A DNA stretch of 64,000 nt, from positions 1-64,000 of the forward strand of contig CAIQQH010000068.1 of assembly GCA_903873915.1 (NCBI GenBank), read 5' to 3'. Under the pieces are notes generated by a model. The model ran no database searches. It saw only the letters and a program-made list of their open reading frames with translations, and had not been told where the DNA came from. This document shows, one piece after another, positions 1 to 64,000 of this stretch. The first letter of the stretch is position 1. Every line of letters starts with the position of its first letter. The position numbers and the translations under genes are program-made. The DNA is from an uncultured Flavobacteriia bacterium. GTDB lineage: Bacteria > Bacteroidota > Bacteroidia > Flavobacteriales_D > Crocinitomicaceae.

Positions 1-120
1 ACACCCTTAATAAAGAATAATAAATCTTTTTTTATAAAAATAAATCTCTTTTATTATATTATATATCCAATTTGGTAAGTTGAGAATAGAAATTGACTCT
101 ATTTGTCAAGAATTTTTAAA

Positions 121-128
121 TAACTTTG
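121..128 (+). promoter_or_regulatory. Putative Bacteroidota -7 box (TAACTTTG) for the LytTR regulator gene
   Basis: Sequence taactttg matches TAnnTTTG; the TTG start of the supplied ORF lies inside it, so translation more likely begins at ATG 147. No well-spaced -33 TTG seen. Confidence 0.4.
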
Positions 129-146
129 GAAATTAAGCTTGCAGAA

Positions 147-902
147 ATGGTGAAAATAAATATTCTTGTAGTTGAAGACGAATCGATCGTATCTAAGGAT
201 ATTCAGCATTCGTTGGTTCGTTTTGGTTACGGAGTAGCTGGAGCTTGCTCCCATGGTGAAAAAGCCATTGAACTGGTGAAGGAAAGGAATCCAGATGTGG
301 TTCTGATGGATATCAATATCAAGGGGGATCTATCAGGAATACAAACTGCAGAAATTATAAAAAAAGAATTCGGAGTACCAGTCATTTTTCTAACGGCGTA
401 TTCTGATGATTTAACTTTGACTAAAGCTGTAATTGCAGAACCGTTTGGCTACATCATTAAACCATTCAAAGAAATTGATTTACACACCAATATTGAGTTG
501 GCGGTTTATAAAAATCAGAAGGAGCAAGAGGTTATTCGCGAACGAAATTTTCTATACTCAGTTCTTGAGCAGAAAGAAGTGCTTACTGATTTCTTTTTTG
601 TGAAAACAAATAGTAAACTCATTAAACTTCGCACACAGGATGTGTTTTATGTGGAGGCATTGAAAGATTATGTAGTGATACATACCGCTGAAGCTCGATA
701 TACAATACACTCCACTATGAAGGATATTGAAATGAAATTGGGTAATTTAGACTTCGTTCGTGTCCATCGATCATTTATCGTCCGTTTGGACAAAATTGCC
801 TCTATAGAATTCCCTAATTTATCCTTAGAAAAAGACAAAAAGATTATCCCAATAGGTGGTTCTTACCGAGATGATTTAAGTGCTCGAATTCAACTAGTAT
901 AA
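147..902 (+). CDS. LytR/AlgR-family response regulator (receiver + LytTR DNA-binding domain)
   Basis: N-term NILVVEDE..VLMDINI..VIFLTAY..GYIIKPF receiver motifs; C-term FVKTNSKLIKLRTQDVFYVEALKDYVVIHT..FVRVHRSFIV LytTR motifs. Confidence 0.93.
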   Translation: MVKINILVVEDESIVSKDIQHSLVRFGYGVAGACSHGEKAIELVKERNPDVVLMDINIKGDLSGIQTAEIIKKEFGVPVIFLTAYSDDLTLTKAVIAEPFGYIIKPFKEIDLHTNIELAVYKNQKEQEVIRERNFLYSVLEQKEVLTDFFFVKTNSKLIKLRTQDVFYVEALKDYVVIHTAEARYTIHSTMKDIEMKLGNLDFVRVHRSFIVRLDKIASIEFPNLSLEKDKKIIPIGGSYRDDLSARIQLV

Positions 903-921
903 TTCCTTTTTTAAGGAATTA
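900..921. terminator. Bidirectional hairpin spanning both convergent stop codons
   Basis: TAATTCCTT-TTTT-AAGGAATTA perfect stem between convergent genes; weak U-tract. Confidence 0.4.
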
Positions 922-3043
922 ATTCTAAATCAATCTGACGTTTCCGCACGTGAACTTCTGAAATACGCACAGTGACCTTGTCGCCAAAATTGTATTCCTT
1001 TTTAAATCGCGAACCTATAATTCTATATTTATCGGCATCAAAGAAAAAACGATCTCCAGGAATAGCCATCATTGGAACCATTCCTTCACACTGATTTCCA
1101 TCCATTCGAACAAACAAACCAAATTCTGCAATTCCAGAAACAATTCCTGTAAATACCTCTCCAACGTGATCCATGACAAATACCGTTTGGAAATATTTTG
1201 TGGATTCACGCTCTGCATCTACTGCTTTTCGTTCCATCTTGGAAATGCGCTTGCACACATCTGAAAGCCCATTGCCGTAGCGGTGCTTTTTAGTGCTTAA
1301 TTCTTCTTGTAGGACGCGATGGACGATCAAGTCGGCATAACGGCGTATAGGTGATGTGAAATGCGTGTAGAAGTCAAATGCGAGCCCGTAGTGACCAATA
1401 TTATCCGTCTCATAGGTTGCTTTTGCCATCGATCGAATGGCCATGGTCTGGATCAATGAATACTCAGGGGTATGACGAATTTCTTCTAAAAGGGTGTTGA
1501 TATTCAATGCAATTTTATCCGGTTGCCGAGCGTCCACCTTATATCCAAATTTTTCAATAAAGACATTGAACAATGCAATTTTTGCTGCGTCTGGCTTATC
1601 GTGTACCCTGAAAATGAACGGAACAGTGTCTCTCCCTTTTTTAGGTGCCGCGACAAATTTTGCCACATGTTTATTGGCCAATAACATAAACTCTTCAATC
1701 AGTTTGTGTGCATCTTTCGAGGTTTTAATGATCACCTCTACAGGGTGTCCTTCATCGTTTAAACGGAAGCGTACTTCTTCGGATTCAATACTTAAAGCGC
1801 CGTGTTTTAAGCGTGATTTTCGCAAAATTTTAGCGATTTTATCTAAAATAAGGATTTCTTCCTTATAATCTCCGTCTTTTCCTTCGATGATTTCTTGTGC
1901 ATCTTCATAGCTAAATCGACGGTTGGAATGGATTACGGTTTTTCCAAACCACTGGTCATGAACAACACCCGCCTCGTCTATTTCGAAGATGACGGAGAAG
2001 CTGTATTTGTCTTCATTTGGACGAAGAGAACAGGCCATATTGGACAACTGTTCTGGCAACATTGGAACAACCCGATCGACAAGATAAACAGAGTTTGAAC
2101 GCTTCAAGGCCTCAATATCCATCGCGCTACCTGGACGCACATAATGACTAACATCCGCAATGTGAACACCCAATTCAATGTGGCCATTTTCCAATCTACG
2201 GAAAGAGAGCGCATCATCAAAATCTTTTGCGTCTACAGGATCGATGGTGAATGTTGTCACCCCACGCATGTCTCTGCGGATAGCAATTTCTTTTTCATCC
2301 AATTCCATTCCAACGGTTTCTGCTTCAACCAAAACAGCTTGTGGGAATTTATAGTCAATACCATGATTGCATAAAACACTAATCATTTCTGTATCGTTTG
2401 ACCCGGCCTTACCGAGTACTTCTATAACTTCTCCGTAGGGATTGTCTGAGGTTTTTGGCCAAACCGTGATTTTTACCAAGGCTTTATCCCCATTTTTAGC
2501 ACCGTTTAATTTCTCTTTTGAAATGTAGATGTCTGTTCCGGCCTTCAGGTTGTCGGGCACTAAAAAAGCAAATTTATCGTGCAATTCAATGGTTCCTACA
2601 TATTGAGATTTCTCACGCTCTAAAACAGCAATGATCTCCCCTTCATTTCTTGATTTCCCACGCTTAAAAATACGCACACGAACCCGGTCTCCGTTGAGCG
2701 CTTGATTCAGGTTTTGAGGAGCAATAAAAATATCTGACTCTTCGTCGTCTGTGACCACAAATCCTGCACCACGAGCTGTCAGCTCAATCGACCCCTCAAC
2801 CAAATCGTTTTTCACAGACAACGAATAAACGCCGTGCGCATGCGCTTGTAAAAAGCCGTCATTAGTGAGTTCCTGCAGCACATCAAACACTAATTTTCGC
2901 AAGGCGTTTTCTCGAACATCAACGAGAACGCAGACTTGTTTGTGAGACAGTACACTGTCGGGATTTTTATCAAACACCTTTCTCACAATGTGAACAAGAC
3001 TGTTTTTCATTTTTGCAGGTTTTCCGCCTTTATTTTTTGACAT
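911..3043 (-). CDS. rnr: Ribonuclease R
   Basis: RNB motifs (FTIDPVDAKDFDDALS, HYGLAFDFYTHFTSPIRRYADLIVHR), OB/CSD and C-term S1 domain. Confidence 0.96.
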   Translation of the reverse strand: MSKNKGGKPAKMKNSLVHIVRKVFDKNPDSVLSHKQVCVLVDVRENALRKLVFDVLQELTNDGFLQAHAHGVYSLSVKNDLVEGSIELTARGAGFVVTDDEESDIFIAPQNLNQALNGDRVRVRIFKRGKSRNEGEIIAVLEREKSQYVGTIELHDKFAFLVPDNLKAGTDIYISKEKLNGAKNGDKALVKITVWPKTSDNPYGEVIEVLGKAGSNDTEMISVLCNHGIDYKFPQAVLVEAETVGMELDEKEIAIRRDMRGVTTFTIDPVDAKDFDDALSFRRLENGHIELGVHIADVSHYVRPGSAMDIEALKRSNSVYLVDRVVPMLPEQLSNMACSLRPNEDKYSFSVIFEIDEAGVVHDQWFGKTVIHSNRRFSYEDAQEIIEGKDGDYKEEILILDKIAKILRKSRLKHGALSIESEEVRFRLNDEGHPVEVIIKTSKDAHKLIEEFMLLANKHVAKFVAAPKKGRDTVPFIFRVHDKPDAAKIALFNVFIEKFGYKVDARQPDKIALNINTLLEEIRHTPEYSLIQTMAIRSMAKATYETDNIGHYGLAFDFYTHFTSPIRRYADLIVHRVLQEELSTKKHRYGNGLSDVCKRISKMERKAVDAERESTKYFQTVFVMDHVGEVFTGIVSGIAEFGLFVRMDGNQCEGMVPMMAIPGDRFFFDADKYRIIGSRFKKEYNFGDKVTVRISEVHVRKRQIDLELIP

Positions 3044-3255
3044 GAATTGTAATTAAATCAATGCGTTTAGTATAAATGCCATCACCATCCCTTTGATAGA
3101 TAAATAACCATTCTTGATTTGCATCGCTTGAAGTTACAGCTTTATTGGTTTTTGATAACTAGAATCTATCACTTCTTTTTGTGTTTATCGAAAACCATCG
3201 TACAAAGTATGTCTAAACTTGGTAACTTTATAAAGTATTCTTAAAAAACCACAGA

Positions 3256-3774
3256 ATGAACCCACTTGTTGAAAGCGCCTTGAATGAGCAAGTTCAAAAG
3301 GAAGCATCCTCTTCTCAATTTTACCTGGCAATGGCCTCTTGGGCTGAAAGTAACGGATTGAATGGAACAGCTAAGTTTATGTATCAACACTCTGACGAAG
3401 AGCGTTTTCACATGTTGAAATTGATCCATTTTATCAACGAACGAGGAGGAAAAGCGATTATACCACCTGTTGCACAAGCGCCCAAGGAGTTCAAGAACCT
3501 AGAAAATGTTTTTGAATTGTTATTGGCACACGAGATTAGTGTTACTGATAGCATCAATAATTTAGTGGATATTTGTCTTCAACAAAAGGATTATAGCACA
3601 CATAATTTTGTGCAGTGGTATGTCTCAGAACAATTGGAGGAAGAAGCTTTGGCGAGAACCGTTCTCGACAAACTTCGGTTGATTGACGGAGACAAAGGAG
3701 GAATGTATATGTTTGACCGCGATCTGGAAAACGCATCAATTGGCGGTGCCGGGCAAAGCACTCAACAACAATAA
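3256..3774 (+). CDS. Ferritin
   Basis: Four-helix diiron pattern (EQVQKEASSSQFYLAMASWAE, SDEERFHMLK, QWYVSEQLEEE). Confidence 0.95.
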   Translation: MNPLVESALNEQVQKEASSSQFYLAMASWAESNGLNGTAKFMYQHSDEERFHMLKLIHFINERGGKAIIPPVAQAPKEFKNLENVFELLLAHEISVTDSINNLVDICLQQKDYSTHNFVQWYVSEQLEEEALARTVLDKLRLIDGDKGGMYMFDRDLENASIGGAGQSTQQQ

Positions 3775-3786
3775 ACACACGGATTA

Positions 3787-6700
3787 ATGATTAAATGGTA
3801 TTTTATACTGGGGTTTGTACTCGCACAATTTGCGGCACAAGGCCAGTCAGCATACCGTTTTTCCAATTTTTCCATCACCGATGGCCTGTCTCAAAGTTCG
3901 GTGACATGTATTCTTCAGGATGAAAACCACGCGTTGTGGATTGGAACGCAAGATGGATTGAATCGTTTTGACGGAAAGCAATTTGAGGTGTTTTCATCAG
4001 ATGATAGCGAAGGATTAAAAAGTGAATACATCAAATGTGGAATTGAAACAGACGATGGACGTTTGTGGTTTGGAACAGCGAACGGATTAAGTGTTTTTGA
4101 CCTGAAAACGGAGCGATTTAACCACTATACCCTTCCCGGGAAAATAGCCCTTCAAATAGAGGGTATCTGTAGAGATCAAGAAGGTTTGCTTTGGTTGGCA
4201 ACATCTGGAAAAGGACTGATTTCTTTTAACCCACAAACAAAAAAATTTAAGGAACGCGGTTCCATCTCTTCTTCGCGGCGCATTCATGGTGTGTACAACG
4301 CATTGGATGGTGGTCTTTTTATCGTTACAGAAGATAAGGGTGTGTTTTTAACCGACGCAAACAAGATGAGTTGTAAACAACTTGTTCTTCCCGCTAACGC
4401 CAAAAAAAACAGTGTTCAACGTATTGTGACAACAGCGAAGGGTCAAACTTATTTTTGCACCAGTCAAGGTGTTTTTGAATACATCTCAGGAAGCCAAAAA
4501 ATTACCCCTGCATTTGCTCAACTCAATACCCAATGGGGTGAGGTTTCTGTAACTGATTTGGTGCAAACAGCAGACGGAACTACTTATATTGTTACCTCAG
4601 GACAAGGATTATACACCCTGTTTTCAAATGGAGCAATTGCCAAAAGCGCGCACGATTTACTTCAAAAAAATGCCTTGTTGTTTAATGACATCAATGTGTT
4701 GTTTTTGGATGATTCAGGCACATTTTGGGCGGGTACAAAACGCGGTCTTTCAGGGTTCGATCCGACCACACAAGGGTTTTTGGGAATAGGTCCCAGCGCG
4801 GATTTAACACAAGGTATCCCTAAGCCCAACGTGTGGAGCTTTGGCGAGGATAAAAACGAAAAATACATCTTCGTGGGCACCGACCATGGAATATCACGAA
4901 GAAACAAATACACAGGAACTTTCGAACAGTACAATCGGTCCGATGTCAATACAGCGCTCGGTGAGGGCGATGAAACAGCCGTCCTTTCGATGCGTGTGAT
5001 AGATGAAAATCATGTATTAGCAGGCTGTGCAGACGGGCTGTATGAGTTACTCATCAACCCCACAGGTGGATATACATTCAAACGACTAAATCTTCAACCA
5101 GAAAAAATTCTTCTACGCCACAATAGAATTTACAGCATTGTGCATTGGAAGGAGCAGAAGTATTTCTTAGGAACAACGTCGGGGGCTTTGCTTATTGATT
5201 TAAAAACGAAAGAGCTAACTGCGTTCGAACATCGTGCAAAACACCCAAAGGAATCTATAGCGTCGGGTGTTTGTCGGGTTGTGTACAAAGACAATTCGAA
5301 TAAAATTTGGTTTGCAACAAGCTCGGGAGAATTGAGTGTGCTTTCCATTCTAAATGGTAAACCAAGCATTCGGCCGTATGAATACAATACGCAATTTCTA
5401 AAGACATCAAAAGATTATATCAGCTCAATCTGTCAAACAGGCCCACACGAATATTGGTTCGGAACAATTGGTTCTGGGCTAATGAAGTGGAATGAACAGA
5501 CGAAGAAGCTCGATGTTTTCCAAAAGAAACAAGGGCTTCCAAACAACGTGGTATACGGGGTTTTAAAAGCGGATGACAAGCATTTGTGGTTGAGTACCAA
5601 TAAAGGGTTGTGTCGCTTTGACATGTATGGAAGTAAGTGCGTGAATTACACTGAACGCGACGGGTTAATGAGCAATGAATTCAATATAGGTGCGTATCTC
5701 AAAAGTAAAAATGGTGAGCTATATTTTGGAGGGATTTATGGGTATAACTATTTTTTACCAGAAAAACTTTCATTGAAATCTAAAGATGTATCGGTAAAGA
5801 TTGTCAAGTTTAAACTTGATAAGGGATGGTTGTTACCGGGCGATGTTGGATCCCCACTGAAGAAGCCCATTTCTTTAACCGACCTAATCACTTTACGCTA
5901 TCGGCAGCGAAGTTTTTCTGTGCGCTTTCAGCCCTCCAACCTAGGTCACCCAGACCTCATTAATTACAAATACATATTAGAAGGAGCTGATGAGGGGGAG
6001 ATGCTTATTGGTTCAACGAATGAATTGCGATTTAGCTCCCTATCACCAGGAACCTATGTTTTAAAGATTTATGCCCGCATCGGCGAAGGCCCTTGGAGTG
6101 AAACACCCGCGCTTCTTTCGATTGAAATTAAATCCCCATTTTGGGCCACGTGGTGGTTTATTATGATCATTTCCGTGTTGTTGGCGGTGGCCATTCGAAT
6201 TTTTGTCCGTGAACGAATCAACTCTGCTCGCCGCGATCAGGTGCGTTTGGAAATGAAGATTGCCGATCGAACACGAGAAATACGTGCACAAAACGAAAAA
6301 ATCGAAAATCAACGCAAGCAACTGGAAGAGGAGAAAGATAAAGTCGTTGAACAGCAACGCTTACTGCAAATAGAGAAAGATAAATCTGAAAAACTTCTCA
6401 AAAACATCATCCCCGAATCCACAGCAGAAGAGTTGAAAAATCTTGGCCGAGCCAGTGCGCGCGCCTACAAAACAGTGTCTGTGTTGTTTACTGATTTTGT
6501 TGGCTTTACAAAAGCTGCTGAACGAATGACACCAACAGAACTGGTGGGTAAACTCGATGTGTATTTTAGAAAGTTTGACGAAATAATCGTAGCCAGCGGC
6601 CTGGAGAAAATCAAAACGATTGGTGACGCCTACATGTGTGCCGGTGGTGTTCCGGTGCGCAACCTTACCAACCCTGTGGACACCTGCCTTGCAGCGCTGC

Positions 6701-7692
6701 AAATTCAGCACTATATGGCAACCTTGAAGTACAATGCCATTGCCCATAACCAAGAATACTGGGAGCTGCGATTGGGAATCAATACAGGCGAAGTGACAGC
6801 GGGAGTTATCGGAAGTCAGCGCTTGGCATATGACATTTGGGGCTCAACGGTGAATCAAGCACAGCGCATGGAGATGTTGGGCGAACCAGGTAAAGTGACC
6901 ATTACAGGCAATACTTTTAAATTTATTGAACCCTATTTTGAATGTACCTTCAGAGGCAAGGCCCAATCAAAAAGTAAGGGTTTGATCGACATGTACACTG
7001 TGGACCACATTAAACCAGAACTTTCGGTCAACGGAGAAGGGGTTTTGCCAAACGAACGATTCCATCAAATCGTCAACCTGCACCACTTTAGCTCAATAAG
7101 TTATTACAAGGCGGAGAGACATATTATTCGGGTGCTGGAACAAGGTCTTTCAGAAAAATTACACTACCACAGCATTGACCATAGTATTGATGTAGTAAAA
7201 GCAGTTGAACGCTTGGCTCTTTTAGAGGGAATTACCGATGAAGGACTTTTTCTATTGAAAACAGCGGCAACGTATCACGATGCGGGATTTGTTGAACAAT
7301 ACGACAAAAACGAACCAATTGGTGCTCGACTGGCCGAAGAAATTCTACCGAAATATGGTTATACCGAACAACATATCGGAACGATCAAAGAACTTATTTA
7401 TGTAACGCAGATCCCACACAACCCGAAAAACAAACTCGAGGAAATCATGTGTGATGCTGACTTAGATTACCTCGGCAGGGATGATTTCCATGAAATTGCC
7501 GATCGTTTGCGTCGTGAGCTCCGAGAACACGGAAAAATAGATTCAGACCGTAAATGGGATGAAATACAAATACAATTCTTATCCGCACATAGGTACTTTA
7601 CAGATACCGCAAACAACACCCGTCAAGAAAAGAAGCTGGAGAACATTCAAGAGATTCGCGATCGCCTCGAACGCGATGAATACGAGGACTGA
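3787..7692 (+). CDS. Two-component-type beta-propeller sensor / class III adenylyl cyclase / HD-domain fusion protein
   Basis: Signal peptide; repeated LWIGTQDGLNRFD-type propeller blades; Y_Y_Y-like region; TM helix (WWFIMIISVLLAVAIRIFV); coiled coil; cyclase motifs VLFTDFVGFT, KIKTIGDAYM, YDIWGSTVNQAQRME; C-term HD motifs YHSIDHSIDVV, YHDAGF, CDADLDYLG. Confidence 0.9.
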   Translation: MIKWYFILGFVLAQFAAQGQSAYRFSNFSITDGLSQSSVTCILQDENHALWIGTQDGLNRFDGKQFEVFSSDDSEGLKSEYIKCGIETDDGRLWFGTANGLSVFDLKTERFNHYTLPGKIALQIEGICRDQEGLLWLATSGKGLISFNPQTKKFKERGSISSSRRIHGVYNALDGGLFIVTEDKGVFLTDANKMSCKQLVLPANAKKNSVQRIVTTAKGQTYFCTSQGVFEYISGSQKITPAFAQLNTQWGEVSVTDLVQTADGTTYIVTSGQGLYTLFSNGAIAKSAHDLLQKNALLFNDINVLFLDDSGTFWAGTKRGLSGFDPTTQGFLGIGPSADLTQGIPKPNVWSFGEDKNEKYIFVGTDHGISRRNKYTGTFEQYNRSDVNTALGEGDETAVLSMRVIDENHVLAGCADGLYELLINPTGGYTFKRLNLQPEKILLRHNRIYSIVHWKEQKYFLGTTSGALLIDLKTKELTAFEHRAKHPKESIASGVCRVVYKDNSNKIWFATSSGELSVLSILNGKPSIRPYEYNTQFLKTSKDYISSICQTGPHEYWFGTIGSGLMKWNEQTKKLDVFQKKQGLPNNVVYGVLKADDKHLWLSTNKGLCRFDMYGSKCVNYTERDGLMSNEFNIGAYLKSKNGELYFGGIYGYNYFLPEKLSLKSKDVSVKIVKFKLDKGWLLPGDVGSPLKKPISLTDLITLRYRQRSFSVRFQPSNLGHPDLINYKYILEGADEGEMLIGSTNELRFSSLSPGTYVLKIYARIGEGPWSETPALLSIEIKSPFWATWWFIMIISVLLAVAIRIFVRERINSARRDQVRLEMKIADRTREIRAQNEKIENQRKQLEEEKDKVVEQQRLLQIEKDKSEKLLKNIIPESTAEELKNLGRASARAYKTVSVLFTDFVGFTKAAERMTPTELVGKLDVYFRKFDEIIVASGLEKIKTIGDAYMCAGGVPVRNLTNPVDTCLAALQIQHYMATLKYNAIAHNQEYWELRLGINTGEVTAGVIGSQRLAYDIWGSTVNQAQRMEMLGEPGKVTITGNTFKFIEPYFECTFRGKAQSKSKGLIDMYTVDHIKPELSVNGEGVLPNERFHQIVNLHHFSSISYYKAERHIIRVLEQGLSEKLHYHSIDHSIDVVKAVERLALLEGITDEGLFLLKTAATYHDAGFVEQYDKNEPIGARLAEEILPKYGYTEQHIGTIKELIYVTQIPHNPKNKLEEIMCDADLDYLGRDDFHEIADRLRRELREHGKIDSDRKWDEIQIQFLSAHRYFTDTANNTRQEKKLENIQEIRDRLERDEYED

Positions 7693-7800
7693 TGTTATTA
7701 ATTACTAATTACTTCATTGAATCTAAACAAATCGAAGATTGATTAAGTCTTTAAGCGCAGCGGTCCTTTGTCCTTCGAAGCTCAATGAGCGAAGAAGCAC

Positions 7801-8625
7801 CTAACTAAAAAGGATGCTTTGTCCGTAAGGCCCCAAATCGATAGGATTCACAACCAACGCTGGAATGCGCGCATCATTGGTGATGATGTATTGTTCGTAG
7901 TTTGTTCCCAACGCGCCCAAGAACCCTGTTCGATTTAAGTTCATGATGGCAATTAAATCAGCGTCTAGTCCGACCGCGTGTTTCACCACTTCTTTGTCAA
8001 AGCCACTGCTTGGCGCCAAGGTTGTCGTCACCTCAATGTTTCGCTCCGAAAAAAACTTGTTGGCAAAGAGTATGTTCGATTGCACTTGGTGCCGCAAAAA
8101 ATCATCTGATTCAGCCGGCGTAATAACATGAACACGCGAGTTGAAATACGTGGCAATGTTCGCGACAATCGCAAGTTTTTGTTTTGTTTCCTTATGTAAA
8201 TCCATGGGAACGACAATGTCGTCGTAGCCCGTTTGTTTAATCCCTTTTTCTTGAACAATAATAAACGGCACAGTGGAGCTTGTAATCACCTTTAAGGCAT
8301 GACTACCGGTTAGGTGTTGCCATCCGTGAGCCCCATGTGTTCCCATAAAAATGAGCTCGGAATGGTGTTCTGCGGCAAATTCTCCGATGTCTTCAAAAAT
8401 ACTTCCCACCCGAACGGTTGGAATCAAAGTAATCCCCGATGTCTCATGAACACGAAGCACTTCTGCAAGTTGCTGCTCCGCTTTGGTAATTTGTTTTTCT
8501 TTGTTTACCACATGAAGTACGTAAATTTGTGCATTCAATGGGCGTGCAGTTGCAATCGCGTGGTCAAGTGCGTTTTCAGCAACCTGCGTAAAATCGTGAG
8601 GAACGATGAAGTTTTTTGTGTTCAT
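7801..8625 (-). CDS. Universal stress protein (tandem Usp domains)
   Basis: IVPHDFTQVAENALDHAIA; GTHGAHGWQHLTGSHALKVI; second half DIVVPMDLHKETKQKL. Confidence 0.9.
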   Translation of the reverse strand: MNTKNFIVPHDFTQVAENALDHAIATARPLNAQIYVLHVVNKEKQITKAEQQLAEVLRVHETSGITLIPTVRVGSIFEDIGEFAAEHHSELIFMGTHGAHGWQHLTGSHALKVITSSTVPFIIVQEKGIKQTGYDDIVVPMDLHKETKQKLAIVANIATYFNSRVHVITPAESDDFLRHQVQSNILFANKFFSERNIEVTTTLAPSSGFDKEVVKHAVGLDADLIAIMNLNRTGFLGALGTNYEQYIITNDARIPALVVNPIDLGPYGQSILFS

Positions 8626-8725
8626 TAGAGCGGATTTTTACCGAAAGTGATTCAAAACAAAAGTATAAAGAAAGACTGATGCAGAAGAAAACTTTTGTCA
8701 TTAATTTTGAATAAAATAAACAAGT

Positions 8726-10246
8726 ATGGCCATCATTGGTAAGCTATTAAAAAAATCAAATCAAATCAATTACAAGCGCGTGTTGAAACGTGGAAAAAGC
8801 CACGCCACCCAGCGAGAAACTCTTGTAAATCTTTTGGGTTTTGCAAAAAACACATCCTTTGGTTTGGCGCATACTTTTTCAAAAGTGGTGAATGACAAAA
8901 ACCCAATTACGGCCTTCCAGCAAACAACACCAATCACAGAGTACGAGGAGTTTTATTCTTTGTGGTTAAGTCAAACGATTGAAGGTAAAAAGGACCATAC
9001 CTGGCCAGGGCGGGTGAAGTATTTTGCGCTGTCTTCTGGAACCACAGGGTCCCCAAGCAAACGGATTCCGGTAACGGAACAAATGATTCGGTCCTTTCAA
9101 AAAACAAGTGTTCGCCAATTGTCCACGCTTCATGATTTAAACCTCTCAGAACAGTTTTACAGCGCTTCAGCATTGGCTGTTGGGGGCAGCACAAAACTCA
9201 TCAAAAAACGAAAACACATCGAAGGAGACTTGAGTGGGATCTTAAAAAAGCACACCTCACTTATTGTTAGTCCGATCACCAAGCCGGGGGGTAAAATTGC
9301 TTCGATGAAAGACTGGAATCAGAAACTGGAGGCAATGATTGAGAAGGCACCAAAATGGAATATTGGCATTATTGCGGGCATTCCGAGTTGGTGCATTATG
9401 CTGATGGAACGTATCGTGGAAAGGTATGCGCTAACATCTATTCACGACATGTGGCCAAATCTTGAGGTGTATGTGCATGGCGGCGTATTTATGCAGCCCT
9501 ACCTTTCGCGCTTAGAAAAAGTCTTGGGAAAACCAATTCACTTGTTGGATACATACCTTGCCAGCGAGGGGTATTTTGCCTATCAAATAACGCCCAACTC
9601 GGAAGGAATGAAGTTGATTTTGAATACAGGTGTGTATTATGAATTTATTCCATTTACAAGTGAGTATTTTGATGAAGAAGGTCAAGTTCGAGACAAGCAC
9701 ACAGCATTTGCCTTGAGTGAAATCCAAGAGGGAGTCGATTATGCCATGGTGATCAGTACCAATGCAGGACTTTGGCGCTATTTAATAGGTGACTTGGTGC
9801 GATTTACCAGCGTTTCCGCACAAGAATTGATCATAACAGGAAGAATAAGGCAGTATTTAAGCTTGGTGGGTGAGCATATATCACTAGAAAACATCAATTC
9901 AGCAATTATAACATGTGCATCAAGCATGAGCTTAGAAATATCAGAGTATTGCATTTACGCAGACATGGAACAACAGAAACATGTATGGTTTATTGGTTGC
10001 GATGACCCTTGTAATGGACAGGCCTTGATCCAAAGTTTGGACAATCAATTGTGCGCATTAAACGATGACTATGCATCGGCCAGGAAGTACAATTTGAAGC
10101 CGCCCGAAATTCAAGTGCTTCCGGTTCAACGGTTTTATGCATTCATGAATGAATCGGGTAAGATGGGATCACAAAATAAATTTCCCCGTGTGTTGAATGC
10201 TGATCAAGCGAAAAGGTGGCTGACGTTTTTATCCCCCAACCCTTGA
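8726..10246 (+). CDS. GH3 auxin-responsive promoter family protein (acyl-adenylate/acyl-amide synthetase fold)
   Basis: YFALSSGTTGSPSKRIPVT ATP-binding motif, YLASEGYFA, GLWRYLIGDLVRF. Confidence 0.92.
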   Translation: MAIIGKLLKKSNQINYKRVLKRGKSHATQRETLVNLLGFAKNTSFGLAHTFSKVVNDKNPITAFQQTTPITEYEEFYSLWLSQTIEGKKDHTWPGRVKYFALSSGTTGSPSKRIPVTEQMIRSFQKTSVRQLSTLHDLNLSEQFYSASALAVGGSTKLIKKRKHIEGDLSGILKKHTSLIVSPITKPGGKIASMKDWNQKLEAMIEKAPKWNIGIIAGIPSWCIMLMERIVERYALTSIHDMWPNLEVYVHGGVFMQPYLSRLEKVLGKPIHLLDTYLASEGYFAYQITPNSEGMKLILNTGVYYEFIPFTSEYFDEEGQVRDKHTAFALSEIQEGVDYAMVISTNAGLWRYLIGDLVRFTSVSAQELIITGRIRQYLSLVGEHISLENINSAIITCASSMSLEISEYCIYADMEQQKHVWFIGCDDPCNGQALIQSLDNQLCALNDDYASARKYNLKPPEIQVLPVQRFYAFMNESGKMGSQNKFPRVLNADQAKRWLTFLSPNP

Positions 10247-11134
10247 TTTTTCCCATTTTAGAAGCACTGTTTTCAGGAACATGTTGACAAAAACCACAAG
10301 CACAATAATCGCCGATCCGGTGTAAAAATGGACGCTTAGTTTTGTGTTTTCTTGCAAAATAAAAATCGCTAAAAGTATGGTGTAGACAGGCTCCATGTTG
10401 ATGGAAAGCGACACAGTAAACGCGCCCAGTCGTTTAACGAGAGCAATGGATCCCAAGAAAGTAAACGACGTGCAAACAATTCCTAAAAAGAGCAACCACA
10501 GGAAGTCTTCAGTTCGCATGTTAAACAATTCCGCGTTGATTTCACCTTGAAATAAGAGGAAAACAGTCAAGAATAAAAAGGCGGAAATGAGTTCGTACAA
10601 TGAAATGGTATGCGAAGGTATGCGACGCGACAATTGTCCATTCAACACACTGAACAAAGCCGCAAAAAACGCTGAAGAAAGCCCATAAATGAGCGCTTCG
10701 ATTTCTTTTTCACCAAACTCATCTGATACAAAATAAATCCCATAAACGACAGCCAAGCCCAAGAGAAATTCAACCCACGAAAATTTCTTTTTGAACAACA
10801 AGGGTTCAAGCCACGTGACGTGAAGCGTTGTTGTTGACAAACACAAGATTCCAAGTGAGGCCGTTGAAAGTTGAATGGACTTGTAAAAGGTCATCCAATG
10901 TAATGCGACGATTACTCCAACAGCAGCAATGATCAAGAGCTGTTTTAATGAGTCAACACGGAGCGATTTTTTTAAGAACACCAGCGCAATGGCTAACCCA
11001 GCAAAACCAATCCATGTGCGGTGCCACACCAAGGGGTAGGCGTCGAGGTGAATGAGTTTACCTAAAATACCCGTAAAGCCCCAAATGAAAATGATGACAT
11101 GCAGCAGCGCGTGGTATTTAAGGTCTTTGATCAC
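10229..11134 (-). CDS. DMT/EamA family transporter
   Basis: Ten hydrophobic segments, FIWGFTGILGKL start, EamA-like repeat. Confidence 0.88.
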   Translation of the reverse strand: MIKDLKYHALLHVIIFIWGFTGILGKLIHLDAYPLVWHRTWIGFAGLAIALVFLKKSLRVDSLKQLLIIAAVGVIVALHWMTFYKSIQLSTASLGILCLSTTTLHVTWLEPLLFKKKFSWVEFLLGLAVVYGIYFVSDEFGEKEIEALIYGLSSAFFAALFSVLNGQLSRRIPSHTISLYELISAFLFLTVFLLFQGEINAELFNMRTEDFLWLLFLGIVCTSFTFLGSIALVKRLGAFTVSLSINMEPVYTILLAIFILQENTKLSVHFYTGSAIIVLVVFVNMFLKTVLLKWEKSRVGG

Positions 11135-11248
11135 GCCGCGAAGGTAGGGAAATTATGGCCTTCGTAGGTTTTCAAATTGCAATACAAGTGTGCGTCAATT
11201 GATAAGAGATTAATTTTTTATGATTGTTCTGTTTGTTTATATTTGTGT

Positions 11249-11494
11249 ATGCCTGAAATCAGTCGTTTTTATGGAATAATTGTGTTTATGTTCTTTAATG
11301 ATCACCCCCCTCATTTTAAAGTGAAGTATTCAGAATTTGAAGCAAATATTTTAATTGAAAACGGAACAATACTCAATGGTGATTTACCTATAAGTAAACT
11401 GAAGTTGGTATCGGCCTGGGCTGAAATTCATAAGGAGGAATTGTTACATATGTGGAATTCAAAGGTTTTTCACAAAATTGAACCACTTAGATAG
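11249..11494 (+). CDS. DUF4160-family protein
   Basis: MPEISRFYGIIVFMFFNDHPPHFKVKYSEFEANI signature; start moved to internal ATG. Confidence 0.85.
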   Translation: MPEISRFYGIIVFMFFNDHPPHFKVKYSEFEANILIENGTILNGDLPISKLKLVSAWAEIHKEELLHMWNSKVFHKIEPLR

Positions 11495-11504
11495 CCGTAT
11501 TCAA

Positions 11505-11792
11505 ATGTTAAAAATCAAAAAGATAGCCATTCTACCAAATTACACCCTAAGTTGTGTTTTTAATACAGGAGAGGTGAGGATATTTGATCTACAGAAATCA
11601 CTCGACACAAATAATCGTTTTGTGCGAAAAATCTTGAACCGAGAAGTTTTTGACAAGGTTAAACTGGGATCTTTTGGTGAATTGTTTTGGGATGAAATAG
11701 GTGAGATTCAGGAGTTAAATGGCTCAGTGTCTTCTTGCAACTATGACATCAGCCCCGAATTTGTTTATGCGCATTCCGAGGCGGTGAAATAA
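11505..11792 (+). CDS. DUF2442-family protein
   Basis: YTLSCVFNTGEVRIFDLQ...FGELFWDEIGEIQEL...ISPEFVYAHSE. Confidence 0.82.
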   Translation: MLKIKKIAILPNYTLSCVFNTGEVRIFDLQKSLDTNNRFVRKILNREVFDKVKLGSFGELFWDEIGEIQELNGSVSSCNYDISPEFVYAHSEAVK

Positions 11793-11810
11793 ACCCGACT
11801 TGTTGTTCGC

Positions 11811-12761
11811 TCAAAAACCCCAGACCACAATCCGACTCGTCTTGTTCCCATGCTGCATCTCGATGGTCTTTACTTCCTTTGCCTCAATTTGTTTCAGCGC
11901 GCTGTAGATGCTGCTCAAATTTTCTTTTTTAGACACGAGCGTCGTAAACCAACGACACTTGTTTTTAAACAGAGCGCTTTCTCGAATCATGGTCTGGATA
12001 AATTGGATTTCTCCCCCCTCACACCACAACTCATTTCCCTGTCCGCCAAAATTGAGCACTGGAGCTTGATTTTTCTTGTGCCCCAAGTTCTTGGATTTAC
12101 GCGACGAACCGGCAGTTGCCTCTGCTTGTGAACGATGAAAGGGCGGGTTGCAGATGCTGAGATCAAAGCGGTCATCTGGACGAATGACGCCTTGAAAGAT
12201 GTTGCTTTGGTTTGACTGCTTACGCAATTCAATCTTGTTGTTTAAACCAGGGTTTTCGTCAATGATGTATTGTGCGTTTTTCAATGATGCGTCTTCAACA
12301 TCGGACCCGACAAATGTCCATCCGTAGTCAACAACACCAATGATGGGATAGATGCAATTCGCACCGACCCCAATATCCAAACAGTGAATGGATGTTGTGT
12401 TGTTGTCAAGAGACAAAGCTTCGGCAATATGGTGAATGTACTCTGCTCGCCCAGGAATTGGAGGGCACAAAAACCCTTGTAGCACCGACCAATTGGTTAT
12501 TCCGTAAAAGTGAATGAGTAGCGCTTTATTTAGTGCCATTACCGCGTCGGGATTCGCAAAATCAATGGACTCATCGCCGTAGTTGTTCACCCGAACAAAA
12601 GGTGCCAATTCAGCATGTGCGGCAATCAATTCGGGGAAATTGTACCGTTTGCGGTGTTTGTTTTTTGTGTGTAGGGTAGTTTTTATAAGCAATTTATCTC
12701 CTTCATTTTGTGTAAAGTCAAAAAACTCTAGGCCTTCTGTGGCCCTGCGGTTGTTTTTCAT
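11811..12761 (-). CDS. rlmF: 23S rRNA (adenine(1618)-N(6))-methyltransferase
   Basis: HCLDIGVGANCIYPIIG SAM motif; DLSICNPPFHRSQAEA catalytic motif. Confidence 0.95.
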   Translation of the reverse strand: MKNNRRATEGLEFFDFTQNEGDKLLIKTTLHTKNKHRKRYNFPELIAAHAELAPFVRVNNYGDESIDFANPDAVMALNKALLIHFYGITNWSVLQGFLCPPIPGRAEYIHHIAEALSLDNNTTSIHCLDIGVGANCIYPIIGVVDYGWTFVGSDVEDASLKNAQYIIDENPGLNNKIELRKQSNQSNIFQGVIRPDDRFDLSICNPPFHRSQAEATAGSSRKSKNLGHKKNQAPVLNFGGQGNELWCEGGEIQFIQTMIRESALFKNKCRWFTTLVSKKENLSSIYSALKQIEAKEVKTIEMQHGNKTSRIVVWGF

Positions 12762-12838
12762 TTAGCGTAAACATGAAAGTCTTTGCTACTTTATTTTTTT
12801 ACCGCAGAGAAAAAGATTTTTGTTGAAGATGTCAATGA

Positions 12839-14173
12839 CTAATTAGATTTTTTAATCGTTTTCTTTCGCTTCTCGTCAAGTTTTTGCTGCTTTTCATCGA
12901 GCTTTTTATTTTTTTCATCGAGCTTGACTTGTTCTTCTTTTAGCTTATCGAGCTTTTTCCCCTTTTTCACTTTGTCGTCGAGCTTCTTTTGCTCTTGCTT
13001 CAATGACTTGCGCTCATCATCAATTCCCTTTTGTTCTTCATCAAGCTTTTTAAGTTTCTCATCCAATTCTTTCATGGCCTCTGCCTCTTTCGCTGCGGCC
13101 TCCTTGGCTTTTTCTGCTTCTTTTTGAAGTTTCTCTGCTTCTTTTTGCTTTTCGTCAGCTTCTTTCTGTTGCTTTTCAGCTTCTTTCTTTGCCTCCGCTT
13201 CTGCTTTTGCCTGTTTCTCAGCGTCTTTCTTTCCGTCTTTCTCAGCTTCAGCACGCTCCTTTGCGGCTTCTTCTTTGTCTTTCTGAGCGTTTTTTTCAGA
13301 TTTGGCTTTTTCTTCAGCTTCTTTTGCTTTGCGCTCTGCCTCTTTTGCTTCGTTACTCTGTTCTTTTTGCTTTTGCTCTGCTTCTTTGCGCGCTTGCGCC
13401 TCTTGCTCTTTAGCGTCGGCAGGAATAGAATTCTCTAAGTTTTTCGCACGCTCTGCAGCTTCTTGTTCCCTGCGCTTGGCCTCCTCTTCTCTTCGTTTTG
13501 CATCTGCGTTGATTTGCTCTTCTTTTGCTATGCGTTGACGTTCAGTTTCTTGTTTTTGACGTTCAGCCTCAGTCATATTCTTCTGGGCTTCCGTCATTTT
13601 TTGATCAGCCTGTGCTTGCTTTTCTTTCGCTAAGCGCTCCTCTTCTTCTCGCTGCTTACGCAAGTCTTCTTGACGCTTAATCGCCTCCTCTTTTTCTTTT
13701 GCGCTTTCCGCGGCTTCTTTTTCAAGTTCAGCCGTTTTTTGCTCAGAACGCTGCGTTTTTTCTTCTATTTCTTTGATCTTTTCGTTTGATTCAGTCGTCA
13801 CCTCTTCCGCTGTTTCTCCTTTAGATTTTAGTGTAATTGTATAAGCACGACCGTTTTCCAAGACCTGATCAATCATTTTTTCATCGCGGTACATGGCGTG
13901 CGTAACAGTGATGTTGGAGATTTGCTTGCCATAAGTCGCAATGCTGATTGTAGCTATACCTTTGTCGTCTGTCATTCCCGCACCGATGGTCACTGTTCCG
14001 GTGGTGATTTTTACAAATGCGCCCTTTACTGCCACACCATTTGCTGTAACGGAAATAGAGATGGTAACCGCTTCGCGTTGTGTGGATTCGGCTGTATGAA
14101 TGGGTGTTTGTTTTGCGTGTAAACTGATTTGTCCAGACACTAATACGCCAATAAGAATGAGAAATTTTTTCAT
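12839..14173 (-). CDS. Exported long E/K/A-rich coiled-coil or single-alpha-helix protein with N-terminal carboxypeptidase-regulatory-like domain
   Basis: Signal peptide, beta-sandwich-like segment, then about 300 aa almost entirely E/K/A/Q/D. Confidence 0.8.
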   Translation of the reverse strand: MKKFLILIGVLVSGQISLHAKQTPIHTAESTQREAVTISISVTANGVAVKGAFVKITTGTVTIGAGMTDDKGIATISIATYGKQISNITVTHAMYRDEKMIDQVLENGRAYTITLKSKGETAEEVTTESNEKIKEIEEKTQRSEQKTAELEKEAAESAKEKEEAIKRQEDLRKQREEEERLAKEKQAQADQKMTEAQKNMTEAERQKQETERQRIAKEEQINADAKRREEEAKRREQEAAERAKNLENSIPADAKEQEAQARKEAEQKQKEQSNEAKEAERKAKEAEEKAKSEKNAQKDKEEAAKERAEAEKDGKKDAEKQAKAEAEAKKEAEKQQKEADEKQKEAEKLQKEAEKAKEAAAKEAEAMKELDEKLKKLDEEQKGIDDERKSLKQEQKKLDDKVKKGKKLDKLKEEQVKLDEKNKKLDEKQQKLDEKRKKTIKKSN

Positions 14174-14237
14174 AGCACAAGTTTAATTCGATATCTAGTA
14201 CAATTTTAGTGTTTTTGAACGGGGAAATGAAGGGATT

Positions 14238-15374
14238 TTGCGCTATTTTTATCACATGCAATTTGTAGATGTTGTTGGTCAACAAGAATTAAAGAATCAT
14301 TTCATCACCGAAATCAATAGTGGGAACATTGCTCATGCCCGATTGTTCTGCGGAAAACCGGGCTATGGAGCGCTGCCTTTAGCACTTGCTTTTGTAGGCT
14401 ATTTATTTTGTGATCAAAGACTTGAAAACGATAGCTGTGGTGTTTGTCCTTCGTGCTTGAAGGTACAGAAACTGCAGCATCCCGACCTTCATTTTTCGTA
14501 CCCAAGCGTTCAATTTGATGCCGAGAAGTCGATCTTATTGATTAAACAATGGAGAGAACAAATCAGCGAAAATCCATACTTCACCGAGTTGGATTGGTTG
14601 AGTAGAATAGACCCGAAAGAACGGAACATGATTATTAGTGTTCATGAAAGCCAAGACATCATAAAAAGATTGAGTTTAAAGGCTTACGAGGGGGGCTACA
14701 AAGTGATGATCATTTGGCTGCCCGAGTCAATGAATGCTCAATCGGCAAACAAATTATTGAAAGTACTGGAAGAACCAACACCAAAAACCCTTTTTATTCT
14801 TGTGGCAGAGGCGCACGAAATCATGTTGCCCACTATTTTATCGCGAACTCAGGTGGTTCGGGTGCCTAAAATTGATGATGATGAGTTGAGGGTATACCTG
14901 AGAAACAAAGCCAAATTAGAATCATCCGCTATCGAACGGGTGGTAATTCAGGGTGATGGCGACTTCATTCAAGCGATGGCGGCTTATGACAAGGAGGATG
15001 ATTCGGCTGCGAATCGCGATTGGTTTATTAAGCTGATGCGTGTGAGTTACCGCAAAGATGTGCTTGGCATGCTCGATTGGGCGGAAGAAGTTTCTGGCTC
15101 AACGAAAGACAGTCAAAAGGTGTTTTTGGAGTATGCCTTACACATGGTTCGTCAAAGTATGTTGAAAAACTATACAGGAGACCAGCTGACCCGACTTACC
15201 CATGATGAAGATGCGTTCTTGGCCAACTTTGCACGTTTCATTACGGGAAAAAATTTACGTGATTTTATGCTGACTTTCAGTGATTCACACTATTACATTG
15301 AGCGGAATGCAAATTCAAAAATACTTTTCACCAACATTAGCTTTCAGGTAATGCGGTATATACATGCGGCTTAA
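14238..15374 (+). CDS. holB: DNA polymerase III subunit delta'
   Basis: LFCGKPGYGALPLALAFVGYLFCDQ, CGVCPSCLKVQ zinc module, ANKLLKVLEEPTPKTLFILVAE. Confidence 0.9.
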   Translation: MRYFYHMQFVDVVGQQELKNHFITEINSGNIAHARLFCGKPGYGALPLALAFVGYLFCDQRLENDSCGVCPSCLKVQKLQHPDLHFSYPSVQFDAEKSILLIKQWREQISENPYFTELDWLSRIDPKERNMIISVHESQDIIKRLSLKAYEGGYKVMIIWLPESMNAQSANKLLKVLEEPTPKTLFILVAEAHEIMLPTILSRTQVVRVPKIDDDELRVYLRNKAKLESSAIERVVIQGDGDFIQAMAAYDKEDDSAANRDWFIKLMRVSYRKDVLGMLDWAEEVSGSTKDSQKVFLEYALHMVRQSMLKNYTGDQLTRLTHDEDAFLANFARFITGKNLRDFMLTFSDSHYYIERNANSKILFTNISFQVMRYIHAA

Positions 15375-15424
15375 CAAGAAAAGCACAACGATTTTTTCCT
15401 AACTTTACCAAAACGAATAGAATT

Positions 15425-16765
15425 ATGGGTTGTTCAAATTGTAGCTCCGACGGTGGAACTCCACGGGGATGTAAAAACAACGGCAACTGTAGTTCCGGAG
15501 GTTGTAATAAACTTGAGGTCTTTGACTGGTTGTCCAACATTATGTTGCCATCAGGCCAAACACCATACGATATAGTGGAGGTTCGATTCAAGAACAGCCG
15601 AAAAGGGTTTTATAGAAATGCCAAAGGAATAGGGTTGTCTGTTGGGGATGTGGTTGTGGTTGAAACGAGTCCAGGTTACGATGTGGGCGTGGTTTCCGTA
15701 TCGGGAGAATTGGCGCGCATTCAAATCAAAAAGAAAGCGCCTGGTTTTAAACCTATCGAAGCGAAGAAAATCATTCGCGTAGCGACTCAGGAAGATGTTG
15801 ATAAATGGATTCAGGCAAGATCTCTTGAAAAGGAGGTGATGTACCAATCCCGCACACTTGCTGTGAACTTGAATCTCGAAATGAAAATTTCGGATGTTGA
15901 ATACCAAGGAGACCTTAGCAAGGCAACATTCTTCTACACAGCAGAAGGTCGCGTCGATTTTCGGCAGTTGATCAAAGACATGGCGGATAAGTTTCGTATT
16001 CGCATTGAAATGCGCCAAATAGGTTCGCGACAAGAAGCATCTAGATTGGGAGGTATAGGGTCGTGTGGCCGAGAATTGTGTTGCTCTACATGGTTAACTG
16101 ATTTTAGATCTGTCTCCACGTCAGCGGCGCGATACCAGCAATTGTCCCTAAATCCGCAAAAATTAGCCGGACAATGCGGAAAATTGAAATGTTGCTTGAA
16201 TTATGAGCTCGACATGTATCTTGATGCGATCAAATCGTTTCCAAAGGCTGAAACAAAACTTCACACTGAAAAAGGCTCGGCTTACCACATTAAAACGGAT
16301 GTGTTTCGCAAACAAATGTGGTATGCTTATGAAGGGGATTCTGCTTCGGGCTTGATTCCTGTGAATCCAGACCGAGTTCGAGAAATCATGAAGATGAACC
16401 TCGATGGTAAAAAACCAAGGGAACTGAATGAGTATGTTGTTGAAGTAAAAATCAAAGAACCCGACTACGAAAATGTGGTGGGTCAAGATAGCTTGAACCG
16501 ATTTGAACATGCATTCAAAAAGAACAACAACAACAATAGAAAAAAGAAGAAACCCGGGAACAATAGGCCTGTTGATGCTGTAAAATCTGGCGAAAATCCC
16601 CAGCAAGCAAAAGCGGCCAATCCGAACCAATCCCAAAATCCTCAAGGGAATCCTGGGGCCAAAGGGACTTCGGAGAACCCTAACAATCAACAGCAACGAA
16701 ACAATCGACCGAACAATCGTCGTCGTCCCAACCAAAACAACTCCGGCAATGAAAGCCCGCAATAG
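15425..16765 (+). CDS. ricT: PSP1/RicT-family protein with Cys-rich N-terminus
   Basis: PSP1 domain, RQIGSRQEASRLGGIGSCGRELCCSTWL, GQCGKLKCCLNYE; N/Q/P-rich C-term tail. Confidence 0.92.
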   Translation: MGCSNCSSDGGTPRGCKNNGNCSSGGCNKLEVFDWLSNIMLPSGQTPYDIVEVRFKNSRKGFYRNAKGIGLSVGDVVVVETSPGYDVGVVSVSGELARIQIKKKAPGFKPIEAKKIIRVATQEDVDKWIQARSLEKEVMYQSRTLAVNLNLEMKISDVEYQGDLSKATFFYTAEGRVDFRQLIKDMADKFRIRIEMRQIGSRQEASRLGGIGSCGRELCCSTWLTDFRSVSTSAARYQQLSLNPQKLAGQCGKLKCCLNYELDMYLDAIKSFPKAETKLHTEKGSAYHIKTDVFRKQMWYAYEGDSASGLIPVNPDRVREIMKMNLDGKKPRELNEYVVEVKIKEPDYENVVGQDSLNRFEHAFKKNNNNNRKKKKPGNNRPVDAVKSGENPQQAKAANPNQSQNPQGNPGAKGTSENPNNQQQRNNRPNNRRRPNQNNSGNESPQ

Positions 16766-17276
16766 TCTGATTGGCATTCTTTTGTTGCTTATCGTTTGGT
16801 CATGCGAGCAACCGGCGCACTATGAGCGTTCGTATACCTTCAAAAAAAATCTGTGGGAACAAAATGTGAAGCCCCGCTTTGTTTTGGACATCAAGGAGCT
16901 AGGGAAGGAGCATGTTTTTGTATTGACTTTACGCACAACCACCGATTATAAATACAGCAACCTTTGGGTGTTTTTAAATACAAAAAATCCAAAAGGAGAA
17001 ACAACGCGTGAACCGATTGAAATTGCAGTCACAAATTCTGATGGATCTTGGGCGGGTAAGAAAACAGGAACTATCGTTGAAACAGAGGTGGTATTTATCC
17101 GAAGCAAAGAAGGAGATTTTGAAGTTTTTGATCGTCCCGGGAATGCTCCCAGAATGCTCAAATGTTCACTCGCCGAAGCAGGTAAATACACCTTTATGAT
17201 TGAACAGGGAATTACCCAAATGGCCATTGATGAGGTTCTAGACCTTACCCTTTTGGTTGAAACACCGAAAGATTAA
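16749..17276 (+). CDS. gldH: Gliding motility lipoprotein GldH
   Basis: Lipobox IVWSCEQ; GldH-like YKYSNLWVFLNTKNPKG; overlaps the ricT 3' end. Confidence 0.85.
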   Translation: MKARNSLIGILLLLIVWSCEQPAHYERSYTFKKNLWEQNVKPRFVLDIKELGKEHVFVLTLRTTTDYKYSNLWVFLNTKNPKGETTREPIEIAVTNSDGSWAGKKTGTIVETEVVFIRSKEGDFEVFDRPGNAPRMLKCSLAEAGKYTFMIEQGITQMAIDEVLDLTLLVETPKD

Positions 17277-17313
17277 AGAAGAAAAGGAAATAGGTTTGAA
17301 CCTTGCAATCAAA

Positions 17314-17994
17314 TCAATGGTTCGACGGAATAGTGTAGGTGTAGGAAACCGACATAATGTGTTTCGTCAAAGGGTTGCTAGCATTCATCTGATGATCAAT
17401 CATATAACCCACACTGATATCGTGCGGCCCCTTTATTTCTAAGGCCACACCGGCGAACCCACGGTATTTTGAAAATTGCCTTCCACTTGGTCCAATAGCA
17501 GGATTATAGAAAAGCTCAAAGCTTAAAATGGGAGAAAGAAAGCTATTGTTCAAGTCATATTGAACCTGTGTTTTTACGCGTAAAGCTTTGTCAAATTCAG
17601 CATCATACCCCGAACTTGAATTTAAGGTGTTGAAGGTATATTGGTAACGAACGCGCGCTCGAAGTTCCAGTCGTTTTTTTACGAATTTAAACTCAGTATT
17701 GAAATTTAATCGATTGCTAAATAGAAAGTTGCCATACTTATCCAAGGCAAAAATCCCACGGTAATCAATCGATGGTTTGAGCCATTTGCTTACCTTGTAT
17801 TTCAATGTAACTTGAGGAAAAAAGGTTTGATTTGGCGCGGCACTTACACGCGATGTGAAACTCACACCATATTCAAGATCCTTCGTAATCTGACCTTTAA
17901 CACCCGCGTCTGCCCAAAGCATACCAATTGATTGCTGCGAAAAGGCCTTCAGCGACACAAACACAAGAACAAAAACAAAGGGTAGATTTTTCAC
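17314..17994 (-). CDS. Outer-membrane beta-barrel protein, DUF2490-like
   Basis: Signal peptide; W..AGVKGQITKDLEYGVSFTSR pattern; terminal beta-strand. Confidence 0.75.
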   Translation of the reverse strand: MKNLPFVFVLVFVSLKAFSQQSIGMLWADAGVKGQITKDLEYGVSFTSRVSAAPNQTFFPQVTLKYKVSKWLKPSIDYRGIFALDKYGNFLFSNRLNFNTEFKFVKKRLELRARVRYQYTFNTLNSSSGYDAEFDKALRVKTQVQYDLNNSFLSPILSFELFYNPAIGPSGRQFSKYRGFAGVALEIKGPHDISVGYMIDHQMNASNPLTKHIMSVSYTYTIPSNH

Positions 17995-17995
17995 C

Positions 17996-18409
17996 TTAAT
18001 TTTTCTTAATCACGATTTCACCGGCATCAACTGTGCTTTTTTTACCAGTTATTTCAATAGTCACAATGACCGCTTTTTGTTTGTCTGCATTGGCAGGCTG
18101 AGGTAGAACATCTTCGTAAACATATACGGTATATTTCCCAGGTTGAAGGTATCTAAATTGAAATGTTCCATCATAACTCGCGTTGACATCGTCGCTAGGA
18201 ATAGTGTTTCCCTCACCGTAGCAGATGTACACCTTTTCGTCAGAACCGGGATAAACCCCTTCGAGAATTGATCCGCCAACATTGTAGTTGTTCACAGTAA
18301 TTTTTCCAATAATGGAAGAAGAGCCACCCTGTCCTTCTACCTTTTGACAAGCAGAAAAAAGGAAGATTGCCACTGTAGAGAATCCAAAAGCAACAAGAAT
18401 ACGTTTCAT
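17996..18409 (-). CDS. Lipoprotein with carboxypeptidase-regulatory/SdrB-like domain
   Basis: Lipobox FLFSACQK; YDGTFQFRYLQPGKYTVYVYED. Confidence 0.7.
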   Translation of the reverse strand: MKRILVAFGFSTVAIFLFSACQKVEGQGGSSSIIGKITVNNYNVGGSILEGVYPGSDEKVYICYGEGNTIPSDDVNASYDGTFQFRYLQPGKYTVYVYEDVLPQPANADKQKAVIVTIEITGKKSTVDAGEIVIKKN

Positions 18410-18561
18410 TTGTAGGAATTTTATAAGGACAATGAAATTACGAAAAACAACCTAAGATAGGTTTTAAGCGTCTCAAAGCTACGAATTCATTTAATATATT
18501 CGTAATATTGAAGTAATTTGAGTGTAAGCACAAATTAGAAAACCAAACCTAAAACAACTTT

Positions 18562-21500
18562 ATGAAACGATTTTTACTCGTATTCGCCGTTTTAATATGC
18601 TCTTTTGCAGCAAATTCCCAAATCATTATCAATGAATATTCGTGTTCCAATGTTGCAGGCCCTTTGGATTCCTATGGACAACGCGAAGACTGGATTGAAT
18701 TGTACAACACCTCAGGTGCGGTTGTTGACTTGACCGGGTACTACCTTTCTGACAATTCAAACAACTTGCTGAAATGGCAAATTCCAAGTGGCAGTATCAA
18801 TGGAAACGGTTTTAAAATGGTGTTTTGCTCAAGCAGAGGTACCGTTATTGCAAATGAATACCACCCTACTTTCAATTTGAAGCAAACAGAAGGAGATTGG
18901 ATCATCGTATCAAATCCAGCGGGGAGCGTTGTCGATTCGATCAAAATGATTCACATGACAAAAGCAAACCACTCGGTAGGTCGTTCAACCAATGCTGCTC
19001 CTGATTGGAAATTATTTACCACACCAACGCCGAATGCGAGCAACACCGGGGCCATAAACTTTTATACCCCAACACCGGTTATGAGTCTTGCTCCTGGGTT
19101 CTATACCGGAAGTCAAACCGTAACAATCACCTGTCCGGACCCAACAGCGACAATTCGCTATACGACCAATGGAAATAATCCTACGACAACGTCTACGCTT
19201 TACTCTGGACCAATTACCATATCCGCGACGACTGTTTTACGCGCTGCCGCGTTCAGCACCAATCAAGCATCTTACACCGAAACAAACACTTATTTTATCA
19301 ACGTTACACATACGACACCTGTCGTTTCAATCAGCAGTGCAGATGTCGCGAGTTTGATCATCAACGGACAGCAAAACGGATTAAAAGTGGGTTCTTTTGA
19401 ACTTTTTGGAGATGACGGGACGTTTAGAGATGATGGCCAAGGGGACTTTAATAAGCACGGAAATGACTCATGGGCCTATGCCCAAAAGGGATTCGATTAT
19501 ATTGTTCGAGATCAATATGGTTATGCTGCTGATGTTGAAGACACTTTGTTCCCAGAGAAAAACAGAGCAAACTTCCAGAGATTGATCCTTAAGCCAGCGG
19601 CAAATGACAACTATCCGTTTGAGAATGGAGCGCACATCCGTGATGCCTTTGTGCATACTTTGTCCATTCGTGCGGATTTAAAATTGGATGAAAGAACATG
19701 GAGACCATGTGTTTTGTACATCAATGGGCAATATTGGGGAGTATATGAAATTCGAGAGAAAGCCGACGACCATGATTACACGAAGTTTTACGACAATCAA
19801 GATAAATACCACCTTCAATACTTAAAAACATGGGGTGGAACCTGGCAAGAATATGGAGCTCCAAATGCGCTTCCTGCATGGAATTCACTAACGAGCTATA
19901 TCCTAGCCAACAACATGTCTGTCCCGGCGAATTTCAATTATGCGGACAGCTTGCTCAACTGGCAGTCCATGTGTGATTACTTCGTTTACAACTCCTACGT
20001 AGTTTGTCAAGACTGGTTAAATTGGAATACGGCATGGTGGAGAGGAACGGACACCGCGGGACAACATAAAAAATGGCGCTATGCACTTTGGGACATGGAC
20101 GCGACGTTTGGGCACTACATTAACTACACAGGAATTCCAGATGCAACGGCGAATGCTGACCCATGTAACGTGGAGAACTTACCAAACCCTGGTGGACAAG
20201 GGCATACCGCAATTCTTCAAAAGCTAATCAATGAAAATCCTGCCGTCGAGCAATATTACATCACGCGTTATATCGACTTAATAAACACCTATTTTTCCTG
20301 TACCTACATGAATCAGCTGCTCGACAGTATGATTCTGGAAATAGCCCCCGAGATGCCAGGTCAAATCGCCAAGTGGGGAGGCACTGTTCCCGGCTGGCAA
20401 GCCGCGGTGCTGCAGTTAAAAAACTTTATTAACGCACGCTGTGTGGCTCTTCAACAAGGATTGATTGATTGCTACCAACTTACTGGTCCTTTTGCCGTGA
20501 CATTCAATGTGTCACCACCACTTTCGGGAGAGATTAAGGTGAACTCTATTTGGGCGCCTACGTACCCGTGGTCTACAAGCTACTTTGGTGGTGTCGGCAC
20601 CAACTTAGTTGCAAAAGCGAATCCTGGGTTTGTTTTCGACCATTGGGAATATACCACAGGCCCACTCGGCTCAGCCATTACTCAAGACACAAACAGCATC
20701 AACATCAATGGAGTTGAAAATATCGTTGCGGTATTCCTTGTAGACAATCCTGATTTAGATGGTGACGGATTATTGAATGTGGATGAAGGTGTGATCGGCA
20801 CCAACCCAAACAACCCAGACACAGACGGCGATGGAGAAAACGACAGTTTAGAAGTGGGGCCAAACATCCTAACTCCACTTGATACAGATGGCGACGGAAT
20901 TATTGATGCGCTTGAATCTTCTATTGTTGATACAGATGGAGATGGTGTATTTGATGAATTTGACCCTGCCAATACGGATCCTTGTATTCCGAACATAAAT
21001 GCGGGTCCTTGTGACCAAGACAATGACGGCTTAACAAACGCACAAGAAGGAACCTTGGGTACCAATCCGACCAATCCAGATACGGATGGCGATGGAATTA
21101 GCGATGGCATGGAAGTCACCAACGGTTCAAATCCACTGAATCCGTGTGACCCGAACAACACATTTCCTGGTTGCCTGGTGGATACTGATGCTGACGGTGT
21201 AACAGATGCGCAAGAGGCGGTGGATGGAACAAGTACAACAGATCCATGCTCGTATTTGGTAGCATCAATCACACTGCCGATCACGTCAGGTACGGATTGC
21301 GACAGCGACGGTTTATTGGATATAGATGAAATCGCAAATGGCAGCAATCCGTTTGATCCATGTGATCCGAATAATGCTGGAATAGATTGCATCAATGGCA
21401 TCTATCTTCCAACAGGATTCTCGCCAAATGGCAATGGTCCAAACATGAATGAAACATTGGACATCCTCGTTGGACAAGATGTAGCAAGCTTCACGCTATA

Positions 21501-21675
21501 CATCTATGATCGCTGGGGGAATAAGATGATTCAAACAAGTGATAAAAACTTTACTTGGGATGGAAGCTACGATGGGAAACCTTGCAATGCAGGTGTTTAT
21601 GCTTATATTCTCGACGTGAAATTTGTGACTGGCATTGAGGAAACGCGCTCAGGCAATATCACATTAATCCGATGA
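18562..21675 (+). CDS. CotH kinase-family secreted protein with lamin-tail, chitobiase-C-like and TSP type-3 domains and T9SS type B sorting domain
   Basis: [10 protein letters not shown] lamin-tail; [24 protein letters not shown]; CotH region [27 protein letters not shown]; DxDGDG repeats; C-term [16 protein letters not shown]...[11 protein letters not shown]...[19 protein letters not shown]. Confidence 0.92.
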
Positions 21676-22700
21676 TGATGAAAAGAGGATTGATCGCAAT
21701 TGCTTTTGTCTTACCGTTTTTAAGCGCCGCACAGGACATTCATTTTTCGCAGACCGCACAAACGCCTTTGTTGATTAACCCGGCATGTGCTGGTGTTTAC
21801 GACGGGTGGGAGCGCGTGGTTGTCAATCACCGCAATCAATGGCTTGGTGCAGGAACACAGTTTATGACCACTGCAGTTGCTGCAGACGCCAATTTTGGGA
21901 AGAACCGCGACAACTCTAAAGCGCACATGGGCCTTGGTTTGTTGTTTTACAATGACATTGGCGGAGATTCGCGCTTTGGCAATCAAACCGGCGCAATCAC
22001 TTTAAGCGGAATTTTGCCAATGGGTAAAACGGGTCATATCCTTTCCGCTGGAATTCAGGGTGGTTTTGGCAACCGAACAGCGGATTATTCAAAATTGAGC
22101 TTTTCTTCTCAATGGTCTGGTGCTGGTTTTGATCAAACGATTGCATCGGGCGAAGCGGCAGCAGCGTCATTTCACTACATTGATGCATCTGCCGGTATTT
22201 ACTACGTGTACGACGGAGGAAAATCAACCTTTGCCCGCAACAATGACTTTAAACTTCAATTGGGGGTTTCCGGCTATCACCTGAATCGCCCCGTATTGAA
22301 ATATGCGACAGTGAATGGTGACCGCATGTACAGTAAGTTCGTTTTTCACGGTGCGGTAACTACAGACCTCGCAGGTACAGATTGGTCTTTGGATGCCAGT
22401 GTCTTAGAGTTTATTCAAGGCCCCCACTTGGAAACAATCCTTGGAATGATGTTCAAATACCGCTTCAAAGACGGAACAAAAATTACAGGATATAGCCAAG
22501 ATGCGTACTTTGGTTTTGGGGCGTATTACCGCTTGAATGATGCGGTAATTCCATCTATTTTGGTTGACTTCCGTGGATTCCGTTTCGGTGTTTCTTACGA
22601 TGCAACAGTATCTTCGATGGTGCGCGCGTACAAAGGAGGTTCTATCGAATTTTCGTTGTCCTACACAAACTTAAGTCACGCCTTATTTAAAAAGCGATAG
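21672..22700 (+). CDS. PorP/SprF-family T9SS membrane protein
   Basis: [40 protein letters not shown] overlap with CotH stop. Confidence 0.94.
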
Positions 22701-22871
22701 ACTTAAACCTTCCAATGTAATTTGGGATGCTGTAGCGATTTCCTTTGGAACCTTTAATCCTATGCCGCATATATCAATCAATTCCTCTGTGCCTCTGCGG
22801 TAAAATAACTGAATATGTCAACAAGCGCGCAAATAAGTCTAAATTGTCGACCTAATTTTGGACCGGACCTT

Positions 22872-23114
22872 TTATTTCTTAGCCAATCCCCGAAAGAAAG
22901 ATATGATGCGGTGGCGGAATAAAAATAGAATAAGCAAATAAGGGATAAGCATCAAGTACAAGATACCAGAGTTGATGCTATTTCCGAATGACCCCTCATC
23001 CAATCCTGACCCCTGCTCGGTCATCATACGACATTGCGAACACCCTTGTGAAAAGGAATGTGCTGCACACACAAAAAGTACTGCAACGGTTAAGATGAAT
23101 TGACGAATTTTCAT
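22872..23114 (-). CDS. Small exported membrane protein with CxxC motif
   Basis: Signal peptide, GCSQCRMMTEQ, one TM helix, basic tail. Confidence 0.7.
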   Translation of the reverse strand: MKIRQFILTVAVLFVCAAHSFSQGCSQCRMMTEQGSGLDEGSFGNSINSGILYLMLIPYLLILFLFRHRIISFFRGLAKK

Positions 23115-23214
23115 GAAACAAAGGTACTACAAAATGCAATTAGCGCTTTTGTTTTTCGAAAAAATCAACAGTATAGTTCTCTATTTCTCCATTCGAAATC
23201 CACAGATTTTAGCG

Positions 23215-23222
23215 TAACTTTG
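23215..23222 (+). promoter_or_regulatory. Putative -7 box TAACTTTG upstream of TPR lipoprotein gene
   Basis: Exact TAnnTTTG match 24 nt upstream of ATG. Confidence 0.4.
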
Positions 23223-23245
23223 CTGCTCGATATCAAGCGCGCTTC

Positions 23246-24295
23246 ATGAAACAGCTATTATTTATCACGCTCCTTCTTTTTACTGCATGCACAGGAAATG
23301 AGCAATTGACAAAAGTTCCCAAAGATTTGGATAGTTTGGTGGTTTTTCGTCAAAAGGAATTCAACGCGAATCCAAAAAATGCTGAAGCCCGAAAGTTGTT
23401 GGTCGCGGCTTTGGTGACTCGGGGCACCCAACGTATGAAAACACAGGATTTTAAAGGAGCGCTGAAGGATGCTGCCACGGCCTTTGGAAAGGACAGCACA
23501 GCGTTTGAATCGCGTCTTTTGTATGCCAATGTGTTGAACAACAGTCCAGATCGATCAGAAGACGACAAAGCCATTGCCAAAAGACATTACAAGGTGTTGC
23601 TAAAACAACAACCGAAAAACGCGATAGTTCTCGTTGGTCTTGCCTCATCCTTTGCCCAATTGATGGATTTCGAAAGCGCATTTAAGTACATCCGTAAGGC
23701 ACAAAAAATTGACCCGAGATATAGAGATTCTTATACTTTGGAAGGGTCAATTTATCGTCTTTTGGCGCAAATGGAAGAAGACCCGCGTTATTTGGAAAAA
23801 GCAAAGTCGGCCTATGAGCGCGCAGTTCAAGAAGACCCAAAATTCTACGAGGCGGACATGATGCTGGGAATGCTTTATGAGGCAGAAGGAAATCCAATAT
23901 GTATGGAATACTATACCACAGCCGTGAAGCTTCAGCCGAAGAATCCTGAAGTCATCTTCTCCCTGGCCTATGCCAAACAACAGTTCAATGAACCAAATGA
24001 AGCACTCCGTTTGTACCGCAAAATGGTGGTACTCGACACGGCGTTTTATCAGGCACAAGCACTCAATCAAATTGGGGTGATTAAACAATACGAATACAAG
24101 GAAATAGACAGCGCCATTTATTATTACAATTCAGCAACCTTGAGCAATCCAACCTTGTCCAATGCCTGGCATAATTTAGGAGTCTGCTATGAACAAAAAG
24201 GAGAGCGCATCAAGGCGATTGCTGCATACCGTTGGGCTGTAAAATACGACCCCAACATGAAGATTTCGAAAGACCGAATTGAAGCTCTGCTTTAA
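23246..24295 (+). CDS. TPR-repeat lipoprotein
   Basis: Lipobox LFTACTGN; repeated TPR motifs (NPEVIFSLAYAKQQFNEPNEALRLY, AWHNLGVCYEQKGERIKAIAAYRWAVKYDP). Confidence 0.88.
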   Translation: MKQLLFITLLLFTACTGNEQLTKVPKDLDSLVVFRQKEFNANPKNAEARKLLVAALVTRGTQRMKTQDFKGALKDAATAFGKDSTAFESRLLYANVLNNSPDRSEDDKAIAKRHYKVLLKQQPKNAIVLVGLASSFAQLMDFESAFKYIRKAQKIDPRYRDSYTLEGSIYRLLAQMEEDPRYLEKAKSAYERAVQEDPKFYEADMMLGMLYEAEGNPICMEYYTTAVKLQPKNPEVIFSLAYAKQQFNEPNEALRLYRKMVVLDTAFYQAQALNQIGVIKQYEYKEIDSAIYYYNSATLSNPTLSNAWHNLGVCYEQKGERIKAIAAYRWAVKYDPNMKISKDRIEALL

Positions 24296-24298
24296 GCG

Positions 24299-24886
24299 AT
24301 GAAGTTGAATCCAAAGTTTATTCAAGTGGCAGCCGATGCCGCTATCCCGCTCATGGGTTTTTTCCTGTGGGAATGGAACCTCTATTTTATATTCCTTTTT
24401 TATCTGATCGATTTATTTGCAACAGAAAACATCGCTCATTTATCTGCTCGAAAAATCAATGAATACCATGCTCAAAAACGGCTTGACCTAAAGCGCCCAG
24501 TCATTTCTTTGGCCTTGTTTATGGCTTCATTGTTCGTTGTACATGCTTTCATTGCCGCCGCAGTTCCCGGAATTGATTTTAAAAAGGAGGCGCTTGCATT
24601 TTGGTCGTATGAAGACATGGGAATCGCACAAGGTTACGTATTGATTCCACTTGTCTTATTTGTCGCCATTCAGCGCTACCGTATGGAGTTTTTGCTGCGC
24701 GGAAAATTCCGAACAATACAACTTTATGTTTTTTGGCAGGGACATTTTCGCATGTATTTCATGCTGATCGGAAGCGTGGGAATTGCACTTGGGCTCGCGT
24801 TATTGATCACCCTTCCTGAACTTGTGTATGTCTTGTCTGCGATAGCTTCCACAACGCTATATACGCTTTATTTTAAAGCAGACTGA
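24299..24886 (+). CDS. Integral membrane protein of unknown function
   Basis: Several hydrophobic segments; directly after the TPR gene. Confidence 0.65.
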   Translation: MKLNPKFIQVAADAAIPLMGFFLWEWNLYFIFLFYLIDLFATENIAHLSARKINEYHAQKRLDLKRPVISLALFMASLFVVHAFIAAAVPGIDFKKEALAFWSYEDMGIAQGYVLIPLVLFVAIQRYRMEFLLRGKFRTIQLYVFWQGHFRMYFMLIGSVGIALGLALLITLPELVYVLSAIASTTLYTLYFKAD

Positions 24887-26055
24887 CCCGTTCGTTTAAC
24901 CCAGCGCGGCAGTAGAATAGCCCCAATAAAAAGGTAGGGGAAATAAGAAATTAAACGCCACAGCACGGCAATTCCAGCCAGCATGGCAGCAGACATCCCG
25001 AAAGGCATCAACAATTCTCCAAAGGCATATTCAGCAACGCCACTTCCACCAGGCGTAGGACTAATCAACATAAAGATCCAGAGCACCAGTTGTTTTCCGA
25101 GGATGAGCATATGGTCCATTATTCCTAAATGGAGAAAGGCCTGAAGTAAAGCGTTGATCACCAAATAACGACAAATCCAGCTGCAGCATGTGGAAATAAA
25201 AGTATTGCCCCAAAAGGAAAGCGGTTCTTTTCGCAGTTCTTTGGATGAAACGATTAAGTCCTCCGCTGTGCGCGAAACACCATTTTTCCAGCGCTTCAAA
25301 AAGGGAAGTTTAAAAAGTGTGTTTAGGAACCAAGCTGACCATGAGGGCAGAATAAATACCGCAAAAAACAGAAATAGACAGGCCAGAAGAATAATTGAAA
25401 AACCAATCCAAAATACCCATTGAACACCCAAACTATAGCTTGTGCTTTCAGGAAAAAGAGTGCTGCTACTGATAAAGAAAAAGACGAGAGGAATCATAAG
25501 GACATAAAACAAGTTGTCCATCATCGTGGTGATGAAAACGATGGCTGTTGAACGACCCAAGGGTATTTTTTCCCGATTTAAAATAAACATGGCAACGGCT
25601 GCCCCACCAACAACACCCGGGGAAAGTGCTGAGGCAAACTCCCACAACATAATCACATGAAACGAAGATTTCCAACTGAGCTTCTTCCGCGTCAATACAC
25701 GAATTCGAATCATGTAAAAGAGGTCGCGACCAACCATGAAAAGAACGGCAATGAAGATCCACATGAAGGAAGACCTTGTCCATTCGAGCTGCTTTAAAGC
25801 ATCAGAGGCATGCTGCTTGATGTAATCGCCCTGAGGCACAGCCATGAATTCGTGTTGGTTGTGGATGTCAATTTTTCCATTTTCGTTGGCGTCATGCCAC
25901 GCATAATTTCCCGTCTGGTCAGCCACCCTTACAAATTGCACGTGACGAACACCAGAAAACAACATGATTGCGGCAATCAATAACCCTAAGCCAACCGCCA
26001 ACCAAATTTTCCATGGCTTGAAGGATTTCTTCAGGATGTCGTGCTGCTCTTCCAT
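24868..26055 (-). CDS. Lysylphosphatidylglycerol synthase-like (YbhN/UPF0104) transmembrane protein
   Basis: FASALSPGVVGGAAVAMFILNRE, SPTPGGSGVAEYAFGEL motifs. Confidence 0.88.
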   Translation of the reverse strand: MEEQHDILKKSFKPWKIWLAVGLGLLIAAIMLFSGVRHVQFVRVADQTGNYAWHDANENGKIDIHNQHEFMAVPQGDYIKQHASDALKQLEWTRSSFMWIFIAVLFMVGRDLFYMIRIRVLTRKKLSWKSSFHVIMLWEFASALSPGVVGGAAVAMFILNREKIPLGRSTAIVFITTMMDNLFYVLMIPLVFFFISSSTLFPESTSYSLGVQWVFWIGFSIILLACLFLFFAVFILPSWSAWFLNTLFKLPFLKRWKNGVSRTAEDLIVSSKELRKEPLSFWGNTFISTCCSWICRYLVINALLQAFLHLGIMDHMLILGKQLVLWIFMLISPTPGGSGVAEYAFGELLMPFGMSAAMLAGIAVLWRLISYFPYLFIGAILLPRWVKRTGQSALK

Positions 26056-26058
26056 TAG

Positions 26059-27600
26059 CTAGGGCTGTAATTCAACAGAAACATCCCAGTTCGCCCTCAC
26101 TTTTGTCGGCTTTGAAAAGCGATACACGGCCTCAGGTTGAATGCGTTGTTTTAAATCGCCCTCACTCCACTTGCCATCTCCGTTAAAGTCTTCGATCAAA
26201 ACAAAGGTGTATTCGGCAGGTTCCAAGTAGTCGTATTGTACCGTTGTTCCGCCACTGCAAAGACGCTCACTTATGGTTTCATTGCCTCGTTTTAACTGAA
26301 GAATCAAGGGTCCGGTGAAGTCGCGCAACACAGCGTAAAGCACCCCAAAGTCTTCCAGCTCTCCATATTGAAAAGTGAATCCAGTAGAATCCATAACCTG
26401 GGTGCTCCCACAATTTATGGATCCTTTTTTAAAGACGACCACCCCTTTTTCTACTTTGGTTGTGGTAACAACAGTAAACTGATTCATATCGCGATAGGCA
26501 AGATGAAATGGCACGAAACTCGAGTCAGCTAAATTTTTCACGAAGATAAACCCGCTGTCGAGCGCTGTAATTCTGCCATTTACCGAAAATGTAAGTGTAT
26601 CCAAAGGGGTGTACAATCCCCCTTTTCGTTTCGACTCAATCCGAATGGGAAAAGCTTTATCTTTCGCGGAAATACGTGTGCGAAGAGTGTCCACAAAAGT
26701 GTCTTTCAGCACGACTAAATTGGACTCTGTCAGGTCAGAAAATCTTTGGTAAATATAAAGACTGTCTTCGGTGATGTGTGAAAGACCACCATTTTCTAAG
26801 AGCGAACCATTCAGCGAAAGCGTGGCATCCAACAACGAGAAGTTTGCCCCGACAACATAGCGATTGATGCCCGCCGTTTTAAATGTATTCACCTTTCTTT
26901 TTGTAACTGGGTTGAACATTCGAACAGCAAGAGTGTCAATCTTTCCTGCTTGAATATCAGCGGTGTCGGAAGAAAATCCACAGCGTTCTTGTGGCTGAAT
27001 GCTCAAGTCTCCGTTCAGATCTTCGAAGGCACGAACCACATATTTTCCATTCCGCAAATAGCGAAATCGCGCCATGCCATCCCTACCAGTCTTCGCAAAA
27101 TAGTACGGACTCACCTCGTTGGTGTCTGTAAACAAACCAACAACAATTTTATCCATTGGAGCAAGGGACCATGCATCGGTGACATTCACGCAGAGCTCAG
27201 CGGAATCAATGCTTGTCCCTGTTGAAAAGACGTATTGAATCAATGAATCATTGCCCTCGGTGACGTCTTTAATTGTTCCGTTGAATGAAACCACATAGGT
27301 GGTGTTCGGCTTGAAATCTCCGTCAAGTTTCACCGTGACTTGCTTCTTATTCAGTTGGGCGTCGAGCTTAATGCCTCCTGGAACTATACTCATTGTTTGC
27401 AGTGGGCTGCTCAATTGGATATACTCGTCAAAATCTAGTGTAAAGGATTTTTGATCGAATCCGACCGTACCATTTTCTGGATTTGTTTGCGTTGGGTTGG
27501 GCGCAACCGTGTCTTTTTCACCTCCTGTAATAGTGCCTACCTGAGCGCAGGAGCTGAGCAGCAGGGCAAGAATTATAAACAGTCGGAAATCCATGTGCAA
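26059..27600 (-). CDS. Lipoprotein with N-terminal SbsA-type Ig-like domain
   Basis: Lipobox LLSSCAQVGTITGGEKD; TNPENGTVGFDQKSFTLDFDEYIQL. Confidence 0.85.
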   Translation of the reverse strand: MHMDFRLFIILALLLSSCAQVGTITGGEKDTVAPNPTQTNPENGTVGFDQKSFTLDFDEYIQLSSPLQTMSIVPGGIKLDAQLNKKQVTVKLDGDFKPNTTYVVSFNGTIKDVTEGNDSLIQYVFSTGTSIDSAELCVNVTDAWSLAPMDKIVVGLFTDTNEVSPYYFAKTGRDGMARFRYLRNGKYVVRAFEDLNGDLSIQPQERCGFSSDTADIQAGKIDTLAVRMFNPVTKRKVNTFKTAGINRYVVGANFSLLDATLSLNGSLLENGGLSHITEDSLYIYQRFSDLTESNLVVLKDTFVDTLRTRISAKDKAFPIRIESKRKGGLYTPLDTLTFSVNGRITALDSGFIFVKNLADSSFVPFHLAYRDMNQFTVVTTTKVEKGVVVFKKGSINCGSTQVMDSTGFTFQYGELEDFGVLYAVLRDFTGPLILQLKRGNETISERLCSGGTTVQYDYLEPAEYTFVLIEDFNGDGKWSEGDLKQRIQPEAVYRFSKPTKVRANWDVSVELQP

Positions 27601-28061
27601 AGTTCAGTCAAAAAAGTGACATCCGTATCATCAAAAGCAGCCAATGTCTCGCTGTCCACATCGAGGATGGCGATTACCTTTCCATTTTTAAGGACTGGGA
27701 TCACCACTTCACTTTTCGATCGTGAACTGCAGGCAATGTGTCCAGGAAATTTCTCAACATCAGGAACAAGGATTGCGCGTGCTTCTTTCCATGCGGTGCC
27801 ACATACACCTCTTCCGTGGGCAATTCGTGTACACGCCACCGGACCTTGGAAGGGACCGAGAACGAGTTCATTACCCTTGACGATGTAAAAACCTACCCAA
27901 AGCCAAGCGAAGGTTTCGTGCAATGCCGCACAACAGTTGGCCATATTGGCAATAGCATCGGATTCTCCGCTCATTAAGGCCTGTATTTGTGGCATTAATG
28001 CAGTGTATTGTTCGGTTTTGTTTCCGCTTGTTTTGATGAGGTCTTCCGCCATAATGGGCAT
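27573..28061 (-). CDS. msrC: GAF-domain protein, free methionine-R-sulfoxide reductase-like
   Basis: WVGFYIVKGNELVLGPFQGPVACTRIAHGRGVCGTAWKE...HIACSSRSKSEVVIPV with conserved Cys pattern. Confidence 0.85.
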   Translation of the reverse strand: MPIMAEDLIKTSGNKTEQYTALMPQIQALMSGESDAIANMANCCAALHETFAWLWVGFYIVKGNELVLGPFQGPVACTRIAHGRGVCGTAWKEARAILVPDVEKFPGHIACSSRSKSEVVIPVLKNGKVIAILDVDSETLAAFDDTDVTFLTELCTWISDCL

Positions 28062-28137
28062 GCTGTTTCAGCAAAATTGCCTTTTTTCCTTCGATTCTCC
28101 AATTATTTTCCTATCTTCAAGTAACAAACACTTGAAC

Positions 28138-28851
28138 ATGCGCGAAAAAACCACTCTTGACAAAATCTTGTTTCTCGACATAGAGACAGTCCCCCAAACC
28201 TATCAGTACAGCTCCTTGGAGGAAAATATAAAATCACTCTTCGAAGCAAAAACTCGGTTTTTACATTCTGAGGACAAAACCTATGAACAGCTGTATTCCG
28301 AAAGGGCAGGAATCTATGCTGAATTTGGGAAGATTGTCTGTATTTCCGTTGGCTATCTCCAGGATCAGCGCTCAGGCAGGCAAATTACCATAAAATCATT
28401 TGTCCATGAAGACGAGGAAACCTTGCTCAGCAAGTTTGCCAAATTCATTTCGGATGATGACTTCTATTTGCTTTGCGGACACAACGCCAAGGAATTTGAT
28501 TTCCCCTATATCTGTCGGCGAATGCTCATCAATGGATTGCCTTTGCCACGCATGTTAGATATTGCAGGCAAAAAACCCTGGGAAATTGGACACCTCGACA
28601 CCATGGAATTATGGAAGTTTGGGGATTACAAGGCCTACACCTCACTTGCGCTTCTATGTCACGTATTTGGAATTCCCACTTCGAAGGACGACATCTCAGG
28701 CGCAGACGTAGCACGCGTGTACTATGAAGAGGAAAACATCAATCGAATCAGACAATACTGCGAAAAGGATGTGGTGGCATTGATTCAGTTGTACCTCAGA
28801 ATGCACGGAGAGCCCATGGTTGATGAGGGAGAAGTTCATGCCTTAAACTAA
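28138..28851 (+). CDS. Predicted 3'-5' exonuclease (PolB-like, DEDDy fold)
   Basis: ILFLDIETVPQ, LLCGHNAKEFDFPYICRRM, NRIRQYCEKDVVALIQLYLR; start moved from 27937 to ATG 28138. Confidence 0.9.
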   Translation: MREKTTLDKILFLDIETVPQTYQYSSLEENIKSLFEAKTRFLHSEDKTYEQLYSERAGIYAEFGKIVCISVGYLQDQRSGRQITIKSFVHEDEETLLSKFAKFISDDDFYLLCGHNAKEFDFPYICRRMLINGLPLPRMLDIAGKKPWEIGHLDTMELWKFGDYKAYTSLALLCHVFGIPTSKDDISGADVARVYYEEENINRIRQYCEKDVVALIQLYLRMHGEPMVDEGEVHALN

Positions 28852-28877
28852 AAAACCCCGACTGAATCGAGGTTTTT
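28851..28877. terminator. Bidirectional rho-independent-type terminator
   Basis: AAAAACCcCGA-ctgaa-TCGaGGTTTTT between convergent genes. Confidence 0.75.
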
Positions 28878-28897
28878 AATATGTTGTAATCTGAAAG

Positions 28898-29275
28898 TTA
28901 CTGAATAAAAACAGTTTCTTCAGAAGTTACTTCTTGTTCTACCTTGATGATTCCCTCACCGACAGCAGCACCAAAGGTGGCTTCAATGTTTAATACCGCA
29001 ACACCTGCTTGACCAAGTTGGTAGACATCGTTGAAGTTAAATTTTGCTTCCCCTGAGGTATTCGTAAGTGTTGTATCGTACAAAACTACGTTGGCTGGCT
29101 GGTTGATCGTTGACTGACCATAAACGACCACTTGAGCACCAGCAACAAGTTGATTTGCCACGTCACGAACGTAAATGATAGCTATCGTGTCTTTCTTTTT
29201 GCGGCAACCAGACGAGAAGAAAACGCCTAGAAAAGCAACAGTGGTAATTAAACCAAATCGAGTGAATGTATTCAT
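28898..29275 (-). CDS. Small lipoprotein (paralogue of next gene)
   Basis: Lipobox FFSSGCRKKKD; IAIIYVRDVANQLVAGAQVVVYGQSTINQPA. Confidence 0.75.
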   Translation of the reverse strand: MNTFTRFGLITTVAFLGVFFSSGCRKKKDTIAIIYVRDVANQLVAGAQVVVYGQSTINQPANVVLYDTTLTNTSGEAKFNFNDVYQLGQAGVAVLNIEATFGAAVGEGIIKVEQEVTSEETVFIQ

Positions 29276-29287
29276 AGGTATTAGGTT

Positions 29288-29671
29288 TTAATTCATTAAA
29301 TAAACAGTCTGTACCGTTGTGATGTGTGAACGACAACGCACATATTCTGTACCCGTTTTCAATCCGTTCTTTACAATGACGTCAAAGTAACCCGTTGTGT
29401 TGCCTTCGCCTGCCATGGTAAAGTAACTGTCCATGTTGAATTCAACGAATCCAGAAGCGTTTGTAGCCAATGTGTCGACAAAAGCTAATGTTGCTGGATT
29501 TGAATTGATGTCACCAACAATCACTACTTGTGCGCCATTTACCAATTCGTTGCTTGATGAACGAACGAATATTTTAAGCACTGAAGGGTCGTTGTTTTTG
29601 CATCCGGAGAACATCACCGAAATCAAAATCAACCCAAAAAATAAAATCGCTTTTTTCACTTTTGTTTTCAT
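29288..29671 (-). CDS. Small lipoprotein (paralogue of previous gene)
   Basis: Lipobox MFSGCKNND; LKIFVRSSSNELVNGAQVVIVGDINSNPA. Confidence 0.75.
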   Translation of the reverse strand: MKTKVKKAILFFGLILISVMFSGCKNNDPSVLKIFVRSSSNELVNGAQVVIVGDINSNPATLAFVDTLATNASGFVEFNMDSYFTMAGEGNTTGYFDVIVKNGLKTGTEYVRCRSHITTVQTVYLMN

Positions 29672-29691
29672 TTAAGAGAGCACATGCGCCC

Positions 29692-29721
29692 CAAAGATAA
29701 ACTAATTTTGAGCATATGCAA
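29692..29721 (-). promoter_or_regulatory. Bacteroidota-type promoter TTG-N19-TATCTTTG for the lipoprotein pair
   Basis: Minus-strand TATCTTTG (29699..29692) and TTG (29721..29719), 20 nt upstream of start codon. Confidence 0.55.
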
Positions 29722-29826
29722 TACTAATGTAGCCCTTAATTCGTACCTTCGTTGCGCTGTTTCAAACAAGTTAAGGCATCCAAAAGTTACAGGGTTGTCC
29801 AAAAACTTAAAAAATAAGCCAATCGA

Positions 29827-30849
29827 ATGAAAGAACATATTGACGAGCTTGCTGGACAGATAGAGGCGTATTCAATAACGAATACCGCAACACTTGAAGA
29901 GTTCAGGATACATTTTTTAGGATCAAAAGGCGTGGTGAAGGAATTGTTTTCATCCTTAAAATCTGTGCCCAATGAAGAGAAAAAGGAAGTGGGCCGTATG
30001 CTAAATGATTTAAAAATCAAAGCAGAATCAAAACTCGAACTATTCAAAGAACAATTGGCCACACAACAAACGAGCAGCGAGCGTATTGACCTTTCTCGTC
30101 CGGCTGAAGAGTCGTCCGTCGGAGCACATCACCCGCTCTCACTTGTGCGCAATGAAATCATTTCTATTTTTTCACGCATCGGATACACAGTATCTGAAGG
30201 ACCAGAAATTGAAGATGACTGGCACAATTTTTCCGCATTAAATTTTCCACCAGAACATCCAGCTCGCGATATGCAAGACACCTTTTTTATTGAAAAAGGC
30301 GAAAAGGAAATGGCCCTGCGCACGCACACAAGTTCGGTGCAAGTCCGTGTGATGGAAAATAGCACACCGCCAATCCGTACGATTTCCCCAGGACGAGTAT
30401 ACCGCAACGAGGCCATTTCAGCACGGGCACATTGCTTCTTTCACCAGGTGGAGGGCTTGTACATCGATAAAAATGTGTCCTTTGCCGACTTGAAGCAAAC
30501 ACTGCTTTATTTTGCCAAAGAAATGTTCGGAGAAAAGGCACAAATTCGCTTGCGCCCGTCGTATTTTCCATTTACAGAACCAAGTGCTGAAGTGGATGTA
30601 TCGTGTTCAATCTGCAACGCAGAAGGCTGTAACGTTTGTAAATACTCAGGATGGCTGGAAATACTCGGATGTGGAATGGTCGACCCGAATGTGTTAAAGT
30701 CATGCGGAATAGACCCTGAAGTTTACACTGGTTTTGCTTTCGGGATGGGAGTAGAACGCATTGCACAATTGAAATTTAAGGTGAGTGACCTTCGCTTGTA
30801 TTCGGAAAATGACCTTCGCTTTTTGAAACAATTCACACCAGGACTTTAA
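29827..30849 (+). CDS. pheS: Phenylalanine--tRNA ligase subunit alpha
   Basis: HPLSLVRNEIISIFSRIGYTVSEGPEIEDDWHNFSALNFPPEHPARDMQDTFF; GFAFGMGVERIAQLKF. Confidence 0.98.
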   Translation: MKEHIDELAGQIEAYSITNTATLEEFRIHFLGSKGVVKELFSSLKSVPNEEKKEVGRMLNDLKIKAESKLELFKEQLATQQTSSERIDLSRPAEESSVGAHHPLSLVRNEIISIFSRIGYTVSEGPEIEDDWHNFSALNFPPEHPARDMQDTFFIEKGEKEMALRTHTSSVQVRVMENSTPPIRTISPGRVYRNEAISARAHCFFHQVEGLYIDKNVSFADLKQTLLYFAKEMFGEKAQIRLRPSYFPFTEPSAEVDVSCSICNAEGCNVCKYSGWLEILGCGMVDPNVLKSCGIDPEVYTGFAFGMGVERIAQLKFKVSDLRLYSENDLRFLKQFTPGL

Positions 30850-30852
30850 GAC

Positions 30853-31227
30853 ATGGGATGGTTCTCTAAATCAACGGCAGAGGAAAAGTCACTTCCTTGG
30901 ATTCCGCTCACAAGCATAGAGGCATTAATGAAAGCCTTGGAATCAACCGAACGACCAGCACTTTTCTTTAAGCACAGCACGCGTTGCAGCATTTCCATTA
31001 TGGCGCTTAGTCGCTTAGAACAACGTTGGGCCATGGCACCAGAAGATTGTGACATCTATTTTATTGATTTACTCAATCACCGCGACGTGTCAAATGAACT
31101 TGCTGAGCAAACCAACATCGTTCATCAATCACCACAAGCGATTCTTGTCCGCAACGGCGAAGTTATATACACAGCTACACATGGAGATATCGACGCTGGT
31201 GAAATGGCAAAACTTTTAAGTCATTAA
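30853..31227 (+). CDS. ytxJ: YtxJ-family bacillithiol system redox-active protein
   Basis: FFKHSTRCSISIMALSRLE, HQSPQAILVRNGEVIYTATHGDI. Confidence 0.88.
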   Translation: MGWFSKSTAEEKSLPWIPLTSIEALMKALESTERPALFFKHSTRCSISIMALSRLEQRWAMAPEDCDIYFIDLLNHRDVSNELAEQTNIVHQSPQAILVRNGEVIYTATHGDIDAGEMAKLLSH

Positions 31228-31228
31228 C

Positions 31229-32302
31229 ATGAAAAAGTACCTAATCATAGGCTTGATCATCGCATTTGCTGGAGCGATGGTTTTTCGTTCGTGCGCACCT
31301 TCATCGACAGATGATTCGGCAGCAGAACTGCCTGCGGCTTTTGCCTTTGAAGACAATCTAGCGACACGTTGGGATGAAAAAGTACCCATCGACATCGTGG
31401 TCAACAATAAGGACGTGGAAACCTTGGAGCTGATTTACAACGACAGCACATTCGCTATATGGAATTCACCAGGAAAGAAAATCACGTATCAACTCAAAGC
31501 CGGGTTTTACGGCTTGGGCGCACGTCAAGTGGAGCTTGTGGCAACCTTGAAAGATGGAACAAAATCCTCCGACAAGCGAATTATCCGAGTCCTTTCTGAT
31601 GTCGTTCCAGAAATCTGGATTGCAGAAATTACACGCGAATACCCCCATGAAGCAACGAGCTTTACACAAGGATTGGAGTTCAGCAATGGACAGCTGTACG
31701 AAGGGACGGGTGAACGAGGAACGAGTGTCTTAGCGCAAGTGAAACTATCGGACGGTAAAATCGTGAAGTCTATGGGCTTAGACGGCTCTTACTTTGGCGA
31801 GGGAATCACAGTATTGAAAGGGAAGATTTATCAAATTACGTGGCAAGAGCAAACTTGCTTTGTTTACAATCAAACGGATTTAACCCTGTTGAAAGACTTA
31901 AAATACTCTGGTGAGGGCTGGGGCTTGTGCAACGATGGCAGCTCATTGATCATGTCGGATGGCACAGAACGCATCACCTTCCGAAATCCTGAGACATTTG
32001 CCATCACACGCACCATCGAAGTGTATACACACCAAGGTCCAGTGACCAAACTGAACGAGTTGGAATATGCCGACGGCTTGATTTATGCCAATGTTTGGAT
32101 GACCAACAAAGTGGCGGTGATTGACCCAAACAACGGGAAGGTTGTTGCTGAGCTCGATGCGACTGAACTTGTTCGCCAAGGACGAGGAAACGGCGATGTG
32201 CTCAATGGCATTGCCTTCAATCCAGCGAATAAAAAGTGGTACATGACTGGCAAGAGATGGCCGAAACTGTTTGAAGTGAACTTTAAGAAACCGACTTCTT
32301 AG
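31229..32302 (+). CDS. Glutaminyl-peptide cyclotransferase (bacterial beta-propeller type)
   Basis: YPHEATSFTQGLEFSNGQLYEGTGERGTS...LNELEYADGLIYANVWMTNKVAVIDP...NGIAFNPANKKWYMTGKRWPKLFEV. Confidence 0.93.
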   Translation: MKKYLIIGLIIAFAGAMVFRSCAPSSTDDSAAELPAAFAFEDNLATRWDEKVPIDIVVNNKDVETLELIYNDSTFAIWNSPGKKITYQLKAGFYGLGARQVELVATLKDGTKSSDKRIIRVLSDVVPEIWIAEITREYPHEATSFTQGLEFSNGQLYEGTGERGTSVLAQVKLSDGKIVKSMGLDGSYFGEGITVLKGKIYQITWQEQTCFVYNQTDLTLLKDLKYSGEGWGLCNDGSSLIMSDGTERITFRNPETFAITRTIEVYTHQGPVTKLNELEYADGLIYANVWMTNKVAVIDPNNGKVVAELDATELVRQGRGNGDVLNGIAFNPANKKWYMTGKRWPKLFEVNFKKPTS

Positions 32303-32332
32303 TTACTAATTACTAATTACGAGTTACGAGTT
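32301..32332. repeat. Heptanucleotide short tandem repeat (TACTAAT)2(TACGAGT)2
   Basis: agttactaattactaattacgagttacgagtt; a second 7-mer pair ACTAGTCACTAGTC at about 32408-32422. Confidence 0.7.
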
Positions 32333-32424
32333 GGGGTTTATTCGAGGCCACAAATTTGTGTAGCAATCAAATTCTAAATTGCCGCAGGCATCAAATTAAC
32401 CAATAAACTAGTCACTAGTCATTT

Positions 32425-33093
32425 TTATCTTTCAATAAGCACCCCATCTTCCACGCGCACAACCCTTCCTGGGAATTTGTTGACCATGTTCATGTCGTGG
32501 GTGGCCATAAGCACTGCCGAACCCTCTTCTTTGGCGACAGCGATCAAGAGGTGCATGATATCTTCTGAAGTTTCTGGATCAAGATTTCCAGTGGGCTCAT
32601 CGGCCAAGATCAACGCAGGATTGTTCAATAAGGCACGTGCAATGGAAATGCGTTGCTGCTCACCGCCCGAAAGCGCATGAGGCATCGTGTTGGCTTTCTT
32701 TTCGATGCCCACCAACTGCAATACCGCCAAGGCCCGCTTTTGCATAAGTGTGTTATCGGTCCATCCTGTAGCGCCGAGTACAAAGAGCAAGTTGTCCATT
32801 ACGGTGCGGTCGGACAGCAATTGAAAGTCTTGAAAGACAATCCCAATCTTGCGGCGTAACATGGGCACATCCTTCTTTTTCATGTGCAGCAAGTCAAACC
32901 CAGCCACAGTGCCTGTGCCCTCGCTAAGCGGAAGCTCACCATAAATGGCTTTAAGTAAAGTGCTTTTTCCGCTCCCTGTGCGACCAATCAAATACACAAA
33001 GTCTTGCGGACCAACGCTGAATTGCAGATCTGAAAGGATGGTCGTGTTTTGTTGGCGAATGACGCCGTTTTTGATCTCAATGACTTTTTCCAT
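32425..33093 (-). CDS. ftsE: ABC transporter ATP-binding protein, FtsE-like
   Basis: Walker A GRTGSGKST, Q-loop VFQDFQLL, LSGGEQQR, Walker B LILADEPTGNLDP, MATHDMNMVNK. Confidence 0.85.
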   Translation of the reverse strand: MEKVIEIKNGVIRQQNTTILSDLQFSVGPQDFVYLIGRTGSGKSTLLKAIYGELPLSEGTGTVAGFDLLHMKKKDVPMLRRKIGIVFQDFQLLSDRTVMDNLLFVLGATGWTDNTLMQKRALAVLQLVGIEKKANTMPHALSGGEQQRISIARALLNNPALILADEPTGNLDPETSEDIMHLLIAVAKEEGSAVLMATHDMNMVNKFPGRVVRVEDGVLIER

Positions 33094-33244
33094 GGATGCT
33101 ATTTGATGTAAAGGTCTTAAATCGCACTATTTTCAAGGCACTACCGCAAAAATTATCTTAACAGAATCAAGTGTAAAACTTTTAGTTAAGGCTTCTGTAA
33201 CCGAATACGACAGACGTAATTTTACTAGCTTAAATACACATCTT

Positions 33245-36200
33245 ATGACCAGGCTTCTGATCATTCTGGGTTTGTGCGTCAACATTGCTGTTTGTGCGCA
33301 GACTTCAGAAAAATACAACAGTGAATATGCGGGCTTTTACCGTGCGGAGGAATTGTACGAAAAAGCGCAGTTTGCAGCAGCACGCAAAGAATTTCGTGCC
33401 TTCATCGATCAATTCGGTAAAACAAACGACCCCATGTATGTCAAGGCTAGGTATTACGAGGGGATTTCAGCGCTGGAGCTTTCAAACAATGATGCAGTGG
33501 TGCTCCTCGAAAAATTCAATTCGGATTACCCCGAAAGCATCTACCACAAAGAAATCTATTTCCGCCTAGGTAAGTTTTTCTACCACAAACGCGATTTTAA
33601 TGACGCCTTAATTTGGTTCAACCAATTGAGTGCAAAGGACGTATCGAAAGAAGACCAATCAGAGTTTTTATTCAAGCTGGGGTATGCAAATTTTCAAGAA
33701 GCGAACTACGATGCAGCCCGAAGTGCATTCCACGACATTAAGGACGATTCTACCCAATACGGTCCGCCGGCCTTGTATTTCTATTCTCACATTGCCTACA
33801 TGAACAAGTCTTACTCGGTGGCAGAAGCAGGGTTCATTCAATTGAAGGAAAAGGCGCAGTATGCTTCTATTGCGCCTTACTACTTGGCTCAAATCTATTA
33901 TTTGCAGGGAGATTACCAAAAGGTGATTGACATTGCTCCAAATGTGATGGATACCTCTAAGGTCTTCAATCAAAACGACATGAATCACTTGGTGGGTGAC
34001 TCCTATTACCGTGAAAATCAATTTAAAGAGTCAGTACCTTATCTTGAAGCGTACAATAAAAACGCGCAAACAACCCGCGATGACGATTATCAATTGGGGT
34101 ATGCATATTATCGCTCTGCCAATTACGATAAAGCGGCGAAGCTATTTGATCGTGTGGCGAATGGTAAAAAGGACAGTTTAGCGCAAGTGGCTTTGTACCA
34201 CATCGCTGAGTCAAGAATGAAGCAGAACAGCTTAGCGTCTGCAAGGTCGGCATTTGGCGCTGCGGCAGCGATCACGGTAGACCCTAAAATCCAGGAAGAT
34301 GCGCTTTATAACTTCGCGGTTCTTTCCTACAAGTTGGACATTAACCCGTTTAACGATGCAGTTGAAGCATTTGAGTCGTTCTTGACTGAATTCCCAGAAT
34401 CAGACCGTCGTGATGAGGTGAATCAATACCTTGTGAATGTGTACTCCTCGACAAACAACTATGCAAAAGCCCTTGAATCTTTGGACAAGTTGCAAAATAA
34501 GGATACGCGCTTGAAAACGGTGTATCAGCTGGTTGCATTCAACTATGGTGTAGACTATTTCCAAAAGGGAGACATGAAAAGTGCCTTAAAGATGTTTGAC
34601 CGCGTGAATCAATATCCAGTGGATGTTGCGATTAACGCAAAAGCTCGTTTCTGGGCATCGGATGCGCATTTCCGTTTGGACGACATGGACAAAGCCATCA
34701 AAGGATACCGTGAGTTTATTTCGATGCCTGCAGCTCAAACGATTGGACTGAAAGCAGATGCGTACTACAACATGGGGTATGCGTATTTAAAAAAGAACGA
34801 CATCACTCAATCGACAGATGCGTTCCGAATCTATTGTCAATCATCGGTAAATGACAAACGCAAATTGTCTGATGCCCACATGCGCGTTGGAGATGGTTAT
34901 TTCGCAACAAAACAAGATGAGTTGGCGGTGAAAAGCTACCAAGAGGTGGTTCGCTTGGCTTCAGGTTACGAGGATCAGGCGCTGTTCTACATGGCGAAGG
35001 CCTATGGCTATCTGGGAAATGATGATTTGAAAGCTGCGCGCCTATTGGATATTCTCACAAATTATAAAACGTCAAAATATACGCTCAAATGTTTGTACGA
35101 TGTGGCCTTGATCTACAAGTCAAAGGAACAGTTCGAGAAGGCGGATACCTATTTAAGAAGAATCATTGATGAGTATCCGAACTCAGATTTGGTGGTTGAT
35201 TGCCGCATCGAACTCGCTGACATCCACTTTAAAAAGCACGACTTCCGTCAATCGGAGTTGGAGTACAAGCAAATTTTAACAGAACATGGTGAAGACCGCA
35301 CCGTTTGTGAAAAATCTGTCCGTGGACTAATGGACATTTATGCCGCATTGAAACAACCAGAAAAGGTAAGTGATATTGCTTCACAGTATTCTTGCGCAAA
35401 CATTTCAATGGAAGAACAAGAGGGCTTGTACTACTCTCCAGCTGTTGAAGCGTATAAGGACAGTTTGTATGCGGAATCTATCCCATTGTTCAAAAAGTAC
35501 TTGGATAAATTCCCAGCAGGACGATTTTCGGTGGATGCGAAGTTCTTCTTAGGGAATTCGTATTTCTCATTGAACGACAAGGAAAATGCAGTAAAAGCCT
35601 ATGCACAATGCTTAGAAGGACCGAACAATTCGTACACGGAATATGCAGCATCACGGGGCGCTCAAATTTATTACAACAGTGAACGTTACGCAGAAGCAAT
35701 TCCTTTCTACGAAAGAGTGGAAGCAATCAGTTCAAAGCCATCAACGGTGTTTTCAGCACGTCTTGGATTGATGCGCAGCTATTTTATCATCGAAAATTGG
35801 TCGAAGGCCTACGAGAAAGCTGCCTTGGTGCTTGAAAACACAGGAATCAACAATACCATTCGTCAAGAAGGTGAATATGTTGCAGGGATTTCAAGTTATG
35901 AGGTGAAGAATTATTCTGCCTCTATTCCCCACCTGGATTGGTTAGTGAAAAACACAACAACAGCAACGGCTGCAGAAGCAAAATTTATTATTGCTGAAAT
36001 CTATTACGCAAAACAAGATTATGCCAATTCCGATAAAACCATTCGCGAATTATTAAAGATGAAGCCGAGCTACAATTACTGGACGGCCAAGGCACTTATT
36101 CTTCAGTCGCGCGTGCAAATGGCGACGGATGATTTGTTCCAAGCTGAGCGCACACTCAACTCCGTCATCAACCACTATAAAACAACGGATGATGGAATCT

Positions 36201-36310
36201 TAACAGAAGCAAACGAATTGATGCTGGAGATTCAACAATTGAAGAATCAGCCGAAAAGCATCACACCAGAAGGTGAAACAATCATTGAAATGAACGAAAA
36301 TGGGAACTAA
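33245..36310 (+). CDS. Large exported TPR-repeat protein
   Basis: Signal peptide; tens of TPR-like repeats throughout 1021 aa. Confidence 0.92.
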   Translation: MTRLLIILGLCVNIAVCAQTSEKYNSEYAGFYRAEELYEKAQFAAARKEFRAFIDQFGKTNDPMYVKARYYEGISALELSNNDAVVLLEKFNSDYPESIYHKEIYFRLGKFFYHKRDFNDALIWFNQLSAKDVSKEDQSEFLFKLGYANFQEANYDAARSAFHDIKDDSTQYGPPALYFYSHIAYMNKSYSVAEAGFIQLKEKAQYASIAPYYLAQIYYLQGDYQKVIDIAPNVMDTSKVFNQNDMNHLVGDSYYRENQFKESVPYLEAYNKNAQTTRDDDYQLGYAYYRSANYDKAAKLFDRVANGKKDSLAQVALYHIAESRMKQNSLASARSAFGAAAAITVDPKIQEDALYNFAVLSYKLDINPFNDAVEAFESFLTEFPESDRRDEVNQYLVNVYSSTNNYAKALESLDKLQNKDTRLKTVYQLVAFNYGVDYFQKGDMKSALKMFDRVNQYPVDVAINAKARFWASDAHFRLDDMDKAIKGYREFISMPAAQTIGLKADAYYNMGYAYLKKNDITQSTDAFRIYCQSSVNDKRKLSDAHMRVGDGYFATKQDELAVKSYQEVVRLASGYEDQALFYMAKAYGYLGNDDLKAARLLDILTNYKTSKYTLKCLYDVALIYKSKEQFEKADTYLRRIIDEYPNSDLVVDCRIELADIHFKKHDFRQSELEYKQILTEHGEDRTVCEKSVRGLMDIYAALKQPEKVSDIASQYSCANISMEEQEGLYYSPAVEAYKDSLYAESIPLFKKYLDKFPAGRFSVDAKFFLGNSYFSLNDKENAVKAYAQCLEGPNNSYTEYAASRGAQIYYNSERYAEAIPFYERVEAISSKPSTVFSARLGLMRSYFIIENWSKAYEKAALVLENTGINNTIRQEGEYVAGISSYEVKNYSASIPHLDWLVKNTTTATAAEAKFIIAEIYYAKQDYANSDKTIRELLKMKPSYNYWTAKALILQSRVQMATDDLFQAERTLNSVINHYKTTDDGILTEANELMLEIQQLKNQPKSITPEGETIIEMNENGN

Positions 36311-38018
36311 GAGATTTATCGCCATACTTATTGCACTGCTCCCACTTCTGTCATTTGGACAGGGTGACTTGGTGATCATTAATGGTGTCGGGAATAGAGA
36401 CATTCCGCCGGCATACCGCATCAGCATGAATCCGTCCATCATTGACACCGTGCTCGGCACCCTAGTTCAGCAATATCCCTTGTTGTCCTTACGCTTTCCA
36501 ACACAGATTAAGGTAGATACGATTAAACCGGTCACCATCAAGGTAGAACCAAAGCTTCAACAGCTGTACTCTACGTATGTAAAATTGGGAATTGGCTCTG
36601 AATTGATGCCGCTCGGCGAGGTATACTTTGATTCGAAGCGCTCCCGTAAATATGTTTACGGTGTGCACGCCCAACACCTCAGTTCTTTTGGGAACATTCC
36701 CAACTATGCACCGGCTCAGTTTGACCGCACTCGTACCAATGTGTACGGTGCCATCAACGAAAAAAACTATTCCCTTCGCGGAGATGTTCACTACAACAAC
36801 CAAGGCTTGCATTATTATGGTTTAGTTGATTCTGCCCAATCGGTTGATCGAAGCACTATTGCTCAGCGCTACCAAGATGTTGGGGGTATATTCGCCTTTG
36901 ATTCACACAAAAAAGACAGCGCTCAATTGAATTATAAGATCAATGTGGCCTACAACCATTTTAACTCAAAGAAGCCATCTGATTCATTGAGTGCTTGGAG
37001 AGGAAGTGAAAACTATGTAGCTATTGGAGGCTCAGGTTGGTATCGCCAAGGAAAGGAAGTGTTTGCAGCCGAGGCGAATGTTCGCTACAATGGTTATCGC
37101 TATGGAACGCAGTCTGACACTCTTCAGTTTGCAGCCGATTCAGGATTGGTGCTGAACAATACAGTTATCAATTTAAAGCCAACCGTAACCACACAGCTTT
37201 GGAACAACCGTTTCCGCGCCATCATTGGATTTGATTTTGTCGTGGATGCACGTACACAAACAAAGGTGCACCTATATCCTGTGGCAGAGGTAAAATACTC
37301 TTTGTTTAATGATATTTTTATCCCATTTATAGGTGTGCGCGGAGGATTAAAGCAACGCACATTTAGATCAACAGTGGATGACAATGAGTTTGTGTTGTCA
37401 AATCTTCAATTGAAAAATGAAAACACGAGCATCGACGTGTATGGCGGAATCAAAGGAACACTTTCGAGTCGCATTAGCTTCAATGTGAACGCAAGCTTTG
37501 CACGAGTGAAAGACAAGGCCTTTTTTATTACAGACACGACATTCTCATTGGGGAATAAGTTCAACTTAATCTATGACACACTGAATCAAACAACCATTGA
37601 AGGTTCGGTTTCGTACCAGCTGAATGAAAAATTAAAAGTAGACGCCATTGGACGCTACTATTCGTATGTGTTGATGAACAACACCTATGCGTGGAATCTC
37701 CCACAATGGCAGGCAGGAGTTCGAGGAAGCTATAATTTGTATGACAAGTTTCTAGTGAATCTTAATGTAAACTTCGAGGGGGGTCGTAAGGCTTTGGTGT
37801 ACGATACTAAGGAGTCTGATGTGACCTTAGAGAACGGACAGTTGGCGAAGCGTATGGGATTGATTACCGACATTAACCTTGGTTTGGAATACCGCTACAA
37901 CAAACGCATCTCTGCCTTCATTCAATTCAACAACTTGGCCTCGCAGAGATATTACAGATGGTACAATCATCCAGTTCAAATCTTCCAAGTGATGGGAGGA
38001 ATAACAGCGCGGTTCTAA
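36300..38018 (+). CDS. Outer-membrane beta-barrel protein, TonB-dependent-receptor-like barrel without plug
   Basis: Signal peptide, alternating beta-strand pattern, ends LNLGLEYRYNKRISAFIQFNNLASQRYYRWYNHPVQIFQVMGGITARF; overlaps the TPR stop. Confidence 0.82.
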   Translation: MGTKRFIAILIALLPLLSFGQGDLVIINGVGNRDIPPAYRISMNPSIIDTVLGTLVQQYPLLSLRFPTQIKVDTIKPVTIKVEPKLQQLYSTYVKLGIGSELMPLGEVYFDSKRSRKYVYGVHAQHLSSFGNIPNYAPAQFDRTRTNVYGAINEKNYSLRGDVHYNNQGLHYYGLVDSAQSVDRSTIAQRYQDVGGIFAFDSHKKDSAQLNYKINVAYNHFNSKKPSDSLSAWRGSENYVAIGGSGWYRQGKEVFAAEANVRYNGYRYGTQSDTLQFAADSGLVLNNTVINLKPTVTTQLWNNRFRAIIGFDFVVDARTQTKVHLYPVAEVKYSLFNDIFIPFIGVRGGLKQRTFRSTVDDNEFVLSNLQLKNENTSIDVYGGIKGTLSSRISFNVNASFARVKDKAFFITDTTFSLGNKFNLIYDTLNQTTIEGSVSYQLNEKLKVDAIGRYYSYVLMNNTYAWNLPQWQAGVRGSYNLYDKFLVNLNVNFEGGRKALVYDTKESDVTLENGQLAKRMGLITDINLGLEYRYNKRISAFIQFNNLASQRYYRWYNHPVQIFQVMGGITARF

Positions 38019-38716
38019 TCGGCTGAAGTTTCAGTTTTTTTCTTGAAAAGGCGCTCAAAAAAACCAGGTTTCTTTGCATTGTTTTTACTTGGGAAATAAG
38101 TGCGTTGACGGAGAAACACCATAACAACACCAATTGTGATGGAACCATCGGCAAGGTTCCAAATGGCAGGAAACACTTCAGATCCACCGAGCCAAGGCAT
38201 ACCTTTCGGCCATGTTGCTTGGAATTTAAACATGTCAACAACATTTCCCAATAAAAAACCGGTGTGCCGACGTTCGACAACAAAGCTTTCGTAACATGTT
38301 GCTTTAACACCTGAGCCATCGAGTTGATTGAAACCAATGCAAGGGTCAAAAGGGAAAATAAAGTCATAGCACATGGAATCGATGAGGTTTCCTGTTGCTC
38401 CTGCGAAAATTAATCCTACGGCAATGAGAAACTCTCGCCGCGCACCTGCTAGAGATTGTTTGTACCAATAATACCCGATACCAACAATGGCGATGATTCT
38501 AAAAATACTCAGCGCGAGCTTGTGCCACATTTGATTTCCAAAGGTTGTCCCGAAGGCCATTCCTTGATTTTCAACGTATTCCAACACAAACCAATCCCCA
38601 AAAACAGGAGCCGTTTCCATGGGAAAAAAATGGGTTTTGATATAAATTTTAATGAATTGGTCGGCCAATAAAATAACAAGAACCAATACACCAACAATCC
38701 ACAAATTCTTTCTCAC
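38015..38716 (-). CDS. lspA: Lipoprotein signal peptidase (Bacteroidota-type with insertion)
   Basis: ADQFIKIYIKTHF, ENQGMAFG, GATGNLIDSM, GNVVDMFKF, WNLADGSITIG. Confidence 0.93.
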   Translation of the reverse strand: MRKNLWIVGVLVLVILLADQFIKIYIKTHFFPMETAPVFGDWFVLEYVENQGMAFGTTFGNQMWHKLALSIFRIIAIVGIGYYWYKQSLAGARREFLIAVGLIFAGATGNLIDSMCYDFIFPFDPCIGFNQLDGSGVKATCYESFVVERRHTGFLLGNVVDMFKFQATWPKGMPWLGGSEVFPAIWNLADGSITIGVVMVFLRQRTYFPSKNNAKKPGFFERLFKKKTETSAD

Positions 38717-38719
38717 AGC

Positions 38720-39103
38720 TTATTTGCTTTGCGCGTTTTTGGCGTCAATACTCATGGTTGCATGAGGCACCAAACGGAGGCGCTCTTTGGCAATAAGTTT
38801 ACCTGTAACACGACAAATCCCGTATGTTTTGTTTTCAATGCGCACAAGCGCGGCATGCAAGCTTTGGATAAATTTCTCTTGGCGTGCGGCCAACTGCGCC
38901 ACCTCCTCGCGAGACAAGGTGTCAGAACCGTCTTCCATCATGTTGAATGTGCGGCCAGTATCATCTGTTCCGTGATCGTCATTGTGCGATAGAGATCCTT
39001 TCAACAAATCGTAATCGTCTTGTGCTTCTTTAAGCTTTTTTTGAATTAGATCCTTGAACTCGGCTAACTCAGTATCTGAATATCTTGTTTTTTCCTGTGA
39101 CAT
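38720..39103 (-). CDS. TraR/DksA-family protein with degenerate zinc finger
   Basis: MSQEKTRYSDTELAEFKDLIQKKL...DDTGRTFNMMEDG...YGICRVTGKLIAKERLRLVPHAT; start reset to 39103. Confidence 0.88.
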   Translation of the reverse strand: MSQEKTRYSDTELAEFKDLIQKKLKEAQDDYDLLKGSLSHNDDHGTDDTGRTFNMMEDGSDTLSREEVAQLAARQEKFIQSLHAALVRIENKTYGICRVTGKLIAKERLRLVPHATMSIDAKNAQSK

Positions 39104-39242
39104 GACATTTTGGTTTTGAACACTCCCGCAGGCGGGACGTGGCCGCAAATATAAGTGAAAATAGGTAAGTACCAAGTAAAAATTAAGTAGATGAAAGTTA
39201 GTTTACTTTAACCCTTTGTCGACAATACTGTATCTTCGTGCT

Positions 39243-40196
39243 ATGGTAAAATTATTTCTAGGAAATCGAACGGGGGTACTTTTCCTCATTCCCTTCTTTA
39301 TGCTGGGGTATTTTCTATTGGATCAGTTTACCAGTTATTATCCGCACAACGCTCAGACAAACATCGGTATGTGGGGCATTTCTATTCCTTTCTCCGATTC
39401 CTTTTTAGAAATTTCAGGGGCTATTCTTGTCGTAATGAATGCGTTGGCGATAAACATGATTTACAACGCCAACGAGTTTTTAGAGCGTAACAGTTACATG
39501 CCTTCGTTGTTGTACGTGGTGATGATGAGTTTCTATCATGCGGCATACTCCATAGATGGGCTTTTAGTGGCGCACTCGTTTGTCATTGCCATGATTTATC
39601 AGTTGTTCCTGCTCCGTCAAAATGAAGATGGAAGAAGACATGTGTTTAATGCTGCTTTTTTAGCGGGATGTGCCACTACGTTTCACCCCCCATTGGTATT
39701 GCTGTCACCACTTTTGATCATCATGGCGCGACGCATACGCCCCTTTGTTTTTCGCGAGGCCTTGATGGTCATCGTTGGAATGGGTATACCCTTAGTTTAT
39801 GCTGGAGTATATCTCTGGATGTCAGGGAGTAAAATCGAGTTGAAATTGATAGATAAATCAATTGATTACACCAATAAACAAACAGACTTTTTAATCACAG
39901 CAGTATTGTTCACTCTCCTTTTTTTATTGAGTTTGGTGAGTATCCGTTCCCGCATGAAAACGTCGTCTATCCGCTTAAAAAAACTGACAAGTATGCTCTG
40001 GTGGCTGGTTTTGCTTGGGGCGATCTTTGGAATTGCAGACTTTTTCATGTTTGGTCAAATCGAGCGCTTTAGTTTCCTAATGATCCCCCTTTCCTTTTTC
40101 CTTCCTTTCGCCTTTACAAGCCAAACTTTTGGCAGACTCGCCTCCTTTCTTTTTTACATCACTTTTGGGTATTCGTGTCTGAAATTTTTCCTTTAA
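39243..40196 (+). CDS. DUF6427-like integral membrane protein
   Basis: Polytopic; position before purQ-purD; VKLFLGNRTGVLFLIPFFMLGYFLLDQF. Confidence 0.65.
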   Translation: MVKLFLGNRTGVLFLIPFFMLGYFLLDQFTSYYPHNAQTNIGMWGISIPFSDSFLEISGAILVVMNALAINMIYNANEFLERNSYMPSLLYVVMMSFYHAAYSIDGLLVAHSFVIAMIYQLFLLRQNEDGRRHVFNAAFLAGCATTFHPPLVLLSPLLIIMARRIRPFVFREALMVIVGMGIPLVYAGVYLWMSGSKIELKLIDKSIDYTNKQTDFLITAVLFTLLFLLSLVSIRSRMKTSSIRLKKLTSMLWWLVLLGAIFGIADFFMFGQIERFSFLMIPLSFFLPFAFTSQTFGRLASFLFYITFGYSCLKFFL

Positions 40197-40278
40197 CTGG
40201 CCTCTTTCCCATGCAATTTATGTAGTTTTGCATACAAGTGGACGGCTGTTCGTTTCCACTGTAAATTTGCATAATCGG

Positions 40279-40965
40279 ATGAAATTTGGTGTTGTTACCT
40301 TCCCCGGTTCGAACTGTGATGAAGACATGGTGTATGTTCTTCAAGAAATCATGGGACAAAAAGTAGAACGTCTTTGGCACAAAGACACCGACTTAAAAGG
40401 AGTTGATTTCGTGGTGCTTCCAGGGGGATTTTCTTATGGTGACTACCTGCGTTCGGGAGCAATTGCCCGCTTTTCACCCATTATGAATGAGGTTGTGGAC
40501 CACGCTAGCAAAGGAGGGTATGTACTCGGCGTTTGCAACGGGTTTCAAATACTTACTGAATCTGGACTGCTAGAAGGCGCCCTTTTACACAACTCAAATC
40601 AACAGTTTATCTGTAAAAATGTGTTCTTAAAACCAGTGTCAACAACAGCGGCGATTACAAAAGGACTAACGGCAGATAAAGCATATCAAATTCCAATTGC
40701 ACATGGTGAAGGACGCTTTTATGCCGCCGAAGAAACGATGCAATCAATTATAGACAACGATCAGATTTTATTTAAATATTGCAACGAGAGTGCGGAGGTG
40801 AATGACGCCAATAATCCAAACGGGGCATTGATGAACATTGCTGGAATCACCAATAAATCGAAGAATGTCTTCGGAATGATGCCTCACCCAGAACGCGCTG
40901 CAGATCGTTTTCTTGCCAATGAAGATGGCCGCGCATTGTTTGAATCACTACTAAAACATTGCTAA
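40279..40965 (+). CDS. purQ: Phosphoribosylformylglycinamidine synthase subunit PurQ
   Basis: MKFGVVTFPGSNCDEDM, LPGGFSYGDYLRSGAIA, GVCNGFQILTESGLL, MMPHPERA. Confidence 0.97.
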   Translation: MKFGVVTFPGSNCDEDMVYVLQEIMGQKVERLWHKDTDLKGVDFVVLPGGFSYGDYLRSGAIARFSPIMNEVVDHASKGGYVLGVCNGFQILTESGLLEGALLHNSNQQFICKNVFLKPVSTTAAITKGLTADKAYQIPIAHGEGRFYAAEETMQSIIDNDQILFKYCNESAEVNDANNPNGALMNIAGITNKSKNVFGMMPHPERAADRFLANEDGRALFESLLKHC

Positions 40966-40975
40966 TCACACCTAA

Positions 40976-42250
40976 ATGAGGGTTTTATTACTAGGAAATG
41001 GCGGAAGAGAACATGCTTTCGCTTGGAAAATTGCTCAAAGTTCTTTGCTGGAAGAATTGTTTATAGCCCCAGGAAACGCCGGCACACGTCAACATGGTCA
41101 AAATATTTCTATTGATGTAAATGACTTTGCGGCCATCCGTGAATTTGTTATTAAGGAGCGAATCAATATGGTGGTCGTTGGCCCCGAAGAACCTTTAGTG
41201 AATGGGATACACGACTTTTTCTTGGCCGACGAAAAACTGAGAAATGTACCCGTAATTGGACCCGCAAAGTATGCCGCACAGCTAGAAGGAAGCAAAGATT
41301 TTGCAAAACAATTCATGGCCCGACACAACATTCCTACGGCCAAATATGCGACGTTTACCAAGGAAACACTTGAGCAGGGCTATACGTTCTTGGAAGCGAT
41401 GAAACCACCGTATGTACTGAAAGCGGATGGACTAGCTGCCGGAAAAGGCGTGCTGATTTTAGAGGATTTAAAGGAAGCAAAAGCCGAGTTGAAGTTGATG
41501 CTCGCTGACGCAAAATTTGGGGCGGCAAGCACACGCGTTGTGATCGAACAATTCTTGAAAGGAAATGAACTTTCAGTTTTTGTGATTACTGATGGAGATT
41601 CTTTTAAAATTTTACCCGAAGCCAAAGACTACAAAAGAATAGGTGAGGGTGATACAGGATTGAACACAGGAGGAATGGGCGCTGTTTCACCTGTGCCATT
41701 TGCCGATCCAACATTCTTGGATAAGATTCAAAATCAAATCATCATTCCTACAGTCAAAGGCTTGAGAAATGATAAGATTCCTTACAAAGGGTTTATTTTC
41801 TTTGGCTTGATTAACGTGAAGGGCGAGCCTTATGTAATTGAATACAACTGCCGAATGGGTGACCCAGAAACGGAAGTGGTTATTCCACGCCTGCGATCAG
41901 ACCTGTTGGACTTGTTCGAAGGGGTAGCCACCGGAACCTTGTCTGAAAGAGATATTCAGTTTTCTGAAAAATGTGCAGCAACAGTGATGATGGTTTCCGG
42001 CGGATATCCAGAAGCTTACGAAAAGGGGAAGGCGATTTATGGCTTGAATGCCCCTAGCGACAGCCTGGTGTTTCATGCAGGAACAGTGGCCGATGGTCCG
42101 GCAGTGCGCACAGCTGGGGGCCGCGTTATTGCTGTTACCTCCTATGGAAAAAACTTAGATGTCGCCCTAAAGCGCTCTTATGCCGCGCTTGAGAATATTG
42201 AATTTGAAGGAGCATTTTTCCGCAAAGACATAGGTTTTGATGTCTTGTAA
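40976..42250 (+). CDS. purD: Phosphoribosylamine--glycine ligase
   Basis: MRVLLLGNGGREHAFAW, KADGLAAGKGV, GDTGLNTGGMGAVSPVP, EYNCRMGDPETEVV. Confidence 0.98.
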   Translation: MRVLLLGNGGREHAFAWKIAQSSLLEELFIAPGNAGTRQHGQNISIDVNDFAAIREFVIKERINMVVVGPEEPLVNGIHDFFLADEKLRNVPVIGPAKYAAQLEGSKDFAKQFMARHNIPTAKYATFTKETLEQGYTFLEAMKPPYVLKADGLAAGKGVLILEDLKEAKAELKLMLADAKFGAASTRVVIEQFLKGNELSVFVITDGDSFKILPEAKDYKRIGEGDTGLNTGGMGAVSPVPFADPTFLDKIQNQIIIPTVKGLRNDKIPYKGFIFFGLINVKGEPYVIEYNCRMGDPETEVVIPRLRSDLLDLFEGVATGTLSERDIQFSEKCAATVMMVSGGYPEAYEKGKAIYGLNAPSDSLVFHAGTVADGPAVRTAGGRVIAVTSYGKNLDVALKRSYAALENIEFEGAFFRKDIGFDVL

Positions 42251-42288
42251 TTGTTCTTTTTTATATATTGCATAAAGTTATCTCGTAA

Positions 42289-43551
42289 ATGGACCCCTCC
42301 ATATCGGTCGTTGTAATACTTATCTCTCTACTTTTTTCGGCATTCTTCTCCGGAATGGAGATTGCTTTCCTTGCCTCCAATCGACTAAAAGTGGCACTTG
42401 AACGCAACAAAGGAACCTTGTTCGGCAACACAATTGATATATTCTATAAACGCGAATCTACATTTATAGCTTTCCTTTTGCTGGGAAACAATATTGCGAT
42501 TGTACTTTTTGGAATGTATTCCGCTGCCCTACTCGAACCGATCATTCATTCGTGGGGAGTGCATCGCGAAGGAGTGGTACTCTTGCTTCAAACAACATTG
42601 TCCACATTGCTTGTTTTAATTACCGCTGAGTTTCTGCCAAAGGCTGTTGTGCAGTTGAATCCAAATCGATTCTTGCGCCTCTTCACCTTTCCCATGTTTT
42701 TGATCTATGTGCTCTTGTTTATTCCCACACAGGTGGTGATGCTTTTGAGCACCGCGGTGCTCGCACTCTTGCGCGTGGATCGGTCCAAGAATGTGAAGGT
42801 CTTTTCTAAAATAGACCTAGAAAACTACGTACAAGAACTTTCTGAACGCATTGATGAAGAAGAGAACTTTGGAAATGAAATGCAAATTCTTCAAAATGCG
42901 CTTGACTTCTCCAACATTAAAGCGCGTGACTGCATGATTCCTAGAACGGAGATTATAGCACTTGAAGTGAATGATGACATCAACAACTTGCGTAATTTAT
43001 TCATTGAAAAAGGCCTTTCGAAAATAATTATTTACCGCGATACGATAGACAACATCATTGGCTATGTGCATTCGTTTGAAATGTTCAAACAGCCAACGCT
43101 CATTCGACAGATGTTGATTCCGATATCATTTGTGCCATCTGCCTTACCGGGCAAGGAGTTGTTGGAAATGTTCACCAAGAAGTCTGCAAACATTTCTGTT
43201 GTTGTAGATGAATATGGAGGTACTGCCGGGATCATTACCATTGAGGATGTCATCGAAGAAATTTTCGGTGAAATTGAAGACGAACACGACAAGGAAGATT
43301 GGCTGGAAGAAAAGATCAGTGAACATGAATACCGTTTTTCGGCCCGCGCGGATATCGATTACCTCAATGAGGAGTATGACCTTGAACTTCCGGAATCGGA
43401 ATCGTATGAAACATTGGGGGGATTGATTTTAAATGAGTTAGAAAGTATTCCTGAGGTGGGTGAAACTGTTAAACTTGAAGACCACACGTTCATTATTGAA
43501 CAAGTGAGCGACCGAAGAATCGAAGTGGTTCGTATTCACGTCAATAAATAA
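42289..43551 (+). CDS. Hemolysin-family (CNNM + CBS pair + CorC_HlyC) membrane protein; GldE-related superfamily
   Basis: FFSGMEIAFLASNRLK; RDCMIPRTEIIALEV; VVVDEYGGTAGIITIEDVIEEIFGEIEDEHD. Confidence 0.92.
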   Translation: MDPSISVVVILISLLFSAFFSGMEIAFLASNRLKVALERNKGTLFGNTIDIFYKRESTFIAFLLLGNNIAIVLFGMYSAALLEPIIHSWGVHREGVVLLLQTTLSTLLVLITAEFLPKAVVQLNPNRFLRLFTFPMFLIYVLLFIPTQVVMLLSTAVLALLRVDRSKNVKVFSKIDLENYVQELSERIDEEENFGNEMQILQNALDFSNIKARDCMIPRTEIIALEVNDDINNLRNLFIEKGLSKIIIYRDTIDNIIGYVHSFEMFKQPTLIRQMLIPISFVPSALPGKELLEMFTKKSANISVVVDEYGGTAGIITIEDVIEEIFGEIEDEHDKEDWLEEKISEHEYRFSARADIDYLNEEYDLELPESESYETLGGLILNELESIPEVGETVKLEDHTFIIEQVSDRRIEVVRIHVNK

Positions 43552-43570
43552 TTGCCAAATTACTTCTTGG

Positions 43571-44242
43571 ATGATGAATGATATAGTTCCTTTTAATGCC
43601 GTTATTTTCGATATGGATGGAGTTCTTATTGACTCTGAACCGCTTTGGAAAATTGCCATGGAAGAGGTTTTTCATGCTGTCGGTTCTCAATTAACAAAGC
43701 AAGACTTTCAAAAAACTGTAGGCCTACGTCTGGATGAGGTGGTGGTTTTTTGGCATGCACACGAAGGATGGACAGGAGTAACACCGCAAGAGGTGGAAGC
43801 ACAAATTGTCCTTCGAATGGTGGAATTGATCAAAGAAAATGCGTCGCCCTTGCCTGGTGTACTTGAGACATTAAGCTTCCTTCAAGAAAAAAAAGTAAAA
43901 GTAGGCTTGGCAACCTCTTCCTATGAAATTCTAATTTCAACGGTACTTCAAGCCTTAGAGATCAAAAAATACTTTGAGGTGTGCGTATCTGCTGAGCACG
44001 AAGAATTTGGGAAACCACACCCCGCGGTTTATTTGACAGCTGCGAGACAATTAAACGTCCCAGCCACACAATGTTTGGTGGTAGAAGATTCGTTTAATGG
44101 CGTCGTTTCCGGCAAGGCTGCTCGAATGAAAGTGGCATGCATTCCAGAAAAAATGAATCATCCAGACCCGCGCTTGGTGGCTGCCGATTACATGTACGAC
44201 TCCATGACGGATTTACTGAATGACCTAAAAGCTATGATTTAA
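43571..44242 (+). CDS. HAD-family phosphatase (hexitol phosphatase/beta-phosphoglucomutase-like)
   Basis: AVIFDMDGVLIDSEPLW; VEDSFNGVVSGKAARMKV. Confidence 0.92.
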   Translation: MMNDIVPFNAVIFDMDGVLIDSEPLWKIAMEEVFHAVGSQLTKQDFQKTVGLRLDEVVVFWHAHEGWTGVTPQEVEAQIVLRMVELIKENASPLPGVLETLSFLQEKKVKVGLATSSYEILISTVLQALEIKKYFEVCVSAEHEEFGKPHPAVYLTAARQLNVPATQCLVVEDSFNGVVSGKAARMKVACIPEKMNHPDPRLVAADYMYDSMTDLLNDLKAMI

Positions 44243-45191
44243 GCACATCATTAACCCACGCCTTTCCCCATTCTTCTTGTTCTTGTTCTGTCCACAAAGC
44301 CGGATAGAAAATTCGTTTTTGGAATCTTGGAGGCAAGTATTTTTGCCAGTTGGTTCCACCCGTTGCTGCGATATCCTCTGGATCGCGGTTTAAGTAGCGA
44401 ACGGCAGACTTGTAATGCGCCAAAGGCCAATTGACATTCACGTTTATATCGTTGTGCCGAAGTGTGCTGATGACCTTTTCAGACTTTTGTTCTTCAGGTG
44501 TTAATCGTTTGTACACTTGCCATAAGTTACGGCTTCTACACGCTTCCCCATGTTTAATGAACTCTTCTTGATAGCGCTCCTCAAACTGTACCAAGGTCAA
44601 TGTTTTCTTCCCAGTGCTCAATTCCGTTGCGCCAGCTTTCCAATAAATGAATTCATACATCGATTCAATGCTAGACTCATTCGTAAATTGATGACGAACA
44701 TCCTTATTGACGAGATGAAGAAATTCAGTGCTACACATTTCAATGAATCGGTATTGCGCCGATTGAAAACCACTCGCGGGCAATAGAGACATACGGAACT
44801 GCAAAAACTGCTTGTGGTCCATGCCTTTTGACATCACATCAAAACTGGTAATCAATGCATCGAAGTAGCGGTTGATTCGCCCTACGCGTTCCACGAAGAA
44901 CTCCGCGTCGATGGTGGGGTGATCTGCGAGCTGCTCAAATTCTTGCAGCGCCATTTTGAAGTAAAGCTCTGTGATTTGATGGTAAATGATAAAGATACGC
45001 TCATCAGGAATGTTCGTTCTAGGTTTTTGAAGGCTAAGAAGAGTGTCTAGCTCGATGTAGTCCCAGTACTTCACCGTGTCGGCATACAATAAGCCGTCGA
45101 GGTAGGACAATAAATCTTGACCTAGCGCAGTGTACTTGTCATTCAAGAGCTCTAAGCGTTGTTTGATCTCAGGTGTGATTTCCATGTTCAA
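44232..45191 (-). CDS. Tryptophan 2,3-dioxygenase family protein
   Basis: IIYHQITELYFKMALQEFEQL; FLQFRMSLLPASGFQSAQYRFIEM; GGTNWQKYLPP. Confidence 0.92.
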   Translation of the reverse strand: MNMEITPEIKQRLELLNDKYTALGQDLLSYLDGLLYADTVKYWDYIELDTLLSLQKPRTNIPDERIFIIYHQITELYFKMALQEFEQLADHPTIDAEFFVERVGRINRYFDALITSFDVMSKGMDHKQFLQFRMSLLPASGFQSAQYRFIEMCSTEFLHLVNKDVRHQFTNESSIESMYEFIYWKAGATELSTGKKTLTLVQFEERYQEEFIKHGEACRSRNLWQVYKRLTPEEQKSEKVISTLRHNDINVNVNWPLAHYKSAVRYLNRDPEDIAATGGTNWQKYLPPRFQKRIFYPALWTEQEQEEWGKAWVNDVLKS

Positions 45192-45306
45192 TAATTAACA
45201 GCACAAAGATATTATTCGCTCAACAACATGCAAATCAATGTTAATTATTTAACACATCTTCTTTATTCCTGTTTAACTTGAACGGGGGACAGAAAATTTT
45301 CGGCCT

Positions 45307-45333
45307 AAAAAAGGCCCCCATGTGGGAGCCTTT
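45307..45333 (-). terminator. Rho-independent-type terminator downstream of T9SS cargo gene
   Basis: AAAGGCcCCCA-TG-TGGGaGCCTTT hairpin with A-run on + strand (U-run for minus transcript). Confidence 0.7.
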
Positions 45334-45352
45334 CAATGCGTTTAGCGATCAA

Positions 45353-46105
45353 TTAGTTCTTGATGAACTTGATTGTTTCTTTTCCACCTACGTGGTTTAC
45401 AACAACGAAGTAAACACCGTTATTCAAACCATTCAAGTTGATTTCCAAAGCAGATCCAACGATGTTCAATGTACGAACAACTTTTCCTTCCATGTTTGTT
45501 ACCTCAACTGAAGAGATGTTCATGTCTGGAGTAATTCCGTAAAGTGTAACATTTTCGCTAGCTGGGTTAGGCTTAAGGTTCAATGGCTCATAGATTGCAT
45601 CGATTGTTCCTGCTTGACCAACAACAATACGGTATCCAGAGAATGAAGTCGACTGAGGAAGTGGCGTTGGTGGGAATCCAGGGATGATGGTAACCAACAC
45701 AGTTGCTGTAATGAAAATCTCAACTGGGTAAGTTCCAGTAGCAGTAGCAGTACCATAAAGGTTTGCACATCCGTTTGCACCACCAGCGTAAGAACATCCA
45801 GAGAGGTTACATCCGAAGTTCATACCAGCAGGAAGACCTACAACACTATCCACAACAAATCCTTGGATTGGTGTTCCAACAAGTGTTCCTCCAGTTGGAT
45901 CTAACTCAGCTGTTACTGTTGCAGGTACTTTGAAGTTCAAGTCTGTAGAGTATGCAACATTCACTGTAGCAAAAGGGAAGTTTTGAACAGTATCAGGCCA
46001 TACACCGTACACTGAATCCGCGTAATTAGCTCCTGGAGTACATGATTGCGCGCTCGCACTCATGGCAGCAGAAACGATAGAAATAACAAGTAAAAGTTTT
46101 TTCAT
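45353..46105 (-). CDS. Secreted protein with T9SS type A sorting domain
   Basis: Signal peptide MKKLLLVISIVSAAMSASAQ; CTD LKPNPASENVTLYG...NGVYFVVVNHVGGKETIKFIKN; start reset to 46105. Confidence 0.88.
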   Translation of the reverse strand: MKKLLLVISIVSAAMSASAQSCTPGANYADSVYGVWPDTVQNFPFATVNVAYSTDLNFKVPATVTAELDPTGGTLVGTPIQGFVVDSVVGLPAGMNFGCNLSGCSYAGGANGCANLYGTATATGTYPVEIFITATVLVTIIPGFPPTPLPQSTSFSGYRIVVGQAGTIDAIYEPLNLKPNPASENVTLYGITPDMNISSVEVTNMEGKVVRTLNIVGSALEINLNGLNNGVYFVVVNHVGGKETIKFIKN

Positions 46106-46159
46106 GTTTTTTGATTTAATTGTTTGATTGCGAAAGTATGGAAAAAAAGAATAGAAATT

Positions 46160-46186
46160 AAAAAAACCGACGGGAATTCCCGCCGG
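46160..46186 (-). terminator. Terminator hairpin with near-perfect 20-bp palindrome
   Basis: CCGACGGGAATTCCCGCCGG followed on the minus strand by a U-rich tract. Confidence 0.7.
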
Positions 46187-46220
46187 CTCATTTATTCTGG
46201 GTCTGAAAAAAATGACGTAT

Positions 46221-47069
46221 TTATCGGATAACGATGCGCTCCGTTGCGCGATTTCCATTTTCGTCGATGGAAATAAGGGTGTAAACTCCAGGGTTTAAAT
46301 CCAATCCAGTGAGTTTCCCTTCGTTCTTGAAGTCAAGCTGCTTAAGCACAATTCCAAGGTCATTCATGATCATGACAGTGCGAACAGTTGCGTCGGCACT
46401 TAAAGTGACGTGACCAGATGACGGGTTTGGATATACACTGATGTTGCTTGATACTCCACCGATGACATCTGGATTGTCCAACACTCCGATTACAGGTGTA
46501 TTTGGTTGCGTCACCTCGTATTTCCTATGAGTGCTGCATCCTTGGGCGTTGGTGATTGTAACACTATAGTATCCTGCACTCAAACCTGTTTGATCTTTGC
46601 TTGTCACAATGAGGTTGTTGTTTGGATTTGGATTGAGCGCTTCCCAAATAAACGTTGGATTGAGCTCATTTACTATAAGTTTGATGCTTCCGTCTGACCC
46701 GTGATAGGTGGTGGCGTTGTTAACAATCGAGGAAACTTGTAGGTCTAGTGGGTCCACTAAGTTGACTTGTGCTGTGGCAAAAGAGATGGAATCATCGGCA
46801 ACATTGAACGTGTATGTTCCTGCACTGAGAGTCCCAATTTCAAAGACGTTGCCACCAATTATTTGATTGTTCACAGAATACGGCTCCTTCCCTCCGGAGA
46901 TTGCTATAAGTATTTTACCGTTTTGATCACCGTGACAAAAAGGGGAGACCTTGTCGATGGTCAATTTTAATGGTTTTTTTGATGCTCCAACGACTGTTGT
47001 TAATTGTGCGCTGGCTTGAAAAGTTGTAGTAAGAAGTCCTGCTGCGAATAAAATGTTTTTTGTTTTCAT
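46221..47069 (-). CDS. Secreted SprB-repeat protein with T9SS type A sorting domain
   Basis: SprB-like blocks (PFCHGDQNGKILIAISGGKEPYSV; GLSAGYYSVTITNAQGCS); CTD ISVYPNPSSGHVTLS. Confidence 0.88.
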   Translation of the reverse strand: MKTKNILFAAGLLTTTFQASAQLTTVVGASKKPLKLTIDKVSPFCHGDQNGKILIAISGGKEPYSVNNQIIGGNVFEIGTLSAGTYTFNVADDSISFATAQVNLVDPLDLQVSSIVNNATTYHGSDGSIKLIVNELNPTFIWEALNPNPNNNLIVTSKDQTGLSAGYYSVTITNAQGCSTHRKYEVTQPNTPVIGVLDNPDVIGGVSSNISVYPNPSSGHVTLSADATVRTVMIMNDLGIVLKQLDFKNEGKLTGLDLNPGVYTLISIDENGNRATERIVIR

Positions 47070-47156
47070 AATGCTGTTTTTTAAATGTGTGTGTTTAATT
47101 TTTACTATTTTTTATTAATCGTTGTGATGACTTTCTGTGTATAAGTGGATAATCTA

Positions 47157-47816
47157 TTAATTGGAAGAGCCTCCGTTTGAGCTGTTTGCTCCGTTGACAT
47201 TTGGGTTGAAACTTGGCAATGTACCGCCGCCATTTGTTCCCGTTGTTCCTTGTGGCGCTTGTCCAACAATAAATCGTTTGCTGGTTTCGCAACCATTTAA
47301 GTCCGTAACGGTTACTGCATATACTCCAGCGATAAGTCCAGCTTGATCTTGTTGAGTTGGCACAAGTCCGGATCCATCAGGTGTTGTCCAGTTGTACATT
47401 ACTCCAGGATAAGTTACCGTTAAATCAATTGCACCATTGTTGCCCCCGAAGGTGCTAACATCTGTTATGGATGCGTCCATTTCTAGTTGAAGCGGTGAAA
47501 CCAACAACACCTCGACAGTTGAATTTGTAAGTAAAGTGTCTGTAATATAAAAGCTGTACTGCCCACCGACGAGGTTTGTTACTTGGAAGGATGCCCCAAC
47601 GATTTCCAGACCATTCACGAAGTATGGGGGGAATCCACCCGTGATGTCAATGTTGATGACGCCATCATTGCTTCCAAAGCAAGAAGGGTTTGCATGAACC
47701 ATTTGCACAGACATAGGAATTTTATCCTGAGTGATCTGAGCTGATGAGGAAAAGGCCGAGAACAGAAATGTTACTGTAAAAAGACCCGCAGCGAAAATGA
47801 ATTGTTTTGTTTTCAT
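47157..47816 (-). CDS. Secreted SprB-repeat protein lacking a recognisable T9SS sorting domain
   Basis: PSCFGSNDGVINIDITGGFPPYFV; GLIAGVYAVTVTDLNGCETSKRF; ends in a G/N/S-rich tail. Confidence 0.85.
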   Translation of the reverse strand: MKTKQFIFAAGLFTVTFLFSAFSSSAQITQDKIPMSVQMVHANPSCFGSNDGVINIDITGGFPPYFVNGLEIVGASFQVTNLVGGQYSFYITDTLLTNSTVEVLLVSPLQLEMDASITDVSTFGGNNGAIDLTVTYPGVMYNWTTPDGSGLVPTQQDQAGLIAGVYAVTVTDLNGCETSKRFIVGQAPQGTTGTNGGGTLPSFNPNVNGANSSNGGSSN

Positions 47817-48112
47817 AATTGTGTGTTTTATTTGTGTGTTTTGTGTTTCGTTTTTAAATGTTTAATGCCTTTCGACGAAACAAAGGTTCACACATTCCAA
47901 CGGCCATGAAAGTATTTAAAGGTCGAAGCACATCAATTTCAGTGCAAGCGCTCAGTAGGCCCTAAGTAGTTTTACGCAAACACCCCCTTGATTTAGCTAG
48001 AAATGGCTTGATTGGCATCTTTTCTCTGACATGTAAAAGTTTAAATAGTGATACTTTAGACATTCATTATTCACCATATAATCTGTAAACTTGCCTTGAC
48101 TTAGTTCTTGAT

Positions 48113-49135
48113 ATGCAAAAGGTTCATTTAGAAAGTAATGTGTTTTATGCAGAGGGGTATACGTATTTTGGATATCCTCAGTTGCCCTATGAGGAGGCGC
48201 TAAAAAACATCACGGATGCCATCGATAAAATAACACCTTATAAAGTGTATACCATAGATGAACTAGAGCCCATCTTATTGTCGCTTCATGTTGACCCTTA
48301 TACGTTTATGTTTTTCCAAAAATTAAAAAACGTTCTCTGTCAAAATGGCGTAACGCTATACGCGACCTTTGGTGAAGAATCGTGCTTGGGCGCCTACGGA
48401 GAATTTAAACTAGATTCGAATAGGGTGATTATTAATCTTGCCACCATAATAATGGATTCCAAGGTGGAGCTGCCCGAACAAATTGCACGAGTTATTGTGC
48501 ACGAACTGGTACATTCCGTCGTGTGCTATAAAACACATGGTATATGGAATCCCGATGCTTTTTCGACGAGAAGGCCTTTAAGCGATGAAGATAAAACCGC
48601 GATCATCAATCTCGAAATCATCTTCAATTTTATTAGTAAATGCCCCGTGATTTATGAAGAATATGGCTTGAACAATTTAAATGAAATGATTGCCGAATTG
48701 GTCAATCCTGCATTTGTCACAAAATTTAACCAAATAAAAATAAACTGCCTTAAGCTACAGACGTCCCCAGAAAAAAATCAAATGTTCAAAAGGTTTTTTC
48801 TATTTGTTACTCATGTAATTTCAGGTAAAGCTGTGTACGTGAATGCGCATGATGCTGCGCTTAAAAACTTTGATGTATTGGCGAAAACAAATAGCCATCC
48901 GCAAATAAAATTTTTCAATGAGAACCTCCAGCCAGATTTTCAAAGTCTATCTAGCGAATCGGATCCCGAGGACGAGACCTTGAACAAAGTGCTGAAAAGA
49001 GAAGATGCCTTTCGATTTCGTGCCTTTGATTTTCCACTGCTCATTAAGGAACGCGACATGGAGTCCAAGCGAGATAGATTCACGCATGCTAGCATACGTA
49101 AGCGTAGAATGCAAACACCCGAGCATTACATTTAA
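48113..49135 (+). CDS. Uncharacterised cytoplasmic protein with HExxH metallopeptidase-like motif
   Basis: RVIVHELVHSVV (HELVH codons 48500-48514) followed about 60 aa later by NEMIAELVNP; no signal peptide. Confidence 0.75.
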   Translation: MQKVHLESNVFYAEGYTYFGYPQLPYEEALKNITDAIDKITPYKVYTIDELEPILLSLHVDPYTFMFFQKLKNVLCQNGVTLYATFGEESCLGAYGEFKLDSNRVIINLATIIMDSKVELPEQIARVIVHELVHSVVCYKTHGIWNPDAFSTRRPLSDEDKTAIINLEIIFNFISKCPVIYEEYGLNNLNEMIAELVNPAFVTKFNQIKINCLKLQTSPEKNQMFKRFFLFVTHVISGKAVYVNAHDAALKNFDVLAKTNSHPQIKFFNENLQPDFQSLSSESDPEDETLNKVLKREDAFRFRAFDFPLLIKERDMESKRDRFTHASIRKRRMQTPEHYI

Positions 49136-49311
49136 ATCAATGAAATCTTTTTGCAAGAACGGGTTTTGTCCAACTTGCTGTGGATAAATCTTTTATGCAC
49201 CCTTCTTCGCACGTAAAAGACAGGCTCAGATCACCATGCATGGCAGCATCATCGCGAGATGAATAAGGGTGAGAACTGACGAGACCGTTGGCATATTAAA
49301 GCAGGGTGTTC

Positions 49312-49641
49312 TTAATAATCCTTCCCCTTTTCTTTCAATAAAGCCATCGCCTCAGGCCATGTTGGCAGCTGCTCTGCTTCAAATCCATAGGTTCTGCCCG
49401 TAGCAATTTTGTGGAACGCCTTCATGGCTTTCAGGTGAGCACCACTGCGCATGAATTCCAACATGACTTCTCTACTTTCCCAGGAAGTGATTGTACATTG
49501 ACTGCCATTCATGCGTTTCGCAGTAACACTCAAACTTCCTTTGGCGATTTGCGCCTGTCGAAAGCTTGGAATGGCCAAGACCCAAAATCTGAAGTAACTA
49601 ACAATGCCCTTGGGCTTTAATTGCGTCAGTGAAATGTACAC
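49312..49641 (-). CDS. Small dimeric alpha/beta-barrel-like protein (DUF3291/monooxygenase-like)
   Basis: YFRFWVLAIPSFRQAQIAKGSLSVTAKRMNGSQCTITSWESREVMLEFMRSGAHLKAMKAFHKIA. Confidence 0.65.
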   Translation of the reverse strand: MYISLTQLKPKGIVSYFRFWVLAIPSFRQAQIAKGSLSVTAKRMNGSQCTITSWESREVMLEFMRSGAHLKAMKAFHKIATGRTYGFEAEQLPTWPEAMALLKEKGKDY

Positions 49642-49644
49642 GCC

Positions 49645-50583
49645 TTATTTCTTTTTCTCTTTAATCTCTGCGCTCAGCATGGACTGAATTTGACGCATGG
49701 TAGTGTCCATTCCTGCAGGACTACCGTCCAAAAAGATAGTATTTCCCTTGCCATATTCTGCAAAGTTTTTAATGGCCTCAGTCCACATGGAGAACAAAAT
49801 CACATTGGTGTCAAGGTTGGCTTGCTTCATTTCTTCGGCCGCTTCACTCATTCCTTTTGCTACTTCTTGACGGAACAAGGCAACACCTTGACCGCGCAAC
49901 ATGGCCGCTTCTTTTTCCGCTAGGGCTGCAATTTTAATCGCATTCCCATCTGCTTCAGCCGCTTTCGTTTTTGTAATCAACAAGGCCTGACCTTCATTTT
50001 CTGCCGCTGCTTTTAAGTTGTTCGACGCAACAACTTTACTCATGCTTTCGATAATTGCCGCATCAAAGGTGATGTCATTGATTTGAAGGTCCAACAAGTG
50101 AAATCCCCAAGATTCTAAGGTGTGGTCAATTTGTTCTTTTACATTGTCTACCAATTCGTGACGAAGTCCCAAAATCTCAGATTGCTTCTGACTGGCTACG
50201 TACGAACGAATAGACCCTTCAATGGTGCGAATTAAAGCTTGCATGAAATCTTTATTGCTGATGAATTTGAAAGCAACTTTCTTAATCGTTTCTTCCTGCT
50301 CATCCATTACGCTGTACAACAACATGCTTTTAAAATAGACATTGGCTTGATCGATTGTTACCGCTTGAAACTCCATTTCGATGCTTTGGTTCTGGATAGA
50401 AATGCGTTTGAATACCTTTTCAATAAATGGAACTTTTAAACGCAGCCCGGGATGTAAAATACGACGGTACTTTCCAAACATTGTGATCACAGCGATTGAT
50501 CCTTGCGAAACAGTTAATAATCCACTGAGAATTACAATCACGACTAGTCCGAGTGCAATAAGGGGAAATTCCATATTTTCCAT
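49645..50583 (-). CDS. SPFH/band 7 (stomatin-like) membrane protein
   Basis: N-term TM; GSIAVITMFGKYRRILHPGLRLKVPFIEKV; central SPFH and coiled-coil region. Confidence 0.9.
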   Translation of the reverse strand: MENMEFPLIALGLVVIVILSGLLTVSQGSIAVITMFGKYRRILHPGLRLKVPFIEKVFKRISIQNQSIEMEFQAVTIDQANVYFKSMLLYSVMDEQEETIKKVAFKFISNKDFMQALIRTIEGSIRSYVASQKQSEILGLRHELVDNVKEQIDHTLESWGFHLLDLQINDITFDAAIIESMSKVVASNNLKAAAENEGQALLITKTKAAEADGNAIKIAALAEKEAAMLRGQGVALFRQEVAKGMSEAAEEMKQANLDTNVILFSMWTEAIKNFAEYGKGNTIFLDGSPAGMDTTMRQIQSMLSAEIKEKKK

Positions 50584-50711
50584 GTTTTATTTATTTTTTA
50601 GTACGTGTAAATGTAAGCAAAAAGAGGAGATTGTTTCAGTGAAAATGAACAAGGAATAAAACTTAATTTTGCGCATGAAGAATGATAACACATTGCAATG
50701 AATTTGTCAAA

Positions 50712-51103
50712 ATGAATTTGGAAATCCCCAAGTACAACTCGCGTCAAACAGCTGAACACCAAGTAGTCTGTTCTGCTCTGGAGCTTGAAATAAACAAAGA
50801 ACTTACAGAAGCAGAAAGCAAAATTTGGCACGCGCACCCCGTTTGGTTTCTCAATGGGAACCCTATTGTTGGGTACAGCAAGCAAAAGCCAGGTATCCGT
50901 TTAATGTTTTGGAGCGGGGCAGATTTCGATGAAGAGGGATTGATTGTGCGTGCTGGAAAGTTTAAGGACGCCTCTTTTTTTATAACGATGTGGCTCAAAT
51001 CGATGTAGCGGACTTAAATCGTTGGCTGAAAAAATCCCGTGACATTCAGTGGGATTATAAGAACATCGTGAAGAACAAAGGAAAGTTAGAACGTTTGAAA
51101 TAA
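50712..51103 (+). pseudogene. DUF1801-family protein, frame interrupted at a 7-T run
   Basis: Frame 1 reads MNLEIPKYNSRQ...AGKFKDASFF then a premature stop at 51008; adding one T at 50975-50981 restores FYNDVAQIDVADLNRWLKKSRDIQWDYKNIVKNKGKLERLK*. Confidence 0.85.
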
Positions 51104-51104
51104 A

Positions 51105-51476
51105 ATGAACACAACACCTGAACACAATAAACGCATGGCAAAAATGTCCTTTGCTACCGTTTTTCCACTTTATGTGGCTAAAGTTGAACGGAAAGGCCGA
51201 ACGAAGGCCGAATTGCTTCAAGTGATTGAATGGTTGACGGGATTTAACGCGCAAAAGGTAGATCAGCTCGTTCAGGAAAGCGCAACCTTTGATGCCTTTT
51301 TTCAGCAGGCCAACATTCACCCCAACGCACACTTAGTGACGGGCATAATCTGTGGCTACCGCGTCGAAGAATTGTTAAATCCACTCACCAAGAAAGTGCG
51401 GATCTTGGATAAGTTGGTGGATGAGTTGGCGAAGGGAAAGAAGATGGAAGTCATCTTGCGGAGCAATAAGAACTGA
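51105..51476 (+). CDS. DUF2200-family protein
   Basis: RMAKMSFATVFPLYVAKVERKGRTKAELLQVIEWLTGF...FDAFFQQANIHPNAHLVTGIICGYRVEEL. Confidence 0.88.
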   Translation: MNTTPEHNKRMAKMSFATVFPLYVAKVERKGRTKAELLQVIEWLTGFNAQKVDQLVQESATFDAFFQQANIHPNAHLVTGIICGYRVEELLNPLTKKVRILDKLVDELAKGKKMEVILRSNKN

Positions 51477-51605
51477 TCTGCTAAGATAAACACCTGTAAA
51501 ACAGCGGGTTTTATAAAAAGCTAGCGAACATTTCAATGTGTTACCCGAAGAATTAGGCAACCGATAAACATTTTGATAGTCTTGTGGATATAAAAACCTA
51601 CGACT

Positions 51606-53075
51606 ATGAAAAAAATCCTGACAATTTTATTTCTTTCTGCAACAGTGGTTTATGGTCAAAATACAACGACTGTTACCAAAGCGGAGTACCAACAGCTGAA
51701 GCAATCGGGAATGCTAGCTCCCAATGTTCAATACCAAATTTCAGATGCCGTAGTTCCCACGAACATCAAGTACCTCGGTGGTAATGAAAAAAATGGGGTG
51801 TGTGATTGCATGGTTCCTTTGGATTCCACATTTACTTTAGCGATGTTGCCGAACGATGACGGTTCTTCAGCAATCATCAACCTGCCGTTTACCTTTGATT
51901 TTTATGGGACACCAATGGATTCCCTCTACATCAACAACAACGGGAACATCTCCTTTGATTTTCCCTACATGTCCTTTATTCCGAATGCTTTCCCTGATTC
52001 ATCTACACTCATGATTGCGCCATTTTGGGCAGACGTGGACACGCGAGGAACATTAGACAGCACGGGAAATGTATCTGGAAATGGGGGAAATGTTTGGTAT
52101 AAACTTACCCCAACAGCATTGATCGTACGTTGGGATCAAGTGGGGTATTTTAACTACCATACGGACTTGGTATCTACCTTTCAATTGATCATTTCGAACG
52201 GCTCAGATTCCCTGGTGTCTGCCGGAGGAAACGTGTCCTTTTGTTACAATGACATGCAATGGACAACGGGCGATGCTTCAGGTGGATGGGGCGGATTCGG
52301 AGGTTCACCAGCAACAGTAGGTTTGAATACAGGAAACGGTGTAAATTACTTTCAGGTAGGACAATTTATTCAGTCAGGTGTAGCTTTTGACGGACCAACG
52401 GGTCTTGCAGATGGGGTAGATTTCTTGGATGGACAAGAGATCTATTTCAATGTGTCAGGAGCCAATACTACAAATACGCCTCCACTACTAGTCAGCAGTT
52501 CAATCTGTGATACCATCGACGTGTATACAGGAGACACCCTAGTCAAGGCGCTAAATTCGATTGATTTCAATTTTGGTGTCATGACGCCAGAAGTCGATCA
52601 GACGATAGAAATCACGGCAACTTCAGACATTCCTCTGGGAGCATTCACCTACACACTCAATCCGATTAGCACACAATATTACGATGTTGCTGCAACCTTC
52701 AATGCGACAGGAATTGCGCCTGGATTTTATCACCTTGAGTTAACTGTAACGGACAATGGAACTCCAGTTGGGGTAACGACAAAGCAATTTGTGTTCGAGG
52801 TCATCTATGATGCTTCGGCACAGATTGATGAAACGACTTCATCAGCGTTCAAGGTATATCCCAATCCTACTGAAGGAATGTTAACCATTTCAGTCAATGA
52901 CAATCTTGACTCTCCTCAGGTGGTGGTCAACGATCTTTCTGGCAAGGTGTTGTTGACGCAAACGATTGCGCACCAAGAGCAAATTGATTTGTCTTCGTTG
53001 TCGAATGGTATTTACATGGTCAGCATCCTTGTGGCAAATGAAGTGATTGGCGTTCAGCGCATCATCAAAGAATAA
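51606..53075 (+). CDS. Secreted protein with nidogen-like domain and T9SS type A sorting domain
   Basis: INNNGNISFDFPYMSF...LMIAPFWADVDTRG...ALIVRWDQVGYF; CTD FKVYPNPTEGMLTIS. Confidence 0.87.
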   Translation: MKKILTILFLSATVVYGQNTTTVTKAEYQQLKQSGMLAPNVQYQISDAVVPTNIKYLGGNEKNGVCDCMVPLDSTFTLAMLPNDDGSSAIINLPFTFDFYGTPMDSLYINNNGNISFDFPYMSFIPNAFPDSSTLMIAPFWADVDTRGTLDSTGNVSGNGGNVWYKLTPTALIVRWDQVGYFNYHTDLVSTFQLIISNGSDSLVSAGGNVSFCYNDMQWTTGDASGGWGGFGGSPATVGLNTGNGVNYFQVGQFIQSGVAFDGPTGLADGVDFLDGQEIYFNVSGANTTNTPPLLVSSSICDTIDVYTGDTLVKALNSIDFNFGVMTPEVDQTIEITATSDIPLGAFTYTLNPISTQYYDVAATFNATGIAPGFYHLELTVTDNGTPVGVTTKQFVFEVIYDASAQIDETTSSAFKVYPNPTEGMLTISVNDNLDSPQVVVNDLSGKVLLTQTIAHQEQIDLSSLSNGIYMVSILVANEVIGVQRIIKE

Positions 53076-53099
53076 ACAAACTCATTCAATACTGCAACG

Positions 53100-53134
53100 G
53101 AAAGTCTGACGGAAACGTTGGACTTTCTTTTTTT
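53100..53134 (+). terminator. Rho-independent terminator
   Basis: GAAAGTCtgACGgaaaCGTtgGACTTTC followed by T-run. Confidence 0.85.
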
Positions 53135-53194
53135 AACTCTTGGCGGGAAATCTCTCGAGAGGAATTAGCGATTCGAACATGTTATTCTAAGCCC

Positions 53195-53599
53195 TTAACG
53201 AACAACTTCTTCCAAAACACCCAAATTCAGGTCTTCACATTTTTTAAAGGAAATGCAATAGCCACTCACCTTGGCTTTCCCTAGTTTTTCACCGAAGGTC
53301 TGCGCGAGATTCAGTTTATTCCGAATTCCCATGACATACACCGAGATCCCACTTTTCGTGGCACTGATGCCGATTTGAAATAGCTCTTTGTTGGTTTTAT
53401 TGGCGAAGGTATGCGGATACGACCCATAGCCAATCGTTGGGTTGGTCACCACTTTATTGTCGCCATTGAGTCCATTGTCGAACCACAATTTCCCATTTGG
53501 AATCCATTGCAGCATGAGGGCATGTAGCGCACGCAGATCTGCAGCCGTTTCTTCAGAAAGACTTTCGATGTAGGTGTTTATTTGGGTGTTTGTTTCCAT
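53195..53599 (-). CDS. DUF1801-family protein
   Basis: ALHALMLQWIPNGKLWFDNGLNGDNKVVTNPTIGYGSY; start reset to 53599. Confidence 0.75.
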   Translation of the reverse strand: METNTQINTYIESLSEETAADLRALHALMLQWIPNGKLWFDNGLNGDNKVVTNPTIGYGSYPHTFANKTNKELFQIGISATKSGISVYVMGIRNKLNLAQTFGEKLGKAKVSGYCISFKKCEDLNLGVLEEVVR

Positions 53600-53625
53600 G
53601 GTGAATGAAGGACGTTCCAACTCCT

Positions 53626-54045
53626 CTATTTTTTTCGAAGCAACAAAAACGACAATCCCCCCAATGCCCCGACACTCACTGCCGCTCCAGCAAGATCCAA
53701 ACATACTACGGTGAAATTGGAGTAAAACGTACTCGACGCGTACCAAAAGAAATCCGTCATACACGCCACCAAGACGCCGACAATCGCGCTGAAGGAAATT
53801 GCTTTCACCAAGGAGTTGACCGTCGTATGAAACAAGATAAAATTAATGAGGAACGAGTAGGCGAGGCAGGATAAATACAAAAACAGAAAACTAAAGTCTG
53901 CTGTCTTTTTAAACCCTTCGAGTTGCGTGGTGTTTTCTTCGCTATAAGCCCCCAGCAGGACATCAAAAATAATCCAGCCAAGGATGAGGTAAAAGACGCT
54001 TCCCATTAGGCAGGAAAGGAGTAGGGTTGGGATTGATTTTGTCAT
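53626..54045 (-). CDS. Small integral membrane protein
   Basis: Four hydrophobic segments; MTKSIPTLLLSCLMGSVFYLILGWIIFDVLLG. Confidence 0.6.
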   Translation of the reverse strand: MTKSIPTLLLSCLMGSVFYLILGWIIFDVLLGAYSEENTTQLEGFKKTADFSFLFLYLSCLAYSFLINFILFHTTVNSLVKAISFSAIVGVLVACMTDFFWYASSTFYSNFTVVCLDLAGAAVSVGALGGLSFLLLRKK

Positions 54046-54136
54046 TGCATGTAACACAACAAATATAAATAGAGTAAATCAATTTGCGTCATCTTGTTTG
54101 TGTTTCACCGCTCCATCATCTCATTTGAACAATCAC

Positions 54137-54197
54137 ATGTTGGATAAAGCCATCATAAAGTGATTTTTTTGTCTTTAATGAGGCATTAATCCAACAT
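54137..54197. promoter_or_regulatory. Inverted repeat pair upstream of hipB, candidate HipB operator
   Basis: ATGTTGGATAAA (54137-54148) and TTAATCCAACAT (54186-54197), 11/12 complementary, arm centres about 49 bp apart. Confidence 0.5.
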
Positions 54198-54200
54198 TTT

Positions 54201-54232
54201 TTGTTTTCAACTTGAAAAATAACTTACTTTTG
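54201..54232 (+). promoter_or_regulatory. Bacteroidota-type promoter TTG-N21-TACTTTTG for hipBA
   Basis: TTG 54201-54203 and TACTTTTG 54225-54232. Confidence 0.5.
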
Positions 54233-54289
54233 TTGTATAGAACCATCGTAGTGCTCAAAAAAAATAACTTAAGGAAGGATAAAACCATC

Positions 54290-54622
54290 ATGAACATGTA
54301 CAAAATGAGTGATGACGCGATCGTTCACCAGATTGGGGCGTTCGTGAGACATCATCGCTTACAGCAAAACATTAAGCAGAATGATCTTGCAGAAAAAGCT
54401 GGAATCAATCGAACCACCTTATCAGATTTGGAATTGGGCAGAAGGTGTCAACTCATGACCTTGATTCAGGTCCTTAGAATTCTCAATAAACTGCATGTCT
54501 TCGAAGCCTTCGAGGTAAATCAGCAAATAAGTCCAATGAAGCTGGCAGAACTGGAAATGAAGAAACGACAAAAGGCATCGGGACAAAGCAATGCCCCGAA
54601 ACATAAAAAATCAGATTGGTAA
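54290..54622 (+). CDS. hipB: XRE-family helix-turn-helix regulator, HipB-like antitoxin
   Basis: VRHHRLQQNIKQNDLAEKAGINRTTLSDLELGRRCQLMTLIQVLRIL; start reset to 54290 because the upstream TTG lies in promoter sequence. Confidence 0.88.
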   Translation: MNMYKMSDDAIVHQIGAFVRHHRLQQNIKQNDLAEKAGINRTTLSDLELGRRCQLMTLIQVLRILNKLHVFEAFEVNQQISPMKLAELEMKKRQKASGQSNAPKHKKSDW

Positions 54623-55911
54623 TGATCAACAATGCCTTTATAAACATCTGGGACAAACGAGTTGGAGCAATTGCTTGGAATGCTGAAACAGGATTCGCAA
54701 CTTTTCAGTACGACAAAGACTTTCTGAAATTAGGCATCGATTTGTCGCCCATCCTCATGCCAATAAGCCAAGGAGAGAAGTTGTTTGAATTTCAAGAAAA
54801 CAGAGGCAATGCAACATTTAAGGGATTGCCGGGCTTATTGGCAGATATTTTACCAGATAAATATGGAAATGCATTAATCAATACGTGGTTAGTGAGACAA
54901 GGAAGGCCGACAAACAGTTTAAACCCAGTTGAGACACTATGTTTTATTGGGGGACGCGGAATGGGCGCATTAGAGTTTGAGCCCGTTCAACCGAAGACGA
55001 ATAATCTTTCGACCAAACTAGAGATGGGCAGTTTGGTTGACATCGCTCAAGAAATTCTGTCTGGAAGAAAGGATTTTACGACAAATCTAATTGAACCGGA
55101 AGAAAAGGCACTTTTTGACATGCTAAAAATTGGGTCTTCTGCGGGTGGAGCAAGAGCAAAAGCCTTGATTGTATACAACGAAAAAACAGGAGAGGTAAGA
55201 AGCGGACAAGCAGGTGCACCAAAAGGATTTGAACATTGGCTCATCAAATTCGATGGGGTGTCCGACGCTCAATTTGGTGCAACCATTGGATATGGACGAG
55301 TAGAAATGGCATACCATCAAATGGCTATTGATGCTGGAATACACATGATGGAATGTCGATTATTGGAAGAAAATGGAAGGGCACACTTCATGACAAAACG
55401 TTTTGATCGAGTTCCGGGAAAACAGAAAATTCATGTTCAAACGTTCTGCGCAATGAGGCACTTTGATTTCAATGAAGTCAATGTGTATAGCTACGAAGAG
55501 CTTTTCGAAACAATGCGTATGCTTGGATTAAGTTATCCAGAAGCTCAAGAACTCTTCCGAAGAATGGTTTTCAATGTGATGTCACGAAACTGTGATGACC
55601 ACACGAAGAACTTTGCGTTTGTGATGCACGAGTCGGGTAATTGGCAGTTGTCACCTGCGTACGATGTTTGTCATGCATATAGGCCAGGGAGTGAATGGGT
55701 TAGTCAACATGCACTGAGCATAAATGGGAAAAGAAAAAACAATACACGGGAGGACCTATTGACTGTCGGTAAGCGGATGAACATTAAAAATACGGAAGAA
55801 ATTATAGACAAGGTATCATCCGTAGTTTCAAAATGGAGCGACTATGCAAGTGCTGTAAATGTGGATGATCAACTCCGAGATGCAATAGGGGCAACTCATC
55901 TATTTTTGTAA
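54622..55911 (+). CDS. hipA: HipA-family Ser/Thr kinase toxin (single-chain)
   Basis: WDKRVGAIAW N-term domain; GSSAGGARAKAL; kinase motifs MSRNCDDHTKNFAFV and LSPAYDVC; TAATG overlap with hipB. Confidence 0.95.
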   Translation: MINNAFINIWDKRVGAIAWNAETGFATFQYDKDFLKLGIDLSPILMPISQGEKLFEFQENRGNATFKGLPGLLADILPDKYGNALINTWLVRQGRPTNSLNPVETLCFIGGRGMGALEFEPVQPKTNNLSTKLEMGSLVDIAQEILSGRKDFTTNLIEPEEKALFDMLKIGSSAGGARAKALIVYNEKTGEVRSGQAGAPKGFEHWLIKFDGVSDAQFGATIGYGRVEMAYHQMAIDAGIHMMECRLLEENGRAHFMTKRFDRVPGKQKIHVQTFCAMRHFDFNEVNVYSYEELFETMRMLGLSYPEAQELFRRMVFNVMSRNCDDHTKNFAFVMHESGNWQLSPAYDVCHAYRPGSEWVSQHALSINGKRKNNTREDLLTVGKRMNIKNTEEIIDKVSSVVSKWSDYASAVNVDDQLRDAIGATHLFL

Positions 55912-56013
55912 TCCATTGTACGTGGCGTTATTTCCCTAGAATGTGATTTGAATGAACATTTCGCCTAGACCTGGGATTCACCCCATGATTTAGTGATATC
56001 TTTCTGGTATAGC

Positions 56014-56172
56014 TTACCAAACGGCTGCCAAAACCCAATCTTTCGCCCTGGCTGTGTATTTTTCCTTTGAATTGGGATTGTGCTGAATAACCCTTACCCA
56101 CGGGTCTTTAGAATACCCGACGTAGTGTTTATCCACTGTTTTAGAGTAAATAATGTAGATATAGTGGCTCAT
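56014..56172 (-). pseudogene. Truncated GIY-YIG endonuclease-like gene
   Basis: Translates MSHYIYIIYSKTVDKHYVGYSKDPWVRVIQHNPNSKEKYTARAKDWVLAAVW*, the N-terminal half of a GIY-YIG domain. Confidence 0.6.
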
Positions 56173-56180
56173 GAAAAATA

Positions 56181-56208
56181 AAAAAGGTCACCTTTCGATG
56201 ACCTTTTT
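56181..56208. terminator. Terminator hairpin next to tRNA tail fragment
   Basis: AAAAAGGTCA-cctttcga-TGACCTTTTT. Confidence 0.75.
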
Positions 56209-56209
56209 C

Positions 56210-56224
56210 TGCTCCTCCTCTTGG
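56210..56224 (-). repeat. tRNA-Asn 3'-end fragment (direct repeat of 56321-56335)
   Basis: TGCTCCTCCTCTTGG identical to the tRNA-Asn 3' end and flank. Confidence 0.6.
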
Positions 56225-56284
56225 CTTCCTTCGACTCCACTTCGTTTCGCTCAAGATAAACTTCTCGCCCAAAGTATCCGCAAT

Positions 56285-56320
56285 AAAAAAGCCTTCAGTC
56301 GGCTGACTGAAGGCTTTTTT
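56285..56320. terminator. Strong terminator downstream of tRNA-Asn
   Basis: Perfect 16-bp stem AAAAAAGCCTTCAGTC-GGCT-GACTGAAGGCTTTTTT. Confidence 0.9.
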
Positions 56321-56322
56321 TG

Positions 56323-56396
56323 CTCCTCCTCTTGGGCTCGAACCAAGGACCCTCTGATTAACAGTCAGATGCTCTAACCGACTGAGCTAAGGAGGA
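56323..56396 (-). tRNA. tRNA-Asn (anticodon GUU)
   Basis: Reverse complement TCCTCCTTAGCTCAGTCGGTTAGAGCATCTGACTGTTAATCAGAGGGTCCTTGGTTCGAGCCCAAGAGGAGGAG folds as a cloverleaf; CCA not encoded. Confidence 0.97.
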
Positions 56397-56426
56397 ATTT
56401 TCGGTTATTTTGCTAAAAAGCGAATG

Positions 56427-56455
56427 CAAATATACAGAAACAATTTATTCCGCAA
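56427..56455 (-). promoter_or_regulatory. Promoter TTG-N18-TATATTTG for tRNA-Asn
   Basis: Minus strand TTG (56455..56453) and TATATTTG (56434..56427). Confidence 0.55.
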
Positions 56456-56523
56456 AGCTCCGACCCAAAAAAAATATAGTTCATTGCCCGATTTAAAGGC
56501 GTTGACGAGGCGTTTGTCGTTCG

Positions 56524-57474
56524 TTACAAGCGGATCACATACGCATCCTTGAATCCGCTGGTTTTGACTTTTTCCAAGTCTTTGTTGGCGGCATCTTTGC
56601 TGGCATACGTGCCAACAGTATATTGGAATTTGTATTGGGTGTCGCCCTCTACCTTGCGGCGCGTAACGGGCATTCCTAACTTTTTAAAGCTCTCATGTCC
56701 TGTGTCTATTTCGCTTTTGGAGGACATGATACGAATGACATAGATGCCGGCTTCACTTCCTGCGGCAACGGTTGCCGTGTTAGTTGCCGTGTTGGCTGGT
56801 GCGGTCTTTATAAAACTGATGCTCGGATGCTCCTTTACAATGAAGGTCTTTAAGGCACGGTACATGGCTGAGGCAAGCACATCTTGACCTGCTGCAGTAT
56901 TGAGGTATTGCGCTTCGACATCGTTGGTGAGAAAGCCACATTCTACCAAAACACCTGTCATGTGCGTGTATTTCAATACTTGCAAGGAATGCTCGCGGTC
57001 TTCCGTGTCTTTAACGCCACGCGAATGCCTCCCCGCTTTTTTTGAGAATTCATTTTCAAACTCTTGTGCAAGTCCAACAGATTTTTTTGAACTCATCGTG
57101 TGCACATGTGATTCAGTGCCATGAACGGTTTTACGATCGTTGGCATTGCAGTGCACGGATATAAAATAATCAGCACCTACCGAATTGGCTTTCGCAACAC
57201 GGTCATCTAGACTAGGAAAACTATCGTCGGTGCGGGTGTAGATAATGGTGACATTTTTTAGGTTTTGTTCAATGTAGGTCCCGAATTTTTTGGCAATCAT
57301 CAGGTTTAATACCTTCTCGGGCTGGACGTTTTTTATCTCAGACATATGTCCTGGATCACTGCCACCATGACCAGGGTCGATGACGACAATAATCTTCTCC
57401 TTTTTGGGCAGAGGAGTAAAGGACCCAATCAATGGGACGAGCATGCAGAGTGCAAAAAGCTTCATCAGTCTCAC
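56524..57474 (-). CDS. N-acetylmuramoyl-L-alanine amidase (Amidase_3) with C-terminal SPOR domain
   Basis: VVIDPGHGGSDPGH, SVHCNAND, VLVECGFLTN; SPOR-like C-term YKFQYTVGTYASKDAANKDLEKVK. Confidence 0.94.
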   Translation of the reverse strand: MRLMKLFALCMLVPLIGSFTPLPKKEKIIVVIDPGHGGSDPGHMSEIKNVQPEKVLNLMIAKKFGTYIEQNLKNVTIIYTRTDDSFPSLDDRVAKANSVGADYFISVHCNANDRKTVHGTESHVHTMSSKKSVGLAQEFENEFSKKAGRHSRGVKDTEDREHSLQVLKYTHMTGVLVECGFLTNDVEAQYLNTAAGQDVLASAMYRALKTFIVKEHPSISFIKTAPANTATNTATVAAGSEAGIYVIRIMSSKSEIDTGHESFKKLGMPVTRRKVEGDTQYKFQYTVGTYASKDAANKDLEKVKTSGFKDAYVIRL

Positions 57475-57552
57475 AGCACAAATTTAAAGACGGGACTTTT
57501 TTTATTTACTTTGTAAGGAAAAGCTTACGAAAAGTGAAATGTTAATAGCGGT

Positions 57553-58638
57553 ATGAGCGAGGTGGAAAACGTAGCGGTGATAGAGATTGGAGGCTCACAC
57601 GATGAGTGTCTTTTGTCACAGTTTTTTGCCCTCAAGCAGCGTGGTTGTCGTGTTTATTTTATTGGCACCGAAGCTATTTGGTTTAGAAACACCTCTTTTC
57701 ATGCCTTGGTGGATGTTTTTTATCCCGTGAAATTGTCCCAAGGCGCACTTACCGACTTCTTAACGATGCGCCGCTTGAACGCTTACTTTGAATCACACAA
57801 CATACGCAAGGTGATTCTCAATACAGCCCAAGGTGGACATGTGCGAAACCTGTGTTTAACGGCGAAGAAGTCAACGGAATTTATTGGAATCATTCATACC
57901 TTGAGGAAATTCAATGGCAGCTTTACACAGAAGGTGATCTCTAAAAAAATCAAAAAGCACCTCGTTCTCAACGACTTTTTCTTGACGCAGATTCAACCCG
58001 CCGAAGGCCAAAAGATCACTTCTTTTTATCCAATGAGATTTCCATCTTTTGACATTTCACCCGCCGAAAGGATATTAAGCAAGCAGATTACCATCATCGG
58101 TGGAGTTGAAAACCGCCGCAAAGACTTGGCAGGAAGTGTTGGCTTAATGAAACAACTGGAGGACTTAGACCTTCACTTCGTGTTTTTAGGCAAAAGCGAC
58201 CCGAACAATGAGGGCGTCAGGCGGTTTAAAGAAACGCTTCGAGAAAACGGGCTACTTGATTACGTCATCATGTATGATCATTTTGTCGATGAAAAGGAGT
58301 TTGATCGCGTGGTGAAAGAATCAGATTTTATTTGGCCGATGGTGCATCCAGAAACAGAAAGTGCTGTGGAATATTTCCGCAATCAAATTCCTGGAGCGCT
58401 GAATGTGGCCTTGGGGTATAAAATTCCACTGTTGGTGCACGCGGACTATGTAGAAGAATGGAAAGACTTAAAGCATGCGGCATCTTATCGAATGGAAACC
58501 TTTCGTTCTGATCTGGAATATGCACTGGCGAATGCAGAACAATTGAAGTCAGCCCTCGAGCAAGCTGAATCCTACAATCCATCATTTCAGGAGGAAAAAT
58601 ACCTCGAGTTTGTCTTTGGCAACAAAGTAAAAAAGTAA
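57553..58638 (+). CDS. GT-B-fold glycosyltransferase-like protein
   Basis: Rossmann-like halves; ITIIGGVENRRKDLAGSVGLMKQL...FVFLGKSD...SDFIWPMVHPE. Confidence 0.55.
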   Translation: MSEVENVAVIEIGGSHDECLLSQFFALKQRGCRVYFIGTEAIWFRNTSFHALVDVFYPVKLSQGALTDFLTMRRLNAYFESHNIRKVILNTAQGGHVRNLCLTAKKSTEFIGIIHTLRKFNGSFTQKVISKKIKKHLVLNDFFLTQIQPAEGQKITSFYPMRFPSFDISPAERILSKQITIIGGVENRRKDLAGSVGLMKQLEDLDLHFVFLGKSDPNNEGVRRFKETLRENGLLDYVIMYDHFVDEKEFDRVVKESDFIWPMVHPETESAVEYFRNQIPGALNVALGYKIPLLVHADYVEEWKDLKHAASYRMETFRSDLEYALANAEQLKSALEQAESYNPSFQEEKYLEFVFGNKVKK

Positions 58639-58697
58639 CTTTCTTGGATTTCATTCCGAAAAAGTCATGACTTTCTTGGATTTCATTCCGAAAAAGT
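58638..58697. repeat. Two identical 28-bp imperfect palindromes, 32-bp period, overlapping the ATPase promoter
   Basis: ACTTTCTTGGATTTCATTCCGAAAAAGT at 58638-58665 and 58670-58697. Confidence 0.9.
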
Positions 58698-58707
58698 TCT
58701 ATTTTTG
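58676..58707 (+). promoter_or_regulatory. Promoter TTG-N21-TATTTTTG; TTG lies inside the second palindrome
   Basis: TTG 58676-58678, TATTTTTG 58700-58707, ATG at 58719. Confidence 0.55.
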
Positions 58708-58718
58708 TCAAAAAAGCC

Positions 58719-59843
58719 ATGATTCAGCGTCAAATTCAAGAGGATGTGCAGCAAAAGTTTTTCCAAGGAAAAGCAATCATTATTTTAGGGCCACGCCAGG
58801 TAGGAAAAACGACTTTATTAAAGCAGCTAGTTATTGAACAGGAAAGTGCGCTATGGTTAAATGGAGACGATTATGATGTGCAACAAATTTTCAATGAGCA
58901 AGTAAGTGCCTTAAGAATACAGTCCTTGTTGGGGGATAAAAAAATTCTGCTTATAGATGAGGCACAGCGGATCGAGGATATTGGACTGAAAATAAAGCGC
59001 ATCACCGATACTTTGAAAGATGTGCAGCTAATCGCCACTGGAAGTTCTGCGTTTGAATTGCTAAACTCGTTGAATGAACCATTAACAGGCCGGAAATGGG
59101 AATATAAACTGTTTCCTTTTTCGTTTAAGGAAATGGTTAATCACCATGGTTTATTGGAGGAAAAGCGGCAATTGTTGCAACGTTTGGTGTATGGATATTA
59201 TCCTGAAATTGTCAATTTTCCCGGACAGGAATTAGAGCGATTGAAGCTGTTGACGGATAGTTATTTGTACAAAGACATTTTATCTTGGGATGGAATACAA
59301 AAGCCTGATCGAATAACCAAACTATTACAAGCTTTGGCATTTCAAGTGGGCTCTCAGGTGTCCTACAATGAGCTTGCTCAGCTTTGCAGTATGGATTCTA
59401 AAACAGTTGAGAAATACATTCTACTGTTGGAAAAATGTTTTGTGATTTTTCGAATTGGAAGCTTCAGCAGGAACTTGCGAAATGAATTGAAAACGAGTAA
59501 AAAAATCTACTTCGTAGACAATGGAGTAAGAAATGCCCTTATTGCTAATTTTTCTCCTGCGGAAACGCGACAAGATATTGGGGCCCTATGGGAGAACTTT
59601 CTGATGTCGGAACGCTACAAGCAAAATGAATATGGCTCAGCGTTTAAGAATACATATTTCTGGAGGTTAAAATCTCAGCAAGAAATAGATTTTTTGGAGG
59701 AGTCGAATGGCGAAATCAGTGCCTTTGAATTTAAGTGGAATACTCAAAAATCAGTTCGCTGTCCTCTGGCGTTTCGCAATGCGTATCCAACTGCTCATTT
59801 TTCAGTGATTACTCCGGACAATGTGGAAGATTTTGTATTCTAG
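58719..59843 (+). CDS. AAA-type ATPase with C-terminal DUF4143 domain
   Basis: IILGPRQVGKTTLLKQL Walker A; ILLIDEAQRIEDIGL Walker B; TGSSAFEL sensor; C-term KIYFVDNGVRNALI, WENFLMSE, FWRLKSQQEIDFL. Confidence 0.94.
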   Translation: MIQRQIQEDVQQKFFQGKAIIILGPRQVGKTTLLKQLVIEQESALWLNGDDYDVQQIFNEQVSALRIQSLLGDKKILLIDEAQRIEDIGLKIKRITDTLKDVQLIATGSSAFELLNSLNEPLTGRKWEYKLFPFSFKEMVNHHGLLEEKRQLLQRLVYGYYPEIVNFPGQELERLKLLTDSYLYKDILSWDGIQKPDRITKLLQALAFQVGSQVSYNELAQLCSMDSKTVEKYILLLEKCFVIFRIGSFSRNLRNELKTSKKIYFVDNGVRNALIANFSPAETRQDIGALWENFLMSERYKQNEYGSAFKNTYFWRLKSQQEIDFLEESNGEISAFEFKWNTQKSVRCPLAFRNAYPTAHFSVITPDNVEDFVF

Positions 59844-59847
59844 GCCA

Positions 59848-61656
59848 CTAGTCATTATCGCCTTCCCCAAAGCCATTTCGTTCCAAAATAATCGTTGCCT
59901 TTGCGGCTCCTACCACTTTTGTTAACTCCTCAAGACTTGCTTTTTTAATGGCAGAAACTGTTTTGAAATGTTTCATGAGTGCTTCTTGCGTTTTCTGTCC
60001 GATACCGGCAATTTCTGTGATCTCTGAGGTGAGTGCGCCTTTGCTCCGGCGGTTGCGGTGATGGGTAATCCCAAAGCGGTGTGCCTCGTTGCGCATGAAT
60101 TGAACAAGCTTCAGACTTTCTGAGCGTTTGTCAATGTAAATGGGTAAGGAATCGCCGGGGAAGAAAATTTCCTCAAGCCGCTTGGCAATGCCTACAATGG
60201 CTACTTTTCCGCGAAGCTCGAGTTGTTCAAGGGCTTTCAAGGCAGCGCTCAGTTGTCCCTTTCCTCCATCGATAATGATCAGTTGCGGCAAGCTTTGACC
60301 TTCATCCAACATCCGTCTGTAACGGCGAAACACGGCTTCTTCCATCGTCGCAAAGTCATCCGGCCCAACCACCGTTTTTACATTGAAATGGCGGTAGTCT
60401 TTTTTGCTAGGTTTGGCATTTTTGAACACCACACAGGCAGAAACAGGGTTCGTGCCTTGAATATTGGAGTTGTCAAAACATTCCATATGGACGGGCAAAT
60501 CCACCAATCTGAAATCCTTTTTCACTTGCTCGAGAATGCGGTTGCTGTGCTTTTCTGGGTCTTTGATTTTTTCTTGTCTGGCCTTGTCAAGCCGGTAAAA
60601 TTTGGCGTTGCGCAGCGAAAGTTCAACCAACTGTTTTTTATCTCCACGCTGAGGAACGTGTACACTAAAATCGGGGAATGTAAGATCAAGCGCGAGGTCG
60701 GTTACCACTTCTTTGGAACTGCTTTCAAACCGTGCGCGCAGTTCGGGCAAGACGTAGCCTAGGATGTCCTCCCGCGTTTCGTCCAACTTTTTCTTGACCT
60801 CGCCGGTATAGGCGTGTATGATGGATCCGTTATGGATGACGAGATAATTTACAAAAGCTCCATCATGTTCTTCGATCAAGGTGCACACGTCCACTTCATG
60901 AATGCTCGGTGAAACGATGGTGCTTTTGGCTTGAAAATGTTCCAGGTTCTGAATTTTTACCTTCAGGGCTTGGGCTTCTTCAAACTCAAATTTTTCGGAG
61001 TGACTGAGCATTTGTTGTTTCAAGACACGGATCACCGATTGACTATTCCCTTTGAGTAAATGCTCGATTTGCGTGATGTACTCGCTGTATTTTTCATTGG
61101 GTTCTGCACCAATACAGGGTCCTAAACAATTCCCGATGTGGTATTCAAGACACACCTTGTATTTTTTTTCGCTGATTTTTTTTTCGGCTAAATCCAGGGC
61201 ACAACTGCGCAAGGGATAAAGCTCACGAATGAGGGAAAGTAGCGTTTGCATCACCTTTCCGCTGGGATAGGGTCCAAAGTACTTCGATCCGTTGCGTACC
61301 AAATGTCGCGTGGAAAATACGCGTGGAAAGGCCTCGTTTTTAACGCAGATCCAAGGATAGGTTTTGTCGTCTTTGAGTTGAATGTTGTACTTCGGCTGGT
61401 ATTTCTTGATAAGGTTGTTTTCCAGCAAAAGCGCATCGAGCTCGGTGTCGACAACGATGTATTGCATGTCGACAATGCGCTTCACGAGCAAATAGGTCTT
61501 CCCGTTTTCTGGTGTTTTCGTGAAGTAGGAGCTAACCCGCTTTTTTAAGTTCTTGGCTTTTCCTACATAGATGATCGTTCCACCTGCATCGAAATACTGA
61601 TAGACACCTGGCTTTTCAGGGAGTGTTTGAAGTTTGAGTTGCAGTTGTTCGGTCAT
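59848..61656 (-). CDS. uvrC: Excinuclease ABC subunit C
   Basis: LPEKPGVYQYFDAGGTIIYVGKAKNLKKRV; ECFDNSNIQGTNPVSACVVF; helix-hairpin-helix C-term. Confidence 0.98.
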   Translation of the reverse strand: MTEQLQLKLQTLPEKPGVYQYFDAGGTIIYVGKAKNLKKRVSSYFTKTPENGKTYLLVKRIVDMQYIVVDTELDALLLENNLIKKYQPKYNIQLKDDKTYPWICVKNEAFPRVFSTRHLVRNGSKYFGPYPSGKVMQTLLSLIRELYPLRSCALDLAEKKISEKKYKVCLEYHIGNCLGPCIGAEPNEKYSEYITQIEHLLKGNSQSVIRVLKQQMLSHSEKFEFEEAQALKVKIQNLEHFQAKSTIVSPSIHEVDVCTLIEEHDGAFVNYLVIHNGSIIHAYTGEVKKKLDETREDILGYVLPELRARFESSSKEVVTDLALDLTFPDFSVHVPQRGDKKQLVELSLRNAKFYRLDKARQEKIKDPEKHSNRILEQVKKDFRLVDLPVHMECFDNSNIQGTNPVSACVVFKNAKPSKKDYRHFNVKTVVGPDDFATMEEAVFRRYRRMLDEGQSLPQLIIIDGGKGQLSAALKALEQLELRGKVAIVGIAKRLEEIFFPGDSLPIYIDKRSESLKLVQFMRNEAHRFGITHHRNRRSKGALTSEITEIAGIGQKTQEALMKHFKTVSAIKKASLEELTKVVGAAKATIILERNGFGEGDND

Positions 61657-61695
61657 GCGTGTGGTGTGTAATATTCCAAGATTGGGTATTACATT

Positions 61696-61911
61696 CTATA
61701 AAGCCATTGAGCCCTCTTTAACCGTATTCCAATCGCTGTATTCGTTGGTGTTCAATTGATGTTTTTCTAACGCAAGATCAAGTTGTTCTTTCTGCCAATT
61801 AGGAAGGTCAGTACTTTCTATTTGAACGAATTCTAGCGATTGCAAGTACGCCAACAAATCCTTGCTCTTTTCGTTAGAATCATCAATGTGAATGGTTATT
61901 TGCATGTTCAA
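61696..61911 (-). CDS. Small addiction-module-antitoxin-like protein
   Basis: LPNWQKEQLDLALEKHQLNTNEYSDWNTVKEGS resembles addiction-module component proteins; start may be 61905. Confidence 0.65.
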   Translation of the reverse strand: MNMQITIHIDDSNEKSKDLLAYLQSLEFVQIESTDLPNWQKEQLDLALEKHQLNTNEYSDWNTVKEGSMAL

Positions 61912-61990
61912 AATTTAGTTAGATCGAATATACAAAAATGCTTCGTAGGCTGAACAATGAAGGTACATTTAATCCGAGAGTTCCGAAAAT

Positions 61991-62953
61991 CTAATCATTC
62001 GAAATAATCTCAAACAACTCGCTCAAGTTTGGCGAGATGATGATCTCAATGCGTCGATTTTTTGCCTTGTCCGCAGGATCAACAGGATGAAACTCAGAAC
62101 GACCAGCAGCCATCAATTGTGCCGCATTCATCTTGGAATTGGAAAGCAAAATATCGATCACTGATGTCGCACGCAAAACGGACAATTCCCAGTTGGAGGT
62201 AGGATGCGATGCACTCACCAATTTGTCTGTATCTGTGTGACCTTCAACGATGATTTCCAAGTCTTTTTCATTCTCAAGAACTTTTGCCAATTCCACCAAG
62301 GCTTTCTTTCCATTGGCCTCCACCACCGTACTACCTGAAGCAAACAACAACTTCGCCTCCATGCTGACATAAATTTTCCCGTTCTTTTGAACGACTGTCA
62401 ATCCTTGACTTTCAAATCCTTTCAAGGCATTGGCCACTTTCGCTTTTAGCAATTTTGTTGCTTCGTCTTTTCTAGCAATGGCCTCTTCCAATTCGTTCAC
62501 CCGCTGCTCGCGTTCTTCTAGCATTTTTTGTTTGTTGGTCAATTCATTTTCCAATGCCGTCAAAGCGTCTTCTTTGCGCTGAAGCTCTAGATTCTTCGCT
62601 TCCAATTCAGCTTGAAGTGCGGCTGTTTCTTTGGCTCCAGAATTGCGCAATTTATCAAATGAACGCTCAAGGGATTCATTCTGCGCTTGAAGTTTGTCGT
62701 GTTCTGATTGTAAAATCCGCAAATCATGACCAAGTTTTGTGGTGTCGCCAGAAAGTTCACTCACCTCCTTTTTTAAAACCCCATAACGGGATTCCAAATC
62801 TTTGGCCTTGCCCTCATTGTCCAGTGCACTGCTTTTGTACTTCGCCAATTCTTCTGAACAAACTTTTTCGCGCTCAACAAGTTCGTTGTATTTTTTTGAA
62901 GGAACACATGCGGTGAAAATGGCCAAAGCCATAAATGGAAGTAATTTTCTCAT
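61991..62953 (-). CDS. OmpA-family lipoprotein with coiled coil
   Basis: Lipobox IFTACVPSKKYNEL; long coiled coil; OmpA C-term IIVEGHTDTDK...AAGRSEFHPVDPADKAKNRRIEIII. Confidence 0.94.
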   Translation of the reverse strand: MRKLLPFMALAIFTACVPSKKYNELVEREKVCSEELAKYKSSALDNEGKAKDLESRYGVLKKEVSELSGDTTKLGHDLRILQSEHDKLQAQNESLERSFDKLRNSGAKETAALQAELEAKNLELQRKEDALTALENELTNKQKMLEEREQRVNELEEAIARKDEATKLLKAKVANALKGFESQGLTVVQKNGKIYVSMEAKLLFASGSTVVEANGKKALVELAKVLENEKDLEIIVEGHTDTDKLVSASHPTSNWELSVLRATSVIDILLSNSKMNAAQLMAAGRSEFHPVDPADKAKNRRIEIIISPNLSELFEIISND

Positions 62954-63048
62954 GAGGAAGTATTTGTCATGCAAATGTCCTCAATTCATACCTTGTCTTT
63001 GTCCTATAGTCGGGGCTTTTATAAACACACGAAATTGAATAACGCGAA

Positions 63049-63987
63049 TTACTCAAATAATGGGCATGCCGAAGTGCTGTTTCGCTCTTTCCGACATGAG
63101 TTGAAACTTAAGGATATTTCATGGGTGTTGCTGCTCGCTTTCCGAAGCGCTGAAATTGTCGCATCGAACGAATATTGAATTGATAATCGCTGATTTATTT
63201 TAAATCCTGCGAAAAAGATTAAACAATCTTGGGTTCTATACCCCATTCCAAAGTTGAATTGATTGTTCAAATCAGCCATCAGCTGAAGATCAACAGCTAC
63301 TGGACCACGGCTAGGAATCTTGATCATCACGGCAGGAATTAACGTGAATTTATCGGTGAATTGAAAACGATATCCTGCGTTTAGAAGGGCATGAAAATGA
63401 AATTTAGAACTCACTCCAATGTTCTTCCAACGTGAAGCGATGAGGTGATCGAGGACCAAACCGGCATAATAATTTTCTCCATTCCACCAAGCACCAAAGG
63501 TGGCATCGGGAACAACGAAGGAGGCTTCTTTCAATACCGTTGGGTCGGGATCAATGCTTGTGCTTGAACTGGGATCATACCCCAATTGAATCACCCCGCC
63601 ATAAATTCCAAGTGACAAGCGGGTATCACGAGTAAAATTAAAATGTGCAGCATAAGCGGCATTGAGTCGGTTGGTGTTGAATTGACCAACGCGATCGCTT
63701 TCAAAGCGAAGTCCAATGCCTTGCCTGGCTGAAAGGTATTGCTTTCGCTTAGAACTCAAGGGGGCAGAAAGTGTAAACATTCCAGATTTTGGCGCGCCAC
63801 CAAACCCCACCCATTGCATGCGGTAAAGGGTATGTGCATCAACACATGATTTGATCCCTGCGTGTGCTGGATTTAATGCGAATTGATGTGACGACCACTG
63901 CGAATACTGCGCGATTTGCTGACCGAAGATTTTCTCTGTGCATAGCAAAGCGAATGACATCAGCGCTATGTGAAACAGGCCTTTCAT
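63049..63987 (-). CDS. PorP/SprF-family T9SS membrane protein
   Basis: QQIAQYSQWSSHQFALNPAHAGIKSCVDAHTLYRMQWVGFGGAPKSGMFTLSAPL. Confidence 0.93.
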   Translation of the reverse strand: MKGLFHIALMSFALLCTEKIFGQQIAQYSQWSSHQFALNPAHAGIKSCVDAHTLYRMQWVGFGGAPKSGMFTLSAPLSSKRKQYLSARQGIGLRFESDRVGQFNTNRLNAAYAAHFNFTRDTRLSLGIYGGVIQLGYDPSSSTSIDPDPTVLKEASFVVPDATFGAWWNGENYYAGLVLDHLIASRWKNIGVSSKFHFHALLNAGYRFQFTDKFTLIPAVMIKIPSRGPVAVDLQLMADLNNQFNFGMGYRTQDCLIFFAGFKINQRLSIQYSFDATISALRKASSNTHEISLSFNSCRKERNSTSACPLFE

Positions 63988-64000
63988 CGCACCAAAGTTA

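Follow-up and report, generated by a model that had tools for sequence, protein, structure and literature searches.

What does a propeller sensor signal through when it does not end in a histidine kinase? The question is raised by a reading frame in the window, the stretch of 64,000 nucleotides from an uncultured member of the Crocinitomicaceae. The frame starts with ATG and is open and complete. The initial annotation described its product as a signal peptide, propeller, Y_Y_Y-like region, transmembrane helix, coiled coil, cyclase and HD domain, in that order. Pfam and our own reading of the sequence uphold this anatomy and make the propeller a double one. The features are as follows.

3256..3774, forward strand: ferritin gene (PF00210), 12 bp upstream of the sensor reading frame
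3787..7692, forward strand: complete reading frame of 1301 residues (ORF reading, Pfam, full-length homologues)
3787..3846, forward strand: signal peptide, about residues 1-20 (hydrophobic N-terminus ahead of blade 1, by sequence reading)
3850..5856, forward strand: periplasmic double beta-propeller, about residues 22-690 (Reg_prop, match to 4a2l, blade pattern)
5944..6132, forward strand: Y_Y_Y domain, residues 720-782 (Pfam, E 4.2e-10)
6148..6210, forward strand: single transmembrane helix, about residues 788-808 (sequence FWATWWFIMIISVLLAVAIRIFV)
6214..6441, forward strand: signalling coiled coil, about residues 810-885 (read from the sequence; also a long helix when residues 840-1301 are modelled with AF2)
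6457..7002, forward strand: predicted class III adenylyl cyclase domain, residues 891-1072 (PF00211, residue conservation, Foldseek match to 5o5l)
7003..7122, forward strand: linker, residues 1073-1112 (between the domain limits; median identity 70%)
7123..7635, forward strand: putative HD hydrolase module, residues 1113-1283 (PF01966, residue invariance, AF2, Foldseek)

The ectodomain is of a familiar type. Its Reg_prop repeats score 84 bits in Pfam, and the double propeller has about 14 blade motifs (12 by pattern and 2 more by eye). The closest structure in the PDB is 4a2l (E 1.7e-77), which we take to be the ectodomain of the HTCS sensor BT4663. A double Reg_prop propeller plus Y_Y_Y defines the HTCS type of ectodomain, and here, as in those sensors, it is periplasmic and followed by one transmembrane helix. 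HTCS proteins end in a histidine kinase, receiver and HTH, whereas this one ends in a class III cyclase and an HD module. There is no Pfam match to HisKA, HATPase_c, receiver or HTH anywhere in the 1301 residues. This rules out a histidine-kinase or HTH output and bears out the earlier claim of a non-kinase output. Without a kinase the protein is not an HTCS. The neighbouring ferritin gene is conserved at 58 of 80 related loci, and it is possible that it is co-transcribed with the sensor.

The cyclase is the easier half of the output. Guanylate_cyc (PF00211) matches residues 891-1072 with 148 bits against a cut-off of 21.9. The metal residues are D903 and D947, the adenine pair is K943 and D1016, and N1023 and R1027 serve the transition state. 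Each of these six is kept in 118-122 of 122 cyclase-HD proteins, so the residues were correctly assigned at the outset. An AF2 model of the cyclase-HD fragment (residues 840-1301) has a pLDDT of 85.8, and its top Foldseek match is a bacterial adenylyl cyclase, 5o5l (E 2e-17). Judged by its residues the domain is a class III adenylyl cyclase with all six adenylyl-cyclase positions intact, and its product would be cAMP.

The HD module needs a longer argument. Pfam HD (PF01966) matches residues 1130-1225 with 20.6 bits in the full protein, under the 22-bit cut-off, and with 24.7 bits, above it, when the module is scanned alone. Y1127, H1128, H1132, H1164, D1165, D1223 and D1225 are invariant in all 46 non-redundant HD sequences; E1176 is listed among the site residues beside H1164-D1165, D1223 and D1225. 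The metal ligands and nearby polar residues do not vary in any architecture of the family. The AF2 model of the module is all-helical (mean pLDDT 93.9). Thus the H..H, HD and D ligands named in the initial annotation are present on a modelled HD fold, which places the module in the HD superfamily. The evidence that they come together in space is indirect: the HD fold is modelled with confidence, and the model finds structural matches.

Further evidence on function comes from the company the module keeps. Neither Pfam nor NCBIfam splits it out as a family of its own. A profile of it has matches in 185 of the 396 Bacteroidota genomes sampled, strong ones in 128; the weakest (E about 1e-4) probably belong to other HD proteins. 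The family occurs as stand-alone proteins of about 200 residues, as propeller-cyclase-HD proteins and as short cyclase-HD proteins. The source genome also has a receiver-cyclase-HD paralogue (G000:C66); its receiver-like N-terminus is missed by Pfam, which does call the receiver in a relative (L126). One protein (L164) is a kinase-AAA-GAF-cyclase-HD chain. Three (L127-L129) have a coiled coil, a degenerate cyclase missing its first metal Asp and its adenine Asp, and an intact HD module. Two are TPR-HD proteins with an N-terminus that looks TIR-like by eye (L165, L166), and four are fusions to YitT (L140, L142, L143, L149). The commonest fusion in genomes of the sister class is HD-PycTM (PF18967, E 7e-35). 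PycTM is a Pycsar membrane effector for cyclic mononucleotides.

A maximum likelihood tree of 108 HD domains, made with a quick search, splits with full SH-aLRT support into two clades. Clade A holds every cyclase-fused HD along with stand-alone, YitT and TPR relatives. Clade B, its sister, is often fused to PycTM; it holds every HD-PycTM and further stand-alone HDs. The profile was built chiefly from cyclase-fused members, so these are the best sampled in the tree. Cyclase fusion changes six times on this tree, which implies repeated gain or loss. Unfused genes tell a similar story. A class III cyclase gene lies within 3 kb of 11 of the 29 unfused genes in clade A and 3 of the 57 in clade B, against an expectation of about 0.5%; one of these matches in each clade has a low cyclase score (L197 in A, L210 in B). 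In the same-class sample class III cyclases are present in 21/21 clade A genomes vs 24/75 others (Fisher p 5e-9). Across the phylum 92 genomes have both the HD family and a class III cyclase and 36 have the HD family only (odds ratio 3.5). It should be kept in mind that these genomes are related, so the p-values overstate their independence. The recurrent partnership with cyclases is new relative to the initial annotation.

We argue that the protein is a sensor-gated adenylyl cyclase with a cyclic-nucleotide phosphodiesterase in cis, and put the probability of this reading at roughly 60%. One HD family that is repeatedly fused or adjacent to class III cyclases strengthens the case for a cyclic-nucleotide substrate. 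The original proposal, an HD hydrolase acting in cis with cyclic nucleotide synthesis, holds up as an inference. The protein would be a one-component sensor in the inner membrane whose periplasmic HTCS-type double propeller binds a ligand. Ligand binding would be relayed by Y_Y_Y, the transmembrane helix and then the coiled coil to the class III adenylyl cyclase, which would work as a homodimer and produce cAMP. The HD at the C-terminus would be an active metal-dependent phosphohydrolase, most likely turning a cyclic nucleotide into AMP. With synthesis and hydrolysis in one polypeptide the net output would be set by the balance of the two activities, giving a pulse, a threshold or a set-point. 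The two may also regulate each other reciprocally, and the sensor as a whole may be a self-limiting source of second messenger, as first suggested.

There are other ways to read the HD module. One is that it is a YpgQ/YedJ-type NTP pyrophosphohydrolase that consumes ATP or (d)NTPs, either limiting the substrate of the cyclase or doing unrelated house-cleaning. The nearest solved relatives do point this way. A phmmer search of the PDB with the single module gives only troponin noise, so a profile is needed. Profile A4 matches 2pq7 (1.5e-9), YedJ (6e-8), BH2835 (1.5e-7) and YpgQ (1e-4), which puts the module with the YpgQ/YedJ-like HD hydrolases. Its metal motif is H..HD..D, the motif of YpgQ (PMC8177086). 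The same review states, citing Jeon et al. 2016, that YpgQ hydrolyses dNTPs, and the bacterial YpgQ/YedJ enzymes are (d)NTP pyrophosphohydrolases. However, phosphohydrolases have an Arg about 3 residues ahead of the first metal His (PMC8177086), and there is none before H1128, H1132 or H1164. This reading also fails to explain why the module is repeatedly fused to, or encoded beside, cyclases and PycTM, and we consider it unlikely. The YpgQ/YedJ enzymes differ from the module in standing alone, and their sequence similarity to it is low. Two plant YpgQ-like enzymes are cyclic-nucleotide phosphodiesterases: AtCN-PDE1 hydrolyses cGMP (PMC6692503) and BdPDE1 hydrolyses cAMP (PMC8431786). The published expanded motif of the plant enzymes finds no match in the module. 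The plant activities mean that the fold permits a cyclic-nucleotide phosphodiesterase, and the genomic context favours one.

The class I phosphodiesterases offer a further comparison. Foldseek with the HD model ranks 2pq7 first (E 2.7e-4), then human PDE4D and PDE5A, with query TM-scores of about 0.5-0.64, an E of only 1e-3 and a PDB that is highly redundant in PDE4D. The fold is common to the HD superfamily, so the superfamily fold alone can explain this match. PDEase_I (PF00233) matches 3 of 15 family members, all below its cut-off (best E 0.007), and does not match the window module at all. Class I phosphodiesterases share the HD fold and the YHxxxH..HD..D arrangement, and appear mononuclear from sequence (PMC8177086), but they have a much larger helical domain, and their Gln switch was not identified in the module. 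By its sequence the module is not a PDEase_I member and is nearer to YpgQ/YedJ than to the phosphodiesterases.

One can also imagine an HD that binds a cyclic nucleotide with little or no hydrolysis. Such a module would be a feedback sensor that tunes the cyclase or, in clade B, a gate of PycTM. Fusion to an effector fits this, as does an HD kept intact beside the degenerate cyclase of L127-L129. Mere binding does not need the metal ligands and polar neighbours that are invariant in all architectures, though, and we think this scenario doubtful.

A third scenario has the HD act on some other messenger, such as a cyclic dinucleotide, (p)ppGpp or a 2',3'-cNMP, linking cAMP synthesis to another pathway. 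HD substrates are diverse (PMC8177086). There are also 36 HD-family genomes in the strong-match sample without any class III cyclase, and these apparently have clade B only. If so, the PycTM branch is independent of class III cyclases, and its substrate is either something else or a messenger of other origin. The motifs argue the other way. Cyclic-dinucleotide phosphodiesterases have H..HD..H..HH..D (PMC8177086). This extended motif is absent, as the HD alignments show no other conserved His from H1164 to D1223, which rules out an HD-GYP, PgpH or other cyclic-dinucleotide phosphodiesterase. Among the Pfam and structure matches, HD-GYP and RelA-type models do not come first either, and an altogether different messenger seems improbable to us.

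The last scenario concerns the fusion itself. The initial annotation proposed a survey of how often the architecture recurs, and it proves to be widespread. A search of 60 relatives finds it at full length in most Crocinitomicaceae genomes and in several other families of Flavobacteriales, and cyclase and HD occur together in all of 80 further loci from public genomes. Full-length relatives in dozens of genomes rule out a chance fusion or an assembly artefact. Compared with the window protein, relatives have a median identity of 79% over the cyclase, 76% over the HD and 43% over the propeller. Between close pairs the dN/dS ratio of the HD is about 0.03 and that of the cyclase about 0.005, and the constraint on the HD appears to be almost that on the cyclase. 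Related propeller-cyclases without an HD exist in other families of the same order (L254-L259), which implies that the HD is a module that was added and then kept by selection. These relatives are what a fortuitous C-terminal passenger uncoupled from the cyclase would predict, but a passenger should not be kept in full-length orthologues of several families under such constraint or be fused again in other contexts, so conservation largely refutes this idea and we regard it as highly improbable.

The sensor-gated cyclase with its own phosphodiesterase also needs a receiver for its signal. PF00027 cNMP-binding receptors are present in 29 of 30 genomes; the source genome, whose assembly is 87.5% complete, is the one in which none was found, a point against our reading. 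CRP-family proteins may be the receivers. A Pycsar system pairs a pyrimidine cyclase with an effector, PycTM or PycTIR. A defence or Pycsar system can be ruled out, since the cyclase matches the PycC model through the common cyclase domain only and the same 87.5% complete assembly has no PycTM. The likeness to Pycsar is confined to the sister clade, where the HD sits N-terminal to PycTM. The window protein itself has no such effector, and the HD-PycTM genes are at most candidate Pycsar systems.

A close parallel is CAPE (COMBINED AC with PDE) from Marchantia and other streptophytes (PMC5159850, PMC8115329). Both join a class III adenylyl cyclase to an HD-fold cyclic-nucleotide phosphodiesterase (putative here) in one polypeptide. 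CAPE has the reverse order, with the phosphodiesterase N-terminal and the cyclase C-terminal. Its phosphodiesterase is a class I PDEase, and it has no propeller sensor. The activities of CAPE are demonstrated, whereas the HD described here is a YpgQ-like bacterial module known from sequence and a model. GGDEF-EAL proteins likewise place synthesis and degradation, of c-di-GMP, in one chain; sensor, domain order and hydrolase subfamily differ. The open-access literature searched yielded nothing direct on propeller-cyclase or AC-HD proteins in bacteria; neither a propeller-cyclase-HD protein nor a cAMP phosphodiesterase of the HD type from bacteria came up.

We tentatively extend the argument to the whole family, although we hold this wider claim to be less likely than not. 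The family could be unrecognised bacterial cyclic-mononucleotide hydrolases, with clade A a dedicated off-switch for class III cyclases, whether fused to them behind propeller, receiver or GAF/kinase inputs or encoded alongside, clade B a self-limiting ligand-handling module for PycTM, and the window protein a bifunctional sensor that makes and degrades cAMP. If cyclic-nucleotide turnover is the true function, the wider HD family could prove the more significant part of this finding. HD modules that travel with class III cyclases would be the missing degradation arm, and bacteria would gain a bifunctional cAMP counterpart of the GGDEF-EAL proteins. One common module would then join cAMP-type signalling to Pycsar-type effectors, and the family may be the unrecognised cyclic-nucleotide off-switch of the Bacteroidota.

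The ferritin gene ends 12 bp upstream of the cyclase-HD ORF. The flanking genes in the window are as follows.

126-902: LytTR response regulator
911-3043: RNase R
3256-3774 (+): ferritin
7801-8625: universal-stress-like protein, named by eye
8726-10246: GH3-like gene, named by eye
10229-11134: EamA-like gene, named by eye

There is a ferritin match in 58 of 80 related loci, almost always immediately upstream and on the same strand. In two loci (L098 and L099) it is on the opposite side of the locus in reverse orientation. A connection of the cyclase-HD locus to iron is possible, but the adjacency may be plain synteny. The order of the other five flanking genes is conserved in many relatives. 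It must be noted that a record titled Glaciecola amylolytica, a gammaproteobacterium (CP034120.1, L062), has a Fluviicola-like locus with identical gene order. This record is probably mislabelled.

The HD family of the window protein is also fused to other partners. It is attached on the N-terminal side of the Pycsar effector PycTM in L158, L159, L162, L163, L189-L191 and L215-L234. These fusions are found in many Bacteroidota, including genomes without a class III cyclase. A YitT/DUF2179 membrane protein is joined to HD in L140, L142, L143 and L149, and a class III cyclase gene is nearby in all 4 of these loci. Two TPR-HD proteins have a TIR-like part recognized by eye, and one of their genes adjoins a receiver-cyclase gene.

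L165:2602-5241: TPR-HD protein
L166:3875-6463: TPR-HD protein

The cNMP-binding domain of receptors (PF00027) was not found in the organism's own assembly, which is 87.5% complete, and is present in 29/29 other genomes searched. This assembly encodes a second cyclase-HD protein (G000:C66).

L130:1130-2827 (-): second cyclase-HD protein, 566 aa, receiver-like N-terminus

It is a soluble paralogue with the same output pair as the window protein. In the cyclase-HD proteins of L127, L128 and L129, the cyclase no longer has its first metal-binding Asp or the Asp that specifies adenine, while HD is intact. This cyclase domain may be a pseudocyclase that regulates HD.
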